This document shows, piece after piece, positions 1 through 64,000 of a stretch of 64,000 nucleotides of DNA (position 1 is its first letter; each line of letters starts with the position of its first letter). The DNA is taken from contig NC_016024.1 in the NCBI RefSeq assembly GCF_000226295.1, forward strand, positions 107,501-171,500, read 5' to 3'. Under the pieces are notes generated by a model. That model saw only the letters and a list, made by a program, of their open reading frames with translations, was not told the DNA's origin and ran no database searches. The translations under genes were made by a program, and so were the position numbers. This DNA comes from Chloracidobacterium thermophilum B. Its GTDB lineage: Bacteria; Acidobacteriota; Blastocatellia; Chloracidobacteriales; Chloracidobacteriaceae.

Positions 1-263
<263 letters not shown>

Positions 264-304
264 ACAAAATTTGTCGAATACGAGCTAACCCTTCGGGGTA
301 ACGA

Positions 305-424
<120 letters not shown>

Positions 425-427
425 CAT

Positions 428-452
428 AGGGCAAGGTGTATAACCTTGCCCT
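428..452 (+). terminator. Probable rRNA operon terminator hairpin
   Basis: A perfect 10-bp stem (AGGGCAAGGT with ACCTTGCCCT) closes a 5-nt loop directly after the 5S gene. The downstream T-tract is weak (TCCATGTTT), so this may be only part of the termination signal. Confidence 0.6.
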
Positions 453-492
453 TCCATGTTTAAAGCCCTTGGCTGCTTCCTGACCGCCCATC

Positions 493-1605
493 GTGGCTTT
501 GCTCCGAAAACTTGATCTGCACACACATATCTTACCGCCACGCTGGGAAAACCTGCGCGCCAAATATGGCTATCCCGGTTTCCCACGGCTGGAGTATGTA
601 AACTCACGCTGTGCGCGCATCATAATTGATGACCGCTTTTTCCGTGAGGTGCAGGAAAACTGCTGGCACCCGGAAGCGCGCATCCGGGATTGTCACACCC
701 ACGGCGTCACCATGCAGGCGCTATCCACGGTTCCGGTGATGTTCAGTTACTGGGCCAAGCCACAGGACGCCTACGATCTGGCGCGCTTTCTGAACGACCA
801 CATTGCTGAGGTTGTTGCGCGTCATCCGACATACTTCGTTGGTTTGGGAACGCTCCCGATGCAATCTCCTGATCTGGCTGCCCGTGAGCTTGAACGCTGC
901 GTCCAGGACTTGGGGCTGGCCGGAGTGGAAATCGGCACTCACGTCAATGACTGGAATCTTGACGCCCCGGAGCTGTTTCCCTTCTTTCAACGTGCGGCTG
1001 AGCTTGGCGCAGCGGTTTTCGTCCACCCTTGGGAAATGGTCGGGCGGGAACGCATGCCCAACTACTTTCTGCCATGGCTTGTGGGGATGCCGGCCGAAAC
1101 GTCCCTGGCTATCTGTTCAATGATTTTCGGAGGTGTACTGGAGCGCCTGCCCCGTCTGCGCTGCTGCTTTGCGCACGGCGGCGGTGCCTTTCCGTTCACG
1201 CTCGGGCGCATCACGAAGGGGTGGGCCGCCCGTCCAGACCTCTGCCAGGTGCATATCAGCCAGCCTCCACGCACCTATCTGCCACAAATCTACGTGGATT
1301 CTCTCGTTCACGATGCCGATGCCCTGCGCTACGTCGTGAAGGTGTTTGGGATGACGCGCGTCGTCCTGGGGAGCGATTATCCGTTTCCTCTCGGCGAGGA
1401 TGAACCGGGAAAGCTCATTTGCACGATTGAAGAATTCTCCGACGCCGACCGGGAGCGCCTGCTGTGGAAAAACGCCGTCGAATTCCTGGGGCTGGATGAC
1501 CAGCGGTTGGGTCTGCCGTCCGAAACGGGATGGCCAACCTGCACGGAGAGTGATGCAGGTGCCGCAGGGATGCCAGATGAGGGAGTACCGGGCGAACCCA
1601 CCTAG
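493..1605 (+). CDS. 2-amino-3-carboxymuconate-6-semialdehyde decarboxylase-like amidohydrolase
   Basis: The 370-residue protein belongs to the metal-dependent ACMSD family, which decarboxylates the kynurenine-pathway intermediate ACMS and so diverts it from quinolinate and NAD synthesis. Metal ligands are visible: the N-terminal HTH pair (DLHTHI), the His of VHPWEM, the His of FAHGGGAFPF and the Asp of GSDYPFPLGE. Stretches such as QALSTVPVMFSYWAKP and PWLVGMPAET match what I recall of animal ACMSD almost word for word, and length (~336 in animals) differs mainly by a C-terminal tail of about 30 residues. The start is GTG; no strong Shine-Dalgarno is seen. No other kynurenine-pathway gene is adjacent, although nadC lies 5 kb away. 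The family call is firm; the in vivo substrate is inferred. Confidence 0.88.
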   Translation: MALLRKLDLHTHILPPRWENLRAKYGYPGFPRLEYVNSRCARIIIDDRFFREVQENCWHPEARIRDCHTHGVTMQALSTVPVMFSYWAKPQDAYDLARFLNDHIAEVVARHPTYFVGLGTLPMQSPDLAARELERCVQDLGLAGVEIGTHVNDWNLDAPELFPFFQRAAELGAAVFVHPWEMVGRERMPNYFLPWLVGMPAETSLAICSMIFGGVLERLPRLRCCFAHGGGAFPFTLGRITKGWAARPDLCQVHISQPPRTYLPQIYVDSLVHDADALRYVVKVFGMTRVVLGSDYPFPLGEDEPGKLICTIEEFSDADRERLLWKNAVEFLGLDDQRLGLPSETGWPTCTESDAGAAGMPDEGVPGEPT

Positions 1606-1652
1606 TGGGCCTCCTGTGGTGGTTCCGCCCGGCTGTAGTGAGTGTACAGGAC

Positions 1653-2612
1653 TTATGCCGTTGCCTGTCCCAGACCCAACCAGTCCTGTGGAGTGAAGTA
1701 GGTCATCGCTTCGGCTTCGCGTGAACCGGGCGCCGGACGATAGTCATAGAGCCACTTGGCCAGCGGCGGCAGCGACATCAGGATGGACTCCGTACGTCCA
1801 CGGGTTTCAAGACCAAAAACAGTGCCACGGTCATAGACGAGGTTGAATTCGACATACCGCCCCCGGCGAATGAGTTGAAACTCCCGCTCGGTCTCCCCAT
1901 AAGGCTCAGGCTGACGGCGTTCAACAATGGGCAGGTAGGCCGGAAGAAAAGCCCGCCCGGCCGTTTGCACAAAGGCAAAAATGGCTTCCAGGTCGGTGTG
2001 TTCATCAGCCTTGAGGTAGTCAAAGAAAATGCCGCTCACACCACGGGTTTCATTGCGGTGTGGCAGGAAAAAATACTCATCACACCACTGCTTGAAGCGT
2101 GGATAGTAGTCCGGGTGGTGCTCGTCGCAGGCAGCTTTGAGCGTCCGGTGGAAGTGGATGACATCTTCCCGGTAGGGGTAATATGGCGTCAGGTCTGCGC
2201 CGCCGCCGAACCACGTACTGCTGCCCTGCTCAAGGTAGCGGAAGTTCGCATGAACGGTTGGCACCATCGGATTGCGCGGGTGAATGACCAGTGAAATGCC
2301 GGTGGCGTAAAAGTTCCGGTCTTCGCCGGGCATCATACGGGCAGCCAGTTTTTCGGGCATCAGGCCGTGGACAGCCGAAAAGTTCACGCCGCCCTTTTCA
2401 AACACCCGGCCGTCGGCGATCACGCGCGTCCGTCCGCCACCGCCGCCCTCCCGCTCCCAGAGGTCTTCGCGGAATCTGGCGGCGCCGTCGAGCTGCTCCA
2501 GGGCGCTGCAAATTTCATCTTGGAGGGCTTTGAAAAAAGCTTCAGCCCGTTCCCGCAAGGTTGGGCCGGTTGCGGTTGGTGCTTCGCTGGATTGCATTTC
2601 AGTCGCTATCAT
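1653..2612 (-). CDS. hemF: Oxygen-dependent coproporphyrinogen III oxidase
   Basis: This enzyme converts coproporphyrinogen III to protoporphyrinogen IX with O2, feeding haem and chlorophyll synthesis. The protein shows the HemF signatures: FEKGGVNFSAVHG near the N-terminus, the FGGGADLTPYYPY block, and FNLVYDRGTVFGLETRGRTESILMSLPP near the end split by a short gap from the tetrapyrrole-binding region. I chose ATG at 2612 (319 aa) because it is preceded by AGAGAGGA and gives the usual family length; the open frame extends 31 codons further upstream without family-like sequence. A TTGACA box lies at 2652-2657 on the minus strand. The gene diverges from the carotenoid isomerase pair. Confidence 0.93.
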   Translation of the reverse strand: MIATEMQSSEAPTATGPTLRERAEAFFKALQDEICSALEQLDGAARFREDLWEREGGGGGRTRVIADGRVFEKGGVNFSAVHGLMPEKLAARMMPGEDRNFYATGISLVIHPRNPMVPTVHANFRYLEQGSSTWFGGGADLTPYYPYREDVIHFHRTLKAACDEHHPDYYPRFKQWCDEYFFLPHRNETRGVSGIFFDYLKADEHTDLEAIFAFVQTAGRAFLPAYLPIVERRQPEPYGETEREFQLIRRGRYVEFNLVYDRGTVFGLETRGRTESILMSLPPLAKWLYDYRPAPGSREAEAMTYFTPQDWLGLGQATA

Positions 2613-2725
2613 GCCAATGAGTCCTCTCTGTAAGGGTGCAACTCTTTCTTTTGTCAAGCTACACCACGCGCTAGGCTTAGGGCAGATGAAATTCACGGAC
2701 CTCACTGTTTGCCATACCGACTGTC

Positions 2726-3253
2726 ATGTTTGAGCTGGAAACACCAACCGCCATCCCGGAAACCAACTCGCGCCGCACGCTGTTTCTCATCTTGGCCGCC
2801 ACCTTTGTTGTGGTCTCTGCTGTCGTGGGACTTGTCATGTGGTGGGAAAAGCAGAGCCGTGAGACGGCTGCTGTGAAGATGTCTGAGGGAATGCTGCGGG
2901 CGGGAAACCCGGAGTATGATGACTACCTTCAGCGTGAGGGCATCAAGTTGGTGACACTGGATCGGCTCGTCGTCAACGGAGAGGCCAGTGACCGGTACGA
3001 ATACATCTGCCGCATCGAGAACCGTGGCGACCGCCCGCTGACCGGCATCGAACTGCGGGTCTATCTTGTTGATATGGAAGAAAAAATCATCGTGGAAAAG
3101 CTGGCTTACCCACTTGCCGCCCAAAATCTGAAACAGCTTGCGCCAGGCCAATCCATCACGGCCCGTCCGACGCTGACCGGTGTCAAAACACCGGAAAGTG
3201 ATGTCCGCGACTTTTTGTGTGTCGTCAACGGCTTGCGCTTTGCCAGGCCATGA
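2726..3253 (+). CDS. Single-pass membrane protein of unknown function, coupled to the carotenoid isomerase gene
   Basis: The 175-residue protein has a cytoplasmic N-terminal tail, one hydrophobic segment (about residues 20-40), and a soluble domain. That domain contains a beta-sandwich-like stretch (YEYICRIENRGDRPLTGIELRVYLVD) reminiscent of FxLYD-like or DUF2393-like extracytoplasmic domains. I cannot name the family with certainty. Its stop overlaps the start of the next gene by four bases (ATGA at 3250-3253), so the two are probably co-translated. A role supporting carotenoid or membrane pigment metabolism is only guilt by association. Confidence 0.7.
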   Translation: MFELETPTAIPETNSRRTLFLILAATFVVVSAVVGLVMWWEKQSRETAAVKMSEGMLRAGNPEYDDYLQREGIKLVTLDRLVVNGEASDRYEYICRIENRGDRPLTGIELRVYLVDMEEKIIVEKLAYPLAAQNLKQLAPGQSITARPTLTGVKTPESDVRDFLCVVNGLRFARP

Positions 3254-4791
3254 CCGTTGCACACTCCGAAAGCTGGCAGCCGGAAGTCGTCGTCATCGGC
3301 TCAGGCATCGGGGGACTCGCCACGGCAGCGCGCCTGGCCCGCCACGGCGTGCGCGTGCTGGTGCTTGAACAGCACACTGTACCGGGGGGAAGTGCGTCGT
3401 ACTTCACCCGCGCCGGATACCGGTTTGACGTCGGCGCCTCCCTGCTCTATGGGCTGGGAACGGAAGGAACGATCAACTTCGTCGCCGAAGCTCTGGCAGA
3501 AGTTGGTGAAACCGTTGAGACCCGGCGCGATGACGTACAGATTCACTACCACCTGCCGGATGGGATGGAAATCCGCACCCACTATGACCGCGAGCATTTC
3601 CTGGACGAACTGACCAGTTATTTCCCACAGGAACGGGCTGGTATCCGCGCCTTTTACGATGCCGCCATGGAAGCCTACCGCGTCATGGCGCGCGTACCAC
3701 TCATTGCACTCGATGATGTTCCGGGACTGATCCGTGGTGTGGCCACGGCTCCGTGGGATGCCCTGCGGATGAGCCAGGCGGCGTTGACCACGCTGGGCGA
3801 TCTGGCCAGACGGTATCTGCGGGATGTCCGGCTGCGGCGCTTCATAGACATCGAGACCTTTTGCTGGGCACTGACCGGTGCCGGCGCCACGCCCCTCGTC
3901 AATGCGGCGCTGGTGTTTGGCGACCGCCACGTGAACGGCGTCCGCTATCCGCTCGGCGGATGCAGCGTCATCGCAGAAAAACTGGTGGCCGGCATCGAGC
4001 GCCACGGCGGGCGCATTCGCTATGGCAGCCGCGTTGCGGCCGGGTTGGTCCGCCAGGGGCGCGTCCAGGGCGTGCGGCTTGCGACCGGTGAGGACATCAC
4101 GGCCCGCGCCGTCGTTTCCAACGCCACGGTGTGGGACACCTACGGGCGACTCTTCCGGGAACATCCGCTGGCCAGCGTGATGTTTCGGGAGCAGTCCCTG
4201 CGATATGCCCAGGCGGACAGCTTCACCAGCCTGTTTGGCGGCGTCGCCAGTTCACACCTGCCGCCGGAGACCGTCGTGCACCATATCGTCGTCAACGATT
4301 GGGAGGCCTACGACAAACCCCGTGGGATGCTGTTTGTTTCACTGCCTTCGCTGCACGACGCAAGCCTGGCCCCGCCCGGATACCACAACGTCCATGCGTT
4401 CATGGTGGACCGCTATGATGACTGGTCGGTACTGACCCAGCTTGCCGCCGGTGGTGGAGGCGTGCGCCGTACCCCGGCCTACCGGGCAGCCAAGGAAGCT
4501 GCCGCCCGCCACATGCTGCACATGCTGGAGCGGGTCATCCCGAATGCTTCCGAAGTCGTGCAGGTTGTGTCGGTCGGTACGCCGCTGACAAACGAGCGCT
4601 ACCTGGCGCGAACCCGTGGCACCTATGGACCCTTGCTGCGCCGTGGGCCGGACGTACTGCTCAAGCCACAAGGCGGTTCACCCATTCGCGGTCTCTACTG
4701 CGCCGGGGACAGTTGCTTTCCCGGCCAGGGCGTGCCTTCTGTCGCCGCTTCCGGGTTGAGCTGCGCCGGACGCATCCTCCGGGCGTGGTGA
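3250..4791 (+). CDS. crtH: CrtISO-type prolycopene isomerase (FAD-dependent, phytoene-desaturase superfamily)
   Basis: The 513-residue protein begins with a dinucleotide-binding fold (VVVIGSGIGGLATAARLARHG, then VLEQHTVPGG) and ends with GDSCFPGQGVPSVAASG, a C-terminal FAD-contact motif typical of cyanobacterial and plant CrtISO. The family isomerises poly-cis lycopene to all-trans lycopene, pairing with cis-route desaturases. The start was set at the ATG that overlaps the stop of the upstream membrane-protein gene; an upstream in-frame start would lie wholly inside that gene. Distant alternatives are another carotenoid desaturase or ketolase, but the C-terminal motif favours CrtISO. No other carotenoid gene is in the window. 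Confidence 0.85.
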   Translation: MTVAHSESWQPEVVVIGSGIGGLATAARLARHGVRVLVLEQHTVPGGSASYFTRAGYRFDVGASLLYGLGTEGTINFVAEALAEVGETVETRRDDVQIHYHLPDGMEIRTHYDREHFLDELTSYFPQERAGIRAFYDAAMEAYRVMARVPLIALDDVPGLIRGVATAPWDALRMSQAALTTLGDLARRYLRDVRLRRFIDIETFCWALTGAGATPLVNAALVFGDRHVNGVRYPLGGCSVIAEKLVAGIERHGGRIRYGSRVAAGLVRQGRVQGVRLATGEDITARAVVSNATVWDTYGRLFREHPLASVMFREQSLRYAQADSFTSLFGGVASSHLPPETVVHHIVVNDWEAYDKPRGMLFVSLPSLHDASLAPPGYHNVHAFMVDRYDDWSVLTQLAAGGGGVRRTPAYRAAKEAAARHMLHMLERVIPNASEVVQVVSVGTPLTNERYLARTRGTYGPLLRRGPDVLLKPQGGSPIRGLYCAGDSCFPGQGVPSVAASGLSCAGRILRAW

Positions 4792-4886
4792 GCCGCCTGT
4801 GGGCGGATTTGTTTTGTATCGGGGCGCATTGAAAAGTAACGTATGAGCTTTGAAATTTCCCAGCCCTTCCCAGGAAGCCCTGCCTC

Positions 4887-5624
4887 ATGAAGTTCGGCGT
4901 CGTCGTTTTCCCTGGCTCCAACTGTGACCACGACACGTATCACGTCATCAGCAAGCTCATCGGTCAACCGGTGCGCTTCGTCTGGCACGCCGAAACGTCT
5001 GTTGCCGATTGCGACGTAGTGATTTTGCCCGGCGGTTTTTCCTACGGTGATTATCTGCGCTGTGGCGCCATTGCGAGTTGTTCTCCGGTGATGCGCGCCG
5101 TACGGGAGCATGCCGCGCGGGGTGGGTATGTTGTCGGCATCTGCAACGGGTTTCAAATCCTGTGTGAGGCTGGTCTGCTTCCGGGTGTGTTGTTGCGCAA
5201 TGCCGGGTTGCGGTTCTGCTGTGACCTGGTGCGGGTACGGGTTGAGCGGGCCGACACGCCCTTCACCCATACCTATGCACCGGGGGAAGTCATCACCCTG
5301 CCGATTGCACACGGTGAAGGCAACTACTACTGCGCCCCGGAGGAAGTCGCCCGGTTGGAAGCTGAAGGGCGGGTACTGTTCCGCTATGTGGACGCCACCG
5401 GGCAGCCCACGCCGGCCGCCAACCCGAATGGGTCACTGCATAACATTGCCGGCATTCTGAATGCCGAAGGCAATGTGCTGGGGTTGATGCCCCATCCCGA
5501 ACGGGCCTGTGAAGAAGCCCTGGGCAGCAGCGACGGCCTCCGGTTCTTCCAGGCGTTGATGCTCACCCTGCGGGATGCTGAGCAGCAACGGCGCAGTGCG
5601 GCTACGGTGACAGTTTCAGGCTGA
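4887..5624 (+). CDS. purQ: Phosphoribosylformylglycinamidine synthase, glutaminase subunit
   Basis: This class I glutamine amidotransferase supplies ammonia to PurL for FGAM formation in purine synthesis. PGSNCDHD at the N-terminus, [11 protein letters not shown], the nucleophile motif GICNGFQ and the C-terminal PHPERA with its catalytic His are all present. The length of 245 aa suits stand-alone PurQ; neither purS nor purL is adjacent. ATG is preceded by CAGGAAG about ten bases upstream. The 3' end overlaps the convergent nadC gene by 23 bp. Confidence 0.95.
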
Positions 5625-6459
5625 TGTCGGCTGCCTTGACACTGTGCGTCAGCGCCCCAACGGAGATGAGATTGGCGCCAGCTTCAGCATAAGCCCGGAC
5701 ATTGTCGAGTGAGATGTTGCCGGAAACCTCGACGAGCGTCTGCCGTCCGGGTGGTTCCAGCTCACGGATGAGCGCCACACAGGCCCGTACCTGATCAACC
5801 GTCATGTTGTCGAGCAGGATGACATCAGCGCCTTCAGCAACGGCTTCCTGGACCTGTTCAAGCGTACTGACCTCGATTTCGATTTTGAGCAGATGGGAGG
5901 CGTTTTTCTTGGCCAGCCGCAGCGCACGTCCAATGCCACCAGCCAGTGCAATGTGGTTGTCCTTGATGAGAATCCCGTCATCGAGTCCGAACCGGTGATT
6001 GTGTCCGCCGCCGACGTGAACGGCATATTTGTCGAGCAGCCGCAGCCCCGGGGCTGTCTTACGGGTATCAGCAATGACGGCGCTGGTGCCTTCAATGGCC
6101 TGAACAAACGCATGGGTGAGCGTCGCAATGCCCGACATCCGCTGGAGCAGGTTGAGGGCCACGCGCTCGCCGGCCAACAGCATGTGCGCCGGGCCTGCCA
6201 CACGCGCAATTTCCTTACCGGCAGGCACCGTATCTCCATCCAGATAGAAGGTCTGAATCTGGATTTCAGGGTCGAACCACTGAAAAACCATTTCCGCAAC
6301 TTCAATGCCGGCCAGGATGAGTTCCTGTTTGGCCAGAAAACGGCCGCGGGCCCGGACTTCGTGGGTCAGAATGGCATCGGTGGTGACATCGCCGCGTCCG
6401 ATGTCTTCTGCGAGAAACTGTGCAATGAGGTTTTCAATGGCAACAGGGTCGAGTCTCAT
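5602..6459 (-). CDS. nadC: Nicotinate-nucleotide pyrophosphorylase (carboxylating)
   Basis: The enzyme joins quinolinate to PRPP and releases CO2, giving nicotinate mononucleotide. The 285-residue protein shows [47 protein letters not shown] and [20 protein letters not shown], the standard active-site blocks. The start was placed at ATG 6459 because the protein then begins with family-like sequence; the frame is open for 18 further codons. It diverges from dnaN and converges on purQ. Quinolinate is also the branch product opposed by the ACMSD-like enzyme at 493-1605. Confidence 0.94.
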
Positions 6460-6569
6460 GGTGTGTGTCGCTGACCTTGGGTGGGAAAGCTGCCGGGTTG
6501 CTTTGCTGTTCACAACGGCGCATAATCGCGTACTTTACGTGAAAATCAAATGAAGAGAGATGGTGTGCC

Positions 6570-7760
6570 GTGGAATTCTCAGTTGCCAAAGCCGATTTGC
6601 TCAAGGAATTGAGCTTTCTCAACAATGTCGTTGAGAAGAAGACGACCATTCCCATCCTATCCAACATTCTCCTGAGTGGGGAAGCGGGCAGCGCACCAGC
6701 GGGCAATGTGCTGACTCTTGCGGGAACGGACCTTGACGCCACGCTGAAAACCTCCTGTCCGGCGGCCATCAGGCATAGCGGCACCGCGTTGCTGCCGGCG
6801 CGGCGGCTGTTTGACATCGTACGCAACCTGCCGGATGCCGACATCCACTTCAAAAGTGACGGAAGCGGGAACATGACCATCACCTGCGAGCGCTCCCGGT
6901 TCCGGCTGTTCAGCCCGGCGCCGGAGGGGTATCCCGCCCTGCCGGAAATACCGGCGCTGCCGCTTTCGGTTTCGTCCGGCATTCTGCGCACGATGATTCC
7001 GCGCGTGCTTTTTGCGACTTCCCAGGAAGAATCGCGCTACCAGCTCAACGGGGTGCAGATGGTGGTGGACAGCGCCGCCGCTGATGAGTCCCAGGCTGCT
7101 CTGTTGCGCATGGTGGCCACAGACGGACACCGGCTGGCGTTGATTGAGCGGCCCGGTTGTGTCCAGCTCAATGCCGGTGCTCCGGTAGAGAAGAGCAAGG
7201 TGGAGAAGGGCAAAACGCGCATCAGCTTCCTGATTCCCAAAAAGACCATGGCCGAAATCGTGCGGCTGGCAGCCGACACGACAGCCACGGAGATTGCTTT
7301 TGGTCAGGACGATCGCCATGTGTTCTTTCAGATCGGGGGGCGCACGTTTGCCTCGCGGCTGTTGGCGGGGCAGTTTCCCAACTACGAGGGCGTTATGCCC
7401 AAGAGCAATGACAAGATCATTGTTTTTGAGACCGATCTGCTCGTGGCGGCGCTCAAACGGGTTGGGGTCGTCGCCGATGAAACAACCCACGCCGTCAAAC
7501 TCCACGCTACGGAAGGACGGGTCGAAATTACGTCCCAGTCACCGGAGTCGGGCGAAGCCGTCGAAACCCTGAGCGTGGATTATCCCGGCCCTTCGATGAC
7601 AATCACCTTCAATGTGGGCTACCTGATGGATTTTCTCGCCGTAGCCCATAGCACGCAGACGCGCTTCGAGTTCAAGGACGAAATCACCCAGATACAGCTC
7701 CGCCCGGTGGACGGCGACGGATACGACTACCGCTATGTCGTCATGCCGATGCGGGCTTAG
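6570..7760 (+). CDS. dnaN: DNA polymerase III beta subunit (sliding clamp)
   Basis: The 396-residue protein has the three-domain beta-clamp architecture. It begins MEFSVAKADLLKEL and contains TTIPILSNILL, the second-domain TDGHRLALIE motif and the final YVVMPMR. It forms the ring that tethers replicative polymerase to DNA. The start is GTG with AAGAGAGA nine bases upstream. It is slightly longer than the E. coli protein because of a charged insertion around residues 205-220 (KSKVEKGKTR). No dnaA, recF or gyrB is adjacent, so this is not the canonical origin cluster in its usual form. Confidence 0.95.
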   Translation: MEFSVAKADLLKELSFLNNVVEKKTTIPILSNILLSGEAGSAPAGNVLTLAGTDLDATLKTSCPAAIRHSGTALLPARRLFDIVRNLPDADIHFKSDGSGNMTITCERSRFRLFSPAPEGYPALPEIPALPLSVSSGILRTMIPRVLFATSQEESRYQLNGVQMVVDSAAADESQAALLRMVATDGHRLALIERPGCVQLNAGAPVEKSKVEKGKTRISFLIPKKTMAEIVRLAADTTATEIAFGQDDRHVFFQIGGRTFASRLLAGQFPNYEGVMPKSNDKIIVFETDLLVAALKRVGVVADETTHAVKLHATEGRVEITSQSPESGEAVETLSVDYPGPSMTITFNVGYLMDFLAVAHSTQTRFEFKDEITQIQLRPVDGDGYDYRYVVMPMRA

Positions 7761-7766
7761 GTAAAA

Positions 7767-7816
7767 CGCCCTTTGGGCGAACCGGCCTGGGGTGAACCGG
7801 TCCGGCGTATCGCCGG
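7767..7816. terminator. Hairpins between convergent dnaN and rlmI-like genes
   Basis: Two short stems lie between the stop codons: CGCCC-TTT-GGGCG (7767-7779) and CCGGCG-TAT-CGCCGG (7802-7816). Neither is followed by a strong T-run. Their position between two convergent genes suggests termination or transcript-end protection for both strands. Confidence 0.35.
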
Positions 7817-7825
7817 TGCGGTGGG

Positions 7826-9043
7826 TCAATCCACGCTGAGCAGCAGGCTTTTCAGATAACTGCCTTCGGGATGAAAAACGCTGACCGGGTGATCGAGTGC
7901 CTGCCGGTGGCGATGCAGGATGCGCACGTGGCGGCCGGCCTCGCAGGCGGCCTGAAACACAATCTGCCCGAAGAGTTTTTCATCCACGAAGTGGGAGCAG
8001 GAGCAGGTGAGGACCAGTCCGCCCGGCGCGACTTTGGCCATGGCGAGCCGGTTGAGGTCTTTGTAGGCGCGTCCGGCGCGTATCACATCTTCCCGTTTGC
8101 GCGCCAAAGCCGGCGGATCGAGGATGATGAAGTCGAAGGCCGCCGCGTCAAGCTGCCGCAGGTAGGCAAACATATCAGCCTCAACGAAGTCGTCATCGGT
8201 GACAGAGAAGCCGTTGAGGATATGGTTGCCCTGCGCCAGCCTGAGTGCGCCGCCGGAGCTGTCCACTGACACAACCCGCCGGGCACGTCCCCGGTGGGCA
8301 TACAGGGAAAAGCCGCCGGTGTAGGCAAAGCCGTTGAGCACCTGGCGTCCCGCCGCGAGGCTTTGCACCAGGGCGCGCATCTCGCGCTGATCGAGAAAGA
8401 GACCGGTTTTCTGCCCGTGTTTGATGTCCACGTGGAAGCGCAGCCCCTGTTCGGTGACGACAAGGGGGCCGAAGTCGCGCCCGTAGAGCAGGCCGGCAAA
8501 GTCGGTCAGCCCTTCTTCGTAGCGCGCCGCGACATCCGATTTCTCATAGACGGCCCGGGGCTGTGTCAGCTCGACCAGCGTTTCCAGCACAAAGGGCTTG
8601 AGGCGTTCCATGCCGAGCGTCGAGACTTGCATTACGAGGACATCGGCATACTGATCCACGATGAGGCCGGGCAGCATATCGCCTTCGCCGTTGACGAGCC
8701 GCACGGCGTTGGTCTGGTCCGGGTTGAAATGTTCCCGACGGAAGGCGACGGCGCGGGTCAGGTGGTCTCGCAGGGCTGTGTAGGGGGCGGTCTCGCCAAA
8801 AGCGATCATCCGCGCGGCAATGGAGCAGCGGCGGTTGACGTAGGCATAGCCCAACCGTTCGCCGTTGGCGGCGCTGACGGCGGCGAGACCGCCATCTTCA
8901 AGGTTCTGGGGCCAGTGGGCAATGGCCCCGGAGAAAATCCAGGGATGGCGGTTGCGAACCGACTTTTCGCGGTTGGCGTGCAGTTTGAGGGTTGGAAGGG
9001 AGCCGGTGGATTGGGGCTGGAGTGAGCGGGTGGAGTTCGGCAT
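7826..9043 (-). CDS. rlmI: Class I SAM-dependent rRNA methyltransferase, RlmI/RlmK-like
   Basis: The 405-residue protein starts with a PUA-like domain (KLHANREKSVRNRHPWIFSGAI). It continues with an RlmI-type middle domain (LPGLIVDQY) and a Rossmann methyltransferase domain containing HGQKTGLFLDQRE, NGFAYTGGFSLYA, the catalytic-loop-like LDPPALAR and TCSCSHF. RlmI methylates C1962 of 23S rRNA in E. coli; the Cys of SCSCS is the expected nucleophile region. ATG 9043 was chosen because the 54 upstream codons look unlike the family. The substrate base is inferred from family similarity. Confidence 0.85.
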   Translation of the reverse strand: MPNSTRSLQPQSTGSLPTLKLHANREKSVRNRHPWIFSGAIAHWPQNLEDGGLAAVSAANGERLGYAYVNRRCSIAARMIAFGETAPYTALRDHLTRAVAFRREHFNPDQTNAVRLVNGEGDMLPGLIVDQYADVLVMQVSTLGMERLKPFVLETLVELTQPRAVYEKSDVAARYEEGLTDFAGLLYGRDFGPLVVTEQGLRFHVDIKHGQKTGLFLDQREMRALVQSLAAGRQVLNGFAYTGGFSLYAHRGRARRVVSVDSSGGALRLAQGNHILNGFSVTDDDFVEADMFAYLRQLDAAAFDFIILDPPALARKREDVIRAGRAYKDLNRLAMAKVAPGGLVLTCSCSHFVDEKLFGQIVFQAACEAGRHVRILHRHRQALDHPVSVFHPEGSYLKSLLLSVD

Positions 9044-9181
9044 GTGGCAGTCTTCTGCGGGAACTTCTCGTGGAGTGGTACGTTTTTCGGCTAGGATATG
9101 GAACGCCGTAACGCCTTGTGAGGCACCCTGTGCAGGCGCAAGGCAGGAGCCATAACAGATTGTACCTGTCGGAGGGAAACG

Positions 9182-9901
9182 ATGAACGACTACCGCTACA
9201 ACCAACTGGATCGGGGGGTGCCGCCGGCTTACGGTTTCGGCGGCGTGCTGGCGGCGGATGCGTCGGTGGCCGCCCGCATGGCGTTTATTCGCAAGGTTTA
9301 TGCCCTGTTTCTCGGCGGCATTTTCTGTGCCATGGCGGGGGTGGCCGTGAGCATTGTCACCGGCCTGTACATAGCCGTGGTGCAGTACTACTGGCTGGCG
9401 CTGATTTTGCTCATTGGCGCGGTCATTGGGGTTGGCGCGCTCCGCCGGGTCAAAGGCGTCAATCTGGTGGCGCTCTTTGCCTTCACGTTCCTTGAGGGGG
9501 TGCTCATTTCGCCGCTCATCCTGTTCACGCTGGGGAGAAGCCCGTTGACGCTGCTGGCGGCGGGGGCGTTGACGGTGGCCACCTTTGGGGGGCTGATGGC
9601 TTACACCTTTGTGACCCGCAAGGATTTCAGCTTCCTGGGTGGCTTCCTGTTCACGGGGCTGATTGTGATTCTGGTGGCTTCGCTCATCGGGATTTTCGTT
9701 GGTTCGAGCATCTTTTCACTGGCGATTTCTTCGGGGGCGGTGCTGCTGTTTGCGGGTTATGTGCTGTATGACACGTCAAACATCATGCACAACCTGCCCA
9801 CGGATGAGTACGTCGCCGGTGCCCTGAGCCTGTTTCTGGATTTCTTCGGGTTGTTCATTCACCTGCTGAACATTCTGAACATCCTGGGTGGGGACGAATA
9901 G
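9182..9901 (+). CDS. Bax inhibitor-1/YccA family membrane protein
   Basis: The 239-residue protein has about seven hydrophobic segments after a polar N-terminus (residues 1-37). It also has family features such as MAFIRKVYALFLGGIF, FEGVLISPL-like FLEGVLISPL, LFAGYVLYDTS and the C-terminal LFLDFFGLFIHLLNIL. Bacterial members (YbhL/YccA, BsYetJ) are inner-membrane proteins linked to calcium leak or FtsH modulation. A good Shine-Dalgarno (GGAGGGAA) precedes the ATG. A strong terminator follows 42 bp downstream, so the gene is probably monocistronic. Confidence 0.9.
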   Translation: MNDYRYNQLDRGVPPAYGFGGVLAADASVAARMAFIRKVYALFLGGIFCAMAGVAVSIVTGLYIAVVQYYWLALILLIGAVIGVGALRRVKGVNLVALFAFTFLEGVLISPLILFTLGRSPLTLLAAGALTVATFGGLMAYTFVTRKDFSFLGGFLFTGLIVILVASLIGIFVGSSIFSLAISSGAVLLFAGYVLYDTSNIMHNLPTDEYVAGALSLFLDFFGLFIHLLNILNILGGDE

Positions 9902-9942
9902 CCTGCCCAAGCTTGCAGGGTGAAGCCTGCCGTTGCTGTGAG

Positions 9943-9974
9943 CCGAGGCTGCCGACTGGCGGCCTCGGTTTTTT
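9943..9974 (+). terminator. Intrinsic terminator after the Bax-inhibitor-1 gene
   Basis: An 11-bp stem (CCGAGGCTGCC with GGCGGCCTCGG, one G-T pair) with a GACT loop is followed directly by six Ts. This is a textbook Rho-independent terminator. It isolates the CRISPR-Cas operon from upstream transcription. Confidence 0.9.
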
Positions 9975-10027
9975 GTGGTGTTTTTCAGGGCAGGCAGCGG
10001 CAGTACTTTTTCAGTGTTCATTGGAGC

Positions 10028-10058
10028 TTGACACTGTTCGCCGGGTTTGCGGTAGAGT
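10028..10058 (+). promoter_or_regulatory. Candidate promoter of the CRISPR-Cas operon
   Basis: A perfect TTGACA (10028-10033) is followed after 19 bp by TAGAGT (10053-10058). The flanks AGCTTGACAC and TAGAGTTGCA are the same as in the rpsA promoter at 58972-59001, which supports a shared housekeeping-type signal. A leader of almost 200 nt would precede cas3. The rest of the 9975-10252 gap shows no gene, repeat or tRNA. Confidence 0.5.
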
Positions 10059-10252
10059 TGCAGCCCAACGACAAAATAATCCGGCAAGTCACTCCCGACC
10101 AAACCCAGGATTTTCCGTTTGACGCGGCGAACTGTCACTGGCACAGCCTGGTGGTTGGCCGGAAGCCGATGAAAAACCGATTGCCACTATGATCCTGACT
10201 GGATCAGGAGGATTCTGTTCGGCCGCGCTTTTTGGAGACGGGGAGGGAGATG

Positions 10253-13120
10253 ATGAGTAACTCGCGTGAGGAGTCCTTCACTAAATTCTTCGAAAGGGCA
10301 ACTGCTGGGCTCACTCCCGCAACTGCTGGGCTCACTCCCGCAACTGCTGGGCTCACTCCCTATAAATGGCAGACGCTGATTGCTACTGAAGGTCTGCCGG
10401 ACGTGCTCACGGTTCACACGGGGCTTGGCAAGACGGAGGTTGTGCTTGCCTGGGCATGGCGCCTGCTCGTGGACGGGCAGCCTGAGCCGCGACACCTGGT
10501 GTACTGCCTTCCGATGCGTAGCCTCGTGACGCAAACCGTGAAGCGGCTGAAGGACTACTTCGACAGCCTCAAGCAGGCGTGTCCCTTTTTCGACGTCAAG
10601 GTTTATCAGCTTATGGGTGGTGCCATTGATGACGAATGGGCCAGCCAGCCTGACAAGCCTTGGGTGCTCGTCGGCACGCAGGACCAACTTCTGTCGCGCG
10701 CGCTGAATCGCGGTTACGCGATGAGACGCTTTGATTGGCCGGTTCACTTCGGGCTGCTCAACAACGACTGCCGGTGGCTCATCGACGAAGTCCAGCTCAT
10801 GGGGCCAGGACTATGGACGACGTCGCAGCTCGACTGGATGCGCCGAAAGCGGTTCCCATCGTTGAAGCCGTGCCTGACGACGTGGATGAGCGCCACCATC
10901 GGCACATCGTTTTTGAGCACGACGGACCGAGTGGCTGATTGTCTCGACAAACCGTCGCAAGAGCAAGACGCATTCGAAAAAAAGCTCAAGGCCGCGCTCG
11001 ATGGTGACCCCGCACTCCAGTGGTGGAGAGAAGCCAAGCGTCCTCTGGCCTGGTGGCAACCCGATACAGCGGAGCCGAAGACTGGCAAAGGCAAGAAGCA
11101 AAGCCCGGCGAAGTCAGCCACACCAGCGACCGTCACGCCCGAAAACATCGCCACCTTCGTGATGAAGAACCACGTCGCGGGCAAACTCACGCTTGTTATC
11201 TGCAACACGGTTGAGCTGGCCCAAGATGTGTTCCGCCAGCTCGACGTGAAACACAAGGTGGAACACAAGGTGCTTCTCACGTCGCGGTTTCGTGGCGAAG
11301 ACCGCTCGCAACACGAGCAACGCCTCATGGAGTTCGATGCCAAGCGAAAGACTGGCAACCTACCACCTAACGATCCAGGTCTTATCTGCGTCAGTACCCA
11401 AGTGATCGAAGCGGGCATTGACATCTCAGCACATCGTCTCTTCACCGAGCTTGCGCCGTGGCCATCCATGCTCCAGCGACTGGGGCGTCTCAACCGCAAA
11501 GGAGACGACCAAGGAGCACGGGGCTGGGTCTGGGAGACGCCGGAGAAAGGCGGCAACAATGAGCGCATCGGGCCCTACGAAGCTGCTGACATTGAACTCG
11601 CCAAGATGCTTGTTGACGCTTTCGCCCCTCTCTCTGAAAAAGCGTTCTCGAAAGCCATCGAGGAGCTGAATAAAACCAAGAAGAACGAAGTCACCGAGGC
11701 CTTGAAGCCGAAGTTGAGCCCGCTTCCGCGAGCACTCGACGTTCACGGGCTTTTCTCCACCGAGCGAGATGTTCACGGTGGGTTCACCGACGTCAGCGCC
11801 TTCGTGCGCGGTACCGATCCAGATCTCGATGTGATGGTGTTCTGGCGCGACTGGTCGGGTGAGCATCCGCCCAGCGGCGATGATCTCGACGGCCCGTTGC
11901 TGAAGCCGGCGAAGGAGGGCTGCCCGGTGTCCTTCATCCGCGTGCAGGAGTTCCTGAAGACCAGCCAAGGTCAGGCGTGGCTGTGGAACGACGAGACCGG
12001 TTGCTGGGAGCCCATAAGCCCTGAGAGCATCCGTCCGGGCATGCTCCTCATGCTGAAGCGCGACGTCGGCGGCTACGACGAGACCGAAGGGTGGACGGGC
12101 AACACGTCGAACGTACTCGCTAACGTGCCGCGCGCCGGGCGCATCGCGACCTTGGGAGACGATACTCGGACCGAGGCTGGCTACTGGTCGAAGCTTACAG
12201 ACCACCTTGAGGACGCAAAACGTGAAGCCGAGGAGCTGTGTAACGCCATCTGCCTGCAGGGCGACCTACGCAAGGCTGTTGTCGAAGCGGCGGCCCTGCA
12301 TGACCTCGGCAAAGCCCATCCGCAGTGGCAGAACAGATTGCCCACCCGCGCTGTCATCCCTGGCAAGCTGCTCGCCAAGTGCCCGCGCGTTGTCGCCGCC
12401 GATGTAGCTGGTGACGCTTCTGCCGTTCGAAGCGAGTTTGCCAAACTTCGGCCGGAGGCATACGCACTACCGGATGAACAATGTCGGCGTGGCCGTGAAG
12501 AGGTTTTGCGCCTGCGGTGGGCGATTGACGACAAGCTCAGGGAGGATGAACTGAAGTCACTACGCAGTGTTCCCGGTGTTCGCTGGGCAGGCCACATTCC
12601 GTTTCGGCCCGGCCTTCGCCACGAAGCTGCTTCTGCGCTTGCAATGTGGCGGAAGTACCGGAACAGCGAGCCAAAACCGTATCCGGCGCTTGCGGTTTAC
12701 CTCGCAGCCGCGCACCACGGAAAGGTGCGCACTGTGATGCGCTCGACGACCGAGGAAGGCGATGACGTCTTCGGCATACGGAGTGAGCCGGGCTCGCTTG
12801 TCATCGAATGTGAGCACTGGCTGCTGGATTTCTCGGTTACGAAAGACGGCGCCGAGGGACGCTGGGAAGGCGAGGAAGGAAAAGAGGAGTTTGTAATGAC
12901 CGGGCCCGGCTGGACGGGACTGGTCACCGACCTGCTTGGTCCGTGGCGGCCTGAAGAGAAGAGCGATGCGGGCGCCGTGCCGCAGGGCGAGCCGATGGAC
13001 CTTGGGCCCTTTGCCCTTGCCTATCTCGAAGCTCTCGTCCGTATCGCCGACTGGCGCGCGAGCGACCCTTCACGCGCAACGGGCGCAGTCAAACCAAGCG
13101 AGGTGCGCAATGGCTGCTGA
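10253..13120 (+). CDS. cas3: CRISPR-associated helicase/nuclease Cas3, type I-G (C-terminal HD)
   Basis: The 955-residue protein has a DExH-type helicase first and the HD nuclease last, the order seen in type I-G (I-U) Cas3. Helicase motifs: HTGLGKTE (about 55-62), DEVQ (178-181, in place of DEAH), MSATIG (212-217) and QRLGRLNR (~405). The HD nuclease motif HDLGKAH lies at about residue 683 and a following HH near 820. It would unwind and degrade target DNA recruited by the Csx17-Csb1-Csb2 complex. Two adjacent ATGs (10250, 10253) follow GGGAGGGAG; the second has the better spacing, and an upstream TTG at 10232 is unlikely. The N-terminal Q-motif region is expanded by three identical 21-bp units. 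It overlaps csx17 by 11 bp. Confidence 0.92.
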   Translation: MSNSREESFTKFFERATAGLTPATAGLTPATAGLTPYKWQTLIATEGLPDVLTVHTGLGKTEVVLAWAWRLLVDGQPEPRHLVYCLPMRSLVTQTVKRLKDYFDSLKQACPFFDVKVYQLMGGAIDDEWASQPDKPWVLVGTQDQLLSRALNRGYAMRRFDWPVHFGLLNNDCRWLIDEVQLMGPGLWTTSQLDWMRRKRFPSLKPCLTTWMSATIGTSFLSTTDRVADCLDKPSQEQDAFEKKLKAALDGDPALQWWREAKRPLAWWQPDTAEPKTGKGKKQSPAKSATPATVTPENIATFVMKNHVAGKLTLVICNTVELAQDVFRQLDVKHKVEHKVLLTSRFRGEDRSQHEQRLMEFDAKRKTGNLPPNDPGLICVSTQVIEAGIDISAHRLFTELAPWPSMLQRLGRLNRKGDDQGARGWVWETPEKGGNNERIGPYEAADIELAKMLVDAFAPLSEKAFSKAIEELNKTKKNEVTEALKPKLSPLPRALDVHGLFSTERDVHGGFTDVSAFVRGTDPDLDVMVFWRDWSGEHPPSGDDLDGPLLKPAKEGCPVSFIRVQEFLKTSQGQAWLWNDETGCWEPISPESIRPGMLLMLKRDVGGYDETEGWTGNTSNVLANVPRAGRIATLGDDTRTEAGYWSKLTDHLEDAKREAEELCNAICLQGDLRKAVVEAAALHDLGKAHPQWQNRLPTRAVIPGKLLAKCPRVVAADVAGDASAVRSEFAKLRPEAYALPDEQCRRGREEVLRLRWAIDDKLREDELKSLRSVPGVRWAGHIPFRPGLRHEAASALAMWRKYRNSEPKPYPALAVYLAAAHHGKVRTVMRSTTEEGDDVFGIRSEPGSLVIECEHWLLDFSVTKDGAEGRWEGEEGKEEFVMTGPGWTGLVTDLLGPWRPEEKSDAGAVPQGEPMDLGPFALAYLEALVRIADWRASDPSRATGAVKPSEVRNGC
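10298..10360 (+). repeat. Three exact 21-bp tandem repeats inside cas3
   Basis: Three identical units (10298-10318, 10319-10339, 10340-10360) each encode ATAGLTP, giving residues 16-36 of Cas3. The third unit runs into YKWQ, so the T-x-x-x-TPY-x-WQ Q-motif has been copied twice upstream. The exact identity of all three units suggests a recent, slippage-prone expansion. Confidence 0.95.
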
Positions 13121-15320
13121 GGTTCGGCTTCCCACGTTGGCGCTGCCCGGTCTGTCACCTGACAGCCTCGGCAATTACTTAGCGTCACTTGGTCTTTTGC
13201 GGGTGCTGTCCCGGAATTGGACGAGAACGCGGATCGCTTGGCTCAATGGGGTGCTGCGGGTGGTCGGCGGCCCGCCAACGCTCGATGAATTGCTCAACGA
13301 ACTGGTGCGGATCGCAGATAGCCGCGATTGGACCCGGTACAACAAGAAGGACGAGAAGAAGAAGGAGTGGTCTGATGCGCAGAAGGAGGGCAGGGAGGCC
13401 AAATCGGGCACACCACTCGCCCTCTGGCAGGCAAAGGCACCCGAGTCCCAGCTCCAGTTGTTCGCTGCCCACGCCGTACCCCACGCTCGCGTAAGCTTCA
13501 ATCCGCTTCTTGGCAGCGGCGGCAATGCGGGGCGACGTGACTTTGCAGCAGGCTGGAAGAAAGCTGTCGAAGCCCTCGCGAATGCAACGCGAGAAAAGAA
13601 GAAGGATGCACTTCGGTCGTGGCTCCTCGGCCAGCCCGTTACTTGGATGGTCGAGGGGCTGGCCGCAGGCTCGTGGTTCAGCGGAGCAACGAAACTCTAC
13701 AACAGCGGTCAGTCACCTGCGCGTGAGGGACAAATCACTCCGTGGGCCATGGTTCTTGCCTGCGAAGGCCTGGCCTTTTTCGCGGGCGGCGCGTCTCGAC
13801 GGCTCGGTGCTCGATCGGCGCGCGCCGTCGGCGCCTTCCCCTTTATCACCCGGCCTATCGCTGCGAGTGCTGAGAACGAGGCAGAACGACTTCTTGGTGA
13901 GGTATGGACTCCACTGTGGAGCCGACCGATGTCGCTTGCTGAGGTGGGGATGCTGTTCTCACGTGGACGCGCTGAACTGCGTGGTCGCGGTGCGCTCACG
14001 CCTGCCTCATTTGCGACGGCCATCCGAAAGCGAGGCGTAGATGCTGGTGTCAGCGAGTTCCTCCGTTTCACACTAAGGCGTACGACCAGCTCGAATACGT
14101 TCGAGCCCCGACTGGAGGCACGTTTCTTGCTCGGCGCTGATGCAAGAGGGGATGGCAAGGCAGTTGCGACAGCACTTGATTGTACCACGGCGCTGATTGA
14201 ACAGCGCGGCTTCCCAAAAGACGGCAAGCAAGGGCGCGGGGGCGCGCCTACCTTGGAAGTCCTCGAGATTGAACAGCGCGGCTTCCCACGAGACGGCAAG
14301 CGCTTCGTGGGGCTTCGCGGCCCAATTGAATATGCGTTGCTTGGCGTCGCCTCCGAGCCAAACCGCTCCGAAGCAGGCATTGCGTTGCTCGATGCGGTTG
14401 TCCGCGCGCTGGATCGCATTGACCGCAACCGGAGTTTCCGCGAGGCCAAGGTTCGCTGGGAACCGCTGCCACTTGAGTGGCTGCCTTCGTTGTTCGCTAA
14501 CGAACAGCCCGGCGTCGAGGCACGGCTCGCTCTGTCACTTGTATCGGCATTCCCCCCTACTCTACCGTTCGCAGCCTTTCGCTTTGGCGTGCAGTGGACC
14601 CGCGAGCAGAATGGCAAGTATGAGTACGACTGGACGACCGAGCCGGAACAGTTCGAACATTCCAAGGTTGCTCCGGCCCATTGGGTGTGGGGGCCGGGAG
14701 AGCTTGCACGTGTTCTTGGGTCCGTACTATCGCGTCGGCTCCTCGAAGAAGCAGCGCGTGACGGGACAAACACCAAGCGTCCCCAAGGCCGTGCGCCGCT
14801 TCCGGCGACGACCTCTCAGATTCGACAGTGGCTTACCGGTGAGATCGACGAGTTGTTGTTCGCGACTTGGCTTTCGAGACTCGCGCTCTTCAATTGGAGG
14901 AGCATCCCAGAGGAAGTCCGCACGCGCATCCCAAAGGAGGGCAACAAGCCCCGTGCCGACGGCGAGCTGGCCTTGCTCGGACTCTTCCAACCGCTCATTG
15001 ACTGGCGTTCGCTGATCGTCCGGGACCTTGCTCCAAACGACCTTCTGTCAAAGGAAACCGGCGCTCGCACGACGGAGGCTGCACGCGCTCTCGTTATGCT
15101 GATCCGTGCAGGTAACATTGATGCTGCGGTGCGGCTTGCAGGGAGTCGCTATGCAGTGGCAGGGGCACACCTCGCGTCATTCAACGTACCGTTCGCCACG
15201 CACGACCCTGACCGTCTTGCCGCAGCCCTGCTGTTCCCGCTTTCAACCTATGACCGAACGACCTTGTTTACCCGCTGGCTTCGACCTCGACGCCAGCCAA
15301 AGGGAGAAGCACATGTCTGA
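13110..15320 (+). CDS. csx17: Type I-G CRISPR-associated protein Csx17 (large-subunit equivalent)
   Basis: The 736-residue protein begins LPTLALPGLSPDSLGNYLASLGLLRVL, a characteristic Csx17 N-terminus. It sits between cas3 and csb1, its usual neighbourhood. In type I-G the protein is thought to play the Cas8-like role in the Cascade complex. ATG 13110 lies inside the last codons of cas3 (11-bp overlap), which argues for translational coupling; the frame is open upstream but only inside cas3. An imperfect internal duplication (IEQRGFPKDGK and IEQRGFPRDGK, near 14190 and 14260) is visible mid-protein. Assignment rests on the N-terminus and context. Confidence 0.85.
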   Translation: MAAEVRLPTLALPGLSPDSLGNYLASLGLLRVLSRNWTRTRIAWLNGVLRVVGGPPTLDELLNELVRIADSRDWTRYNKKDEKKKEWSDAQKEGREAKSGTPLALWQAKAPESQLQLFAAHAVPHARVSFNPLLGSGGNAGRRDFAAGWKKAVEALANATREKKKDALRSWLLGQPVTWMVEGLAAGSWFSGATKLYNSGQSPAREGQITPWAMVLACEGLAFFAGGASRRLGARSARAVGAFPFITRPIAASAENEAERLLGEVWTPLWSRPMSLAEVGMLFSRGRAELRGRGALTPASFATAIRKRGVDAGVSEFLRFTLRRTTSSNTFEPRLEARFLLGADARGDGKAVATALDCTTALIEQRGFPKDGKQGRGGAPTLEVLEIEQRGFPRDGKRFVGLRGPIEYALLGVASEPNRSEAGIALLDAVVRALDRIDRNRSFREAKVRWEPLPLEWLPSLFANEQPGVEARLALSLVSAFPPTLPFAAFRFGVQWTREQNGKYEYDWTTEPEQFEHSKVAPAHWVWGPGELARVLGSVLSRRLLEEAARDGTNTKRPQGRAPLPATTSQIRQWLTGEIDELLFATWLSRLALFNWRSIPEEVRTRIPKEGNKPRADGELALLGLFQPLIDWRSLIVRDLAPNDLLSKETGARTTEAARALVMLIRAGNIDAAVRLAGSRYAVAGAHLASFNVPFATHDPDRLAAALLFPLSTYDRTTLFTRWLRPRRQPKGEAHV

Positions 15321-16455
15321 GAAAGAGCTCACACCCGCTGATGTTTTGGAGGGCGAGTCACCGCTCGTTCTGACTGCGACATTCGAACCGATTGGGAGCG
15401 ACCGGTTCCAGCCTGCTGGGTTTCCCGAGATCGGCCACGTCATCTACAAGGCACCGCGCAAGGACGGCACTACCGAAAACGTCTGCATCGTGGACAGTGC
15501 GGCAAGTATGGCCAACCACCTCGAGAGGGTCTGCCTGCGTGGCGCGAACGATCTCGAGCTCGTCGATGAGCTCAGCGGGATGCCCTACATTCGCTGCGTC
15601 ACCGGCGATTTCGTCGACGATAAGCTCCCGAACGACAAGCGCAAGGTCGTTGTGACCAGTCTCACCGAAGGCCACCGCATCGCTTCGTCCTACTTCCTGA
15701 AGGGCTATGAGCTGATGCCCAATGGCTCGAAGGCGGCCGAGCCGTTCAAGAAGGACCTCTGCGCCAAGTTTGGCGTCGTCTTGCCCGAAAGCTCCAAGGC
15801 GCACCCGCCGCCGGAGCAGTGGTGGAACGTCTTCAAGACGATCTTCGAGCTCGATCCGAACTCTCTCGTCCACGGCGTTCTGTTCCCGCAGTGGCAGATC
15901 AAAATCCCGCGTGCGCTTACAGCTCACTTGGAAGCATTCGGCGCAGGTCGTGTTGACCGCTCCGGCGTGAAGTTCGACCGCCTTGGGAAAACGACCTCCG
16001 GGCAGCCGATCTTTGCAGTTGATGACGTGACTGCGGGATCAATCCGCGCAACATTTGTGCTTGACATAAGCCTCATACGGTCGTTTGGGCGGATGAAGAA
16101 GGACGGCGACAAGGAGACGCAGCTCGGCCTCTCAGAGAATCAGAAGAAGTTCCTCGTTGCACTTGCGTTGTGGAAAATCAAAAAGCTCACTGAGGACGCC
16201 TTTCGCTTCCGGTCCGACTGCCACCTTCGCTGTACGGCACTCGGAAGCTGTTGTGGGCAGAAGGTCAGCATTGATGTTGACATCCAAAAAGCAATCAACG
16301 AGGCAGGCTTCAGTGACCAGCCCGTCACGGACGTCTTCTGGCCGCGTGAAGAGTTGTATCGGGAAGGTGCTCCTGAAGCGAATGCAGCCAGCACCTCTGA
16401 GGGCGATGAGAATGGCTCGCCAGACGAGGACGACAGTGGTGCCGAGGAGGGCTGA
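15313..16455 (+). CDS. csb1: Type I-G Cas7 protein Csb1
   Basis: The 380-residue protein matches the GSU0053/Csb1 family, the Cas7-type backbone subunit that coats crRNA. Recognisable pieces are LVLTATFEPIGSDRFQPAGFPEIGHVIY, DSAASMANHLE, and an internal SLVHGVLFPQWQ. The C-terminal 25 residues are acidic and low-complexity (STSEGDENGSPDEDDSGAEEG region). ATG 15313 overlaps the csx17 stop by 8 bp; the open frame is longer upstream but would lie inside csx17. Its stop overlaps the csb2 start by a single base, continuing the tight operon. Confidence 0.88.
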   Translation: MSEKELTPADVLEGESPLVLTATFEPIGSDRFQPAGFPEIGHVIYKAPRKDGTTENVCIVDSAASMANHLERVCLRGANDLELVDELSGMPYIRCVTGDFVDDKLPNDKRKVVVTSLTEGHRIASSYFLKGYELMPNGSKAAEPFKKDLCAKFGVVLPESSKAHPPPEQWWNVFKTIFELDPNSLVHGVLFPQWQIKIPRALTAHLEAFGAGRVDRSGVKFDRLGKTTSGQPIFAVDDVTAGSIRATFVLDISLIRSFGRMKKDGDKETQLGLSENQKKFLVALALWKIKKLTEDAFRFRSDCHLRCTALGSCCGQKVSIDVDIQKAINEAGFSDQPVTDVFWPREELYREGAPEANAASTSEGDENGSPDEDDSGAEEG

Positions 16456-17978
16456 TGATGAGTGTAGTCATCCTTCGACAGGAATTCCCACTTGGGCGCT
16501 TTCACGCCACGCCTTGGCGCGTGAACCCGTTTGACGATCCCTATGGCGAGTGGCCCCCAAGTCCGTGGCGACTGGTGCGCGCTGTCACGGCGCGCTGGTA
16601 TCAGTGGGTGCGCGAAGAGGGAAAGACGCCTGACCTCGAGCAACTCAAGAGGCTTCAGGGTGCGCTGTGCAAGAGTACCTACAGGTTCTACCTACCGCTC
16701 GAAGCGCGGAAGGGAAACCCTCTGAGGCAGTACCAACCGACCGAGTTTGGTTGGCACCCCGCTGAAAAGAGGAAGCCGGGAAAGCGCGAATACGGACGCA
16801 GTCTCGTCCAAGACAACTACTGGTGCGTGCCGCCCGAGGCTTCCGTGTGGTGGTTCATCGAGGGCAATGACTGGAACGACGAGCTGAAGTCAGTGCTTGA
16901 GAAATGCCTCGAACGAATCACCTACTTTGGGCGTGCCGAGACGCTCACGCGCATTCGCCCAGTAGAACAGTCTGGCGAGATTAAGGCCAACTGCCAACTC
17001 ACTGAGCAACGAACGGCTGGCACAGTACCCGTGCTGGTACCATGCGCGGAAGCCACCCGTGAGGACATCGAGCGTACGACCGATGACCCCTTAGCCGCAA
17101 AGCAAACAATTCCGCCCGGCGCGCGGTGGCTCTACGCGAAGCGACCCAATCCTCCCGCGTCCCGCGAGCACCGGCGCGTGCCGGAACGGCGCCTGGAGTG
17201 TCATCTGATGCAGTTCGCCATTGGCTGGAACGTGGCGCCGGAACGTCGCGCTATCGTGCGACTTACAGCGCGGTTTCGCGGGGCTGTGATCCGTGAGTTG
17301 CTCTTGCTGAAAACGAAGGATGCTTCGTCTAGCTGGACGAAAACCAGTCGCGACGTGCGCGAGTCGGTCGCCGACATGATCGGCAAAAACGCTGACGGCG
17401 AGCCACTGAATGGCCATTGCCACACGGAGTTCCTGGTGTGGTGCGAGGACGGCCAGCCGACGCGCCTCCTCGTCTGGCGTGGCTCGCGTGCGTTCGATGC
17501 CGAGGAGCAGGAGGCAATTCTGCTCGCTGCCAAACGCGATGTGTCTTGGGCTGCGGCTGGTCCAGACTCTGACGAATGGAAGGTGCGGCTTGTTCCACTT
17601 GATCAAGCGGTGCCGCCGCCACCGGGCTTCGACGGCCAACCATCAAAGGTTTGGGAGTCAGTAACACCGTACGTCCCTCCGCGCCATTATCTTCGTAGCG
17701 GCAAGGTGCGTGCGGGTGAGTCAATCGCCGAACAGATTTGCCGGGAGGTTCGGAAGCGAGAGATTGCACAAGATGTCCAGGTTGATCTCTTGGGCACTCC
17801 ACAATGGGTGGCTGTGCATGTACCCCCACGGAAGGCAACCGAACGCACATTCATCGGAGATCGCCGAGGTCAAATGGTTCGGTTGCGGTTCGACAAACTG
17901 GTAGTCGGTCCCATCCGCCTTGGACACTCCAGCAGCTTCGGCCTGGGGCTATTCCGCCCTGTTGAGGAACCCAGGTAA
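16455..17978 (+). CDS. csb2: Type I-G Cas5-Cas6 fusion protein Csb2
   Basis: The 507-residue protein fits Csb2 (GSU0054 family), in which Cas5 and the crRNA-processing Cas6 are fused. It begins with a RAMP-like VVILRQEFPLGRFHATPW and GEWPPSPWRLVRA. It ends with the glycine-rich loop LGHSSSFGLGLFRP, whose His is a candidate catalytic or RNA-contact residue of the Cas6 half. Two ATGs (16455, 16458) follow GAGGAGG, and either could be used. It is the last gene of the operon. After it come 169 bp with no gene, no CRISPR repeat and no clear terminator before the acyl-CoA ligase gene. Confidence 0.87.
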   Translation: MMSVVILRQEFPLGRFHATPWRVNPFDDPYGEWPPSPWRLVRAVTARWYQWVREEGKTPDLEQLKRLQGALCKSTYRFYLPLEARKGNPLRQYQPTEFGWHPAEKRKPGKREYGRSLVQDNYWCVPPEASVWWFIEGNDWNDELKSVLEKCLERITYFGRAETLTRIRPVEQSGEIKANCQLTEQRTAGTVPVLVPCAEATREDIERTTDDPLAAKQTIPPGARWLYAKRPNPPASREHRRVPERRLECHLMQFAIGWNVAPERRAIVRLTARFRGAVIRELLLLKTKDASSSWTKTSRDVRESVADMIGKNADGEPLNGHCHTEFLVWCEDGQPTRLLVWRGSRAFDAEEQEAILLAAKRDVSWAAAGPDSDEWKVRLVPLDQAVPPPPGFDGQPSKVWESVTPYVPPRHYLRSGKVRAGESIAEQICREVRKREIAQDVQVDLLGTPQWVAVHVPPRKATERTFIGDRRGQMVRLRFDKLVVGPIRLGHSSSFGLGLFRPVEEPR

Positions 17979-18147
17979 ACGGTTGACTGCTACAGACCCG
18001 GCACGAATGCCGCATGCTCAACTGGACTTGGGCCAGCAATCCCTCCCCACATGCTTTCCCCAACCTACTGGTGCACATCCGCTGTCCTGATTTGGTAAGC
18101 TGCTGCCGCCTCACAGCCCTTTTCTGCCAGAGACGGATGAAACTCCC

Positions 18148-19863
18148 ATGCGCGATTTGCTCACCGAGTTTGAACGCGAAGAAATCGTCGTCGAACGCCT
18201 CGATGCCTGGGCCCAGACCACGCCCGATGCCGTCTATTTCCACTACGGCGAAGATGACCGGACCCTGACCTTCGGAGAAGTCGCCGAACTCACCGACCGT
18301 ATCGCCGGAAACCTCGCCCGCCTCGGCATCACCCGCGGACAGCGCGTGTCCCTCCTGATGCAGAACCCCCTCATCACCACCCTCGCCATGTTCGGCATCT
18401 GGAAAGCTGGCGCCGTGTTCTGCCCCATCAACTACACCTTCACCGGCAAACTCCTCGCCTACACCCTCAACGACACCCAACCGGCGCTCCTCCTGACCGA
18501 ACGCCGCATGGTGCCACGGCTGACCGAAATCGCCGCCGAACTCTCCCAACTGCCCCGTACCGTGGTCTATGACGCACCCGAAGGCACGCACGATTTCCTG
18601 CCGCCCACCGAACGGATGCCCCTCCCGGATGCCTTCCAACCCACAGGCTGGACGGAACTGCTTGAACCGGCCGCACGTCCGAACGTCACCCTCCAGTACA
18701 CCGACCCGGCCAGCATCATCTACACCTCCGGGACAACCGGCCCCTCCAAAGGCGTCATCCTTCCCTTCCGCTGCCTGAACCAGTACTGCTTCCTGGCACG
18801 CAAGCTGCTCACCCGCGAGGATGTCATCTACTGCGATCTGCCGATGTACCACATTGCCGGCGCCTTTGCGCTCATCGCCCGCGCCGCCTGGGTCGGCTGC
18901 GAAGTCGCCGTCTGGAACCGGTTCAGTCCGCAGGATTTCTGGGCGCGCATCGCCAAACGCGGCGCAACCACTGCCATTCTGCTTGATGTCATGGTGCCGT
19001 GGCTGATGAAAGCCCCACCCAGCGAAAACGACCGCGCCACAACGCTGTCAAAAGTTCACTTACAACCGTTGCCCCTCAACCACCAGGAAATTGCCCGGCG
19101 GTTCGGCTTCGACATCGTGACCACCGGCTTCGGTCAGACCGAATCCGGCCTCGGCCTCTGCCTGCTCATCGAGGAAATGCCCGAAGGCGAAGGCACACCG
19201 CCCGAACTGTGGAAAGGTTCAAACCGCGCGCACCTGCGGCAGGTGGCCGGGCAGTTCGGCATCCCGGTCGTCCGGGGCGAAACCGTCACGACCAAAGGTG
19301 CCATGGGGCGTCCGATGCCGTTTCACGAAGTAGCCATTCTCGATGCCAAAGGCTACCCCTGCGCGCCCGGCGAAATCGGCGAGCTGTGCTTCCGTCCGAA
19401 AATTCCGTCCCTGCTGTTTGATGGCTATCTCGGCAAACCCGAAGCCACCCTCAAGGCCTTTCGCCAACTCTGGTTTCATACCGGCGACGCTGCCTATGTC
19501 AACGAACAGGGCGAGTATTTCTTCGTTGACCGCCTCGGAGACCGGCTGCGACGGCGTGGTGAAAACTTCTCCAGCTATGTTGTCGAAGACCTCATGCACC
19601 AACACCCCGACATTGCTCTGTGCGCCGTATTTCCGATCCCCGGCGCAGAAAGCGACGAAGACGACATCGTGGCATTCATCGTTCCCAAGGCCGGCACGGC
19701 TCTGACCGAAGCCGCTGTGGAGGCGTGGGCAGCCCAGCACCTGCCCAAGTTTATGCAGCCGCAACACATCCGGCTCGTAACCGAACTGCCCCGGACGCTT
19801 ACCAACAAGGTGGAAAAGTACAAACTGCGCGCCGAAGTCCTGCGGGAACTGGGCCGCGTCTAA
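18148..19863 (+). CDS. AMP-forming acyl-CoA synthetase (CaiC-like, substrate unknown)
   Basis: The 571-residue protein is an ANL-superfamily adenylating enzyme that makes acyl-CoA through an acyl-adenylate. The P-loop motif IIYTSGTTGPSKGV, the TTGFGQTESG block and the C-terminal YFFVDRLGDRLRRRGENFSS hinge are all visible. The terminal catalytic lysine region appears as LTNKVEKYKLR. Similarity to crotonobetaine/carnitine-CoA ligases is suggested by the overall arrangement, but the substrate cannot be read from sequence. No beta-oxidation genes are adjacent. The start ATG has only a weak purine-rich stretch upstream. Confidence 0.85.
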   Translation: MRDLLTEFEREEIVVERLDAWAQTTPDAVYFHYGEDDRTLTFGEVAELTDRIAGNLARLGITRGQRVSLLMQNPLITTLAMFGIWKAGAVFCPINYTFTGKLLAYTLNDTQPALLLTERRMVPRLTEIAAELSQLPRTVVYDAPEGTHDFLPPTERMPLPDAFQPTGWTELLEPAARPNVTLQYTDPASIIYTSGTTGPSKGVILPFRCLNQYCFLARKLLTREDVIYCDLPMYHIAGAFALIARAAWVGCEVAVWNRFSPQDFWARIAKRGATTAILLDVMVPWLMKAPPSENDRATTLSKVHLQPLPLNHQEIARRFGFDIVTTGFGQTESGLGLCLLIEEMPEGEGTPPELWKGSNRAHLRQVAGQFGIPVVRGETVTTKGAMGRPMPFHEVAILDAKGYPCAPGEIGELCFRPKIPSLLFDGYLGKPEATLKAFRQLWFHTGDAAYVNEQGEYFFVDRLGDRLRRRGENFSSYVVEDLMHQHPDIALCAVFPIPGAESDEDDIVAFIVPKAGTALTEAAVEAWAAQHLPKFMQPQHIRLVTELPRTLTNKVEKYKLRAEVLRELGRV

Positions 19864-19953
19864 CCGGGCCGCGCCCGGCTTGGTGCCAGCCCGTCGGCTG
19901 TGCTACGAACCGAAGGCCACCAAGGCGCATTTCCATTCCAGGGAGCCAAGTCC

Positions 19954-20718
19954 ATGCCACAGTCGGATGTCATTGATTACCGGATCGTCGGCGACGATCT
20001 GCAGGGCGTCATCATCACGCTCGATCCCAACGAGCAGGTACTGGCCGAAGCGGGCGTCATGCTCTACATGACGGCCGGCATCGAGATGCAAACCACCATG
20101 GCCACCGACAGCTCAAAAGGCTTCTTTGGCAACCTGGCCAAAGCCGTCGGGCGGGTGTTTTCGGGGGCCGGGTTCTTCATCACCACGTTCACCAACTACG
20201 GTCACGCCCGGGCCGACGTGGCGTTTGCCGCTCCCTATCCGGGCAAGATCATTCCCATTGACCTGGCCAAGTTCGGCGGCGAAGTGCTGTGCCAGAAAGA
20301 CTCGTTTCTGTGTGCAGCCCGTGGCACCGACCTCAGCGTTGGCTTCCAGCAGCGCCTGGGGGCCGGTTTTTTCGGGGGTGAGGGCTTCATCCTTCAGCGT
20401 TTGCGCGGGGATGGCCTGGCATTCATTCACGCTGGCGGGGCCACGATGACCTACAACCTGCGGCCGGGTGAGACGCTGCGCGTGGATACCGGTTGCGTCG
20501 TGGCTTTTCAGCCGTCGGTTCAGTTCAATATCCAGTTCGTCGGCGGGTTCAAAAATGCCCTCTTTGGCGGCGAGGGCCTGTTTCTGGCATCCCTGACGGG
20601 ACCCGGGCAGGTCATCCTGCAAACCCTGCCTTTCAGCCGGTTGGTTGGGCGTATTGCGGCCACGTTGCCACGGGCGACCTCCGGCGGTGGCGGCGGCTTC
20701 TTTGGCGACGAAAACTGA
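19954..20718 (+). CDS. AIM24/TIGR00266 family protein
   Basis: The 254-residue protein has a glycine-rich, beta-rich AIM24 fold: VLAEAGVMLYMTAGIEM, FITTFTN, PGKIIPIDL, the GGEGFILQRLRGDGLAFIHAGG block and SVQFNIQFVGGFKNALFGGEG. Bacterial members are widespread but functionally uncharacterised; the yeast relative is a mitochondrial inner-membrane organiser. ATG 19954 was chosen because GGGAG lies nine bases upstream and the family-like sequence begins there. A CCGGGC-CGC-GCCCGG hairpin (19864-19878) lies just upstream, after the acyl-CoA ligase stop. Confidence 0.85.
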   Translation: MPQSDVIDYRIVGDDLQGVIITLDPNEQVLAEAGVMLYMTAGIEMQTTMATDSSKGFFGNLAKAVGRVFSGAGFFITTFTNYGHARADVAFAAPYPGKIIPIDLAKFGGEVLCQKDSFLCAARGTDLSVGFQQRLGAGFFGGEGFILQRLRGDGLAFIHAGGATMTYNLRPGETLRVDTGCVVAFQPSVQFNIQFVGGFKNALFGGEGLFLASLTGPGQVILQTLPFSRLVGRIAATLPRATSGGGGGFFGDEN

Positions 20719-20748
20719 CGGCGCAACGCCAAAAAGCAGTCAGTTGGG

Positions 20749-21198
20749 TCAGTCCGGCTCCGGGGAAGACGGCGTTGTGGCCGCGAGGTTCCGGTCGTCA
20801 AAGGCAGCCGGAAGCAGCGCGGCCAGGGACCACTCGGCTGTCTTCCCTTGGGGCCCGGCGCTGATGATGCGGATGTCGCCGCAGAATTCCCACAGCACCT
20901 GCCGGCAGGCACCGCAGGGCGGGGTGGGCGTAGTGGCGTCCGTGGCAATCACGACCGCCTGAAACTGCCGCTCGCCTTCGGAAAGCGCCTTGAAAAGCGC
21001 CACCCGCTCGGCGCACACCGTCAACCCAAACGAGGCGTTCTCTATGTTGCAGCCGGTGTAGAGCTTTCCCGACCGGGCCTGAACCACGGCCCCGACGGAA
21101 AATCCCGAATAAGGCGCATGTGCCTGCCGCCGCGCCTCCCGGGCCGCCGCAATGAGCACGGCTTCGTCGCACCCGGCGGATGGAGTGGACCTGCTCAT
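20749..21198 (-). CDS. cdd: Cytidine deaminase
   Basis: This short, homotetramer-type zinc enzyme of pyrimidine salvage converts cytidine or deoxycytidine to the uridine form. The 149-residue protein has APYSGFSVGA, GCNIENASFGLTVCAER (zinc-ligand Cys and catalytic Glu) and PPCGACRQVLWEF (two further zinc ligands). It is downstream of the acyltransferase gene, whose stop overlaps its ATG in a four-base overlap, so translation is probably coupled. The last 20 residues are low-complexity. Confidence 0.93.
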   Translation of the reverse strand: MSRSTPSAGCDEAVLIAAAREARRQAHAPYSGFSVGAVVQARSGKLYTGCNIENASFGLTVCAERVALFKALSEGERQFQAVVIATDATTPTPPCGACRQVLWEFCGDIRIISAGPQGKTAEWSLAALLPAAFDDRNLAATTPSSPEPD

Positions 21199-21830
21199 GA
21201 CGCCACTGGGCGCTGCAACTTGCTGGCGATGACTTCCCGGACGGCACGGGCCGCTTCCGCCGTGACTTCCTTCAAATCACGGTCGTCGGCTGAAAAGTAC
21301 ATCGGCGGGTGAAAGTAAACGGTGATTTTGCCCGGCCGCGGCAGCTTGCGGTACATGTTCCACACCTCGAAGCCGCCGTTGAGCGTCACCGGGACGATGG
21401 GCACCCGCAGCTTGACGGCAATCCGAAAGGCGCCGGCTTTGAATTCCTGCAAATCGCCGTGGGGCGTCCGTCCGCCTTCGGGAAAAATCATGACCGCCTG
21501 ACCGGCACGGAGCAGTTCCTGAGCAATTTTGAGGGCGCTTTTGTCGAAGGGCTTGTCATGGTCAACCGGAAAACACTGGAAATAGCGCAGCAGGGGGCGC
21601 AGGTACGCGACCCGAAACACCCGGCTCCACGTCATGAAGTGAATCGGGCGGCGGATGGGCAGCCCAATCCAGAAGGGGTCGGCATAGGCCTGATGGTTCG
21701 GAGCCAGAAGTACCGGCCCGGTTTTCGGTACGTGCTCCACCCCGAAGTAGGTCATTCTGAAGAACGGATGAAGCGCCAGTCGTAACGCGGGACGGGTCAC
21801 ATAGACGATGGTACGCTGATGCAGGTTCAT
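21195..21830 (-). CDS. 1-acyl-sn-glycerol-3-phosphate acyltransferase (PlsC-like)
   Basis: The 211-residue membrane-associated acyltransferase has the NHQAYADPFW (H-x4-D) catalytic motif, the phosphate-binding FPEGGRTPHG and the later VPIVPVTLNG block. It would acylate lysophosphatidate to phosphatidate. ATG 21830 was chosen because the protein then begins with a short amphipathic lead into the hydrophobic segment; the 44 upstream codons are unlike the family. It is transcribed ahead of cdd with a 4-bp overlap. Confidence 0.87.
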   Translation of the reverse strand: MNLHQRTIVYVTRPALRLALHPFFRMTYFGVEHVPKTGPVLLAPNHQAYADPFWIGLPIRRPIHFMTWSRVFRVAYLRPLLRYFQCFPVDHDKPFDKSALKIAQELLRAGQAVMIFPEGGRTPHGDLQEFKAGAFRIAVKLRVPIVPVTLNGGFEVWNMYRKLPRPGKITVYFHPPMYFSADDRDLKEVTAEAARAVREVIASKLQRPVAS

Positions 21831-21851
21831 CGCTCTTTGAGTGCCATGGGG

Positions 21852-21880
21852 AACGCCCCCGCCAGAGTGGCGAGGGCGTT
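21852..21880. terminator. Stem-loop between the S8 protease and plsC-like genes
   Basis: AACGCCCCCGCC and GGCGAGGGCGTT form a 12-bp stem with one mismatch and an AGAGT loop. The plus side is followed by GTGTTTTG, while the minus side has no T-run. The position, after the S8 gene's stop, suggests a transcript-end structure. Confidence 0.45.
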
Positions 21881-21930
21881 GTGTTTTGAACCTGTGAAAT
21901 GTCTGGGGCCCGTGAAGGGCCTGAGGAAGG

Positions 21931-23370
21931 CTACTCACCACGTACGCCGAGCGCCCGCGCAATGTTGAGGCGGCCGCCCGTGGCCAGCCGCCCTTCGAGT
22001 GCGGCCACCGGCGTCACCGAGCGCAGCAACTGCGCCTTGAGCGCCGTCACCGACAGCTTGGGGTCACGGGCCAGAACGAGCGCCGCCGCGCCGGCCACAT
22101 ACGGCGTGGCCATGGACGTGCCTGAAAAGTGCTTGTAGCCCTGCCCGAACACCGTCACCGGAACAGTGCTATAGATATCCACGCCCGGCGCGGCCAGATG
22201 TACGGTTTTCTTGCCATAGCAGGAAAACGAGGCCAGGTTGTCGTTGGGCGCAAGGGCCGCGACGGAAAGCACATTGGGAACATCGTAGGAGGCCGGATAG
22301 TGCGGGATGCGGTCGTTGTTCGTGCCGGAGTTGCCCGCCGCCGCGACGAAAAGGATGTCGTTGGCATTCGCCGTGCGGATGGCCTCTTCCAGAGCACGGG
22401 AGTAGCCGCCGCCACCCCAGCTATTCGACAGGACGCGCACATTGACGCCCCGCTGCTTCATGGCAATGGCGTAGTCAATGCACTCCAGCGCGTCGTTGAG
22501 CGTTCCGCGCCCGTTGGCGTCCAGAAACTTCAGGGCCATGAGGCGGACATCCCAGTTGATGCCGGCAATGCCTGTGCCATTGTCGCCCTTGGCGCCGATG
22601 ATGCCGGCGCAGTGCGTGCCGTGACCGTTGTCGTCGAGCGGGTTACCATTGTTCCCCACGGCATTGTAGCCGTAGTAGTCATCCACGATGCCATTGCCGT
22701 CGTCATCAATACCGTTGTTGGGAATCTCACGGGTGTTGACCCACATGTTGTCGGCCAAGTCTTCGTGGGTGTAGTCCACGCCGGTGTCAATCACCGCCAC
22801 AACAACCTCGCGGCTGCCGGTGGTGACATCCCAGGCCGACACCACAGCGGCATCCACGCCGGGAATGCCCGGCTGGCCGCCCTTGATGGGCTGCCCTTCG
22901 TTGAGATGCCCCCATTGCTCAGCGAAGCTGGGATCGTCAGGACGGGTGTCCCCAATGCGGTACACGTAGTTGGGTTCGACATACTCGACGCTCGGATGCT
23001 GCCGCAGCCGCTCCAGAAAGACATCTGTCGCCTGGGCTTCGCCTTCCGGGTACATGCCAAAAGCCAACAGGGGCAGATGGGGATAACGGTACGAGCGGCG
23101 GATATTCAGCTCTTCCAGCATTCTGGAAATCACGCCGGGTTTGGCCGTGCGCTTGTACTTGATGATGAATCCGTAGCTTTCCGGGCGCTCGGCAACGGTC
23201 GGCGTGGAAGCTGAATAGGGGACCTGGTGCTGGCTGGGCCGGGCTTCGATTCGACAAACCTTCATCTCACGCGGCTTGGGAGCCGGCAGGCGGCGCATGA
23301 GGCCGATTCCGCCGGCTGCTGCAATGACCGCGCAGCCAAGGGCAAGATGCTTGAGGGTGGACGGACGCAT
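21931..23370 (-). CDS. Secreted subtilisin-like serine protease (S8 family)
   Basis: The 479-residue protein has an N-terminal signal or anchor (about residues 5-25). An I9-like propeptide follows (YGFIIKYKRTAKPGVISRMLEEL...VEYVEPNYVYR). The catalytic triad is visible: Asp in VAVIDTGVDYTHED, His in NGHGTHCAG, Ser in SGTSMATPYVAG, with the oxyanion Asn in AAAGNSG. An insertion rich in Asp/Gly/Asn after the Asp motif (NNGIDDDGNGIVDDYYGYN) is typical of calcium-binding subtilases of soil and aquatic bacteria. ATG 23370 is preceded by GGGAGGT at good spacing; the upstream open frame is not used. Confidence 0.93.
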   Translation of the reverse strand: MRPSTLKHLALGCAVIAAAGGIGLMRRLPAPKPREMKVCRIEARPSQHQVPYSASTPTVAERPESYGFIIKYKRTAKPGVISRMLEELNIRRSYRYPHLPLLAFGMYPEGEAQATDVFLERLRQHPSVEYVEPNYVYRIGDTRPDDPSFAEQWGHLNEGQPIKGGQPGIPGVDAAVVSAWDVTTGSREVVVAVIDTGVDYTHEDLADNMWVNTREIPNNGIDDDGNGIVDDYYGYNAVGNNGNPLDDNGHGTHCAGIIGAKGDNGTGIAGINWDVRLMALKFLDANGRGTLNDALECIDYAIAMKQRGVNVRVLSNSWGGGGYSRALEEAIRTANANDILFVAAAGNSGTNNDRIPHYPASYDVPNVLSVAALAPNDNLASFSCYGKKTVHLAAPGVDIYSTVPVTVFGQGYKHFSGTSMATPYVAGAAALVLARDPKLSVTALKAQLLRSVTPVAALEGRLATGGRLNIARALGVRGE

Positions 23371-23522
23371 GGGTTGACCTCCCGTGGCGGAATGACAAGC
23401 CGCGTGGCAGAGAAACGCAGCCCAATGGATTCGGAAAAACGCTACACCGTCAGGGTCAAGACGGCAAGCCGGAGACGGTTGGCCCCGGCTGGCATGTTCC
23501 GGCTGCCGGCCCACCGGGCAGC

Positions 23523-24155
23523 TCAAACGCCGCGCATATCGGCCGGCCAGATCAGTTTGTGCAACTGGGTCTGGAAGCGCACCTGAAGCCCATCCGCCAG
23601 CAGCCGCTCGACAATCGGCCGCTGTTCCACACCAAAGACCGTTGAAAACAGGACATTCGTCCGTTGTTCGAGCCGGTAAATGCGCAGGATTTCGCGCGCC
23701 CAGAAGTAATCGGCCAGGTCGGCCAGCACGAACTTGACTTCATCGCGGCGGGTGATGTGGTCGAGATTTGACCACAGGTTTTTTTCCACCATGCCGCTGC
23801 CGGGACACTTGATGTCCATGATTTTGATAATCCGGGGGTCAAGGCGGGAAACGTCGCGGTGACCGCCGGTTTCGATAAGGACGGTGTAGCCTTCATCGAG
23901 CAGCCGTCCGGCCAGTTCGTAAATGTCCTTCTGCAAAAGCGGCTCCCCACCGGTGAGTTCCACCAGGCGGGTCGGATAGGCGCGAATCCGTTCGAGAATT
24001 TCTTCGACCGACATGTGCGTTCCGCCCGTGAAGGTGTACTCCGAGTCGCACCAGGTACAACGCAGGTCACACCCGGTCGTCCGCACAAAGGCGCAGGGGA
24101 GTCCGGCGTAGCTCGATTCCCCCTGGATGCTGAAGAAGATTTCGGTGATACGCAT
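23523..24155 (-). CDS. queE: 7-carboxy-7-deazaguanine synthase
   Basis: This radical-SAM enzyme of the queuosine/7-deazaguanine pathway converts CPH4 to CDG. The 210-residue protein starts ITEIFFSIQGESSYAGLPCAFVRTTGCDLRC and carries the cluster motif C-x3-C-x2-C (CDLRCTWC), followed by ELTGGEPLLQ. ATG 24155 was chosen to match the family N-terminus, although no good Shine-Dalgarno is seen. No other que gene is in the window. The preceding gene in transcription order is the glycosyltransferase, 67 bp away. Confidence 0.92.
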   Translation of the reverse strand: MRITEIFFSIQGESSYAGLPCAFVRTTGCDLRCTWCDSEYTFTGGTHMSVEEILERIRAYPTRLVELTGGEPLLQKDIYELAGRLLDEGYTVLIETGGHRDVSRLDPRIIKIMDIKCPGSGMVEKNLWSNLDHITRRDEVKFVLADLADYFWAREILRIYRLEQRTNVLFSTVFGVEQRPIVERLLADGLQVRFQTQLHKLIWPADMRGV

Positions 24156-24222
24156 GGGGACGACACTCTGGTTGGACTTGAATGCAGGTTTCACTGTAGG
24201 ACGGGGGCCGTTGAATGTGATG

Positions 24223-25817
24223 CTACATCGTTTCACGAATGGAGCGCCCCGAAATGTACGCCAGCATGCCCCGCAACTGCGCCAGCCCCATCATCCACCG
24301 GAAAGTGACAGCGTGGGTGATGGCTGCAAGGCTCAGATGCAGGATTTCACCCGTGGAACGGCGGCGACGGTTCGACACTTCATCACAGAGCAGCCCGCCG
24401 AGGCTGTCAGCCAGCCCGATGGACAAAAACAGCGTCAGCAGCGCCACCAGTTCGTCAAAGGTAAAACCACCGGCCAGTGCCGCCACATCCACCAGAATGA
24501 CGGCCATCCACTCCCAAACGGGAGCAAACAGGACGGTCACAATGAAGACCGGAAGGGCCAGCCGGGCGCGCCAGTCGCCCTGTCCGCTGAAGGTGAGCCC
24601 CAGGTGACGGACGATGATGCCAAAGGATTCCTGGGTGGCAGTGGCACGGGCCTGCATCGTTTCATCGAGTGAGTCGAGTGGTGCGATACGGGCTATGACC
24701 TCCGGCAGAAACAAGACCCGGCGGGTTTCTTCACTTTTGCGTACCCGGTAGGCCGTCAGCAGCAGGTCCAGGGTGTCGGCGGCATAGCCGGTGCGATAGC
24801 CGCCGGCCGCGACAATTTCGGCTTTTTTGAGCAGCGACACCACACCCGGCAGCATGGCGAGGTTCCCCACACCGGCGCGCAGGAGCCACTGCACATGAAA
24901 GAGGGTTGCGCGGTCAACCCGTTGCAGGTCATCGAGGGGGCGCTGGTCCGCAGCAGCGCTGACCGACCGCTGCATGGGGGCATACATGGGCGCGATACCG
25001 TCGGCCGAGAGGCGGATGTCAGAGCCGCTGGGCGTCGAAGCGTCGCCGTAAAACTCGGCCAGACAGCTTACGGCAACGGTTTGGGTCACGTTTTCAATGA
25101 ACCCACGCGCCAGCTCGATGAGGGCGTCCGCGTCGAGTGTCACTTGAGTGTCCAAGGCACAGATGAGCGGATAGCGGGAGACATTCAAACCACAGTTGAG
25201 GGAATCTTCCCGCCCGGTTTCCGGCTTGGCGACGACCGTCAACCGGGGATGCTTGGTGGAGGCATACAGTGTCGGTTCGGTCTGAACCGGGATGCTTTTC
25301 TGGATGATGCGTGAGGTTGGATGCAGGGAGAAAGCTTCCCTCAAACAGGTCAGCGTCCCATCCGGTGAGCCATCGCTGACGACGATGACCTCGAAGCGTG
25401 GATAGTCCAGCGCCAGCAGCCGATCCACAGCTTCCACCACTTGCTCCCGTCCACCCTGCACGACCACCACAATCGAAATCGGGCGAATGCGCTCCGAGTT
25501 GGGAAGCGTCCACTCCATTTCCACCGCGCGCCGCTGCCAGCGCTGCCGGATTTCCCACAGGGAACTGCCCATCGAAACCAGACGGAGCAGGGCGGCTGCC
25601 AGAACGGCCAGCACCAGCGCCGTCGCACCGCTTTTGAGACCGAGCTTAAACTCGAACCCAATGCCACCCGGTGCAGCGACAATAAAAAAAGCAGGAAGGG
25701 CACCATCCACCAAGTCATCAGCCCCACGGCGAGCATGCGACCCGTAAGCGTGGGCGCTGTGGCCAGCCGGGTTTGGGAGCGATTGGTTGCAGGCGCTGGG
25801 AGCGCGTCAAAAATCAC
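24223..25817 (-). CDS. Membrane glycosyltransferase family 2, with an apparent -1 frameshift
   Basis: The catalytic GT2 domain (SIVVVVQGGREQVVEAVDRLLALDYPRFEVIVVSDGSPDG, ALDTQVTLDADAL) and C-terminal membrane segments lie in the frame ending at 24223. The N-terminus is in another frame. It starts with GTG at 25817, which overlaps the SDR stop (GTGA) and is preceded by AGGAG. It reads about 43 residues, including a transmembrane stretch, up to a T7 run (25684-25690, minus strand). One extra T there, or a -1 slip, joins the two frames into a ~531-aa protein with a continuous hydrophobic segment. Without the shift, only a TTG/GTG start near 25710 is available. The product is probably a processive or surface-polysaccharide synthase; the substrate is unknown. 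Confidence 0.78.
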
Positions 25818-26686
25818 GAGGTGACTCCTGCAGGAGATGGAAACACCTGGCCCACGACTTGCTCACTGACTTGCCACAGCCGCACCTGGGCTGTCGGGTC
25901 CATCGCCGCTGCGCTGGTCGTCGCCGCCCGGCAACGCTCAAAGTAGCGGCCGCTGACGCCCGCGACCTCGTCCGACGTGGCTAAATACACGGAAGTCTCA
26001 GCCCCACGCGCTGGTGAAATCCCTACGGCCCACTTGAGTACCTTGGCCGTCAAGCGAAACCAGCCGGTGGTATTGTCGGCAAAGTTGGAAGCCACACCGC
26101 CGGGGTGCAAACTGTTGGAGGTGACGCCGGTGCCCTCCAGCCGCCGGGCCAACTCCTGGCTGAACAGAATGTTCATCAGTTTGGATTGGCCGTAGGCTGT
26201 CATAGGCGCATAAGGTTTCCGCTCGAACTGGAGGTCATCAAAATCCACGCCCGGCACAAACCGGTGTGCGGCTGAACTGACATTGACCACCCGCGCCGGC
26301 GCACTGGCCAGCAGCCGGTCAAGCAGCAGGTTGGTCAGCAGGAAGTAGGAAATGTGATTGAGTGCAAACGTCTGTTCGAGTCCGTCCGGCGTGGTGCGCC
26401 GGGTGTCAAAAATCGCGCCGACGTTGTTGACCAGGACATCGAGCCGGGGGTAAGTCGCGCGGAACTCGTCTGCAACGCGCCGGATGTCCTCCAGCCGCGA
26501 CAAATCGGCCGTGAGGGCGGTGATGTCGGTCTGTCCCGTGTCGGCCCGCAGTTCCTGCACGACCTCGGCGCACTTCCGCTGGTCGCGTCCCACGAGGACA
26601 ACCGCCAGCCCGGCCCGCGCCAGCCCACGGACGGTTTCCTTGCCAATGCCAGACGTGCCTCCGGTCACGAGCGCAATTCGTTTCAT
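25814..26686 (-). CDS. Short-chain dehydrogenase/reductase (retinol-dehydrogenase-like)
   Basis: The 290-residue classical SDR has the cofactor motif TGGTSGIGKE, the NNVG motif (VLVNNVGAIFD), the active-site Ser in VVNVSSAAH and Y-x3-K as YGQSK. The first-strand end and VGRD suggest NADP preference. The similarity pattern (LHPGGVASNF, ISPARGAETSVYLA) resembles RDH/WW-oxidoreductase-like SDRs. The substrate is not deducible. Its stop codon overlaps the GTG start of the glycosyltransferase, so the two form an operon. Confidence 0.88.
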   Translation of the reverse strand: MKRIALVTGGTSGIGKETVRGLARAGLAVVLVGRDQRKCAEVVQELRADTGQTDITALTADLSRLEDIRRVADEFRATYPRLDVLVNNVGAIFDTRRTTPDGLEQTFALNHISYFLLTNLLLDRLLASAPARVVNVSSAAHRFVPGVDFDDLQFERKPYAPMTAYGQSKLMNILFSQELARRLEGTGVTSNSLHPGGVASNFADNTTGWFRLTAKVLKWAVGISPARGAETSVYLATSDEVAGVSGRYFERCRAATTSAAAMDPTAQVRLWQVSEQVVGQVFPSPAGVTS

Positions 26687-26825
26687 GGCCGTGTGGAATG
26701 TAATGGTATCAAAGCAACAGCGTTAGGTTATCCAAGAATCCGCCTCCAGCGTCAATGTTTCTGCATCAGTTTTTTCAATTGATAACCGGTACGGTCCAGT
26801 TTTGACGGTGCCGGGGAGGCCGGTC

Positions 26826-27854
26826 GTGCAACTCATTATCCACCCTCTCACCCTGGAACTCCGGGAACCCTTTGCCTTGGCTGTTGGTCGCCGTACCACG
26901 ACACCAGCCGTCTGCCTTGAAGTCCATCATGAAGGTTTGGTGGGCTATGGTGAGGTGGCGCTGCCGCCATACCTGGGCTGGAGCCAGGCAGAAGTCTGCC
27001 AGGCATTGCACCGGGTTCAGTGGTCGGAACCCATCCATCCACTCAATCCAGACCGCCTGCTGGCAGCGGCGACCGCCGCCATCGGGCCGCTGCCTCCGGC
27101 ACTGGCGGCGCTGGACATCGCCCTGCATGACCTGTTTGGAAAGTACCTTGGCCAGCCGCTCTATGCACTGTGGGGCTTTGACCTGAGCCGGATTCCACCC
27201 ACTTCCTTTACCCTGAGTCTGATGTCTCCCGACGCGGCACGGGAGAAAGCCGTGCGGATGGCCGAATATCCGGTGCTCAAGCTCAAGCTGGGGGGCGACA
27301 ACGACCGGGCGCTGGTGACAGCCGTGCGGGAGGTCACCGACCGACCGCTTTCTGTGGACGCCAATCAGGGCTGGCGCGACCGCTCGGCGGCGCTGGATTT
27401 CATTGGCTGGCTGGCCGAGCAGCAGGTGTTGTTCGTCGAGCAGCCGTTTCCCGTTGCGTGTGTGGATGATCACGCCTGGCTGACCGAGCGCAGCCCGCTT
27501 CCCATCATTGCCGATGAAGCTGTGCGGACGATGGACGATGTCGTCCGTGCGCCAGGGGTTTATCACGGCATCAACGTCAAGCTGGCCAAATGCGGCGGCC
27601 TGCGCGCCGCGCATGCCATGCTCACCGTCGCCCGCGCCCTGGGGCTGAAAACCCTTCTGGGATGCATGACCGAAACTTCCTGCGCCATCTCGGCGGCAAC
27701 CCATGTTTCACCGCTGGCTGACTGGGCAGATTTGGACGGCGCGGCACTCATTGCCAACGATCCGTTCGAGGGGGCGCAACTGGTTGACGGGCGCATGCTG
27801 CCGCCAGCGCGGCCGGGGATTGGTGCCTGCCCAGTACGGCCGCTCTCCGGCTGA
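26826..27854 (+). CDS. Enolase-superfamily dipeptide epimerase (L-Ala-D/L-Glu epimerase-like)
   Basis: The 342-residue protein has the muconate-lactonizing-type enolase fold. Catalytic features are the K-x-K motif in VLKLKLGG and metal ligands in SVDANQGW, FVEQPF and IADEAV. The second-side Lys is in NVKLAKCGG, and a C-terminal DLDG motif is present. Members recycle murein dipeptides by epimerising Ala-Glu. GTG 26826 was chosen because GGGGAGG lies seven bases upstream; a TTG further upstream has no such site. Other dipeptide specificities are possible. The convergent M14 peptidase downstream could act on related peptides. Confidence 0.85.
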   Translation: MQLIIHPLTLELREPFALAVGRRTTTPAVCLEVHHEGLVGYGEVALPPYLGWSQAEVCQALHRVQWSEPIHPLNPDRLLAAATAAIGPLPPALAALDIALHDLFGKYLGQPLYALWGFDLSRIPPTSFTLSLMSPDAAREKAVRMAEYPVLKLKLGGDNDRALVTAVREVTDRPLSVDANQGWRDRSAALDFIGWLAEQQVLFVEQPFPVACVDDHAWLTERSPLPIIADEAVRTMDDVVRAPGVYHGINVKLAKCGGLRAAHAMLTVARALGLKTLLGCMTETSCAISAATHVSPLADWADLDGAALIANDPFEGAQLVDGRMLPPARPGIGACPVRPLSG

Positions 27855-27923
27855 GCGCCCCAAACATTCCCAGTCCGGTGTGGTGTCCCGTGTCGGGTTG
27901 GAAGAAGTGACGAGGGCTGAAAT

Positions 27924-29120
27924 TTACGAAGGCTGAACAGGTTGCGCCATGGCGCGGAGGGCATCCACGTCAACTTCAGCCTCGATGTGGAAGTCGTGAC
28001 CTGGCACCGCACGGCCGTCCAGCGACCACCGTTCTCCGGCGTCGTAGTCGCGCAGGTCGCCCACGTCCATGACACGTCCCCGAATGGCATCCACCGGCGT
28101 TGACTGCCAGTGGTTGCTGACGTTGATGGCAATGTCGGCGACGATGGGAGGAAGGCTGGGACCAAAGTCGAGCGTCGCTGACTCGAAAATGAGGTCGTAG
28201 AAGTAACTCGTGTTGGGCGGCAGCGCCTCGTATGCCGTCGCTTCCACGGCATCGCACTCGTCACCGGCAATGGCGTGAAGTGCACCGAGCAATACCACGG
28301 CATTGAGCTGGCGAAGGTAGGTCTTCTCCGGGTCATTGCGCCAGCCTCCCGACTCGACAAGGACGACGCTCGTTCCCCAGCCCTGCATGGCGTCGCCAAA
28401 ACTGCGCGGCTCGTGCGTGTCGTCAAAGCGCGCCATGTAACCGTCAATGTACGGAGTGAGCATCTGCACCATGGCCGCAGCCAGACGCTTGGCGCGCCGC
28501 CGGGCCATGTTGTCCTTGCCCGAGGCGTCGTGCGCCGGCGCCAGAAAGGCCATTGCCGTCAGACGGTGACTGTCGCCGGCCGTGTAGCGCGGGTTCTGGT
28601 CGTGAAGATTGAAGGCAAAGTCAGGCACGAAGTCGTCGTGCGTCCGCTTGAGAAGCCTTGCCTCCGGTGTTCTAAGGTGGCGGGCGTCACGGTTGAGGTC
28701 AATGCCCTGGGCAGTCCGCCGCTGGAAGACTTCCGCGCCATCCGGGTTGAGCATGGGAAGGATGCAGACCTGGACTTCCCTGAGAATCCGGTTCAGGGCT
28801 GCGTCCTGGGGAAATTCCACAAGTGCCGCGAGCAGATCGAGAACGGCCAGGGTCGCTGTGGGTTCATCGCCATGCATCTGCGTCCACATCAGCACGCGCC
28901 GCTGGCCCTGCCCAAACGTCACCCGGTGAATCGGGCGTCCGGCTGCGGAGCGGCCGCCGACTTCAACCGTCAGACGGGTGTCTTTGGAAGCGAGGTGGGA
29001 CAGATGTGAGGCCAGCCCCGCCGCCGTCAGGCGGGGCGTGGCCTCCCGAACCATATAGCGGTCATAATGCGAGGCAAGCCGTTTGACCAAGGTGAGGGTT
29101 GCCTCGGATAAGCCCAGCAT
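27924..29120 (-). CDS. M14-family zinc carboxypeptidase
   Basis: The 398-residue protein has the zinc ligands H-x2-E in QMHGDEPT and a later His in NLHDQNPRYTAG. The substrate-binding INPDG-type motif appears as MLNPDGAEVFQRRTAQGIDLNRD, and the catalytic Glu as VLVESGGWRND. No signal peptide is evident, so it is probably cytoplasmic or unconventionally exported. M14 enzymes of this type cleave C-terminal residues from peptides, sometimes murein peptides. A long C-terminal region after residue 290 has no motif I recognise. Confidence 0.85.
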   Translation of the reverse strand: MLGLSEATLTLVKRLASHYDRYMVREATPRLTAAGLASHLSHLASKDTRLTVEVGGRSAAGRPIHRVTFGQGQRRVLMWTQMHGDEPTATLAVLDLLAALVEFPQDAALNRILREVQVCILPMLNPDGAEVFQRRTAQGIDLNRDARHLRTPEARLLKRTHDDFVPDFAFNLHDQNPRYTAGDSHRLTAMAFLAPAHDASGKDNMARRRAKRLAAAMVQMLTPYIDGYMARFDDTHEPRSFGDAMQGWGTSVVLVESGGWRNDPEKTYLRQLNAVVLLGALHAIAGDECDAVEATAYEALPPNTSYFYDLIFESATLDFGPSLPPIVADIAINVSNHWQSTPVDAIRGRVMDVGDLRDYDAGERWSLDGRAVPGHDFHIEAEVDVDALRAMAQPVQPS

Positions 29121-29153
29121 GGCCGGTGTGCTCCAGAGTCAACCGTGGCAACC

Positions 29154-30281
29154 CTATCGGTCAGACATCGGGATATATTCGGCTTTTTCCGCCCCGGTAT
29201 AAAGCGCCAGCGGCCGGATGAGACGGTTGTCACGCAACTGTTCGAGGATGTGCGCCACCCAGCCGGAAATGCGGCTGCACGCAAAAATCGGCGTGAACAA
29301 ATCCACCGGGATGTTGAGCGTGTAGAACACCGGCGCCGAGAAGAAATCCACGTTCGGGTAGAGCTTTTTGCGCGCAAAGGCCAACTGCTCAATGCGCTCG
29401 GCCATCTCGTACCACTTCGTGTTGCCGACATCTTCACCAAGCTGCCTGGCAAACTTGCGCAGGACGGTTGCCCGCGGGTCCATCGTCCGATAGACGCGAT
29501 GCCCGAAGCCCATGATTTTCTTCTTGTTGGCAAAGAGGTTGTCCACGTAGGCTTCCACTTTGTCCAGTTCGCCGATTTCGAGCAGCATTTCCAGCACCCG
29601 CTGGTTGGCACCGCCGTGGAGCGAACCGGCCAGCGCCCCGATGGCCCCGGTTACGGCCGAGTGAACGTCCGAGAGCGTCGAAGCAATGACCCGTGCGGCA
29701 AAGGTCGAGGCGTTCAGCTCATGATCGGCGTGCAGAATCAGGCACACGTCAAAGACCCGCGCACTCGACGGATGGGGCTTTTCACCTGTAAGGCCATAGA
29801 GGAAGCTTTCCGCCATTGAAAGCGACGGGTCAGGTTTGACCGGCTCCAGACCGCGCCGGATGCGGTCATAGGCCGTCGTCAGCGTGGTCATCTGCGCAAT
29901 GAGCCGCACGGACTTGCGTACGTTGGCGGCGTCGCTGTGGTCGTGTCCGTCGGGGTCGTAGGCGGAAAGGGCGGAAGTTGCCGTGCGGAGCACTTCCATC
30001 GGCGTTGCCGTGGGCGGCAGGGTGCGCAGCAGCGTATAGATTTCCGGCGGCACCTCGCGTTCGGCTTGTAGTTGCCGGGTAAAGGCATCCAGCTCGTCCT
30101 GCTTCGGTAACTGACCAAACAACAGGAAGTAGGCTGTTTCCTCGAAGGTTGAATTCTCCGCCAAATCCTGAATGTCAATCCCACGGTACGTCAGGCGACC
30201 AGCCGCACCATCAATGAAACAAATCGATGATTGCGCTGCCAACACGCCCTCCAAACCCTTGATAAAATCTTCGTGCGCCAT
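29154..30281 (-). CDS. gltA: Citrate synthase (or 2-methylcitrate synthase)
   Basis: The 375-residue protein condenses acetyl-CoA (or propionyl-CoA) with oxaloacetate. Active-site regions are visible: HADHELNASTFAARV, LHGGANQRVLEML (catalytic His) and GFGHRVYRTMDPRA (second His), followed by NVDFFSAPVFYTLNIP carrying the catalytic Asp region. ATG 30281 has AAAGGAG five bases upstream; a longer open frame upstream is not family-like. The short form without an N-terminal regulatory domain is common outside enterobacteria. Citrate and methylcitrate synthases cannot be separated by eye; no prp genes are adjacent. Confidence 0.9.
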   Translation of the reverse strand: MAHEDFIKGLEGVLAAQSSICFIDGAAGRLTYRGIDIQDLAENSTFEETAYFLLFGQLPKQDELDAFTRQLQAEREVPPEIYTLLRTLPPTATPMEVLRTATSALSAYDPDGHDHSDAANVRKSVRLIAQMTTLTTAYDRIRRGLEPVKPDPSLSMAESFLYGLTGEKPHPSSARVFDVCLILHADHELNASTFAARVIASTLSDVHSAVTGAIGALAGSLHGGANQRVLEMLLEIGELDKVEAYVDNLFANKKKIMGFGHRVYRTMDPRATVLRKFARQLGEDVGNTKWYEMAERIEQLAFARKKLYPNVDFFSAPVFYTLNIPVDLFTPIFACSRISGWVAHILEQLRDNRLIRPLALYTGAEKAEYIPMSDR

Positions 30282-30317
30282 GTCCGCTCCTTTGGAGAGT
30301 GAGATGGTATGGTTTTT

Positions 30318-30331
30318 TGGCAAGCTTGCCA
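30318..30331. promoter_or_regulatory. 14-bp perfect palindrome upstream of citrate synthase
   Basis: TGGCAAGCTTGCCA is self-complementary and sits about 40 bp ahead of the citrate synthase start on the minus strand. It lies between a TTGTGG and a CATACC-like element, so it could be an operator inside the promoter spacer. The only support is symmetry and position. The remaining gap, 30332-30494, shows nothing else. Confidence 0.35.
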
Positions 30332-30494
30332 CAAGGTCTCGAAACTCAACCCGACCGAAGGGGGATTACAAAAAACGAGCTGCGGTTTCCGGTGGCGGGC
30401 CGATGCCGAAGTGTATGAACCATAACAAAGCCGCAGGCCGGTGGTCAATGCAGCCCACGTCAGGAAGCCGGACAGGAAGCTGGCAGCAGCCCGT

Positions 30495-31511
30495 TCAGCG
30501 GCCCGCCGGTGTTGCGGCCAGAGCCTGCCCGGCCAGCAGTTCTTCCGGGCGGACAGTCGCCGTGCCGAGCTTGCCCACCACAACGCCGGCCGCCCGGTTG
30601 GCCAGATGCGCGGACTGGCAGAGTGTCAATCCGGCGCTCAGTCCAAGGATGAGTGTGGCCAGGACAGTATCGCCAGCGCCCGTTACGTCATAGACCTCGC
30701 GGGCCGTAGCCGGAATGTGGTGGATGTGGCCCGGTGCCTCATACAGTGTCATCCCCGCTTCGCCACGGGTGATGAGGACGTGTGCCTGGCCGAGCATGGC
30801 CGAAAGGCGTCGGCTGGCAGCTTCCAGTGCAGCCTCATCGGTGACGGACATCTGGGCTATGAGGGCGGCTTCGTGATGGTTGGGCGTCACCACTGTGACC
30901 GGCTGGTAGCTGGCAAAGCGTACCGGTTTGGGGTCGAGCGCGACCGGCAGCCCACGCTGGCGGGCATGGGTCAGCACGTGGCGCAGAAACCGTGGGGTGA
31001 GCACACCTTTGTCGTAATCCGAAATGGCCACGGCGCTGACTTCCGGCAGCCAGGCGTCCACTTTCTGCATCAGGGCCGTTTCGATGTCCGCCGGGATGGG
31101 CTGCCTGGATTCCCGGTCAAAGCGGGCCATCTGATGGGCATTGACCATGACGCGGGTCTTGCGCGTGGTGGGGCGGTTGGCGTCCACGACCAGCCCGTGC
31201 CACTCCAGATGCCACCGGAGCAGGGTATCGCGCAGGTGTTCAGCCGCGAGATCATCCCCGACGACGCCCACCACGAACGGCAGTCCGCCCAAGGCGCGAA
31301 CATTGGCGGCAACATTGGCCGCGCCGCCGAGCACGTAGCTTTCACGCTCGATTTCCACGACGGGCACCGGCGCTTCGGGCGCAATGCGGCTGGCGCGACC
31401 CCAGAAAAACTCATCGAGCATGACATCGCCCACGACAAGGATGCGTTGCCCGGACAGGCGGGCGACCAGGGGTTCGTAGGCGTCAGAGGAGGCGTCTGCC
31501 GGATGGGTCAT
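30495..31511 (-). CDS. rfaE1: D-glycero-beta-D-manno-heptose-7-phosphate kinase
   Basis: The PfkB-family sugar kinase phosphorylates heptose 7-phosphate at C1 in ADP-heptose synthesis for LPS core. The 338-residue protein shows ILVVGDVMLDEFFWG, ERESYVLGGAANVAANVRALGG, NHHEAALI and the PfkB signature VYDVTGAGDTVLATL. It corresponds to the N-terminal kinase half of E. coli HldE; no nucleotidyltransferase half is fused. It follows rel by 125 bp in the same direction. Confidence 0.9.
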   Translation of the reverse strand: MTHPADASSDAYEPLVARLSGQRILVVGDVMLDEFFWGRASRIAPEAPVPVVEIERESYVLGGAANVAANVRALGGLPFVVGVVGDDLAAEHLRDTLLRWHLEWHGLVVDANRPTTRKTRVMVNAHQMARFDRESRQPIPADIETALMQKVDAWLPEVSAVAISDYDKGVLTPRFLRHVLTHARQRGLPVALDPKPVRFASYQPVTVVTPNHHEAALIAQMSVTDEAALEAASRRLSAMLGQAHVLITRGEAGMTLYEAPGHIHHIPATAREVYDVTGAGDTVLATLILGLSAGLTLCQSAHLANRAAGVVVGKLGTATVRPEELLAGQALAATPAGR

Positions 31512-31636
31512 GCCAAAAACGTAGGGAAACAGCGGTCGCGTGGCGGCCGGGTGGATGATGCTGTGACCGTGCAGACATTACCCGTTTTCGCCGCCTCTTC
31601 CAACCAATGCTGTGATGCTGACGGAGGGCTGGCAGG

Positions 31637-33832
31637 TCAGCGGTCGCTTTCGCCATTGGCGACCAGACGTTCGAGACTGATGACCCCGGAGACGTTGCGA
31701 ATGGCCCGCATGACGCGCGAAAGATGCTTGGCATCGTGGACATCAAGCGTGATGGTGATGCGCCCGAAGCCATCTGCGCCGACGTGCGCGTGGGATTCCC
31801 GAATGTTGGTTTTGATTTCCGCCACGGCGGTCGTGAGATTGGCCAGAATGCCCGGACGGTTTTCGGTCGTGGCCGAGAGCGTCACTGGATAGGTGGTTGT
31901 GCCTTCCGTTTCAATCACCCAGTCCACGTCAATGATGCGCTCCCGGTTGATCATGAGGTTGGCGGCATTGGTGCAATCGGCGCGGTGAATGGCCACGCCT
32001 TTGCCGCGGGTGATGTAGCCGATGATTTTCTCGCCGCGAATCGGTGAGCAGCACCGCGCCCGAAACACCAGAACTTCATCAATGCCGCGTACCTGAATGC
32101 GGTCGGGACCCAGCCGCAGGTATTTTTTGACGAGTCTGCCGACTTTGGCCAGACCGTTGGCCGGGGTCCGGGCGTCGAGTTCCGAAAGCCTCGACGGTGG
32201 CACAAACTTGGCCAGCACATTCCGGGCTTCGAGCTTTCCATAGCCAATGGCGGCAATGAGGTCTTCATCGCGCTGGTAGCCGTGATCCTGGGCGGCCCGA
32301 CTCAGTTCACCGGTTTCTATCAGTTTGCGCAGATTGAGCTTGAGGCGGTCGGCTTCGCGTTCGAGGGACTTGCGCCCGATTTCGAGCGACCGCTGGCGCT
32401 CGGTTTCGACCAGATAGCGGCGAATCTTGTTGCGCGCCCGCGCCGTTTTGACCAGTTTCAGCCAGTCGCGGTTGGGTTTTCCGTTGGGCGAGGTCAGAAT
32501 CTCAACGACATCGCCGTTTTTGAGTTCGTACGACAGCTTGACGATATTGCCGTTGACTTTAGCGCCGACACAGTGCTGCCCAACGTCGCTGTGGATGGCG
32601 TAGGCAAAGTCAATCGGGCAGGAGCCGCGTGGCAGTTCCAGCACCTTGCCCTTGGGCGTGTAGGCATAGACTTCGTTGGGATAGAGGTTGATCTTCAGCT
32701 CGTCGAGGAACTCCCGTGAATCGGAGACTTCCTGTTGCCATTCAACCAGCCGCTTGAGCCATGCGTATGTTTCCGGGTCTTCCTTGACGGCCGAGCGGCC
32801 TTCCTTGTAGCGCCAGTGTGCCGCAATGCCTTCTTCGGCAATTTTGTGCATTTCGGCCGTGCGGATTTGCACTTCAAAGGGATGTCCGATGTCGCCGACC
32901 ACGGAGGTATGCAGGGACTGGTAGAGGTTGTTGCGGGGGATGCCAATCCAGTCCTTGAAGCGTCCGGGGATGGGTTTCCAGATGTTGTGCACCACGCCCA
33001 CCGCAGCATAGCAGTCAGCAATGTCCTGCGTGATGACCCGCACGGCCATCAGGTCATAGACCTGGTCAATCGAAATGGCACGTTCCTTGAGTTTGCGGTA
33101 GAGGCTGTAGAGACGTTTGATCCGGCCCTGAATCTCCACAACCTTGACATTGTGCTCCGGGAGTTTTTCCTGAAGCGTTGCGCGAACATGCGCCAGGTCA
33201 GCTTCCAGCGCCGGACGCCGCTGATCGAGGATGGACTTCAGATGTTGGTAATCGTCAGGGTACAGGTATTGAAAGCTGAGGTCTTCCAGTTCGCCACGGA
33301 TTTTCCCCATTCCCAGCCGGTGAGCAATCGGGGCATAGATGTCAAGGGTTTCCTGGGCTTTTGCGGCGCGCTTTTCCGGCGGCAGGTAATCGAGCGTCCG
33401 CATGTTGTGGAGGCGGTCGGCCAGCTTGACGAGGACCACCCGGATGTCGTCCACCATGGCCAGCAGCATCTTGCGGACGGTTTCCGCCTGGCGGTCTTCG
33501 CGTGAGGTGTACTCGATGTTGGAAATTTTGGTCAGCCCATCCACGAGGTGGGCAATTTCCGGCCCGAACTGTTGTTCCAGCTCCTCCAGAGTCACGTGGG
33601 TGTCTTCGACCACGTCGTGCAGCAACCCGGTCGTCACACAGATGACATCCAGGCGCATTTCGGCCAGGATGTAGGCGACGGCGAGCGGGTGCATAAGGTA
33701 TGGCTCGCCGGACTTGCGCACTTGCCCCTTGTGCATCTGGGCCGAAAGCAGGTAGGCCCGCCGCAACAAATCCAGGTCGGCGTTCGGGTGATAGCGTTCA
33801 ACTTTTTCGGCAATGTCTTCAAATCGAATCAC
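31637..33832 (-). CDS. rel: Bifunctional (p)ppGpp synthetase/hydrolase (Rel/SpoT type)
   Basis: The 731-residue stringent-response enzyme is complete. An N-terminal HD hydrolase domain has the HDVVEDT motif, suggesting active hydrolase. The synthetase domain has RIKRLYSLYRKLK and the RFKD motif of bifunctional enzymes (PGRFKDWIG). A TGS domain (EVYAYTPKGKVLELPRGSCPIDFAYAIHSDVG), a zinc-finger-like RCCSPIRGEKIIGY and a C-terminal ACT domain follow. The start is GTG with a GCGAGG-like site upstream. No separate RelA paralogue is in the window. Confidence 0.95.
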   Translation of the reverse strand: MIRFEDIAEKVERYHPNADLDLLRRAYLLSAQMHKGQVRKSGEPYLMHPLAVAYILAEMRLDVICVTTGLLHDVVEDTHVTLEELEQQFGPEIAHLVDGLTKISNIEYTSREDRQAETVRKMLLAMVDDIRVVLVKLADRLHNMRTLDYLPPEKRAAKAQETLDIYAPIAHRLGMGKIRGELEDLSFQYLYPDDYQHLKSILDQRRPALEADLAHVRATLQEKLPEHNVKVVEIQGRIKRLYSLYRKLKERAISIDQVYDLMAVRVITQDIADCYAAVGVVHNIWKPIPGRFKDWIGIPRNNLYQSLHTSVVGDIGHPFEVQIRTAEMHKIAEEGIAAHWRYKEGRSAVKEDPETYAWLKRLVEWQQEVSDSREFLDELKINLYPNEVYAYTPKGKVLELPRGSCPIDFAYAIHSDVGQHCVGAKVNGNIVKLSYELKNGDVVEILTSPNGKPNRDWLKLVKTARARNKIRRYLVETERQRSLEIGRKSLEREADRLKLNLRKLIETGELSRAAQDHGYQRDEDLIAAIGYGKLEARNVLAKFVPPSRLSELDARTPANGLAKVGRLVKKYLRLGPDRIQVRGIDEVLVFRARCCSPIRGEKIIGYITRGKGVAIHRADCTNAANLMINRERIIDVDWVIETEGTTTYPVTLSATTENRPGILANLTTAVAEIKTNIRESHAHVGADGFGRITITLDVHDAKHLSRVMRAIRNVSGVISLERLVANGESDR

Positions 33833-33946
33833 GGTGGTATGCCTCGCACCAATGCCCGCCGCATTCGGAGACCATGGTAGGGATAACTATAACGCGCCGC
33901 GCGAAAATTTGCTGTATGACCTGCCCGGACGAGGGGGACGTAGCTG

Positions 33947-34906
33947 ATGGTTGGTAAGTTGGTGAGATACCTCGTGGCATGGGTTGGTTTCTGTTCGGTT
34001 GTCGGCCTTCCGGTGGGCAGGGTCAACGCCCTGCCCCAGGAAGAAATTGTCCTGCGCAGCCACCTGGTGACGATAGAAGTGACCGTCACGGATGCCCATG
34101 GGCGCCCCATGACCGGTTTGCACCGCGATGACTTTCTGGTTTATGAAGACGGCCGCCCCCGCCGGATTGCGTTTTTTCAAGCCAACGGCGAGCAGGCACT
34201 GCGGCCGCTGGCTGTGGTCTTTGCCTTTGATGTGTCGGGGAGTGTCACGCCTGACGAAGCGGCGCTCCAGCGCCGGGCGCTGGAAGCCTTCCTGGCTGAG
34301 CGCCATCCCGATTCGATGTTTGCCCTCGTGACCTTCAACCATGAGGTGCGTGTTCTGGAAGGGTTTACCAAAGACCCATCCAGGTTGTTGACAAAGCTCA
34401 GCCGGTTCCGGGACTTCGGTGGTTCAACCCGTCTGTTTGACGCCGTGGACAAAGCGGTGTCCCTGTTCAGGAAAGTACCCAAACAGCGCGGCGGACGGGT
34501 GTTGCGCCGGCTCATCGTCGTCCTGACGGATGGTTTCGACAGCGCCAGCAACGTCAATCTGGATGACCTCCTGCGCCGGGTCAACGAGCAGGAAGTCACG
34601 GTCTATAGTGTCACCGCGCCTTCCTACACCCTGACGGTCGCCGGGCGGGTACGTGTGCCGACGCCGCTGGATGCCACCCGCCTTGTGCCGCTGACGGGCG
34701 GCCGGGACTTTCCCATGACGCCGGGGAAAGATTACAGCGATTCCTTTCGCGCTATCGCCAAGGACGCTGCCACGAGTTACACCCTGGCCTACGAGCCGGG
34801 CGACCTGCCGGAGGGCAGAACCGGTTTCCGCCGCATTTCTGTCCGGTTGCGCCATCCCGAAGCCGTGGTGCGCACCAGCCGGGAGGGCTACTACGCCCAA
34901 CCCTGA
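33947..34906 (+). CDS. Exported VWA-domain protein of the acidobacterial VWFA-related family
   Basis: The 319-residue protein has an N-terminal signal-like segment (residues 6-28). A short beta region follows (VTIEVTVTDAHGRPMTGLHRDDFLVYEDG), then a von Willebrand factor A domain with the metal-site motif DVSGS and a later LTDGFDS. The layout, including the DFxVYEDG lead-in, matches the VWFA-related family known for many paralogues in Acidobacteria. It probably acts in the periplasm or at the cell surface in adhesion or complex assembly; the partner is unknown. This gene is the best single taxonomic hint in the window. Confidence 0.85.
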   Translation: MVGKLVRYLVAWVGFCSVVGLPVGRVNALPQEEIVLRSHLVTIEVTVTDAHGRPMTGLHRDDFLVYEDGRPRRIAFFQANGEQALRPLAVVFAFDVSGSVTPDEAALQRRALEAFLAERHPDSMFALVTFNHEVRVLEGFTKDPSRLLTKLSRFRDFGGSTRLFDAVDKAVSLFRKVPKQRGGRVLRRLIVVLTDGFDSASNVNLDDLLRRVNEQEVTVYSVTAPSYTLTVAGRVRVPTPLDATRLVPLTGGRDFPMTPGKDYSDSFRAIAKDAATSYTLAYEPGDLPEGRTGFRRISVRLRHPEAVVRTSREGYYAQP

Positions 34907-34966
34907 CCAGACTGTTGCTGGTGGGAGGCGTGCCCTGTCTCTAAGGGGCCTGTCCCGGAAAGGCAA

Positions 34967-34990
34967 ACGGACGGGGTTGCCCCCGTCCGT
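34967..34990. terminator. Hairpin between convergent VWA and DUF4394 genes
   Basis: ACGGACGGGG and CCCCGTCCGT form a perfect 10-bp GC-rich stem with a TTGC loop. The gene pair is convergent, and the stem could terminate both. The T-runs are poor on both sides (GTTTGCCTTT on the minus strand). Confidence 0.6.
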
Positions 34991-35032
34991 CGCCGGTTTG
35001 GCCCTCCGGTGGGCGGCTCAGCCGTGTGGAGT

Positions 35033-36664
35033 TCAGCGAAACTCGCCGTTCCAATTGCCTACCACCGGCTGGTCGCTGGCACTGCCGAAGGGGATCGTCA
35101 GGTCAGGTGTCCCACTCGTGTTGCTGTTGCGCAGAAGGAAGGTTCCATTGCGGAAAACACCCACCGAGTCGAAGCCTTTGCCCGTCCAGTCGCCCGCCAC
35201 AGGGCGTTCTCCGGTCTGGCCGAACGTGAAGAACACGTCGGGGAGTCCCGGTGTGTTGTTGTTTCTCAGCAGGAACGTGCCGTCGCGGAACACCCCGATG
35301 CTGGTTTTGCCGTCGCCGTTCCAGTCACCCGTCACGGGAAGGTCCGTAACCTGCCCGAAGCTGATGGCACGGTCGGCAAAACCGGCTGTGTTGCTGTCTC
35401 TCAGGAAGAATATGCCGTTGCAGAAAACACCAACCGAGTCGAAACCCTTGCCGGTCCAGTCGCCGACCACGGGAATGTCGCCCGCCGCGCCATAGCTGAA
35501 AGCGATGTCGGCAAAGCCCGGTGTATTGGAGTTCTTCAGGAAGAACCGGGCCTGTAAGGGACGAAAGACGCCGATGGTGTCCACGCCGTCGCCATCCCAG
35601 TCGCCGGTAATGGGAATGTCACCCGGAAGCCCGTAGGCAAAGGCGGCATCGGCCATCCCACTCGTGTTGGTATTCCGCAGAAACGCCGTTCCCGTCGTCG
35701 GGCTATAGACCCCGATTTTGGTAACGTCGGTCACGAGACGGCTGGCCAGGGAGCCGCCGGAAAGCCCGGTCGTTGTGCCGGGTGAGAATTGCAGGAGCAG
35801 GGTCGCCCGGCCGGTGACGAGATCAAGGCGGTAAATCTGGACGGCCATACCCGTGCTGGTGAACAGCAGCGCGCTTCCCCCCTGCACCGGTGCATTGCTG
35901 GTCTGGGCGCGCACATTCGGGGAAATGTCAAAGCCGTTGATGGCGTCAACAGCCAACGGCGCACCGTTGAAGGTGATGTTGGCGACGAAGGTCTGCGTCC
36001 CGGAGTTGGGCGGACTCTGAATGTAGAGGGCGCGGCTGACTGTATCTATCGTGTACTGGGTGGTGACAGTGGCTCCGCCAAAAGCGTTGGTGTAGGCCGT
36101 GGCGGCCACGCCGGTCGAACCTGCGGGCAGCTCGTTGATGTTGCCATCCATCTGGATGCCGGGAGCGCTGGGGTTGCCGTCGAGCGGCAGTCCATCGTTG
36201 GGATTGAGCCGGAAGTTGAGGCCGTTGCCCGTGGTGATGCGCAGTCGGTCAACCACGGGGTTGAAGTCCATGCCATAGCCGTTGGCCGGCAGGGCGACCG
36301 GCGTTGTGCCATCCGCCTGCACAAAGGCTACGGCCGAGGGGGCCAGCGGGCTGCACGCGCCGGTTTTGGGATCAACGAGGTAGAGCGTGCCGTTGGACGC
36401 CGAGCTGTTGATACCCAGAGCGTAGAACTGCCCCGTGGCCGGACGGTAGTCCACCCCGACCAGTTGTTCCGTGGCGGCCACACCGGTCACTGGAACCTCG
36501 TTGGCCGCCAAGCTGCCGATGCTCACCTGTACCAGGCGCGTGCCGTTCTGGTTGAGCGTGACGGCTATAACGTTTGCCCGGCGTGGCAACGATGTGTCCA
36601 CTTTGGGCAGGTGCGCGAAAGCAGCCAGCCTGTGGTTGCCCGCCCCGAAGGTGCGGCAGGGCAA
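35033..36664 (-). CDS. DUF4394 domain protein with C-terminal FG-GAP-like repeats
   Basis: Residues ~30-320 match the DUF4394 pattern: VIAVTLNQNGTRLVQVSIG, QLVGVDYRPATGQFYALGI, NGYGMDFNPVVDRLRITTGNGLNFRLNPNDG and GINGFDIS-like INGFDIS. Residues ~325-543 contain five repeats of about 48 residues with GDW-x-G-x-G-x-D-x-x-GVF and FLRN-x-NT-x-G, as in FG-GAP/VCBS beta-propeller blades. Such proteins are normally secreted, yet no signal peptide is visible: the frame begins with TTG and an arginine-rich lead. The start may be wrong, or the 5' end may be degraded. It lies 61 bp after the macro-domain gene in the same direction. Confidence 0.72.
   Translation of the reverse strand: MPCRTFGAGNHRLAAFAHLPKVDTSLPRRANVIAVTLNQNGTRLVQVSIGSLAANEVPVTGVAATEQLVGVDYRPATGQFYALGINSSASNGTLYLVDPKTGACSPLAPSAVAFVQADGTTPVALPANGYGMDFNPVVDRLRITTGNGLNFRLNPNDGLPLDGNPSAPGIQMDGNINELPAGSTGVAATAYTNAFGGATVTTQYTIDTVSRALYIQSPPNSGTQTFVANITFNGAPLAVDAINGFDISPNVRAQTSNAPVQGGSALLFTSTGMAVQIYRLDLVTGRATLLLQFSPGTTTGLSGGSLASRLVTDVTKIGVYSPTTGTAFLRNTNTSGMADAAFAYGLPGDIPITGDWDGDGVDTIGVFRPLQARFFLKNSNTPGFADIAFSYGAAGDIPVVGDWTGKGFDSVGVFCNGIFFLRDSNTAGFADRAISFGQVTDLPVTGDWNGDGKTSIGVFRDGTFLLRNNNTPGLPDVFFTFGQTGERPVAGDWTGKGFDSVGVFRNGTFLLRNSNTSGTPDLTIPFGSASDQPVVGNWNGEFR
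35040..35745 (-). repeat. Five degenerate ~144-bp repeats encoding FG-GAP-like blades
   Basis: The 3' part of the DUF4394 gene is built of five successive units of about 144 bp. Each encodes a GVF...FFLRNSNTPG...GDIPVVGDW-type blade. The units are similar but not identical, so this is an old protein-domain duplication rather than a recent DNA repeat. Confidence 0.8.
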
Positions 36665-36725
36665 AAAGCAACCGTACCGGGTAGGCGGTGTGAGCGTGCG
36701 GTCGTTGGAAAGGCTCGGCCAATCT

Positions 36726-37268
36726 TCAGGCCGGAGGCGGCCCGGCCACTTGGGCCAGCGCCCGGTGATAGTGCGCAGCCGTGCCTTCCGAAAAGCACAT
36801 GAGGGTGACGTGCAGCGTCGGGTAGAGGGTCGTCAGCGCCGTCCACAGGGTATGGATGGCAATGGGCGCAGCGCGTTCGACAGGAAAGCCGTAAGCGCCG
36901 GTGGAAATGGCCGGGAAGGCAAGCGTTTGCAGACCATGCGCCGCCGCCAGTGCCAAGCTGTTGCGATGACACTCAGCCAGTATTTCGTCTTCTCCATGAG
37001 TGCCGCCACGCCATACGGGGCCGACGGTGTGGATGACCCAGCGGGCCGGGAGGCAGTAGCCACGGGTCAGCTTGGCCTGTCCCGGCGGACAACCGCCGAG
37101 CGTCCGGCACTCTTCCAGCAGCTCCGGGCCGGCAGCGCGGTGAATGGCCCCATCCACGCCTCCGCCGCCCAGCAGGGAAGGATTGGCGGCATTGACAATG
37201 GCATCACCGGCAAAGCGCGTGATGTCGCCAACGGTCACGATGAGACGATCAGGAATCAGTGTGGTCAT
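36726..37268 (-). CDS. Macro-domain ADP-ribose hydrolase/binding protein
   Basis: The 180-residue MacroD-type domain has the binding motifs [24 protein letters not shown] and [12 protein letters not shown]. It likely removes ADP-ribose or deacetylates O-acetyl-ADP-ribose. The catalytic Asn and Asp of MacroD enzymes (NAAN..., GGGVDG) are present. It overlaps the lpxI 3' end by 20 bp, so the two are probably co-translated. Confidence 0.9.
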
Positions 37269-38148
37269 GCGGTTGGGGAGTCGGCGGGATGCCCAGAATG
37301 GTCAGCTTGTGGCGGTTTGCCAGGGCAATGACGGCATCGCGGTCAAAGATGAGCGTCTTGCCGGCAGTCACGGCCAGGGCTGTCGCGCCAGCCGTCAGCA
37401 TGGTTTCGATGGTCGCCCGTCCGATGACAGGCACATCGAAGCGCATATCCTGCTGTGGTTTGGCCACTTTGACAACGGTGAGTTCGCGCCGGTGGGCGAG
37501 TTCTCCGGCACGCAGGATGGCGGCGTCCGTCCCTTCCATGGCTTCGACGGCCACGACGGCGCGGTTGCGTACGACGATGGTCTGTCCGAGGTCCAGCCCG
37601 GCGATGACCTGGGCGACTTCCAGCCCGTAGTCAATGTCGGCACGCTCGCGGGCCGTGGGCTGGCGTTTGGTCAGAACACCAGCCGGGGCGAGCAGGTGCG
37701 GAACAAAGAGGGTGGAATCCACGAGTTCAATGCCGTCGGCCGCGAGTTCGGCCACCACGGCTCCAAGCAGCGAATCCGTGTTGTTGCGCGCCAGCTTGAG
37801 CAGCATCGTCGCCATGCGCCAGTCGGGAAGCGCCCCGCTGAAAATCTGGCGGTGCTTGACCTGTCCCGCCATGATGGCCCGCCGGACGCCTTCCCGGCGG
37901 AAGAAGCGGATCATCTTTCCAAGCTGCCCCAGTCCGCACCACTCAACCTTCACGCCCGTGCGGTCAATGTCGGGTGACGTTTCTTCCCGGATAGCCGCCA
38001 CGACCATGCGGACGCCGGCCGCCCGCGCGCCTTCCAGGACGTAAAAGGGAAACTGCCCGTTGCCGGCAATGAGGCCGTAGGTCTCCGTATGACTGGTCAC
38101 AGTCCCGGGCGCGTCTGGCAGGGCGTCCGACATGGCAGCGACCGGCAT
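37249..38148 (-). CDS. lpxI: UDP-2,3-diacylglucosamine pyrophosphatase LpxI
   Basis: The 299-residue protein (DUF1009 family) catalyses the LpxH-equivalent step of lipid A synthesis. Characteristic stretches are [46 protein letters not shown] and [16 protein letters not shown]. The start is at ATG 38148; a second ATG at 38133 is possible. It begins five bases after the stop of the SurA-like gene and overlaps the macro-domain gene, forming an envelope-flavoured operon. Confidence 0.9.
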
Positions 38149-38153
38149 GAGCG

Positions 38154-39386
38154 TCAGCGCCCACCTTCCGTCGGCTTGGTTTCGGAGGGTTTGTCCGTGG
38201 CCGGCTTGGACTCCGCCGGCTTGTCGTCTGTGGGCTTCGGCGAGGTGTTCTGGTCGGCGCTTGTCCCGGCCGCCGACTTTTCAGACTTGGGCAGCAGGGC
38301 GGAGCCGGCCGGGCGGGCCGAGCCAAAGTTGACGGGGTTATCGAGAATGCGCTGGGCGAGGTAGTTCTCAATCCGGGCGTCGTTGGTAGCCGAGGCCTGG
38401 AGCGCTGCCACGAGGATTTGTTCGCGCTGCTGGCGGATGATGTCCACAATCCGCTTCCGAATTTCAGGATTGTCCAGCTTGGGTTCGATGGCTTCCGTCC
38501 GCTTGCCGGTCAGCTTGAAAATGTAGAGCCGCCCGTTGGAGCCGGGGATCGGCTCGGTGATCTGCCCTTCGGTCATGCTGAAAAAACGTTTGGCCAGGGC
38601 TTCCCCGAAGGTCTGCCGCAGAATGTCTTCCGGGAAAAACCCGGCATCGCCGCTGTTCTGGGCCGTCTGGATGTCTTCCGAGACGGTGCGGGCCACGGTG
38701 GCAAAGTCATCTCCGGCTTTGAGCCGTTCGGCAATCTTGGTGATTTTCTCCCTGGCCTGGGCTTCACCGATGGCATCGTTTTTCAGCCCGTTGTCGGCCG
38801 GGTCCACGGCGATGATGCCCAGCGAGACCCCCCGTTCGAGGCGGAACTGATCCTTGTTCTGGTTGAAAAACTCTTCGATTTCCTTGTCTGAGGGCGCCGG
38901 CACTTTGGCTTTGAGCTTTTCCTGAAGCTTGCTGACGAGCAGCGCGTGGCGGGTTTCTGTCCGAAACTCCTCTTCCGTCAATCCGGCTTCCTTGAGTTTT
39001 TTCCGGTAGTCCTCTTCGGACAGTCCCTCATCGGCAATCTGCCGCTTGACGGCCTGGTCAACTTCGGCATCCGTGACCTGGATTTGCTCGCGCTGGGCGC
39101 GCTGGAGCAGGATTTCTTCGTTGATGAGGGCATCAAGGGCCTTGAGTTGGGCAGCGGCCAGCTCGATAGGGCTGAGGTCGCTCAACTTGGCATTGGGTTG
39201 CTGCTGTTTGAGGGTCTGCTCGATGCGCCGGTTGACTTTGGCGAGCGGAATAACCACGGCATTGACTTTGGCGGCAATCTCGGCGGTGCCGCCGGTCGCA
39301 CCGTCGGTCTGGTCACAACCGGCAAAAAAAACGGCGCTTCCGCCGGACAGCGCCAGGATGAGAACAAAGGATGCTAAACGCTTCAC
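38154..39386 (-). CDS. SurA/PrsA-like peptidyl-prolyl isomerase lipoprotein
   Basis: The 410-residue protein has a signal peptide with a lipobox-like FFAG-C (Cys24), so it is probably membrane-anchored in the periplasm. A SurA-N-like helical domain (residues ~35-170) and a parvulin domain follow (ERGVSLGIIAV..., DFATVARTVSED, GDAGFFPEDIL). The last 55 residues are Lys/Pro/Glu/Thr-rich and probably disordered. It would assist outer-membrane or exported protein folding. GTG 39386 was chosen because AAGGAG lies seven bases upstream. It diverges from rpsO. Confidence 0.87.
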   Translation of the reverse strand: MKRLASFVLILALSGGSAVFFAGCDQTDGATGGTAEIAAKVNAVVIPLAKVNRRIEQTLKQQQPNAKLSDLSPIELAAAQLKALDALINEEILLQRAQREQIQVTDAEVDQAVKRQIADEGLSEEDYRKKLKEAGLTEEEFRTETRHALLVSKLQEKLKAKVPAPSDKEIEEFFNQNKDQFRLERGVSLGIIAVDPADNGLKNDAIGEAQAREKITKIAERLKAGDDFATVARTVSEDIQTAQNSGDAGFFPEDILRQTFGEALAKRFFSMTEGQITEPIPGSNGRLYIFKLTGKRTEAIEPKLDNPEIRKRIVDIIRQQREQILVAALQASATNDARIENYLAQRILDNPVNFGSARPAGSALLPKSEKSAAGTSADQNTSPKPTDDKPAESKPATDKPSETKPTEGGR

Positions 39387-39415
39387 AAAGGACTCCTTAT
39401 GGCGGCAACACAGGT

Positions 39416-39445
39416 TTGACTCGCACCACACGGTTCTGGTACAAA
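39416..39445 (+). promoter_or_regulatory. Candidate rpsO promoter
   Basis: TTGACT (39416-39421) and TACAAA (39440-39445) are separated by 18 bp, about 100 bp before rpsO. The N18 spacing matches the other candidate promoters seen near the tRNAs and rpsA. Confidence 0.4.
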
Positions 39446-39548
39446 TGCGAGTTTCACATACTAAAGGAAGACGAATCGAAGAGCAATCTACTGTACATCT
39501 TGGCGCTCCCGTTCGTTTTACCGGTATCGTTCTGGAGGGAATGTTTTC

Positions 39549-39818
39549 GTGGCACTGAGCGCAGAAGTCAAACGCAGCATTCTACAGGAATATGGGCGAC
39601 ATGCGACCGATACGGGGTCGTCGGAGGTGCAGATAGCTCTGTTGACCAAGCGAATTGAGGAGTTGACTGTCCACTTCAAGACCCACGTCAAGGACAATCA
39701 CTCCCGGCGCGGCTTGCTCAAACTCGTCAGCCAGCGGCGGCGGTTGCTTAACTATCTCAAGCGTCAGGACGCCGAGCGTTACCAGCAGGTTATTTCAAAA
39801 CTTGGCATTCGGAAGTAG
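39549..39818 (+). CDS. rpsO: 30S ribosomal protein S15
   Basis: The 89-residue protein has the S15 signature: [29 protein letters not shown] followed by [22 protein letters not shown]. It binds 16S rRNA helix 22 in small-subunit assembly. The start is GTG with GGAGGGA upstream; an ATG eight bases earlier is out of frame. It is followed by pnp, the widespread rpsO-pnp order. Confidence 0.96.
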
Positions 39819-39907
39819 GTGTGAAGATGGTTCCGGCGTGGTCGCGGGGCTGATGCGGAGCCAGGCGGTCATCACCGGACACCAGAGTGCAGGGGCGCGA
39901 CCGGCCC

Positions 39908-39964
39908 AACCCGTCACTTGTCGGGCGCTTTTCAGCGTACCGAGGATGACGGGTTTTGTCTTTT
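39908..39964 (+). terminator. Structured rpsO-pnp intergenic hairpin with T-rich tail
   Basis: A nested stem-loop is visible: outer AACCCGTCA/TGACGGGTT (9 bp), middle TCGG/CCGA and inner CGCT/AGCG around a TTTC loop. It is followed by TTGTCTTTT. It lies inside the otherwise empty 39819-40116 gap. It could be a partial terminator after rpsO or, as known for E. coli pnp, an RNase III-processed leader structure. Function is inferred. Confidence 0.6.
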
Positions 39965-40116
39965 GGCGTTTCATGCTGTGGAGAAGTCCATTGCCGCCGG
40001 GAGCTGACCGTGGCGCGGATAGTCCCGGCGCCGTGCGGCACTTCTGCCGGGCAGAACTTCCCTGCGGTGGCGTCCAGCGGTTTTTCTCAATGGGATGAAG
40101 GGAGATAAGACGTTTT

Positions 40117-42291
40117 ATGTATATCAGGCAAGCGATTTCAGTTGGCGGGCGTGAACTCTCCATTGAAACCGGAAAGATCGCCAAACAGGCTGATGGAGCC
40201 GTGATGGTGACTTGTGGTGAAACCGTGGTGCTCGTGACAGCCGTGGCGGCCAAGGAGCCGAGTGCGCGGGGCTTCTTCCCGCTGACAGTGGATTACCGGG
40301 AATATGGCTACGCTTCCGGGCGCATTCCAGGCGGCTATTTCAAACGCGAAGGCCGCCCGACCGAACGTGAAATAGTCACGTCCCGGCTTATTGACCGCCC
40401 GCTTCGTCCGTTGTTTACCGAAGGCTTTGACAGTGAAACCCAGATCATCGCCCTGGTGATGTCTGCCGACAAGCACAATGACCCGGACGTTCTGGCGATT
40501 ACCGGGGCCTCGGCGGCGCTCTACATTTCCGACATTCCGTTTGAAACGCCCATTGCCGGTGTCCGGGTGGGGTTGGTGGATGGCCGACTGGTCATCAATC
40601 CGACCTACCAGGAAATGCGGGCCTCCAGTCTGAACCTGACCGTGGCCGGCAGTGAAGAGGCCATCGTGATGGTCGAAGCCGGAGCAAAAGAAGTCAGCGA
40701 AGAAATCATGGTCGAGGCGTTGCTTTTCGGGCACAACGAAATCAAACGGCTGTGCGCCCTGCAGCACGAACTGCGCGCCAAGGTCGGCAAGCCAAAGCGT
40801 CAGGTCACACCCGTGACCTTGGACGAAGCCATTCTGCAGGCCATCGCGGCGGACTACACCGACCGGCTGCGGGCGGCGCTCGATGTGCGCGGACGCGACA
40901 AGCTGACGAGCTATGCCGAAGTGGATGCGCTTGAAAAAGAGGTCATTGGACGTTATCCGGCGGACGCGCCCGACCAGCGCGCCATGGCGCAGCGCGTGTT
41001 TGAGCACCTGAAAGAAAAAATCTTCCGGGAGGACATCCTGCTCAACCGCCGGCGTCCTGACGGGCGCAAGTTTTCGGAAATCCGGCCCATCGAGATTGAA
41101 GTCGGCGTGTTGCCCCGGGCGCACGGCAGCGCTCTGTTTACCCGTGGCGAAACCCAGGCGATTGTCACGGCCACCTTGGGCACGAGCCAGGATGTGCAGT
41201 ACCTGGACGATCTGGAAGCCGGCGAAATCAAGCGGGATTTCATGCTCAACTACAATTTTCTCCCGTTCAGTGTGGGTGAAACCGGGCGGATGGGCAGTCC
41301 CGGACGGCGGGAAGTCGGTCACGGCGCACTGGCGCACCGCGCCCTGCAGGCTGTCCTGCCAACGGATGATTTCCCGTATGTGACGCGCGTCGTCTCCGAT
41401 ATTACGGAGTCCAACGGGTCATCTTCCATGGCCACGGTGTGCGGCGGCGCACTGGCCCTGATGGATGCCGGCGTCCCCATCAAGGCGCCCGTTGCCGGGG
41501 TCGCCATGGGGCTGGTGATGGACGACAAACGCTATGCCGTACTGACCGACATCGCCGGCGCCGAAGACCACTACGGCGACATGGATTTCAAAGTGGCCGG
41601 GACACGCCACGGCATTACGGCGCTTCAGATGGACATCAAGGTGAAAGGGCTGAATGCCCAAATCCTGGCCGATGCGCTTCAGCAGGCCAAACAGGGCCGG
41701 CTCTACATTCTGGAGAAAATGCAGGCGGTACTGCCGGCGCCACGACCGCAGATCAATCCACTGGCGCCGCGGATTCTGACCATGACCATTCCGGTGGCCA
41801 AGATTCGGGATGTCATCGGCAGCGGTGGCAAAGTCGTACGTGGCATTGTCGAGAAGACCGGCTGCAAGATTGACATCGAGGATTCCGGCCGGGTCATCAT
41901 TGCAGCTTCGGACCAGGAAGCCGGGCAGCGCGCCCGGGCCATGATCGAGGCCATCATCGAAGAAGCTGAGCCTGGCAAAACCTATCTTGGCACGGTCACA
42001 CGTATTGCCGAGTTCGGTGCTTTTGTCGAAATTTTCCCCGGCACGGAAGGGTTGTTACACATTTCGGAAATTGCCAACTACCGCGTCCGGTCGGTGGCGG
42101 ACGAGCTCAAGGAAGGACAGCAGTTGATGGTCAAGTGTCTGAGCGCGGACCCCAGTGGCAAGATTCGTCTCAGCCGGCGGGCCCTGCTCGAAGAAACGTC
42201 CACCAGCAATGGGGAAACGGAGCGGTCCGCACCGCCGGAACGTTCAGGGTCGCCGGAGCGGGACAGCGACCGCCGTTCCCGCCGCCGCTGA
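40117..42291 (+). CDS. pnp: Polyribonucleotide nucleotidyltransferase (PNPase)
   Basis: The 724-residue phosphorolytic 3'-5' exoribonuclease has two RNase PH domains (GETVVLVTAVAA...FFPLTVDYREYGYASGRIPGG; ARGSALFTRGETQAIV-like HGSALFTRGETQAIV, then SDITESNGSSSMATVCGG). A KH domain (IPVAKIRDVIGSGGKVVRGIVEKTG) and an S1 domain (GKTYLGTVTRIAEFGAFVEIFPG) follow. The C-terminal ~25 residues are charged and low-complexity. The ATG has GAAGGGAG upstream. It is the core component of RNA degradation. Confidence 0.96.
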   Translation: MYIRQAISVGGRELSIETGKIAKQADGAVMVTCGETVVLVTAVAAKEPSARGFFPLTVDYREYGYASGRIPGGYFKREGRPTEREIVTSRLIDRPLRPLFTEGFDSETQIIALVMSADKHNDPDVLAITGASAALYISDIPFETPIAGVRVGLVDGRLVINPTYQEMRASSLNLTVAGSEEAIVMVEAGAKEVSEEIMVEALLFGHNEIKRLCALQHELRAKVGKPKRQVTPVTLDEAILQAIAADYTDRLRAALDVRGRDKLTSYAEVDALEKEVIGRYPADAPDQRAMAQRVFEHLKEKIFREDILLNRRRPDGRKFSEIRPIEIEVGVLPRAHGSALFTRGETQAIVTATLGTSQDVQYLDDLEAGEIKRDFMLNYNFLPFSVGETGRMGSPGRREVGHGALAHRALQAVLPTDDFPYVTRVVSDITESNGSSSMATVCGGALALMDAGVPIKAPVAGVAMGLVMDDKRYAVLTDIAGAEDHYGDMDFKVAGTRHGITALQMDIKVKGLNAQILADALQQAKQGRLYILEKMQAVLPAPRPQINPLAPRILTMTIPVAKIRDVIGSGGKVVRGIVEKTGCKIDIEDSGRVIIAASDQEAGQRARAMIEAIIEEAEPGKTYLGTVTRIAEFGAFVEIFPGTEGLLHISEIANYRVRSVADELKEGQQLMVKCLSADPSGKIRLSRRALLEETSTSNGETERSAPPERSGSPERDSDRRSRRR

Positions 42292-42332
42292 AACCAGCCG
42301 GCAGCCGCGTGGTGAGCTTTTTCCGTAAAGTG

Positions 42333-42415
42333 AACGTTTTGGAAGACTTGCTGGAACCACAGTGGCTTTGGTAGCGTCTGTCCTGCAAGCTACAAGGCGG
42401 GAATTCCAAAACGTT
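42333..42415. repeat. 12-bp inverted repeat pair spaced by 59 bp
   Basis: AACGTTTTGGAA (42333-42344) and its exact reverse complement TTCCAAAACGTT (42404-42415) flank 59 bp. That spacer also contains CTTGC...GCAAG and CCACAGTGG. The element lies between pnp and the HU-type gene, ending about 46 bp before its start. It may be an operator pair or a long-range RNA structure. Confidence 0.6.
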
Positions 42416-42461
42416 GCTGAACCCTGCTGACGCCCACGTTCAAGGCAGAGCGAGGCTGACT

Positions 42462-42752
42462 ATGACGAAAGCCGACCTGGTGGAAGTGGTGGCGCGGGCT
42501 GCCGACTTGACGAAAAAGGATGCCGAAGTCGTCGTTGAAGAGGTCTTCGCAGCCATCATTGAGTCCCTGAATCGCGGTGAAAAGATCGAATTGCGCGGTT
42601 TCGGCTCATTTCGTATCCGCCAGCGTAACCCACGCCGTGGGCGCAATCCCAAGACCGGCGACGCCGTGGACATCCCGGCCAAGGCGGTGCCCTATTTCAA
42701 GCCGGGCAAGGAGTTACGGGAACTCATCAACCAGCGGATGCCCTCGGCCTGA
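42462..42752 (+). CDS. HU/IHF-family DNA-binding protein
   Basis: The 96-residue histone-like protein has the family layout: TKADLVEVVARAADLTKKDAEVVVEEVF, GEKIELRGFGSFRIRQRNPRRGRNPKTGD (the DNA-contact arm) and a C-terminal FKPGKELRELIN. The arm sequence is IHF-alpha-like, but HU and IHF cannot be separated reliably by eye. ATG 42462 was chosen because it has GAGG seven bases upstream and starts the conserved fold; upstream codons are unlike the family. Confidence 0.92.
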   Translation: MTKADLVEVVARAADLTKKDAEVVVEEVFAAIIESLNRGEKIELRGFGSFRIRQRNPRRGRNPKTGDAVDIPAKAVPYFKPGKELRELINQRMPSA

Positions 42753-42820
42753 GACGGTTGCCCGGCTGGGCTCTTTCATCCGTGTGGTGGTCTGCCGGGA
42801 GTGGATCAAGGAGACACCTC

Positions 42821-43369
42821 GTGGACGTGCTGTGGAGTCCGTGGCGTTACCGCTACATTGCGGGGCTTGATCGCCAGCCGGAACATCCGGCCGAGGCGAC
42901 CACGGCGTGCCCTTTTTGTCGGATTCCGGCGGAAGAGCGGGATGCTGAAAACTTCGTCCTGTACCGGGGACGCCACAACTTCGTTCTCCTCAACATCCAT
43001 CCCTACATCAACGGCCACGTTATGGTCGTTCCCTATGCCCACGTCGGGAGGTTGTCGGCGCTCCCGACCGAGGCGGGGTATGAAATGTTCGATCTGACCC
43101 GCTATCTGACGGAAATCCTGACTCAGGAGTACCGTGCCATGGGGTGCAATGTTGGCATGAATCTTGGACAGGCCGCCGGCGCCGGCATTGCCGACCATCT
43201 GCACATGCACGTCATGCCGCGCTGGTTTGGGGATGTGAACTTCGTGACGACCATTGGGGAAACGCGGGTGCTCCCGGAAGAGTTGCCTACGACCTATGCC
43301 CGCCTGCGTCCCTACTTTGCCAAACTGGAGGAGAACGGGCTGCCGCCAGGCATTTCCGCCTCCGCATGA
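42821..43369 (+). CDS. HIT-family hydrolase/Ap4A phosphorylase-like protein
   Basis: The 182-residue protein begins VDVLWSPWRYRYI, a typical N-terminus of the Ap4A phosphorylase-type HIT branch. It has a zinc-site CPFC (residues ~31-34) and the histidine triad HLHMHVMPRW. It likely cleaves dinucleoside polyphosphates or nucleotidyl amides. GTG 42821 was chosen because AAGGAG lies seven bases before it. It is followed after 39 bp by the large sensor-like gene. Confidence 0.9.
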   Translation: MDVLWSPWRYRYIAGLDRQPEHPAEATTACPFCRIPAEERDAENFVLYRGRHNFVLLNIHPYINGHVMVVPYAHVGRLSALPTEAGYEMFDLTRYLTEILTQEYRAMGCNVGMNLGQAAGAGIADHLHMHVMPRWFGDVNFVTTIGETRVLPEELPTTYARLRPYFAKLEENGLPPGISASA

Positions 43370-43408
43370 GGTGTGCCGTTGGTCCTTTGACCCGTTGGGT
43401 GCGTCACC

Positions 43409-46400
43409 ATGCGTGAAATTCTCGAACCGATCGCCCATCAACTCCAGAATCCCCAGGACCTCGACCGCGTGTTGTCGGCAGTAGTACAACGGGCAGCCGA
43501 AAGCGTAACGGCCGTGTGCGCGCGCCTGTGGCTGATTCGGCGGGGGGATATATGCCAGACCTGCCAGTGGGCAGCGGACTGTCCCGACAAGCGGCGCTGC
43601 CTGCACCTGAAGGCAAACTTCGGGGTTCCCGTCGAAGCTGCTTACCGGCGTGCGCCCCTGGTTGTGCTTTCAGGGGAGCAGTTGGCACGTGGTGGCGTGG
43701 TAGCCTGGGCACCGCCGCCTTCAACCGCCGCGATGTTGCTGGACCCCCGGCTGGCCGATGAGCAGGGAGTGGTGTCGTTCATCGCCCATCCGTTGCGCGT
43801 CGAAAACCGTGTGCTGGGGCTGCTGGCCGTTTTCGGGGCGCGGATGTTTACAGTTGCAGACTTTGAAGCCTGCGCCATCCAGGCGGCAGCCGCCTCGACG
43901 GCCATCCGGGTTGCCGAACTGGTCAACCGCGTACAGCGGGCTGACACCACTGTGCGTGACAAGTCCCGCGAGTTGGAGCAGCAGAGCCGCCTGCTGACCG
44001 CCATTCTCACCCACTCGACGGACCGCGCCATTCTTATTGAGGACCTGGACGGCAACATTCTGGCGTTCAACGAGGGGGCACGCCGTGCCTATGGCTATGG
44101 CCCCGAAGAGGTCATCGGGCGCGCCACCGCCGACAAACTCCACGCGCCAGAGGACTGGCGCAGCGGCCACGTCAGCAGGATTTACCAGCAGGCACTGGAA
44201 CAGGGGGCGTATGTCGGAGAAATCCGCCGGCAGCACCAGGATGGACACATCTTTGTCGAACACACGACATTGACTGCACTCCGGGACGAGGAAGGTGATC
44301 CGGCCGGGTTCCTCTCCCTTGCGCCGGTGGGCCCTGAGCCGTCCCGTGCGGCGGCTTCGGAGGGCATCCTGGAGGCGCTTGAAGAACTCGCCACCATCCG
44401 GCGACCGGAAAACATTGTGTCAGAAACCCTGTTGCAGATGTGCCGGTTGAGTGCGTCTCCGGCGGCTGCCCTGCTGACTTTGGAAGGAAGCGCCCTGGGG
44501 GTGCGCGCTGTCCACAGTGAGGCGGCCTTTGTGCCCGGGCTGGTTGGCCGGAAATGGTCTCTGGGGGATGTCCCGGAGCTGTTTCGCGCTCTGGAGCAGG
44601 GGCAGGTTGAGCCGCTTGGTGTCTCGGCCGACCGGTTGTTGGCGGATGCCTCTGCTGGCGGTTTGGCCGTCCCGATGCTGCGGCAGCAGGTGCAGTCCGT
44701 GGTGGTGCTTGTCGCTCCACAGCGGAAGGATGCCGGACCACTGCTCCAGTTGGCCAAACTGGCGGCGGCATTTCTCAAATGGCAGCTTCTGGCTGAGCAA
44801 CTCGAAGCACGTGAACAGGCGTTGGTCACGGAAGAAGCCACCCGCAATGCCCGGCATGAACAACTGGCACAGGCGTATGAACAGCTTGCTGAGTCCCACC
44901 AGGCCGCCCTGGCCAAGGTGGCCGAACTCGAAGCCGGGCGGCAGAAGCTCCAGCAGTCCCTGCAGGCGGCGACGGATGCCCAACGTACGGCTGAGGCGCA
45001 GATCGCCGAGTTGGCGGCAAAGCTGGCCGGGGCCGAGGCCGAACAGGCACGTCTGATGGAAGCCTGCCGTCAGTCAGACGTTTTGGCTGAGCAGGCGCGC
45101 CAGGTGGCGGCCGAAGCGGCGGCCCGCTGTGAAACCCTGGTAGCCAGGCAGGAAGCTGCTCTTCGGGAGCGGGACCTTTTTCGGGCACGGGTTGAGCTGC
45201 TGGAAGCTGATTTACGCCAGACACGCCAGCACGCCGAGCGCGCCACCCACCAGCACGCTGAAGCCCTGGTTCACATCCACGAGCTGGAAGAGAAGCTGGC
45301 TGCCCGCACCCAGGACCTGGAAACTGCTGAGCAAGCCCTGGTCGAGCTGCAGGAGCGGTATGAAGCGTCCCATCACCAGATGACAGAACGGATCGCCCAA
45401 CTTGAGGACCTGCTCGCTGAAGCCCAGCAATCCATAGCGACACACAGCGCGGAAGCCGAACGCCTCACGGCTCAGGTCCGCGAGTTGACGGAGGAAGTTG
45501 CCGCTGCACAGCAGGCACGCCTTGATGCCCAGCACGCGGTTGAGACCCTGCGCCACGACCTGGATACCACCCAGCAGTTGCTTGAAGAAGCCGTTGTGCG
45601 CAGTCAAACGGCCGAACACAGAGCGGCGGAACTGGAAGAACGTACCGCCACACTCCTTTCCGAAGTGATTGCTGTTCAGGAGGAACAGGCCCGGCTTATC
45701 AGCGAGTGCGAGGGGCTGGAAAGCGCGTTGTCCACGGCCAAAGCCGAGGTTGAGCGGCAAGCTCAGGCCATTGCTCTGTTTGAAAACCATATTGATACGC
45801 TCGAACGCTCACTGGCAACGAGCGAGGTGGCCCGTGCCGCACTTATCCAGCGGGTGGAAACACTGCTTGAGGAGCGGACGGTATGGCGACAGACCCTCGA
45901 TCATCTGGAAGCACGTTTGGCCGAACGCCAAGCCGTGGCACAGGCGGCTGTTTCCGCTCCTCATGTGACCGGCGAAAGCACGTCCGTGGCACTGCCCCTG
46001 GCCGAGGGCGAAGTGGCGCGGCTGCGGGAACGGCTGGCCCAGCGTGAGGCGGAAAATGCCTCGCTGCGCCAGCGGCTGTCCCTGCTGCAGGGCACCTACC
46101 GGGAAACCGTCGCCGTGTTGCAGTCCCGCCTCGACGATCTCGCCAAACTCAATGCCATCACCGGAGCACACCGCAAACTTGAAGATGTGCTGTTTGAGAC
46201 TTCTCCACCGTCTTCAACGGCGCCGGTCGTGGTAGTGGCCTGTGACGACGCCGACCTGCGCGCCCGGTTGGCCGCCTGGTGTCAGCAGGCTGGCTACCAG
46301 ACAAGGCAGGTCATGGACAGTGACGCCACACTGGCGACACTGATGCTGGACCCGCCGCAGAGCATCGTGCTGGCCGGGACGCCAACCCACATCAGCGATG

Positions 46401-46570
46401 CCTACCGCCGCATCCGGCGGAATCCCGATTGGCGCACCCTCCCGATCGTCGTTATCACACCGGAGTCCTTTGCCGGCATCTCGGCTTCCCCCTCGACCCT
46501 GACCCTTGACCAGCAGGCGATTTCACCGGCGTCCCTCCAGAAGGCACTTCGGCGATGGTCGGCAGCGTAG
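43409..46570 (+). CDS. Giant GAF/PAS coiled-coil protein with a receiver-like C-terminus
   Basis: The 1053-residue protein has no transmembrane segment. Its parts are: GAF-like domain (about 10-170), PAS domain (about 195-310, GYGPEEVIGR), second GAF-like domain (about 320-470), a coiled coil of ~470 residues rich in Ala/Glu/Gln/Leu (about 475-945), and a CheY-like fold (about 955-1050). The first GAF holds four cysteines, C49-x2-C52-x5-C58-x5-C64, a possible metal or iron-sulphur site. The receiver-like end keeps the early acidic pair (CDDAD) but has SIVLAGTP where the phosphoacceptor Asp is expected. No HisKA or HATPase domain is present. It could be a scaffold or redox sensor; function is unknown. 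Confidence 0.8.
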   Translation: MREILEPIAHQLQNPQDLDRVLSAVVQRAAESVTAVCARLWLIRRGDICQTCQWAADCPDKRRCLHLKANFGVPVEAAYRRAPLVVLSGEQLARGGVVAWAPPPSTAAMLLDPRLADEQGVVSFIAHPLRVENRVLGLLAVFGARMFTVADFEACAIQAAAASTAIRVAELVNRVQRADTTVRDKSRELEQQSRLLTAILTHSTDRAILIEDLDGNILAFNEGARRAYGYGPEEVIGRATADKLHAPEDWRSGHVSRIYQQALEQGAYVGEIRRQHQDGHIFVEHTTLTALRDEEGDPAGFLSLAPVGPEPSRAAASEGILEALEELATIRRPENIVSETLLQMCRLSASPAAALLTLEGSALGVRAVHSEAAFVPGLVGRKWSLGDVPELFRALEQGQVEPLGVSADRLLADASAGGLAVPMLRQQVQSVVVLVAPQRKDAGPLLQLAKLAAAFLKWQLLAEQLEAREQALVTEEATRNARHEQLAQAYEQLAESHQAALAKVAELEAGRQKLQQSLQAATDAQRTAEAQIAELAAKLAGAEAEQARLMEACRQSDVLAEQARQVAAEAAARCETLVARQEAALRERDLFRARVELLEADLRQTRQHAERATHQHAEALVHIHELEEKLAARTQDLETAEQALVELQERYEASHHQMTERIAQLEDLLAEAQQSIATHSAEAERLTAQVRELTEEVAAAQQARLDAQHAVETLRHDLDTTQQLLEEAVVRSQTAEHRAAELEERTATLLSEVIAVQEEQARLISECEGLESALSTAKAEVERQAQAIALFENHIDTLERSLATSEVARAALIQRVETLLEERTVWRQTLDHLEARLAERQAVAQAAVSAPHVTGESTSVALPLAEGEVARLRERLAQREAENASLRQRLSLLQGTYRETVAVLQSRLDDLAKLNAITGAHRKLEDVLFETSPPSSTAPVVVVACDDADLRARLAAWCQQAGYQTRQVMDSDATLATLMLDPPQSIVLAGTPTHISDAYRRIRRNPDWRTLPIVVITPESFAGISASPSTLTLDQQAISPASLQKALRRWSAA

Positions 46571-46594
46571 AGTCCCGACCACTACGGATGACAC

Positions 46595-47557
46595 CTAATG
46601 GCCGCTCGAACCAATGGTCCGCACAAGGCGCACGGCCATTGCCGGTCGAACCCGGTTGGGCATGCTACGGTCTGCGCCAAGGCCAACCTGGAAGGAATAC
46701 TGCCGCCACTGAAACTGGGCCTGTGGCAAAACGGTCCAGTCCGTACGGCGTCTGGCGCCTACCGCCAGATTGGTTTCCAGACCAAGGACAAGGCGCTCAG
46801 AAACCTCCCGAAAGACCGTCGGGTTGAAGACGCCCCGGATGTTTCGCTGCGCCTCCTGGCGCTCGAACCGTACGCCCTGCATCGTAAACAATGACCAGTG
46901 CTGTCCGAAACGATGACCAGTCAGATGGAGTATATCAAGTTGCAGGTCTTTTCCTGAGCGCGCGCGTTCAAGCAGGGCCTGCCAGCCGTGGATGGAGCGC
47001 TGCCGGCGAAAGGTGCCGAAGGTTCCCTGAAGTCCAAACTTGAAGGCTTCCAGATGCCCACCCTGGAAAGGGATTTCAACCTCCACGGTGTGTCCAGGGG
47101 CAAAGGCCCATTCGACCTCCGGCGCCCAAGCGACACCGGTTGCAGGGCGGCCGATGGAGGGGCGGACAAGGGTGTTGACCTCCAGTTCACCCCGTTCGGC
47201 TCCCAGCGGGCGCATAAGGTCAAACAGCATGGGTTCTGGAATCACGGGAACCTGACGTGGCTTGGGCTTTTCCTGTTCCCGGTACGTACTTGGGGCAAGG
47301 TCCGGGAAGTTTTCGACGCCTTCCCGTCCATCGGCGACGGCATCGTTTGGAACGGAGTCCTGCGTTCCGGCTGGGGCCGGAAAAACGTCTGGGACCGGGA
47401 CACGTCCCGCCGGTCTGGTGTCCGGTGGCGGTGCAGACAGAAGCGGCAGGTGCTGCCCCTGACCAGTGGATGAAAGTGCACACAGGGCAAGAACATGGGC
47501 AAGGCCGGGGACGAGGCTGGCCATCAGCCAGCGCCAGCGGCAAACACACTTTGGCAT
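46595..47557 (-). CDS. Exported protein, possibly an outer-membrane beta-barrel; function unknown
   Basis: The 320-residue protein has an N-terminal signal peptide, then a proline-rich linker (residues ~35-110). A region follows with alternating polar/hydrophobic strands and aromatic-rich ends (GELEVNTLV, VEVEIPFQGG, FQVGLGADRS), consistent with a barrel. I do not recognise the family. ATG 47557 has GGAGGA eight bases upstream; the earlier GTG overlaps that Shine-Dalgarno. It lies 98 bp downstream of another secreted protein gene in the same direction and converges on the sensor-like gene. Confidence 0.62.
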   Translation of the reverse strand: MPKCVCRWRWLMASLVPGLAHVLALCALSSTGQGQHLPLLSAPPPDTRPAGRVPVPDVFPAPAGTQDSVPNDAVADGREGVENFPDLAPSTYREQEKPKPRQVPVIPEPMLFDLMRPLGAERGELEVNTLVRPSIGRPATGVAWAPEVEWAFAPGHTVEVEIPFQGGHLEAFKFGLQGTFGTFRRQRSIHGWQALLERARSGKDLQLDILHLTGHRFGQHWSLFTMQGVRFERQEAQRNIRGVFNPTVFREVSERLVLGLETNLAVGARRRTDWTVLPQAQFQWRQYSFQVGLGADRSMPNRVRPAMAVRLVRTIGSSGH

Positions 47558-47655
47558 TGCGGAATCCTCCACGACAGTTCACTGCGGTTGCCAGGAACAC
47601 CTGCCACGTGCTGGGCCAGGTGTCCTGTGAGCAGGAAGCCACCTTTCAGGTCAGT

Positions 47656-48318
47656 TCAGATCAGGGTGGTTTGGGTTGTCAGCGTGTGTGGAGGAGGGGC
47701 ACGCGAGGGAAGCCCTGCCACGGACTCGTATGGTGTTCGATTCCGGTACGGACAGAACCAGACCCGGTGAGGTTCAATGTCCAGGGCCGTGAAGACCAGT
47801 CTCCAGAAAATCGGTGCTGGTTGGGGCGGGCGGGTACTTTTGGTCAACCAGTCGGCGGCCGTGGCGCTGTCTGTAGGTTCCGGCCCCGATTGGTACAGCG
47901 GCTCTCTGGTGACACAGGGGGTGAACACCCCGTGTCCGTCGTTTTCCAGGTGAATGAAGCGGCCAAGCAGCCCATCGGCCACCAGCAGGTCTGCCAGGTT
48001 GTCGGCGTTGACATCCTGGACGGCAAAACCGACGCCATTCGCCGTGATGGTCATCTTATCGGGCTGGCTGCTGAGGCGGACTTCGATCAGGTAGCGCCCA
48101 TCGGTGGTGGTGTTACCTGAAACGGTGTCTGGCAGGTGGTCGCCGTCGAGGTACGCGATGATATGTCCCACAGGGCCGGCCGGGGCGGTCTGGTTGACCA
48201 GGCTGGACGGGCGCTGGGGTACAGTGTTCGGTCGCGACGCCAGAAACGACAGCCCCGGCAGGCCGGCCAGCACCAGACAAAACAGCCAGATTGGATGCCA
48301 TCGGCGGCAGAAAACCAT
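47656..48318 (-). CDS. Secreted protein with FG-GAP-like segment; function unknown
   Basis: The 220-residue protein has a signal peptide (LFCLVLAGLPGLSFLAS). It also has a single Asp/Asn-rich segment, VQDVNADNLADLLVADG, preceded by IIAYLDGDHLPDTVSGN, resembling FG-GAP calcium-binding loops. The rest has no recognised motif, and the C-terminal 30 residues are low-complexity. It is probably co-transcribed with the downstream exported protein gene. The 48319-48572 gap between it and secD holds no gene; a divergent promoter is expected but not convincing by eye. Confidence 0.6.
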   Translation of the reverse strand: MVFCRRWHPIWLFCLVLAGLPGLSFLASRPNTVPQRPSSLVNQTAPAGPVGHIIAYLDGDHLPDTVSGNTTTDGRYLIEVRLSSQPDKMTITANGVGFAVQDVNADNLADLLVADGLLGRFIHLENDGHGVFTPCVTREPLYQSGPEPTDSATAADWLTKSTRPPQPAPIFWRLVFTALDIEPHRVWFCPYRNRTPYESVAGLPSRAPPPHTLTTQTTLI

Positions 48319-48572
48319 CGTTTACACCTCTGGGCTGGACGACGCCCGGTTGCTCACCAGTGTTTCAGTCAGCCGGTTAAAATACATAAAGTGTGAACCA
48401 GCACCGCTGATTCCAGGTGTGAGATTTTTAACACACAAGGGGACGGGTTCCACGCAGGCAAAGTCCACCGGTTGGGAAGCATCGCCAGGTTTCTCGAAAG
48501 CCCTTGCTGATTTACCTGGTTGCGCTATGCTTGGGACTTTTCCAAATCCTGTAGTCCATCGGAAACTGCAAC

Positions 48573-50261
48573 ATGCGCGAAAACGTTCTCCAGCGGGCCC
48601 TGGTCATCCTGGCGGTGACGCTGGCCTCCTTGTATGTCATTCTCATCGGCTGGCGCGCCCCACGCCTCGAAGATTTCAAATCCTTTGACCAGATCAAGAA
48701 AAACGTCGCCACAAACATCAAGCTGGGGCTTGACCTCAAGGGCGGTTCGCACCTCGTCATGCAGGTCATGGTGGACGAAGCCCTCAAGAAGCTGTGTGAC
48801 GACAATGCCGAAAAAGCCAAGGGCATCCTGGAAAACATCGGCATTTCGGTCAAGGAAGCCAGGAGCCTGTCGGCAACCCAGCTTGCCATCACCATCAATG
48901 ACGCCGAGCGCATAGCAGAAGCGCGGGACAAGGTACTGGAAGATTTTGGCAAGTCGGAATGGAACGCAACGGTCAGTGGGGACACGCTGACCTTCACGCT
49001 CAGCGAGCGGGTGGCTCAGGAGTACCGGCGGCGGGCGGTCGAGCAGGCGATGCTCATTATTGAAAACCGCATCAATGCCTTTGGCGTGGCTGAGCCGACC
49101 CTGCAACGGTATGGCCCGGAGCAAAACCACCAGATTCTGCTCCAGTTGCCCGGGGTGGACGATCCTGAGCGTGTCAAGAAGACGCTGGTGCTGGAGTCAA
49201 ACCTGGAGCTGCGTCCGGTGGATGGCACCTACCGTACCTATGCCACACTCGAAGAAGCCAAGGCTGCCGTGGGGGTGCGGACGGATGTGGAAGCCCTGCC
49301 CCTTGATGAGCGCGACGAGGACGAAGCTACGGACGAAGACGGCAACCCGGTAACGCGCCGGAACCGTCAGCCCAAGCCTGATACACCCACGGCTTACATG
49401 GTCGTCTCCAAAACACCGGTCGTGGTGGGGCGCGACCTGCGCGATGCGTTTGCTGCTTCAGGCACTGTGGATGGTGATGGCGATTACCGCATCATTTTCA
49501 AACTCAAGGACGAAGCGGCAAAGAAATTTGGGGAATGGACCGGAAAAAACATTGGCAAGGGATTGGCCATCGTGCTGAATGGCCGCATCAAGTCCGCACC
49601 GACGATCCGGGGGCAGATTCGGGAAACCGGCGAAATCACCGGCAACTTCACCAAAGCCTCGGCCGAGGATTTGGCCCTCGTCCTGCGTTCCGGGGCCCTG
49701 CCAGCCCGCATTGTGTATCTGGAAGAGCGTACGGTTGGACCTTCCCTGGGGGCGGATTCGATTCGCCAGGGCGTGGCAGCTTCTATTGCCGGTCTGGTGT
49801 TTATCCTGGTGTTTATGGTCGTGTACTACCGCCTGTCCGGTGTCAACGCCATCATTTCGCTCATTCTCAACCTGGTGATGCTGCTGGCGGCAATGGCGAT
49901 GTTCGGTGCGGTGCTCACCTTGCCGGGCATTGCCGGCGTCATTCTGACCATCGGGATGGCTGTGGACTCGAATGTGCTCATCTTCGAGCGCATCCGCGAA
50001 GAACTGCGGGCTGGTAAAGCCGTCATCAATGCCGTTGAACTTGGCTTCGACAAAGCCTTCATCACCATCCTGGATACCCACGTCACCACGGTCGTCTCGT
50101 CCCTGATTCTGTTCGTGTTCGGCACGGGTCCCATCCGTGGCTTTGCCGTCACGCTTCTGGCCGGACTTCTGGCCAATATCTTCACGGCCACTTTCGTGTC
50201 AAAAACGATGTTTGGCTATGTGCTGTCGCGTTCTGAACGTCCGACGGCGCTCAGTATCTAG
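48573..50261 (+). CDS. secD: Protein translocase subunit SecD
   Basis: The 562-residue RND-type membrane protein assists Sec export using the proton gradient. It has an N-terminal membrane segment and LGLDLKGGSHLVMQV. The large periplasmic region contains ENRINAFGVAEPTLQRYG, and the C-terminal membrane half carries SLGADSIRQGV, TLPGIAGVILTIGMAVDSNVLIFERIREE. A charged insertion lies around residues 240-270. It is followed by secF after 88 bp. Confidence 0.95.
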   Translation: MRENVLQRALVILAVTLASLYVILIGWRAPRLEDFKSFDQIKKNVATNIKLGLDLKGGSHLVMQVMVDEALKKLCDDNAEKAKGILENIGISVKEARSLSATQLAITINDAERIAEARDKVLEDFGKSEWNATVSGDTLTFTLSERVAQEYRRRAVEQAMLIIENRINAFGVAEPTLQRYGPEQNHQILLQLPGVDDPERVKKTLVLESNLELRPVDGTYRTYATLEEAKAAVGVRTDVEALPLDERDEDEATDEDGNPVTRRNRQPKPDTPTAYMVVSKTPVVVGRDLRDAFAASGTVDGDGDYRIIFKLKDEAAKKFGEWTGKNIGKGLAIVLNGRIKSAPTIRGQIRETGEITGNFTKASAEDLALVLRSGALPARIVYLEERTVGPSLGADSIRQGVAASIAGLVFILVFMVVYYRLSGVNAIISLILNLVMLLAAMAMFGAVLTLPGIAGVILTIGMAVDSNVLIFERIREELRAGKAVINAVELGFDKAFITILDTHVTTVVSSLILFVFGTGPIRGFAVTLLAGLLANIFTATFVSKTMFGYVLSRSERPTALSI

Positions 50262-50349
50262 GTAGAGACGGCCACAGGCAGGGCGGCTGTTCCTTGCAGT
50301 GGGACAGGTGCTGTGCCGGGGTCCGGACCTGTGTTTGTGAGATGTCATC

Positions 50350-51630
50350 ATGATGGAACTGTTTCGGAACCCGAACTACGACTTCCTTGGGAAAGCCAAG
50401 TATTTCATCGGCTTTTCGGTGATTGTCCTGGTGGCCGGCTGCATCTCCATGGTGGTTCGTGGCTTCAACCTGGGCGTGGACTTTGCCGGCGGCACGAAGA
50501 TGACCGTCCGCTTTGTGTCGCCGCCGGACGAGAACCGGATTCGTGAAGCGCTCCGCAAGGGCGGCTACACACCGGACAAGGTGGTCATCCAGCGGACTGG
50601 CAAGCAGTTGAGCCAGTCTGACCGCAACGAGGTCTTCATCAACACGCCCCAGACCGAAGCCGATGTGGATGGCGACAAGCGGAAAATCACCGAGGCGTTG
50701 CAGAAGTACTACGGAGCACCGGCTGACCCTGACAAACTCGACATCAATCTGGTCGGTGCCTCAAGCCTGGCCACGCGGCTGACGGAACTCGATGTGCTGG
50801 ACCTCAAGAAGACCCTACCGCCGGGTGAAGCCGAACGTGAGTATCGCCGCTTTGCCGACCATGTCATCCAGACCCGGGACGCTGCCGGGGGCACGCTGGC
50901 AGACCTGAAAGCCATTCCGCTCACTGGCTTTGACCCGAAGATGGCCGAAGCCCTCGAACAGGCGGCAACGGTTGGTGCGTTCAACGTCGTCAGTGCGGAA
51001 ATCGTCGGCCCGCAGGTGGGCAAGGACCTGCGCAACCGGGCCATCATTGTCACCATTGTGGCCTGTATTGGGATGTTGCTGTTTATTGCCTTTCGGTTTG
51101 AGTGGGTGTATGGCGTAGCTGCCGTCATCGCCGTCGTGCACGATGTCCTGGTGACACTGGGGCTGTTTTCCCTCTTTCAGTGGGAAATTTCGCTGACCTT
51201 CATTGCGGCGATGCTGACCCTGGTGGGCTACTCGATGAATGACACCATCGTGATTTTCGACCGCATCCGGGAGCAGCTTGCCGAACGGCGCCGGGATGAC
51301 CTGGCCGTCGTCACCAATGATGCCATCAACCAGACGCTGTCACGCACGGTCATTACCTCCGGGTTGACACTGCTTTCGGTGCTGGCCCTAGTGCTTTTCG
51401 GAGGAGAAGTTCTCAAGAGTTTCTCGTTGGCGCTGCTGGTGGGGATTCTGTTCGGCACCTATTCCTCGATTGCCATTGCCAGCCCCATCCTGCTGTGGTG
51501 GAAGCGGTATCTGGCGCAGCGGCAGCCAGCCGCGGTACCGGCGGAAGCCACGACCCGTACTGGCGGTGAAAAGCGCGTCGGTGGTGAAAAGCGTTCCGGG
51601 CGGACGGCAAAATCAGCTCCGACCCGGTGA
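50350..51630 (+). CDS. secF: Protein translocase subunit SecF
   Basis: The 426-residue protein has the SecF N-terminus (FRNPNYDFLGKAKYFIGFS), GVDFAGGTKM, the conserved VGPQVGKDLRNRAI, and membrane segments ending in MLTLVGYSMNDTIVIFDRIREQL and TLLSVLALVLFGG. It is longer than usual because of an insertion between about residues 70 and 185 and a basic tail. Two consecutive ATGs (50350, 50353) are possible starts. It partners SecD in the SecDF complex. Confidence 0.95.
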   Translation: MMELFRNPNYDFLGKAKYFIGFSVIVLVAGCISMVVRGFNLGVDFAGGTKMTVRFVSPPDENRIREALRKGGYTPDKVVIQRTGKQLSQSDRNEVFINTPQTEADVDGDKRKITEALQKYYGAPADPDKLDINLVGASSLATRLTELDVLDLKKTLPPGEAEREYRRFADHVIQTRDAAGGTLADLKAIPLTGFDPKMAEALEQAATVGAFNVVSAEIVGPQVGKDLRNRAIIVTIVACIGMLLFIAFRFEWVYGVAAVIAVVHDVLVTLGLFSLFQWEISLTFIAAMLTLVGYSMNDTIVIFDRIREQLAERRRDDLAVVTNDAINQTLSRTVITSGLTLLSVLALVLFGGEVLKSFSLALLVGILFGTYSSIAIASPILLWWKRYLAQRQPAAVPAEATTRTGGEKRVGGEKRSGRTAKSAPTR

Positions 51631-51792
51631 GGCCCTGCCGGGACCGGGTGACGGCCCGGTGGTGGAAGCTGTGGGAGGTCTGTTCCGCTTGCCTGCATCT
51701 GAATTTTAGTGGGGGCCGGTTGACCGGGAACTTTTGTGGCGGGCCGCGTGTCAAACCGCATGAACACCCAAGGCGCTGTCAGATGGTGCCTA

Positions 51793-51820
51793 TCTGTCAC
51801 AGGTGGTCTGTCACAGATGG
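51793..51820 (+). repeat. Tandem pair of 14-bp direct repeats upstream of tonB
   Basis: TCTGTCACAGGTGG (51793-51806) is followed immediately by TCTGTCACAGATGG (51807-51820), differing at one base. They sit ~97 bp before the TTGACT box of the candidate tonB promoter. Adjacent direct repeats of this length can be activator sites; no factor is identified. Confidence 0.55.
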
Positions 51821-51916
51821 CCGGTCTGACGCGGCTGCGGACCGTTTGCGGCCGAAAAAGCCAGTCTGAAAAAGCCGGAGTGGATGCGGTAAGGGGCCCC
51901 TGAGCACGGAAAAGTC

Positions 51917-51946
51917 TTGACTTAATCCCGTGCCGAACAGTAACGT
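51917..51946 (+). promoter_or_regulatory. Candidate promoter of the tonB operon
   Basis: TTGACT (51917-51922) and TAACGT (51941-51946) are spaced by 18 bp. The -10 match is weak. The position in a long non-coding gap before a five-gene operon supports it. Confidence 0.35.
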
Positions 51947-52187
51947 CTGGCGCATTCAAGACACGCCAGAGTGATGTAACGATACTGCCAGCAAGTCGGC
52001 TATCGGTTGAGCATTCCAACATTGCATGACCAAGTGCTGGTGCTGAGGCAATGTGACGAAGCCGTTGCACATACCTGATACCCGAATATCGTACAGCTCC
52101 ATCAGGCTTTACGGCCGACTCCGTCTATATGGGAGCACACCCCTGCTGGTAACGTTCCCGATTGCCTGTGGAAGGTGAGGTAAAGAT

Positions 52188-52976
52188 ATGTTCGACACCA
52201 TGGTTGAGTCCACTTCGCAAGCCAAAGACGCCGGTCGGCGCTCAGCCTTCTTTTTCGTGACGCTCATTATCTGGGTGGTCGGCTTCACTGGCCTGGTAAT
52301 TTGGCAGGTGTGGACCTATGCCGCCGAACTAAGTCAGTCGGCCAACGATGTAACACTGCTTGCTCCGCCACCACCGCCGCCGCCACCGCCGCCGCCACCA
52401 CCGGCTGCCACGACATCGGCACCTCAGACCAAGGCGCCGATTGTTGACGACACATTTACCGCGCCGAAAGAAGTCCCGAAGGAAATCAAGGAGATTCCAA
52501 AGCAGGCCCAACTCCGTTCACGGGTTGGCGATGCTGGTGCTAGTGATGCGGCTGGAATGGTAGGTGGTGTACCGGGTGGTGTACCGGGTGGTGTACCGGG
52601 TGGTGTACCGGGTGGTGTACCTGGGAGCACGGGGGATGCTGCACCGCCGCCGCCGCCGGATCCGCCCAAAGAAGCTCAGGTGCCTTCTGGCCCTGTTCGG
52701 AAAAGTGAAGGTGTTCTCAAGGGAAATGCCATCAACCGTGTGCAGCCGGACTATCCAGCCGTTGCCAAGTCTGCCCGGATACAGGGAGCGGTCGTCGTTG
52801 AGATTGTCATCAATGAGGAAGGGCAGGTGATCAGTGCGCGGGCGGTGAGTGGTCCGGCATTGTTACAGCAGGCTGCGGTGAGTGCTGCCCGTCGGTGGAC
52901 GTTCAAGCCGACCATTCTCAATGGTCAGCCGGTGAAAGTCTCCGGGGCGATTACGTTCAACTTTGTACTCAACTAG
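52188..52976 (+). CDS. tonB: TonB family energy-transducing protein
   Basis: The 262-residue protein has one N-terminal membrane anchor (about 20-45) and a run of 13 prolines. A linker holds five GGVP repeats (about residues 126-145), a second proline stretch follows, and then a C-terminal TonB domain (NRVQPDYPAVAKSARIQGAVVVEIVINEEGQV...SAARRWTFKP). It would span the periplasm and energise outer-membrane receptors. It leads an operon with exbB and two exbD genes. A Shine-Dalgarno AAGGTGAGG precedes the ATG. Confidence 0.92.
   Translation: MFDTMVESTSQAKDAGRRSAFFFVTLIIWVVGFTGLVIWQVWTYAAELSQSANDVTLLAPPPPPPPPPPPPPAATTSAPQTKAPIVDDTFTAPKEVPKEIKEIPKQAQLRSRVGDAGASDAAGMVGGVPGGVPGGVPGGVPGGVPGSTGDAAPPPPPDPPKEAQVPSGPVRKSEGVLKGNAINRVQPDYPAVAKSARIQGAVVVEIVINEEGQVISARAVSGPALLQQAAVSAARRWTFKPTILNGQPVKVSGAITFNFVLN
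52563..52622 (+). repeat. Five 12-bp tandem repeats inside tonB
   Basis: GGTGGTGTACCG is repeated five times (last unit ends CCT), encoding (GGVP)5 in the periplasmic linker. Near-identity of units indicates recent slippage. The copy number is likely variable between strains. Confidence 0.95.
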
Positions 52977-53122
52977 GGAGCTCGTGCCATCCGTAAGCGT
53001 GTGTATGGGGTGCGCCCCTGTTCTCAAGTGACCAGCGGGGGCTTCCTCTCGCTGGAGAGGAGGCTGTAACGCTCCTGGTCCCTACCTTGGAAGCTTTCTT
53101 CTACTTTGGAGGATGACATCTC

Positions 53123-53878
53123 ATGACGTTGCTGTTCACAAAGTTCGGCTTGCTGACTATGCAGGCAGTCATCATGTTTGCTGCTGAAGGCGGCAAGGCC
53201 GAAACCGAAGACTTTACCCTGCTCGGCATGATCCGCAAGATGGGGCCGACGGCGTTGGTCGTGGCGATCATTTTGTTCCTCATGTCGGTCTATTCGATTG
53301 CCATCATGGTTGAGCGTTTTCTGACCTACACGCAAGCCAAAACCCAATCGCGTGAATTCGCTCCCAAAGTGGCGCAGGCACTGAAGAATGACCGTATTGA
53401 GGAAGCCATTAACATCGCTGACCAGCACCGCAAGAGCCATCTGGCGGTGGTTGTCAACGCCGGCTTGCAGGAATTCCGTGCGCATCAGAATGACCCGAAT
53501 CTTTCCGGTGATGTGATTGAAGCCTCAAAGCGGGCCCTGCAACGGGCGGTCGCCGTCAAGATGGCCGAGTTCAAGAAGGGGCTTTCGGGGTTGGCCACGA
53601 TTGGTTCGACAGCGCCATTTGTGGGTCTCTTTGGCACAGTCGTTGGGATCATCAACGCCTTCCAGGGGATGAAGGAAGCTGAAGGCGCTGGGATTGGAGC
53701 GGTGGCTGGAGGCATCTCCGAAGCGCTGGTTGAGACGGCATTTGGACTCCTGGTGGCGGTACCAGCGGTGTGGATGTTCAACTATTTCACAAGCAAGGTC
53801 GAGGCCTATAACGTCGAAATGGAAAATTCATCATCCGAGTTGATTGATTATTTCCTGAAGCGGCGGGGAGTGCGCTAA
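53123..53878 (+). CDS. exbB: MotA/TolQ/ExbB proton channel family protein
   Basis: The 251-residue protein has three membrane segments. The conserved stretch is KGLSGLATIGSTAPFVGLFGTVVGIINAFQGM, and the last segment contains VETAFGLLVAVPAVWMFNYF. It forms the proton-driven channel energising TonB. An N-terminal extension of about 35 residues precedes the usual start of the first helix. GGAGG lies upstream of the ATG. Confidence 0.94.
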   Translation: MTLLFTKFGLLTMQAVIMFAAEGGKAETEDFTLLGMIRKMGPTALVVAIILFLMSVYSIAIMVERFLTYTQAKTQSREFAPKVAQALKNDRIEEAINIADQHRKSHLAVVVNAGLQEFRAHQNDPNLSGDVIEASKRALQRAVAVKMAEFKKGLSGLATIGSTAPFVGLFGTVVGIINAFQGMKEAEGAGIGAVAGGISEALVETAFGLLVAVPAVWMFNYFTSKVEAYNVEMENSSSELIDYFLKRRGVR

Positions 53879-53881
53879 GCC

Positions 53882-54313
53882 ATGGGCATGTCGGCTGGTG
53901 GTGGAAGCAGCTACAACAGCGACATCAACGTGACGCCCATGGTGGATGTGATGTTGGTGCTGCTGATCATCTTTATCGTCGTTACTCCCCTGTTGTCGCA
54001 AGGGGTCAATGTCAACTTGCCTGAAAATGACAACCCGGATGAAGACCCAAACATTACCAAGGACACTTCAGTCGTAGTCTCGATTCCACAGGCGGGGCAG
54101 TACTACGTTGGGCGTGAGCCGGTCGCCCGGACGGAGTTGGTCGAGCGGATCAAACGCCTGATGCGGGAGAAAGCCAGAAAGGAAGAACAGGTCGTTTACA
54201 TCCGGGCAGAGAAGACCGTTCCTTACGGCGAGGTGGTGATGACCGTGGACGCCATCCGCAACGCCGGTATAGACCGGATTGGACTCGTCACTGAAAAGCG
54301 CAAGAAGAAGTGA
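53882..54313 (+). CDS. exbD: ExbD/TolR family protein (first copy)
   Basis: The 143-residue protein begins MGMSAGGGSS. It has the ExbD signature INVTPMVDVMLVLLIIFIV with the proton-relay Asp in the single membrane helix, followed by a periplasmic domain. It starts three bases after exbB. It is a close paralogue of the second copy, with a similar glycine-rich N-terminus. Confidence 0.93.
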   Translation: MGMSAGGGSSYNSDINVTPMVDVMLVLLIIFIVVTPLLSQGVNVNLPENDNPDEDPNITKDTSVVVSIPQAGQYYVGREPVARTELVERIKRLMREKARKEEQVVYIRAEKTVPYGEVVMTVDAIRNAGIDRIGLVTEKRKKK

Positions 54314-54430
54314 CCCCAATGACCTGTCCGCCCCTCCCACGGCTGCTGCCGCACATAGGTTGGCACGTGCCGAGGGGCACAAGGTTTGCGGGTCTCAATG
54401 AAGGATGCAACCTGTTAGGAGGGGACAACC

Positions 54431-54868
54431 ATGGGGATGTCAACTGGCGGCGGCCCAAGTGGGAGTGACACCAGCGGCCCGCGCCCGGATGTCAACATTA
54501 CACCGCTGATAGATGTCCTGCTGGTGATGATCATTATCTTTATGGTCATCAAACACAAGGACCCACACCGCTTTGAGAGCAAAATCCCGGAAAAGCCCAA
54601 AGAGCAGCAGCAGGTGAAAAGTGACACCATCTTTCCGGTGCTGACGATTGATCGGCAGGGTGTCATCCGGTGGAACACACAGGAAAAAACCGAAGAGCAG
54701 CTCAAACGTGAGCTGAAAGAGTTTTTGGATAATCGTCCGTCTGATCTTCGGGCGGCTTTTATCAAGGCCCCACGGGATGTCCAGTATGAGCGCGTCATGA
54801 AGCTCATTGACCTTGCCAAGGGCGCTGGTGCTTCTCCAATTGGATTGCAGATTGACAACCTCGATTGA
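54431..54868 (+). CDS. exbD: ExbD/TolR family protein (second copy)
   Basis: The 145-residue protein begins MGMSTGGGPSG and has VNITPLIDVLLVMIIIFMV with the Asp of the relay. Its periplasmic part differs more from the first copy. A strong AGGAGGGG precedes the ATG. Two ExbD paralogues beside one ExbB are typical of Myxococcota and Acidobacteriota Ton-type clusters and may form a heteromeric periplasmic unit. Confidence 0.92.
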   Translation: MGMSTGGGPSGSDTSGPRPDVNITPLIDVLLVMIIIFMVIKHKDPHRFESKIPEKPKEQQQVKSDTIFPVLTIDRQGVIRWNTQEKTEEQLKRELKEFLDNRPSDLRAAFIKAPRDVQYERVMKLIDLAKGAGASPIGLQIDNLD

Positions 54869-55738
54869 ATGACTCCCATGACGACACAAACACTGCGTGA
54901 CTGCTGGACGTGGAGTTCTGCTTGGCACCGGGTTCTTCCCTTGTGCGGGGCGCTGACGCTTGCCTTTGGTTTAGCTGGATGTAATCTCGTCAACAAGTTT
55001 GTTGCCAAGGATCTACTGAATGAGGGGGCACGGCAGTACAACAAGGGGCATTACGAAAAGGCAGAAAAGATTTTCAAGGAAGCCATTGAGCGTGACCCCG
55101 ATTTCCTCCAGGCCAAACTCTTCTATGCCACAGCCATACGCTCTCGCGTCAACAATGAAGACGGTGAAGAGCAAATCAAAACTGCCAAACAGGCCATCGA
55201 GGCCTACCTGGAACTCCTCAAACCTGAAAACGAGAAACGACTGAAAGAGCGCGATCGTGACCAGACATACGCCTTTATTGCTGACCTGTACAAAACACTC
55301 GACGATCAAAAAAGCTACCAGGAGTGGCTGAAAAAGCGTGCTGAACTTCCCAACCAGAAGCCGACAACAAAGGCTGAGTGTCTTTATTCCATTGGTGTCA
55401 TCTATTGGAATGAAGCCACAAAAATATCGAGAAAGTACGAAACCCAAGTGCCAGGTAAGCTTCCGGAAGTAGCCAAGCCGGACAAATGGAAGAAAGAAGA
55501 CATTGATGCGCTCCTACAAGCCGTTCAGACAGGGCTGAAGTATATTGAAGAAGCCATTGCTGTCGATCCGCGGTATGCCAATGCCTACAGTTACAAGTCT
55601 CTCCTGCTCAAGGAACAAGCCAAAGCCACGGCTGATCCAAAGGTTGTCAACCAGCTCGAACAGGCAGCTCAGGAGGCAGTTGAGAAGTTTCAAGAGCTGA
55701 ACCGACAGGCGGCGGCTGAGCTGTCTGGCAGCAGCTAA
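54869..55738 (+). CDS. TPR-containing lipoprotein of the tonB operon
   Basis: The 289-residue protein has a signal peptide with lipobox LAG-C (Cys38, TLAFGLAGC). The helical repeats are TPR-like (EGARQYNKGHYEKAEKIFKEAIERDPDFLQAKLFYATAI; later YIEEAIAVDPRYANAYSYKSLLL). It begins at the ATG directly after the preceding stop codon; a second ATG at 54878 is possible. It is probably a periplasm-facing scaffold partner of the Ton system. It is the last gene before a strong terminator. Confidence 0.83.
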   Translation: MTPMTTQTLRDCWTWSSAWHRVLPLCGALTLAFGLAGCNLVNKFVAKDLLNEGARQYNKGHYEKAEKIFKEAIERDPDFLQAKLFYATAIRSRVNNEDGEEQIKTAKQAIEAYLELLKPENEKRLKERDRDQTYAFIADLYKTLDDQKSYQEWLKKRAELPNQKPTTKAECLYSIGVIYWNEATKISRKYETQVPGKLPEVAKPDKWKKEDIDALLQAVQTGLKYIEEAIAVDPRYANAYSYKSLLLKEQAKATADPKVVNQLEQAAQEAVEKFQELNRQAAAELSGSS

Positions 55739-55769
55739 GCTTGTTTTTCCAAAATCCTGCTGTGTTCTG

Positions 55770-55807
55770 TTGACCGTAGCTTGGAAGCAGCTACGGTCAA
55801 TCTTTTT
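55770..55807 (+). terminator. Intrinsic terminator of the tonB-exbBD-TPR operon
   Basis: TTGACCGTAGCT and AGCTACGGTCAA make a perfect 12-bp stem with a 7-nt loop, followed by TCTTTTT. It separates the Ton operon from the E1-like gene. Confidence 0.92.
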
Positions 55808-55861
55808 GTAACCTCTCCCAACGCTGCAACACTCTGGCTGTGCCTAGCCGGAACTGCGTCT

Positions 55862-57115
55862 ATGGAATCCTTCTTTGAGCGACAGGAACGACTAAGCTGG
55901 TGGCGGCAGGATGTCCTGCGGGCGGCACGCATTATGGTGGTTGGGGCTGGTGCTCTGGGCAACGAGACCCTCAAAAACCTGGCCCTCCTTGGGGTGCGAT
56001 GGATGCTGGTCGTTGACCAGGATGACATCGCCCCTTCCAACCTCAGTCGTACCGTCTTGTTTCAGCCTTCCGACATTGGTCGCCGCAAGGCAAAGGTCGC
56101 TGCTGAGCGGACACAAGCCCTCTGCCGTGATAACGGAGGAACGGTCCGCCCACTGGATGCCGACCTGGTGTGGGACATTGGCCTGGGGGTCTTTCGGCGG
56201 GTGGATGTGATTTTGGGCTGTGTGGATAACGACGAAGCGCGCTTGGCCATCAATCGCGCCGCGCGCGCCGTGGGCATTCCCTGGATCAATGCCGGCATGC
56301 ATGAACTGACCGGCAGTGTCACCTCCTTTTCAGGTGAGGCCGGAGCCTGTTTTGAATGTGCTGTGACCCCGGATCAGGTCGCTGATGCACAATCACGGTA
56401 TGATTCATGCGAGCAGGTGCGCCGGCGCTACCTCGTGGAAGAACGTTTGCCGACCATCCAGGTGACATCCGCACTGACTTCTGCTCTCCAGGTGCAGGAG
56501 GCGCTCAAGGTTTTGCACAGGGAGCCGGTGAACTTCGGTGTGCGGTACGTGTACAATGGACTCACCCACGGTTTTCACGCGATTCAGTTGCCTTATGACC
56601 CGCACTGTCTGGCGCATGGTCGGCTTGGCTCAGTTGTCGAACTGCCGATTGGCGCCGATGCTTCACTGAGACAGACGCTTGATGTTCTTGAAGCGCATTT
56701 CGGTCACGGTGTGACCGTTCACCTCGACCGGCGTTACATCCGCCGCATTGGGTGCCGTCGGTGTGGACGGCCGCTGCTGGTTCAGCGTCCGGCGCATCGG
56801 ATCTACGATGACGAGTTGGTTTGCGCTGACTGTCCAAGCCCTGGTGATTTTGCTATAAGTGAAGCCATGCCACAGGTGGCCACCGCAGACAGTTACATTG
56901 AGATTGTGACCTGTTTTACAGGTGATACCTTTGGGGGAGTCCCCATGACAGATGAGGATGAAAGGCGTACGTTGCGTCAACTGGGAATCCCTCCCCTGCA
57001 CATTCTGACAGTCGAAGACCGGTGTGGGCGGCGTTGGTCATGCGAGTTGACCGGTGACGTGGCAACGGTCTTGGGAGACTGGGGAGTAGAAACCTTGACC
57101 TCCTCACGTGGATAA
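55862..57115 (+). CDS. E1-like (ThiF/MoeB-type) activating enzyme with C-terminal zinc ribbon
   Basis: The 417-residue protein starts RQERLSWWRQDVL and has the adenylation core: VVGAGALGNETLKNLALLG (about 26-44), VVDQDDIAPSNLSRTVLF (Asp52, Arg63), Lys76 and LGCVDNDEARLAIN. A CFEC pair (163/166) and Cys183 (YDSCEQ), ahead of LPTIQVTSALTSALQVQEALKVL, are candidate zinc and thioester sites. Unlike ThiF or MoeB it continues for ~170 residues, with a C298-C301...C321-C324 zinc ribbon and a further domain I do not recognise. Such enzymes adenylate the C-terminal Gly of ubiquitin-like proteins. A ubiquitin-like gene lies 550 bp downstream. ATG 55862 was chosen by the E1 N-terminus; the upstream open frame overlaps the terminator. 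Molybdopterin or thiamine genes are absent nearby. Confidence 0.82.
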   Translation: MESFFERQERLSWWRQDVLRAARIMVVGAGALGNETLKNLALLGVRWMLVVDQDDIAPSNLSRTVLFQPSDIGRRKAKVAAERTQALCRDNGGTVRPLDADLVWDIGLGVFRRVDVILGCVDNDEARLAINRAARAVGIPWINAGMHELTGSVTSFSGEAGACFECAVTPDQVADAQSRYDSCEQVRRRYLVEERLPTIQVTSALTSALQVQEALKVLHREPVNFGVRYVYNGLTHGFHAIQLPYDPHCLAHGRLGSVVELPIGADASLRQTLDVLEAHFGHGVTVHLDRRYIRRIGCRRCGRPLLVQRPAHRIYDDELVCADCPSPGDFAISEAMPQVATADSYIEIVTCFTGDTFGGVPMTDEDERRTLRQLGIPPLHILTVEDRCGRRWSCELTGDVATVLGDWGVETLTSSRG

Positions 57116-57124
57116 CCGGTTTTG

Positions 57125-57141
57125 GACGCAGGTCTTGCGTC
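57125..57141 (+). terminator. Small hairpin after the E1-like gene
   Basis: GACGCA-GGTCT-TGCGTC forms a 6-bp stem just after the stop codon, followed by TCTAACTT. It is weak as a terminator. The 57116-57277 gap otherwise shows no feature, so the next two genes may still be co-transcribed with the E1-like gene. Confidence 0.3.
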
Positions 57142-57277
57142 TCTAACTTGGACGGATTTCCCTGAAGCGCGGCGTGTGAGCCTAAGCATGGTGGGCGATG
57201 GCTTCAGGACCTCTCAGCTTTCAACTTCGGCAGCACACACTCAGGTAGTTTCTTGCCCGTGAAAGGACACGTGCCGT

Positions 57278-57601
57278 ATGGAGGGGGTCATCGTCTTGGG
57301 TTTGCTTCTGTTCGTAATGATTATCATCGTGTCCTGTGGCTTTGAGTTCTATGAACTCTACCAAGTACGGCGTGACCTTGAAGAAGGAAGCCGCTCCGGG
57401 AATCATATTTTGTTTCCACGGCATCATTACGCCGAACTGCACCGGCGGAACTACTATACCCCCCCTTTGCCCGGAGGCGCTGAGCGTACCTTTCGTGTCA
57501 AGCGGAAAGAACAACCAGTGCGCTGCGAAGTCTGCCACCAGGACGATTGCTTCGAGGTACGAACCGGTTACTGCACACGCTGCAACTATTACACCCTGTA
57601 G
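57278..57601 (+). CDS. Small membrane-anchored zinc-ribbon protein, unknown family
   Basis: The 107-residue protein has one N-terminal membrane segment (residues 4-20). A short charged region follows, then a C-terminal zinc-ribbon-like pair C83-x2-C86 ... C99-x2-C102 with an extra Cys91. I do not recognise the family. ATG has GAAAGGA ten bases upstream. It sits between the E1-like and ubiquitin-like genes on the same strand; 57 bp separate it from the latter. It might be a membrane target, adaptor or RING-like factor of the same system, but only position suggests this. Confidence 0.65.
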   Translation: MEGVIVLGLLLFVMIIIVSCGFEFYELYQVRRDLEEGSRSGNHILFPRHHYAELHRRNYYTPPLPGGAERTFRVKRKEQPVRCEVCHQDDCFEVRTGYCTRCNYYTL

Positions 57602-57658
57602 TTGGAAGTCCCTTTCTTGCACCACGGGGCTGACATCAGAAGTCGAGGTCGTTTGCCA

Positions 57659-57952
57659 ATGTCCGACGTTGACATCACTTTTCGCAATGAAAACAACGGG
57701 AAAGAGGTAGAAGTTACGGTTTCTGATGACATGACGGCAGATGCCATCCTGCGAAACCTCGTTGAAGCAGGTGTCATCCCGAATGTGCCGGGAACGACCC
57801 TCGTGTTTCGCAACATGCAACTGCGTCCCAATCAGACCCTGGCTCAGGCTGGGGTTGTTTCCGGGGACACCATTGGGATTTTTCTCAATACTCGCGGTGG
57901 GCGGCAGCCGTTGAACTCAGGCAACCGGATAGTGGTTGGTTACTGCTCATGA
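57659..57952 (+). CDS. Ubiquitin-like beta-grasp protein with internal RGG and C-terminal tail
   Basis: The 97-residue protein reads as a ubiquitin/YukD-like beta-grasp fold: DITFRNENNGKEVEVTVSDD, the helix TADAILRNLVEAG, and LVFRNMQLRPNQTLAQAGV. From LVF to RGG (residues 48-81) it is the same length as human ubiquitin from LIF to its terminal RGG. Shared positions include L, F, QL, TL and RGG. A 16-residue tail follows Gly81. Ubiquitin-like precursors need such tails cleaved to expose Gly-Gly. ATG 57659 was chosen because the fold begins there; GAGGTC lies upstream. Its stop overlaps that of the convergent DICT gene by 6 bp. Fold assignment is good; conjugation is inferred. Confidence 0.78.
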   Translation: MSDVDITFRNENNGKEVEVTVSDDMTADAILRNLVEAGVIPNVPGTTLVFRNMQLRPNQTLAQAGVVSGDTIGIFLNTRGGRQPLNSGNRIVVGYCS

Positions 57953-58549
57953 AATGCCCACCGTGTCGGTTTGGGGGAGAATACGCAGTTCCGGCCGGGC
58001 GTAGTGGGCTTGGATGCTACTGCGGATGGTATCTATGTACTCGTCCCGGTAAGTCCAGAACCCTTCAAACCGACGCTTTCCTCCAGGATACCCGTTTTTG
58101 ACGGACGCCGCCGATTGTGGCTCTGGCAGGCGACACTCGCGGGCAAACAGGGCAATCCGGAAGCGGGTGTCGTCACTGAGAACAATCCAGTAGTCCCGAC
58201 ATGCGGCATCGGCCGGGCGGAAAAACTGAAGGTTCTCAGCAATGAACGGGGGGGCAATGTCTGGTTCACCAATGATCCAGACTTGTTGTGAAGTGCGGGC
58301 AATCGCCGCATAGCGTTCCTGCTGGGGCAGAAACAGTGAAAGTTTCTGGAAGGAGGCAACGAAGAGTCCAGAGAGCCGTTTCTCGATGAAGCGGTCCTCA
58401 ATGTAGTGTGAAATGCTCAACATCAGGGAAAAGTTGAGCGTGCGGAACGTATCGGTCTCCGTGACGGGCAGCCCGCCACCGTTGCGCTCGGCGCGTGCGT
58501 CGAGGTGATGCACAATGTCTTCAAACGTTTTGACGATGGGTGCCGACAT
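57947..58549 (-). CDS. DICT-domain sensory protein
   Basis: The 200-residue protein resembles the DICT domain, found with diguanylate cyclases and two-component proteins and common in Cyanobacteria. Pieces are FSLMLSISHYIEDRFIEKR, LFVASFQKLSLFLPQQERYAAIA, VWIIGEPD and the late FEGFWTYRDEYIDTIRS. It is a stand-alone sensory domain with no output domain. ATG 58549 was chosen because GGGAG lies seven bases upstream; the earlier frame covers the promoter region. Twin palindromic sites lie about 100-170 bp upstream. Confidence 0.72.
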   Translation of the reverse strand: MSAPIVKTFEDIVHHLDARAERNGGGLPVTETDTFRTLNFSLMLSISHYIEDRFIEKRLSGLFVASFQKLSLFLPQQERYAAIARTSQQVWIIGEPDIAPPFIAENLQFFRPADAACRDYWIVLSDDTRFRIALFARECRLPEPQSAASVKNGYPGGKRRFEGFWTYRDEYIDTIRSSIQAHYARPELRILPQTDTVGIS

Positions 58550-58645
58550 GGCGAAACTCCCGTGGCAACCGCGCCCCATCGGCGACCGGCGGGAATGGGC
58601 TGCCGGGGACATGGCTCGTTGGTCGTGATGGTGTCTCCAACGGCT

Positions 58646-58717
58646 AAGTGTATTTTCATACACTTTTGGATGGGATACAACCCATGTTCCGCGAAAAAGT
58701 GTACTTTTTTTCACTTT
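58646..58717. promoter_or_regulatory. Pair of related 21-bp palindromic sites upstream of the DICT gene
   Basis: Site 1 (58646-58666) contains AAGTGTAT-TTTC-ATACACTT, a perfect 8-bp inverted repeat. Site 2 (58697-58717) reads AAGTGTACTTTTTTTCACTT plus one T and matches site 1 at about 16 of 21 positions. Their starts are 51 bp apart, close to five helical turns. This arrangement suits two dimers of a transcription factor controlling the DICT gene or its divergent neighbour. Confidence 0.55.
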
Positions 58718-58772
58718 GCCGGGAAGCGAGTGGCCTGAGGAGGGGGCGCTGTCGAGAAGATCAACGAAGAGC

Positions 58773-58802
58773 TTGACAAACCGCCTTTGGCCTGTTTAGC
58801 CT
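58773..58802 (+). promoter_or_regulatory. Candidate promoter of tRNA-Gly
   Basis: TTGACA (58773-58778) and TAGCCT (58797-58802) are separated by 18 bp. The tRNA starts 25 bp further on. The CTTGACA context recurs in the other promoters listed. Confidence 0.55.
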
Positions 58803-58826
58803 GTGTGACGCTTGGCAGGTAGGTTT

Positions 58827-58901
<75 letters not shown>

Positions 58902-58912
58902 GACAATCCGAC

Positions 58913-58950
58913 AAAAAGACGACGGCAGCCTTTTGGCGCGTCGTCTTTTT
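58913..58950 (+). terminator. Intrinsic terminator after tRNA-Gly
   Basis: AAAAAGACGAC pairs with GTCGTCTTTTT (11 bp) around a 16-nt loop that itself can pair (GCC-TTTT-GGC). The 3' arm ends in the T-run. It is symmetrical enough to work in both directions. Confidence 0.9.
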
Positions 58951-58971
58951 GTTTATGATGTCCGGGATAGC

Positions 58972-59001
58972 TTGACACCGCTTATGTGAAAGTTGTAGAG
59001 T
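58972..59001 (+). promoter_or_regulatory. Candidate rpsA promoter
   Basis: TTGACA (58972-58977), an 18-bp spacer and TAGAGT (58996-59001), flanked by AGCTTGACAC and TAGAGTTGCA. The same flanks occur ahead of cas3. It lies 47 bp before the rpsA ATG. Confidence 0.65.
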
Positions 59002-59047
59002 TGCAAGCTTCCACGAGCACAATTTTAAAAAAGAGATTTCCGAACCC

Positions 59048-60865
59048 ATGGCAGACAATGTACAGCCGTCCGGTCCTGAAGGCGTGACGATTAAACCGTT
59101 ACGCCCGCCGGTCGTTACTTCATCGCCAGCGCCAGAAGAGGCTGCCCCGGAAGTTGAGGCGACAGCAACGTCGGGGATGGAAGCGTCTGAGGATACCGAC
59201 TTTGCATCTATGCTCGACAACTACGAGCAAACGTCCACTTCGGTTTCACCGGGGGACATCGTGGTTGGGCAGGTCGTCTCGATTACAGAGCGCGGGGTTG
59301 TTGTTGATATTGGCTTCAAATCAGAAGGGCTGGTGCCAAAAGAGGAGTTTACCGGACCGGATGGTGAATTGACCGTGGCGCGAGGGGCTTCGGTCGAGGT
59401 CATGGTCAAGCAGATTGAAGGCGGAGACGGCTACGTCGAGCTTTCGTATGCCGACGCCCGGCGGCATCACCTCTGGGAAGTCATTGAAAAAGCCTTTACG
59501 GAAAACCAGACCGTCACAGGAAAGATCACGGAGCGTACCAAAGGGGGGCTTCAAGTTGACTTGGGGGGCATAAAAGCCTTTTTACCGGGAAGCCAGGCTG
59601 ATATTCGTCCGCTCCGCAACCTGGATGCCCTTATCGGGCGTGAGATGACCTTCCGCATTCTCAAGCTCAACAAGAAGCGCAACAACATTGTCCTGTCGCG
59701 CAAGGTTCTGCTCGAAGAGGAGATGACGGCTCGAAAGGCAGAAACCCTGCGGATGCTTGATGAAAACGTCATCGTCTCCGGGCAGGTCAAAAACCTGACA
59801 GATTATGGTGCGTTCATTGACCTTGGGGGAATTGACGGGCTGCTGCACGTGACGGACATGTCATGGGGACGGCTTCCGAAGCCGTCCGATATGTTTAACA
59901 TCGGTGACACTATTCAGGTCAAGGTGCTCAAGTTCGACCGCGAGCGGGAGCGGGTCAGCCTTGGTTACAAGCAATTGCTTCCCGATCCGTGGGATACAGT
60001 GACAGAGCGGTATCGGAAAAACGACATTGTCAAAGGGCGGGTTGTCTCGGTCACAGACTATGGCGCATTTGTCGAACTTGAGGAGGGGGTTGAAGGGCTG
60101 GTTCACGTTTCCGAAATGACGTGGTCCAAGCGCATCAAGCATCCTTCCAAGCTGGTCTCGGTTGGTGACGAGGTCGAAGCCATGATTTTGGAAGTTGACC
60201 CAGCCAATCGCCGCATCAGCCTGGGGATGAAGCAAATCCAACCCAATCCCTGGGATTCGGTGGCGCAGCGGTATTCGGTGGGTTCACGGGTCAGTGGCAA
60301 GGTGCGGAACCTGACCGACTTCGGGGCTTTCGTGGAAATCGAGGATGGTATTGACGGCCTCATTCACGTCTCCGATCTGTCCTGGACGAAGCGCGTCAAG
60401 CACCCTTCCGACGTGTTGAAGAAAGGGCAGTCCGTCGAGGCTATCATCACCAACATTGACACGGCAAACCGACGCCTGAGCCTGTCCATCAAGGACCTTG
60501 AACCCAACGCCTGGGAGCGCTTCTTCCAGAGCCATCGGGTGGGCGATGTCGTGACGGGCAAGGTGGTGCGTCTGGCGGGCTTTGGGGTCTTCGTCGAACT
60601 CGAAGAGGGCATTGAGGGCCTGTGCCACATTTCTGAACTTTCCGACCAACGTGTTGACCGGCCTGAATCGGTTGTTTCGGTTGGACAGGTCTTGCCCTTC
60701 AAAATCCTCAAGCTGGATGAGTCCAACCGCAAGATTGGCCTGTCGGCGCGTGCGGTAGGCAAGGAAAATGACCCCGAGGATGTCAGCAACTACCTCAACA
60801 ACGAAAGCATGACCAGCCTGGGTGAAGTGGCCCGTTTCCTACGTGGTGACAAGGAATCACGTTAG
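59048..60865 (+). CDS. rpsA: 30S ribosomal protein S1
   Basis: The 605-residue protein has an acidic, Pro/Ala-rich N-terminus (~60 residues) and six S1 RNA-binding repeats. The repeats begin at GDIVVGQV, NQTVTGKI, NVIVSGQV, NDIVKGRV, GSRVSGKV and GDVVTGKV. It unwinds and docks mRNA on the 30S subunit. The Shine-Dalgarno ahead of ATG is weak (AAAGAGAT), as often seen for rpsA, whose translation may depend on S1 itself. Confidence 0.95.
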   Translation: MADNVQPSGPEGVTIKPLRPPVVTSSPAPEEAAPEVEATATSGMEASEDTDFASMLDNYEQTSTSVSPGDIVVGQVVSITERGVVVDIGFKSEGLVPKEEFTGPDGELTVARGASVEVMVKQIEGGDGYVELSYADARRHHLWEVIEKAFTENQTVTGKITERTKGGLQVDLGGIKAFLPGSQADIRPLRNLDALIGREMTFRILKLNKKRNNIVLSRKVLLEEEMTARKAETLRMLDENVIVSGQVKNLTDYGAFIDLGGIDGLLHVTDMSWGRLPKPSDMFNIGDTIQVKVLKFDRERERVSLGYKQLLPDPWDTVTERYRKNDIVKGRVVSVTDYGAFVELEEGVEGLVHVSEMTWSKRIKHPSKLVSVGDEVEAMILEVDPANRRISLGMKQIQPNPWDSVAQRYSVGSRVSGKVRNLTDFGAFVEIEDGIDGLIHVSDLSWTKRVKHPSDVLKKGQSVEAIITNIDTANRRLSLSIKDLEPNAWERFFQSHRVGDVVTGKVVRLAGFGVFVELEEGIEGLCHISELSDQRVDRPESVVSVGQVLPFKILKLDESNRKIGLSARAVGKENDPEDVSNYLNNESMTSLGEVARFLRGDKESR

Positions 60866-61030
60866 TCAGGGCTGTGAGTCAGGCCCGTGAGTCAGGTACG
60901 TACTGCGAGCCAGCAGTCCGCATTTCTTTGGGTCGGGTGAAGTTCTGGGGTCGGTTGGTACTGCCTGTTGAATGACGTCATTTGAAGGCGTCACCTTACC
61001 GCCACCCATCATCTGCTCTGGTGTATCGGC

Positions 61031-62272
61031 ATGGGAAAGCACCGGGTTCTGATCTTGGGAGGCGGGTTTGGCGGACTCTACACCGCGCGGGCGCTGAGCG
61101 CCCTGGGCGTAACCCAAACGGCAGAAGTTACCCTCGTCAGCCGTACTCCGACCTTTCTTTTCCTTCCACTGTTGTATGAAATCCTGACCGATGAGGTGGC
61201 TGACTGGCATATTGCGCCACCTTTTGAGGAAGTGTTGCCACGGAACTGCCGGTTTGTCTGTGGGGAAGTACTCGGCGGCGAATTTCAGCCACGTCGGTAT
61301 GGCGTCCGCGTCCGCTGTGCCGACGGAGAGCAGACCCTTGAGGCAGACACCCTTGTACTGGCACTGGGCAGCGTAGCCGACGACTTTGGCCTGCCGGGCG
61401 TCAAGGCGCACACCCGTCCCTTTCGCTCCCTGGCGGATGCCCATGCTCTGAAAAGGTCACTGGTGGAGGCGGTGCAGCACGCGGCTGCTGTGCCACGGGA
61501 AACCGTCTCACTGGTCGTCATCGGGGCTGGCCCGAGTGGCGTCGAACTGGCGGCCGTGGCGGCTGACAGGCTTCAGTCCGAACTCCGTCAGGCCGGGCTG
61601 CCGCCAACCCGGGCGCATCTGCATCTTGTGGATCGCCTGCCTGAAATCCTGCCCCAGTATGCCTCTGCCCTGCGCCATCTGGCGCACCGTGAGTTGGCGC
61701 GCCGCCACATCAAGCTGCACTTGGGCGTTGGGGTTGCCTCCTGCTCGTCCGCTGGCGTGGAGCTGGAAGACGGCACACACATTGCCGCCAGGACCATCGT
61801 GTGGACGGCCGGCAGTCGTCCGGCACCGGTACTGGCGGAGTTTCCTTTTGTCCGTGACCGACGCGGGCGGATTCCGGTCAGCCGTACGCTCGAAGTTCCC
61901 GGTTTTCCAGGTGTGTATGCTTTGGGTGACATTGCCGCCAGCGTCGCAGCGCCGGCAACGGCCCAGGTCGCGGTACGGCAGGCGTTGGTCGTGGCACACA
62001 ACATTGCCGCGGCGCAGCAGGGGGCGGCTTTGCGGGAGTACCACTACGAACCGCTGGGTGAAATGATGACCCTGGGGCGTGGCTGTGCGGCGGCCAACAT
62101 CCTTGGTGTGGTGTTCAATGGTGTGGCTGGGTATCTCACGCGCCGTTTGGTGTACCTGCTGGCTATGCCAGAGCCGTGGCATGCCGCGCGGGTTGGCCTG
62201 AGCTGGCTAGGGCAGTCGCTGGAAGAAACCTGGCAGGCATGGTCAGCGCCGGTGCCCACATCGGCTTCCTGA
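61031..62272 (+). CDS. Type II NADH dehydrogenase-like FAD-dependent oxidoreductase
   Basis: The 413-residue protein has two Rossmann motifs: FAD-binding VLILGGGFGGLYTARAL at the start and NAD-binding VVIGAGPSGVELAAVAADRL near residue 165. VYALGDIAA (FAD-contact) lies near residue 297. The TPTFLFLPLLYEILTDEV stretch and overall pattern match NDH-2, a non-proton-pumping quinone reductase on the membrane face, or the related demethylphylloquinone reductase NdbB. The C-terminal 60 residues probably form the membrane-binding helix. The 165-bp gap after rpsA has two GTGAGTCAGG direct repeats and no gene. Confidence 0.87.
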   Translation: MGKHRVLILGGGFGGLYTARALSALGVTQTAEVTLVSRTPTFLFLPLLYEILTDEVADWHIAPPFEEVLPRNCRFVCGEVLGGEFQPRRYGVRVRCADGEQTLEADTLVLALGSVADDFGLPGVKAHTRPFRSLADAHALKRSLVEAVQHAAAVPRETVSLVVIGAGPSGVELAAVAADRLQSELRQAGLPPTRAHLHLVDRLPEILPQYASALRHLAHRELARRHIKLHLGVGVASCSSAGVELEDGTHIAARTIVWTAGSRPAPVLAEFPFVRDRRGRIPVSRTLEVPGFPGVYALGDIAASVAAPATAQVAVRQALVVAHNIAAAQQGAALREYHYEPLGEMMTLGRGCAAANILGVVFNGVAGYLTRRLVYLLAMPEPWHAARVGLSWLGQSLEETWQAWSAPVPTSAS

Positions 62273-62290
62273 GCAGGGGCAGCACCCGGC

Positions 62291-62320
62291 TTGACAAAAA
62301 TGACTGGTGCCACCTATACA
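62291..62320 (+). promoter_or_regulatory. Promoter of tRNA-Lys
   Basis: TTGACA (62291-62296), an 18-bp spacer and TATACA (62315-62320), 25 bp before the tRNA. It is the best sigma-70-like match in the window. Confidence 0.75.
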
Positions 62321-62345
62321 ATTCGGCACACGGTTTGGCACACGT

Positions 62346-62421
<76 letters not shown>

Positions 62422-62592
62422 CACTGCCTTGTTCCCGACCTCACTGGAAGCGCGGGCTTTCCAACCGCTTCCATGGAAGCTTGGTCTTTCCTCTCGCTTC
62501 CTCTGTCAGGTAGGGTAACTCAGGAAAAGCCGGTCATCCGATAGATGCCTTGCGTGCGACGCACCTGCGCCCCATGGTAGGTCTCCCTAAGA

Positions 62593-62611
62593 TGCGGGCG
62601 GGACGCCCGCA
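62593..62611. repeat. REP-like GC-rich hairpin
   Basis: TGCGGGCG-GGA-CGCCCGCA forms an 8-bp stem with a 3-nt loop and is followed by CTCCCAGG. This kind of short palindrome is often an interspersed repeat in bacterial genomes. It occurs once here, so its repeat status cannot be tested from the window. The rest of 62422-62653 holds nothing recognisable. Confidence 0.4.
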
Positions 62612-62653
62612 CTCCCAGGAATGCCATAAGCAGGCTGGACGCTCACGCCCCCG

Positions 62654-64000
62654 GTGTTTATGTTGTTTTACCTCGTTGCATGGGCGCTCTTGTTCGGCGT
62701 CTGCCTGATGGTCGGGACTTCTGTCCTAAGCTTGGTTGGCTGTCCTTCTGCTATTGAGCGTCCGGCTGACCGTTTGTTGGCAACCCTGTGGGTGGGATTG
62801 CTGACCTTGGCGACGCGTTGCTGGCGTTGTCCATTGTCGCACCGCTGCGTCCGCACTGGTGCGCCCTCGTTGCGGCTGGGTTGTCTCTTCCGGCTCTGTG
62901 GTCAAAGGAATCACTTCAGGCACTGAAAGCCTACCGTGGCTTTTGTACGCTGCCAGTTGTTTTGGGCGTTCTAGTTGTATCAAGTGCTTCGGCCTGGCTT
63001 GTTTTGCGCGGTACAATCTCTGGAGATGCTCACATCTACCATATTCCACGAGTACGCTGGTATAGCGAATACGGGACACCTTTTGGACTGGCCCTTTTGG
63101 AAGCACACCTGGGTCTGACAAGCAGTTGGCATACGCTTACAGCCGTGTTTGATGTAACGCCATTCCGTGGGCGTACTTATGCAGCAGCAAATGGTTTTCT
63201 CTGTGCCCTTTTCATGCTGAACTTTCTTGTAGTTGGTCAAAGGATTTATAAAAGGCAAGCACTTGACTCAGATATATTCCTGGCTACTGTATCAGTGGTT
63301 TACTTTGCTGCTGTTATTAGAAGGCTGAACCAGACGTTTACTCTCCCTCTCCAGATATTGCCGTGGTGTTTTCGTTCGCTACAATTACTTGGCTTTTTTG
63401 GGTTGAGCCAGATTCTCTGGTACAAAGAGCAAAAGCTGCTTGGCTGGCATCTTTAGGCGCTTTAGGATTAAAACTTTCACTAGCTCCACTACTTGCTACC
63501 GTTGCGTTAGCAGAATTTTGGAGAGTAAGAAACTATCCATCTCTGGTGCAGCGATTTATCACTTTAGTAATTGCATACACTCTACCTTTTTTGATGGTCC
63601 AGTTTATCTCAACCGGGTACTTTTTGTATCCGGTGACAATCCCGAACTTTTCTCTTGATTGGTCTTTACCCCCGGAAACGGTAGAGTGGGAAGCCAAGTT
63701 GCCGGTATTTATCGCCCCTTTCAAGCCAATACCGGACTCGTACCACTCGGCAGTACCGGCAGATTACGGTGAAATGACTCTAACTTTTCTTAGGAATCAA
63801 AAGTCTTTCATCTTTCTCTCGATAATCAACTTATCGATATGTTCTTGGATTATATTCATAGTAAGACCAGAGAAAATAATATATCTGATAGCTACAATTG
63901 GATTGATAGGAAACGTTTTCATTCTAGCCTCAGGTCCAGATGGAAGATACGGCTTTTCGTATGTCCGTATTGGTCTGGTTTTGCTTTTTGTAATACTGGT
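62654..64000 (+). pseudogene. Polytopic membrane protein, split by two apparent -1 frameshifts and cut by the window end
   Basis: Three successive frames carry continuous hydrophobic protein. Frame 1, GTG 62654 or ATG 62660 to ~62810, reads FYLVAWALLFGVCLMVGTSV...LLATLWVGLLTL. Frame 2, ~62810 to ~63330, reads GDALLALSIVAPLRPHW...GTISGDAHIYHIPRVRWYSEYGTP...FLATVSVVYFAAVI. Frame 3, ~63330 to the end, reads YSPSPDIAVVFSFATITWLFW...GPDGRYGFSYVRIGLVLL. Each junction needs one added base. It resembles large membrane proteins of the glycosyltransferase C/PMT-like type, but the family is not certain. From about 63200 the DNA is clearly more AT-rich than the rest of the window, suggesting transfer. 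Decay and sequencing error are both possible. Confidence 0.65.

Follow-up and report, generated by a model that had tools for sequence, protein, structure and literature searches.

The order Chloracidobacteriales probably carries a full pathway for the conjugation and deconjugation of a ubiquitin-like protein (UBL), and a three-gene cassette of Chloracidobacterium thermophilum B appears to encode half of it. The cassette lies in the window, the 64,000-nucleotide stretch of DNA analysed here. On our best reading, the pathway is complete and single-copy, is inherited with the lineage, and is kin to E1-UBL-E2-JAB operons of the conflict type in the same class. A stable cell function passed down by inheritance seems a better description of it than a mobile defence system.

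The cassette and its conservation

The features of the window to which the text refers are as follows.

55769..55801, + strand: terminator-like hairpin that ends the upstream gene (stem of 13 pairs, loop of 7, then T-run CTTTTTGTAA)
55862..57115, + strand: E1-like activating enzyme, 417 aa (Pfam ThiF 5.9e-44), with an adenylation domain at residues ~5-254 and a C-terminal domain at residues ~258-410
56408..56410, + strand: codon of E1 Cys183 (YDSC), the predicted thioester cysteine, invariant in 13/13 aligned E1s
56753..56833, + strand: four-Cys zinc-ribbon-like stretch in the E1 C-terminal domain (C298, C301, C321, C324), all invariant (13/13)
57278..57601, + strand: P0002, small membrane protein, 107 aa, with an N-terminal TM helix and a C-terminal zinc-ribbon-like domain; its slot has an equivalent in relatives
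57524..57583, + strand: ribbon CEVCHQDDCFEVRTGYCTRC, a motif common to many membrane proteins of the order
57659..57952, + strand: UBL, 97 aa precursor (Pfam Rad60-SLD and hhalign to ubiquitin)
57893..57901, + strand: Arg79-Gly80-Gly81, the predicted mature C-terminus; RGG is invariant (14/14)
57902..57949, + strand: 16-residue tail past Gly81, which the JAMM protease is predicted to trim off; tails vary among species

As the first-pass annotation had described, the E1, ribbon and UBL genes are three consecutive open reading frames on the same strand. Their co-conservation across related genomes was checked and confirmed: the order E1-ribbon-UBL is kept in 13/13 genomes of the order with a covering contig, the window's genome included, and the UBL was found in 14/14, with one match each. 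The conserved gene order indicates that the cassette is not a chance arrangement. The contig of G007 stops within the ribbon gene, so this genome stands outside the gene-order count and the E1 alignment. The neighbourhood of the cassette is constant within the genus, and no effector gene was recognised by eye beside it. No ESX genes were recognised by eye among the ORFs at 50-64 kb of the window, and Pfam gave a RING family match in 0/3 window proteins. The strong terminator proposed upstream was found as a hairpin at the place given above, but terminator-like sites in the region are not in excess (3 vs 2.7 in shuffles).

The E1 has one ThiF domain only, according to Pfam and to the matches of its AF2 model (mean pLDDT 76.9). 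The modelled adenylation domain resembles 1tt5_D, from the APPBP1-UBA3 entry (Z 28.4, rmsd 2.4 over 226), and MoeB (Z 28.2, rmsd 3.0 over 225). Conserved Cys residues and conserved residues presumed to bind the nucleotide are present; Cys183, which the model places in a loop of low confidence (174-196), is presumed to be the thioester cysteine from its position relative to MoeB/ThiF-type enzymes. Some whole-model alignments extended to residue ~399 of the model and to the end of the chain in eukaryotic E1s, the place of the UFD (rmsd 4.6-8.7 A). These alignment ranges hint at a UFD; a sequence profile of the C-terminal domain did not find one, and its top PDB matches were cytochrome matches (0.08).

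By profile evidence, the UBL is a beta-grasp-type protein with a single domain of 81 aa. Pfam Rad60-SLD matched it above the curated cut-off (1.5e-6), while YukD (1.5e-5; 26.1 bits vs a cut-off of 27) and ubiquitin (2e-3) fell below theirs. The hhalign P-value was 1.3e-5 against ubiquitin (73 columns), 1.6e-9 against the bacterial UBL of L170, the nearest relative that turned up beyond the order, and 0.17 against E. coli MoaD. The only gap to ubiquitin lies outside the final 34 residues, and the gapless match to the ubiquitin end that had been noticed in the window was thus recovered, with 11/34 identities counted by hand. UBL relatives numbered 0 among 23 stretches of viral contigs.

A stop codon lies directly 3' of RGG in 3/14 species. 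The tails have 0 residues in these 3, 1 residue in 3 and 7-21 residues in 8, and they have no shared sequence. Therefore, from the invariant RGG, the direct stops and the unconserved tails elsewhere, Gly81 is the predicted mature end. The UBL of L170 has no RGG, so the wider family does not share a GG end as a rule.

A ThiF-type E1 paired with an RGG-ended, beta-grasp-like partner might also be read as a sulphur-carrier system (ThiS/MoaD/Urm1-like), in which the E1 forms a thiocarboxylate on Gly81, and ThiF/MoeB are the best named NCBIfam matches of the E1, all far below cut-off. We consider this very improbable. The genome has its own MoaD-MoeB-rhodanese fusion and its own MoeB/ThiF, which supports an E1 distinct from sulphur-transfer E1s. 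Moreover, the UBL is like ubiquitin and not like MoaD, the one sulphur carrier compared, and both an E2 and an Rpn11-like JAMM occur in 12/12 genomes searched for both.

The constraint on the three window proteins was estimated as omega, with dS saturated in many pairs: 0.007-0.045 for the UBL (5/10 pairs computable), 0.07-0.17 for the E1 (6/10) and 0.13-0.15 for P0002 (2/8). By these estimates the UBL is under tighter constraint than the other two, and the pathway is under strong purifying selection.

E2, JAMM protease and the split of the pathway

Two further genes were located at separate loci of the window's own genome.

G000:C1:599513-600067, - strand: E2
G000:C1:1543624-1544340, + strand: Rpn11-like JAMM protease (match)

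The first-pass annotation saw no E2 or JAB gene nearby and suggested a minimal system. The observation holds within the window, but the genome has one of each elsewhere; the pathway genes occupy three loci and not one operon. In the sister family, an E2 with the HPH motif and an invariant Cys directly follows the UBL in 4/4 loci, and an Rpn11-like JAMM follows the E2 in 3/4. In L063 and L009 the genes E1-ribbon-UBL-E2-JAB stand in an unbroken row, one gene separates E2 from JAB in L008, and in L062 the E2 adjoins the UBL with JAB on a different contig. Because E2 and JAB were found in these loci and then in the window's genome, the minimal three-gene reading was rejected. The wider proposal of a ubiquitin-like modification system gains support, as judged by sequence, from the E1, UBL, E2 and JAMM of this genome.

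The E2 has one match in each of the 14 genomes of the order, and JAB was found in 12/12 genomes searched; two others show it in the locus (L008 and L009). Synteny shows how the E2 and JAB loci are split: ubiE-E2-JAB-rnd stand together in G007, and in the window's genome the E2 lies beside ubiE and JAB beside rnd, neighbours that we take to be ubiE and rnd from a by-eye reading of their sequences.

Cys95 of the E2, in HPHVWPDGKICIG, is invariant (14/14). The E2 profile had 60 PDB matches up to E 1, and 60/60 were E2s or E2 variants (best 3.2e-4); its HPH and Cys align with UBE2W, while the Pfam scores of 19.1 and 23.3 stayed below the cut-off of 27. The E2 model was poor (pLDDT 46.6, TM about 0.27), and the 50 Foldseek matches listed for it, out of 729 with E up to 10, all come from E2-containing entries, as assigned from entry titles and chain lengths. 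The best PDB matches of JAB were the archaeal Rpn11-like protein 6fjv (1.2e-11), presumably from Caldiarchaeum, and RPN11 (4.7e-11). HTHP...SxxD is invariant in 13/13 JABs, in an alignment without the L009 row (run of N). The proteasome family PF00227 gave two matches in each of 8 genomes, and the stronger match of the window's genome reads as HslV.

A conflict system that serves defence in the manner of Bil, Bub or CBASS, and would put the UBL on phage or cell proteins upon infection, is improbable in our judgement. It would agree with the nearest relatives found outside the order, which are E1-UBL-E2-JAB-type operons, with the distant loci of this type in 4/162 genomes of the class, with the TIR-YukD protein of L171, and with the matches of the E1 to PADLOC E1-E2 models (best 8.2e-15). 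Against it stand the single E2 and UBL matches throughout the order, the constant neighbourhood within the genus and the strong purifying selection; the components are divided among loci with housekeeping-type neighbours, and the cassette has no effector gene recognisable by eye beside it.

The small membrane protein and the ribbon family

A hydropathy window gives P0002 a single TM helix. Its C-terminal part carries CxxC-x12-CxxC, and because of these cysteines it is predicted to bind zinc. The helix and the cysteine pattern fit the membrane zinc-ribbon gene of the first-pass annotation, but Pfam and NCBIfam gave no zinc-ribbon, E3 or ubiquitin-binder match for it.

At least 65 distinct occurrences of the ribbon were seen among the loci examined, in a survey that took some of at most 10 places per genome and so gives neither a full tally nor an unbiased picture. 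The residue before the first ribbon Cys is Arg in 65/65 occurrences examined. In some genomes of the order the carriers are diverse, mostly membrane proteins. The DNA pattern C[ED][ILMV]CHQ had 41 sites in G008, 42 in G009, 24 in G344, 3 in G264, 2 in the window's genome (G000) and 1 each in G001 and G006; the count left out seven genomes of the order (G002-G005, G007, G401, G402). The pattern had 1-2 sites in 22/385 other sample genomes, somewhat above the control, since the reversed pattern was found in only 8/392 (one site each, G000 and G001 included). Several of these outside loci hold multi-CxxCH cytochrome-like frames, and others are short or unlikely frames. The complete ribbon motif occurred in 0/22 of them (second site of G095 left out) and was absent from L170-L173; the rest of the phylum sample thus yielded no ribbon.

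CxxCH is the c-type haem motif. The ribbon, whose CEVCHQ includes it, could accordingly be a c-type haem site in a periplasm-facing family with no part in conjugation, and a weak P0002 match in G195 is a multi-CxxCH protein. We regard this as very improbable, since a second CxxC at a fixed distance belongs to the family, and since K/R counts, read as topology by the positive-inside rule, place the ribbon on the cytosolic side. This was the case in 30/45 proteins with TM helices after the ribbon (8 against, 7 ties), the helices being called by plain hydropathy window, and in 12/14 cassette-type proteins (1 against, 1 tie).

We read P0002 and the ribbon as a putative adaptor, E3 or receptor module, a role that by itself is somewhat less likely than not. 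It is also possible, if rather doubtful, that E1, UBL, E2 and JAMM make up the pathway and that the ribbon protein is a bystander from a family spread for other reasons. P0002 evolves fast (dN 0.07-0.57), it is without an E3 or ubiquitin-binder match in the two databases, and the co-occurrence of ribbon and pathway is confounded by common ancestry. Against a bystander, the ribbon gene stays between E1 and UBL in all 13 covering genomes and is doubled in that slot in G264, and the complete ribbon motif is absent from the outside loci examined. Furthermore, 3/4 distant loci have a zinc-type protein, either as a fusion with the E2 or encoded immediately ahead of the E1 and so in another slot than here; one is RING-like (Prok-RING_1 2.3e-4) and one has a transposase-type ribbon (5.3e-5), both sub-cut-off.

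The motif F-x-[IV]-K may be common to JAB, E2 and ribbon proteins, and we report it as a lead only. It is present at the JAB start in 14/14, these starts having been chosen by a pattern containing the motif. In the E2 tail, read by eye, the first copy is present in 14/14 and the last copy (K or R) in 12/14, or 13 if Leu is allowed. The background in long ORFs, JABs and E2s included, was 19/468 at the start and 12/468 at the end. Ahead of the ribbon, position -8 is K or R in 42/64. The idea that the ribbon proteins share one conserved lysine as acceptor is unsupported.

Proposed pathway and comparison with known systems

Gene content, gene order, predicted catalytic residues, constraint and synteny are documented above, and every biochemical step below is conditional. 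The JAMM protease would trim the UBL tail to Gly81, and the E1 would adenylate Gly81 and then take the UBL onto Cys183. From there the UBL would move to Cys95 of the E2, which would couple it to target proteins, perhaps with help at the membrane from the small ribbon protein in the role of adaptor or E3-like receptor. The JAMM protease would later strip the UBL from its targets. A more specific version, which we hold unlikely as a whole, is a housekeeping pathway aimed at the membrane. It would comprise an RGG-ended UBL, an HPH E2 that maybe prefers N-terminal amines (cf. UBE2W), an Rpn11-like JAMM, and a ribbon family with as many as about 40 members in a genome (for the most part membrane proteins whose single zinc ribbon lies in the cytosol, close to the N-terminus) serving as UBL receptors, E3-like adaptors or substrates, with P0002 as the conserved founding adaptor.

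Most known bacterial ubiquitin-like conjugation systems occur sporadically and have ties to phage defence. Here, by contrast, a whole order, with the cultivated, photosynthetic Chloracidobacterium among its members, seems to use UBL conjugation as a fixed cell function. If the change ran in that direction, the system could show a step from conflict system to housekeeping modifier, which is a common assumption about how ubiquitin arose. The part set (UBL, E1, E2, JAMM, ribbon protein) is compact and could be rebuilt in the tube, the UBL tails give a sharp prediction of cleavage after Gly81, and P0002 adds a ribbon family whose window member has no Pfam or NCBIfam match.

Nothing on this system was found in literature searches for ubiquitin(-like) proteins in Chloracidobacterium, Blastocatellia, Acidobacteriota or more broadly; Burroughs and co-workers have reportedly published later surveys of bacterial ubiquitin-like operons, which may mention it. 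The portions of PMC7203096 examined likewise hold nothing on it. Excerpts of other papers record some complete bacterial operons (PMC5654768), the E1/E2/JAB/Ub-like operons of Iyer et al. 2006 (PMC1779556) and the Bub/Bil pathways (PMC13373217, PMC11354881). The association of E1, E2, UBL and JAB genes is common to these systems and ours, and L170 has the order E1-UBL-E2-JAB. Unlike them, the present system is single-copy across a whole order. It has one UBL domain ending in RGG and a one-domain E1, whereas BilA has two UBL domains and BilD two adenylation domains, inactive and active, according to part of PMC11354881. It also differs from Bub/Bil in that E2 and JAB are split off in one family and in its extra small membrane ribbon gene.

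Caldiarchaeum has a Ub-E1-E2-RING-Rpn11 system, as given in sections of PMC5654768 and PMC6043591. The likeness lies in a UBL precursor with a tail past GlyGly, an E1, an E2 and an Rpn11-like JAMM (best PDB match); the present system differs in being bacterial and in having a membrane ribbon protein instead of a RING match among the window proteins. Its UBL is closer to that of L170 than to ubiquitin, in a comparison without Caldiarchaeum ubiquitin. HPH in place of HPN is called unique to the Ube2w family in a passage of PMC4630614. The E2 here shares HPH and the aligned catalytic Cys with UBE2W, but only 41-42 columns align, and the relative L170 has HPN. The UBL resembles YukD, the ESX/Wss-associated UBL, in its sub-cut-off Pfam match, but differs in its RGG end and in its E1, E2 and JAMM partners in the genome. 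The MoeB-MoaD type is set apart by two other ThiF-family proteins of the genome, one of them fused to a MoaD-like domain.

The cassette and its ubiquitin-like protein

The ORF check of the window confirmed the positions and strand of the three genes that the first-pass annotation had proposed. The genome consists of two contigs (C1 and C2; 3,695,372 bases in all), of which the window takes up C1:107501-171500, and the cassette is set as follows:

55862-57115, plus strand: E1
57278-57601, plus strand: P0002, the ribbon protein
57659-57952, plus strand: ubiquitin-like protein (UBL)
57947-58714, minus strand: ORF 3' of the UBL gene
upstream of the three genes: hairpin terminator (terminator search)
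preceding the cassette: TPR protein gene (reading of the ORF sequence)
after the UBL gene: ribosomal protein S1, a 605-residue ORF (reading of the ORF sequence)

Further upstream, 52188-54868 encodes a TonB-like, GGVP-repeat protein together with one ExbB/TolQ-like and two ExbD/TolR-like proteins (names by sequence reading), relatives of which were seen within the genus.

The E1 matched Pfam ThiF at 5.9e-44. P0002 gave no zinc-ribbon match in the Pfam scan, and is called a zinc ribbon because of its two CxxC pairs. The UBL matched Rad60-SLD above the cut-off (1.5e-6) and aligned with ubiquitin in hhalign over 73 columns reaching RGG (P-value 1.3e-5); this alignment bore out the gapless 34-residue ubiquitin match claimed earlier, and the comparison with MoaD was without support (P-value 0.17). 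LNTRGG was unchanged in all 14 UBLs of the order Chloracidobacteriales. It is followed straight by the stop codon in three species (loci L053, L055 and L057), by one residue in three, and by 7-21 residues without common sequence in eight, 16 in the window. Since LNTRGG is invariant while the tails vary or are absent, a cut after Gly81 is predicted; a precursor so cut, its tail free to vary or vanish, would look like this.

The UBL was present in all 10 genomes of the family; it was found in 14/14 genomes of the order and in 7 of the 396 genomes of the phylum sample, every one within the order. The co-conservation proposed earlier held, as the order E1-ribbon-UBL was kept in 13/13 genomes whose contig spans the cassette. 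Among relatives of the order, identity to the window's protein was 78-98% for UBL residues 1-81 and 48-89% for the E1. The dN of the UBL was about 2.6 to 8 times below that of the E1; against the ribbon protein it was lower by a factor of about 6 to 12. The omega of the UBL was 0.007-0.045 (computable in 5/10 pairs).

The E2, JAB and E1 enzymes

In the sister family, the gene directly after the UBL encodes 185-203 aa with HPHVWPDGKxCxGxWD at 4/4 loci. A protein with HTHPGFGVFMSGTD follows this E2, directly in L063 and L009 and with one gene between in L008; G264, the fourth genome, carries it on a different contig. The first-pass statement that no E2 or JAB gene is nearby was right for the window, but the same genome encodes one of each elsewhere:

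C1:599513-600067, minus strand: E2 (profile match)
C1:1543624-1544340, plus strand: JAB (profile match)

The E2 and JAB profiles gave exactly one match apiece in 12/12 genomes, the window's included, and the E2 was found in 14/14 genomes of the order. Because ubiE-E2-JAB-rnd stand side by side in G007, another genome, while E2 adjoins ubiE and JAB adjoins rnd in the window's genome (gene names by sequence reading), an E2-JAB pair present in the ancestor appears to have broken up in the latter.

All 60 matches of the E2 in the PDB profile search (E up to 1; best 3.2e-4) were E2s or E2 variants, and Pfam UQ_con stayed below its cut-off. The structure model was poor (pLDDT 46.6); the 50 Foldseek matches listed for it all belong to entries that contain E2s, with low TM. 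The best PDB matches of the JAB profile were RPN11 and an Rpn11-like protein from Caldiarchaeum (6fjv, 1.2e-11). The HPH and Cys of the E2 align onto those of UBE2W, and the order's E2 resembles UBE2W in having HPH instead of HPN. This replacement is said to be unique to Ube2w (PMC4630614).

In the E1, Cys183, the CxxC at 163/166 with Cys249-x2-His252, and four C-terminal Cys were invariant in 13/13 aligned sequences. Its modelled adenylation domain superposes on both UBA3 (Z 28.4) and MoeB (Z 28.2). Sulphur transfer is unlikely as the role of the system, because the window's genome already owns a MoaD-MoeB-rhodanese fusion and another MoeB/ThiF. The fusion (L001 1096-2547, minus strand, on C2) combines a MoaD/ThiS-like domain, recognised by eye, with MoeB and rhodanese in a single polypeptide.

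The ribbon protein family

The P0002-type ribbon recurs in the same genomes, with at least 65 distinct occurrences among the loci examined (14 of cassette type and 51 others). Predicted TM helices follow the ribbon in 45 of these 51 and precede it in 2. Charge counts favour a cytosolic ribbon in 30 of the 45 and in 12/14 of cassette type. Seven longer ribbon proteins were scanned with Pfam: one has a thioredoxin-like domain, two have ankyrin repeats and four gave no match. The DNA pattern for C[ED][ILMV]CHQ had 24-42 sites in three genomes of the order, 1-3 in four others of the order in the same sample and 0-2 in the remaining 385 genomes; none of 22 fetched sites outside the order was a ribbon. 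Chloracidobacterium has one ribbon gene in addition to the cassette gene (three genomes counted). Tandem arrays of 3-5 ribbon membrane protein genes were seen at L038, L039 and L051 (genomes G008 and G009). The short, strand-like motif F-x-[IV]-K turns up in E2 tails, JAB starts and ribbon proteins alike, and could be a docking motif shared across the parts of the system.

Function and relation to known systems

On these sequence data, the cassette, E2 and JAB probably form a pathway of UBL conjugation and deconjugation. We commit to a pathway that would act, at least partly, at the membrane, and tentatively regard the ribbon protein as a possible adaptor. A defence role is less probable, since it fits poorly with the fixed, single-copy inheritance. 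A second proteasome-family protein, perhaps Anbu-like, is encoded at C2:886863-887396 and is a weaker match than HslV; each of the 8 genomes searched gave two PF00227 matches.

A search of 162 genomes from the class Blastocatellia turned up a distant E2 in 4 outside the order. The four loci hold E1, E2 and JAB-like genes, recognised by Pfam or by eye (E1 only partly seen in L173), and a UBL was recognised in L170, L171 and L172. That of L170 lacks RGG and is 31% identical to the window's (1.6e-9), and that of L172 is YukD-like. L171 has a TIR-YukD gene and, immediately before E1, a Prok-RING_1-like gene (below cut-off), while L173 has double zinc ribbons fused to E2. The L171 operon (4977-10701, from another family of the class) holds a Prok-RING_1-like protein, E1, TIR fused to a YukD-like UBL, E2 and a JAB-like protein, and is of conflict type; its E2 has a UBL-like N-terminal part and its JAB-like protein was recognised by eye only. 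A zinc-type protein is encoded directly ahead of E1, or forms part of E2, in 3/4 distant loci, whereas the window's ribbon gene lies between E1 and UBL. This lends some support, short of proof, to an E3-like role for the ribbon protein, and suggests common descent of the cassette and conflict-type operons.

In bacteria, E1/E2/JAB/UBL operons have been on record since 2006 (PMC1779556), and the Bil and Bub systems were described later (PMC11354881 and PMC13373217). Our literature search found nothing on such a system in the Chloracidobacterium, Blastocatellia or Acidobacteriota lineage. Compared with the known operons, what is new here is an order-wide, single-copy system with an RGG-ended UBL, an HPH E2 and an Rpn11-like JAMM, together with a membrane protein family bearing the ribbon.
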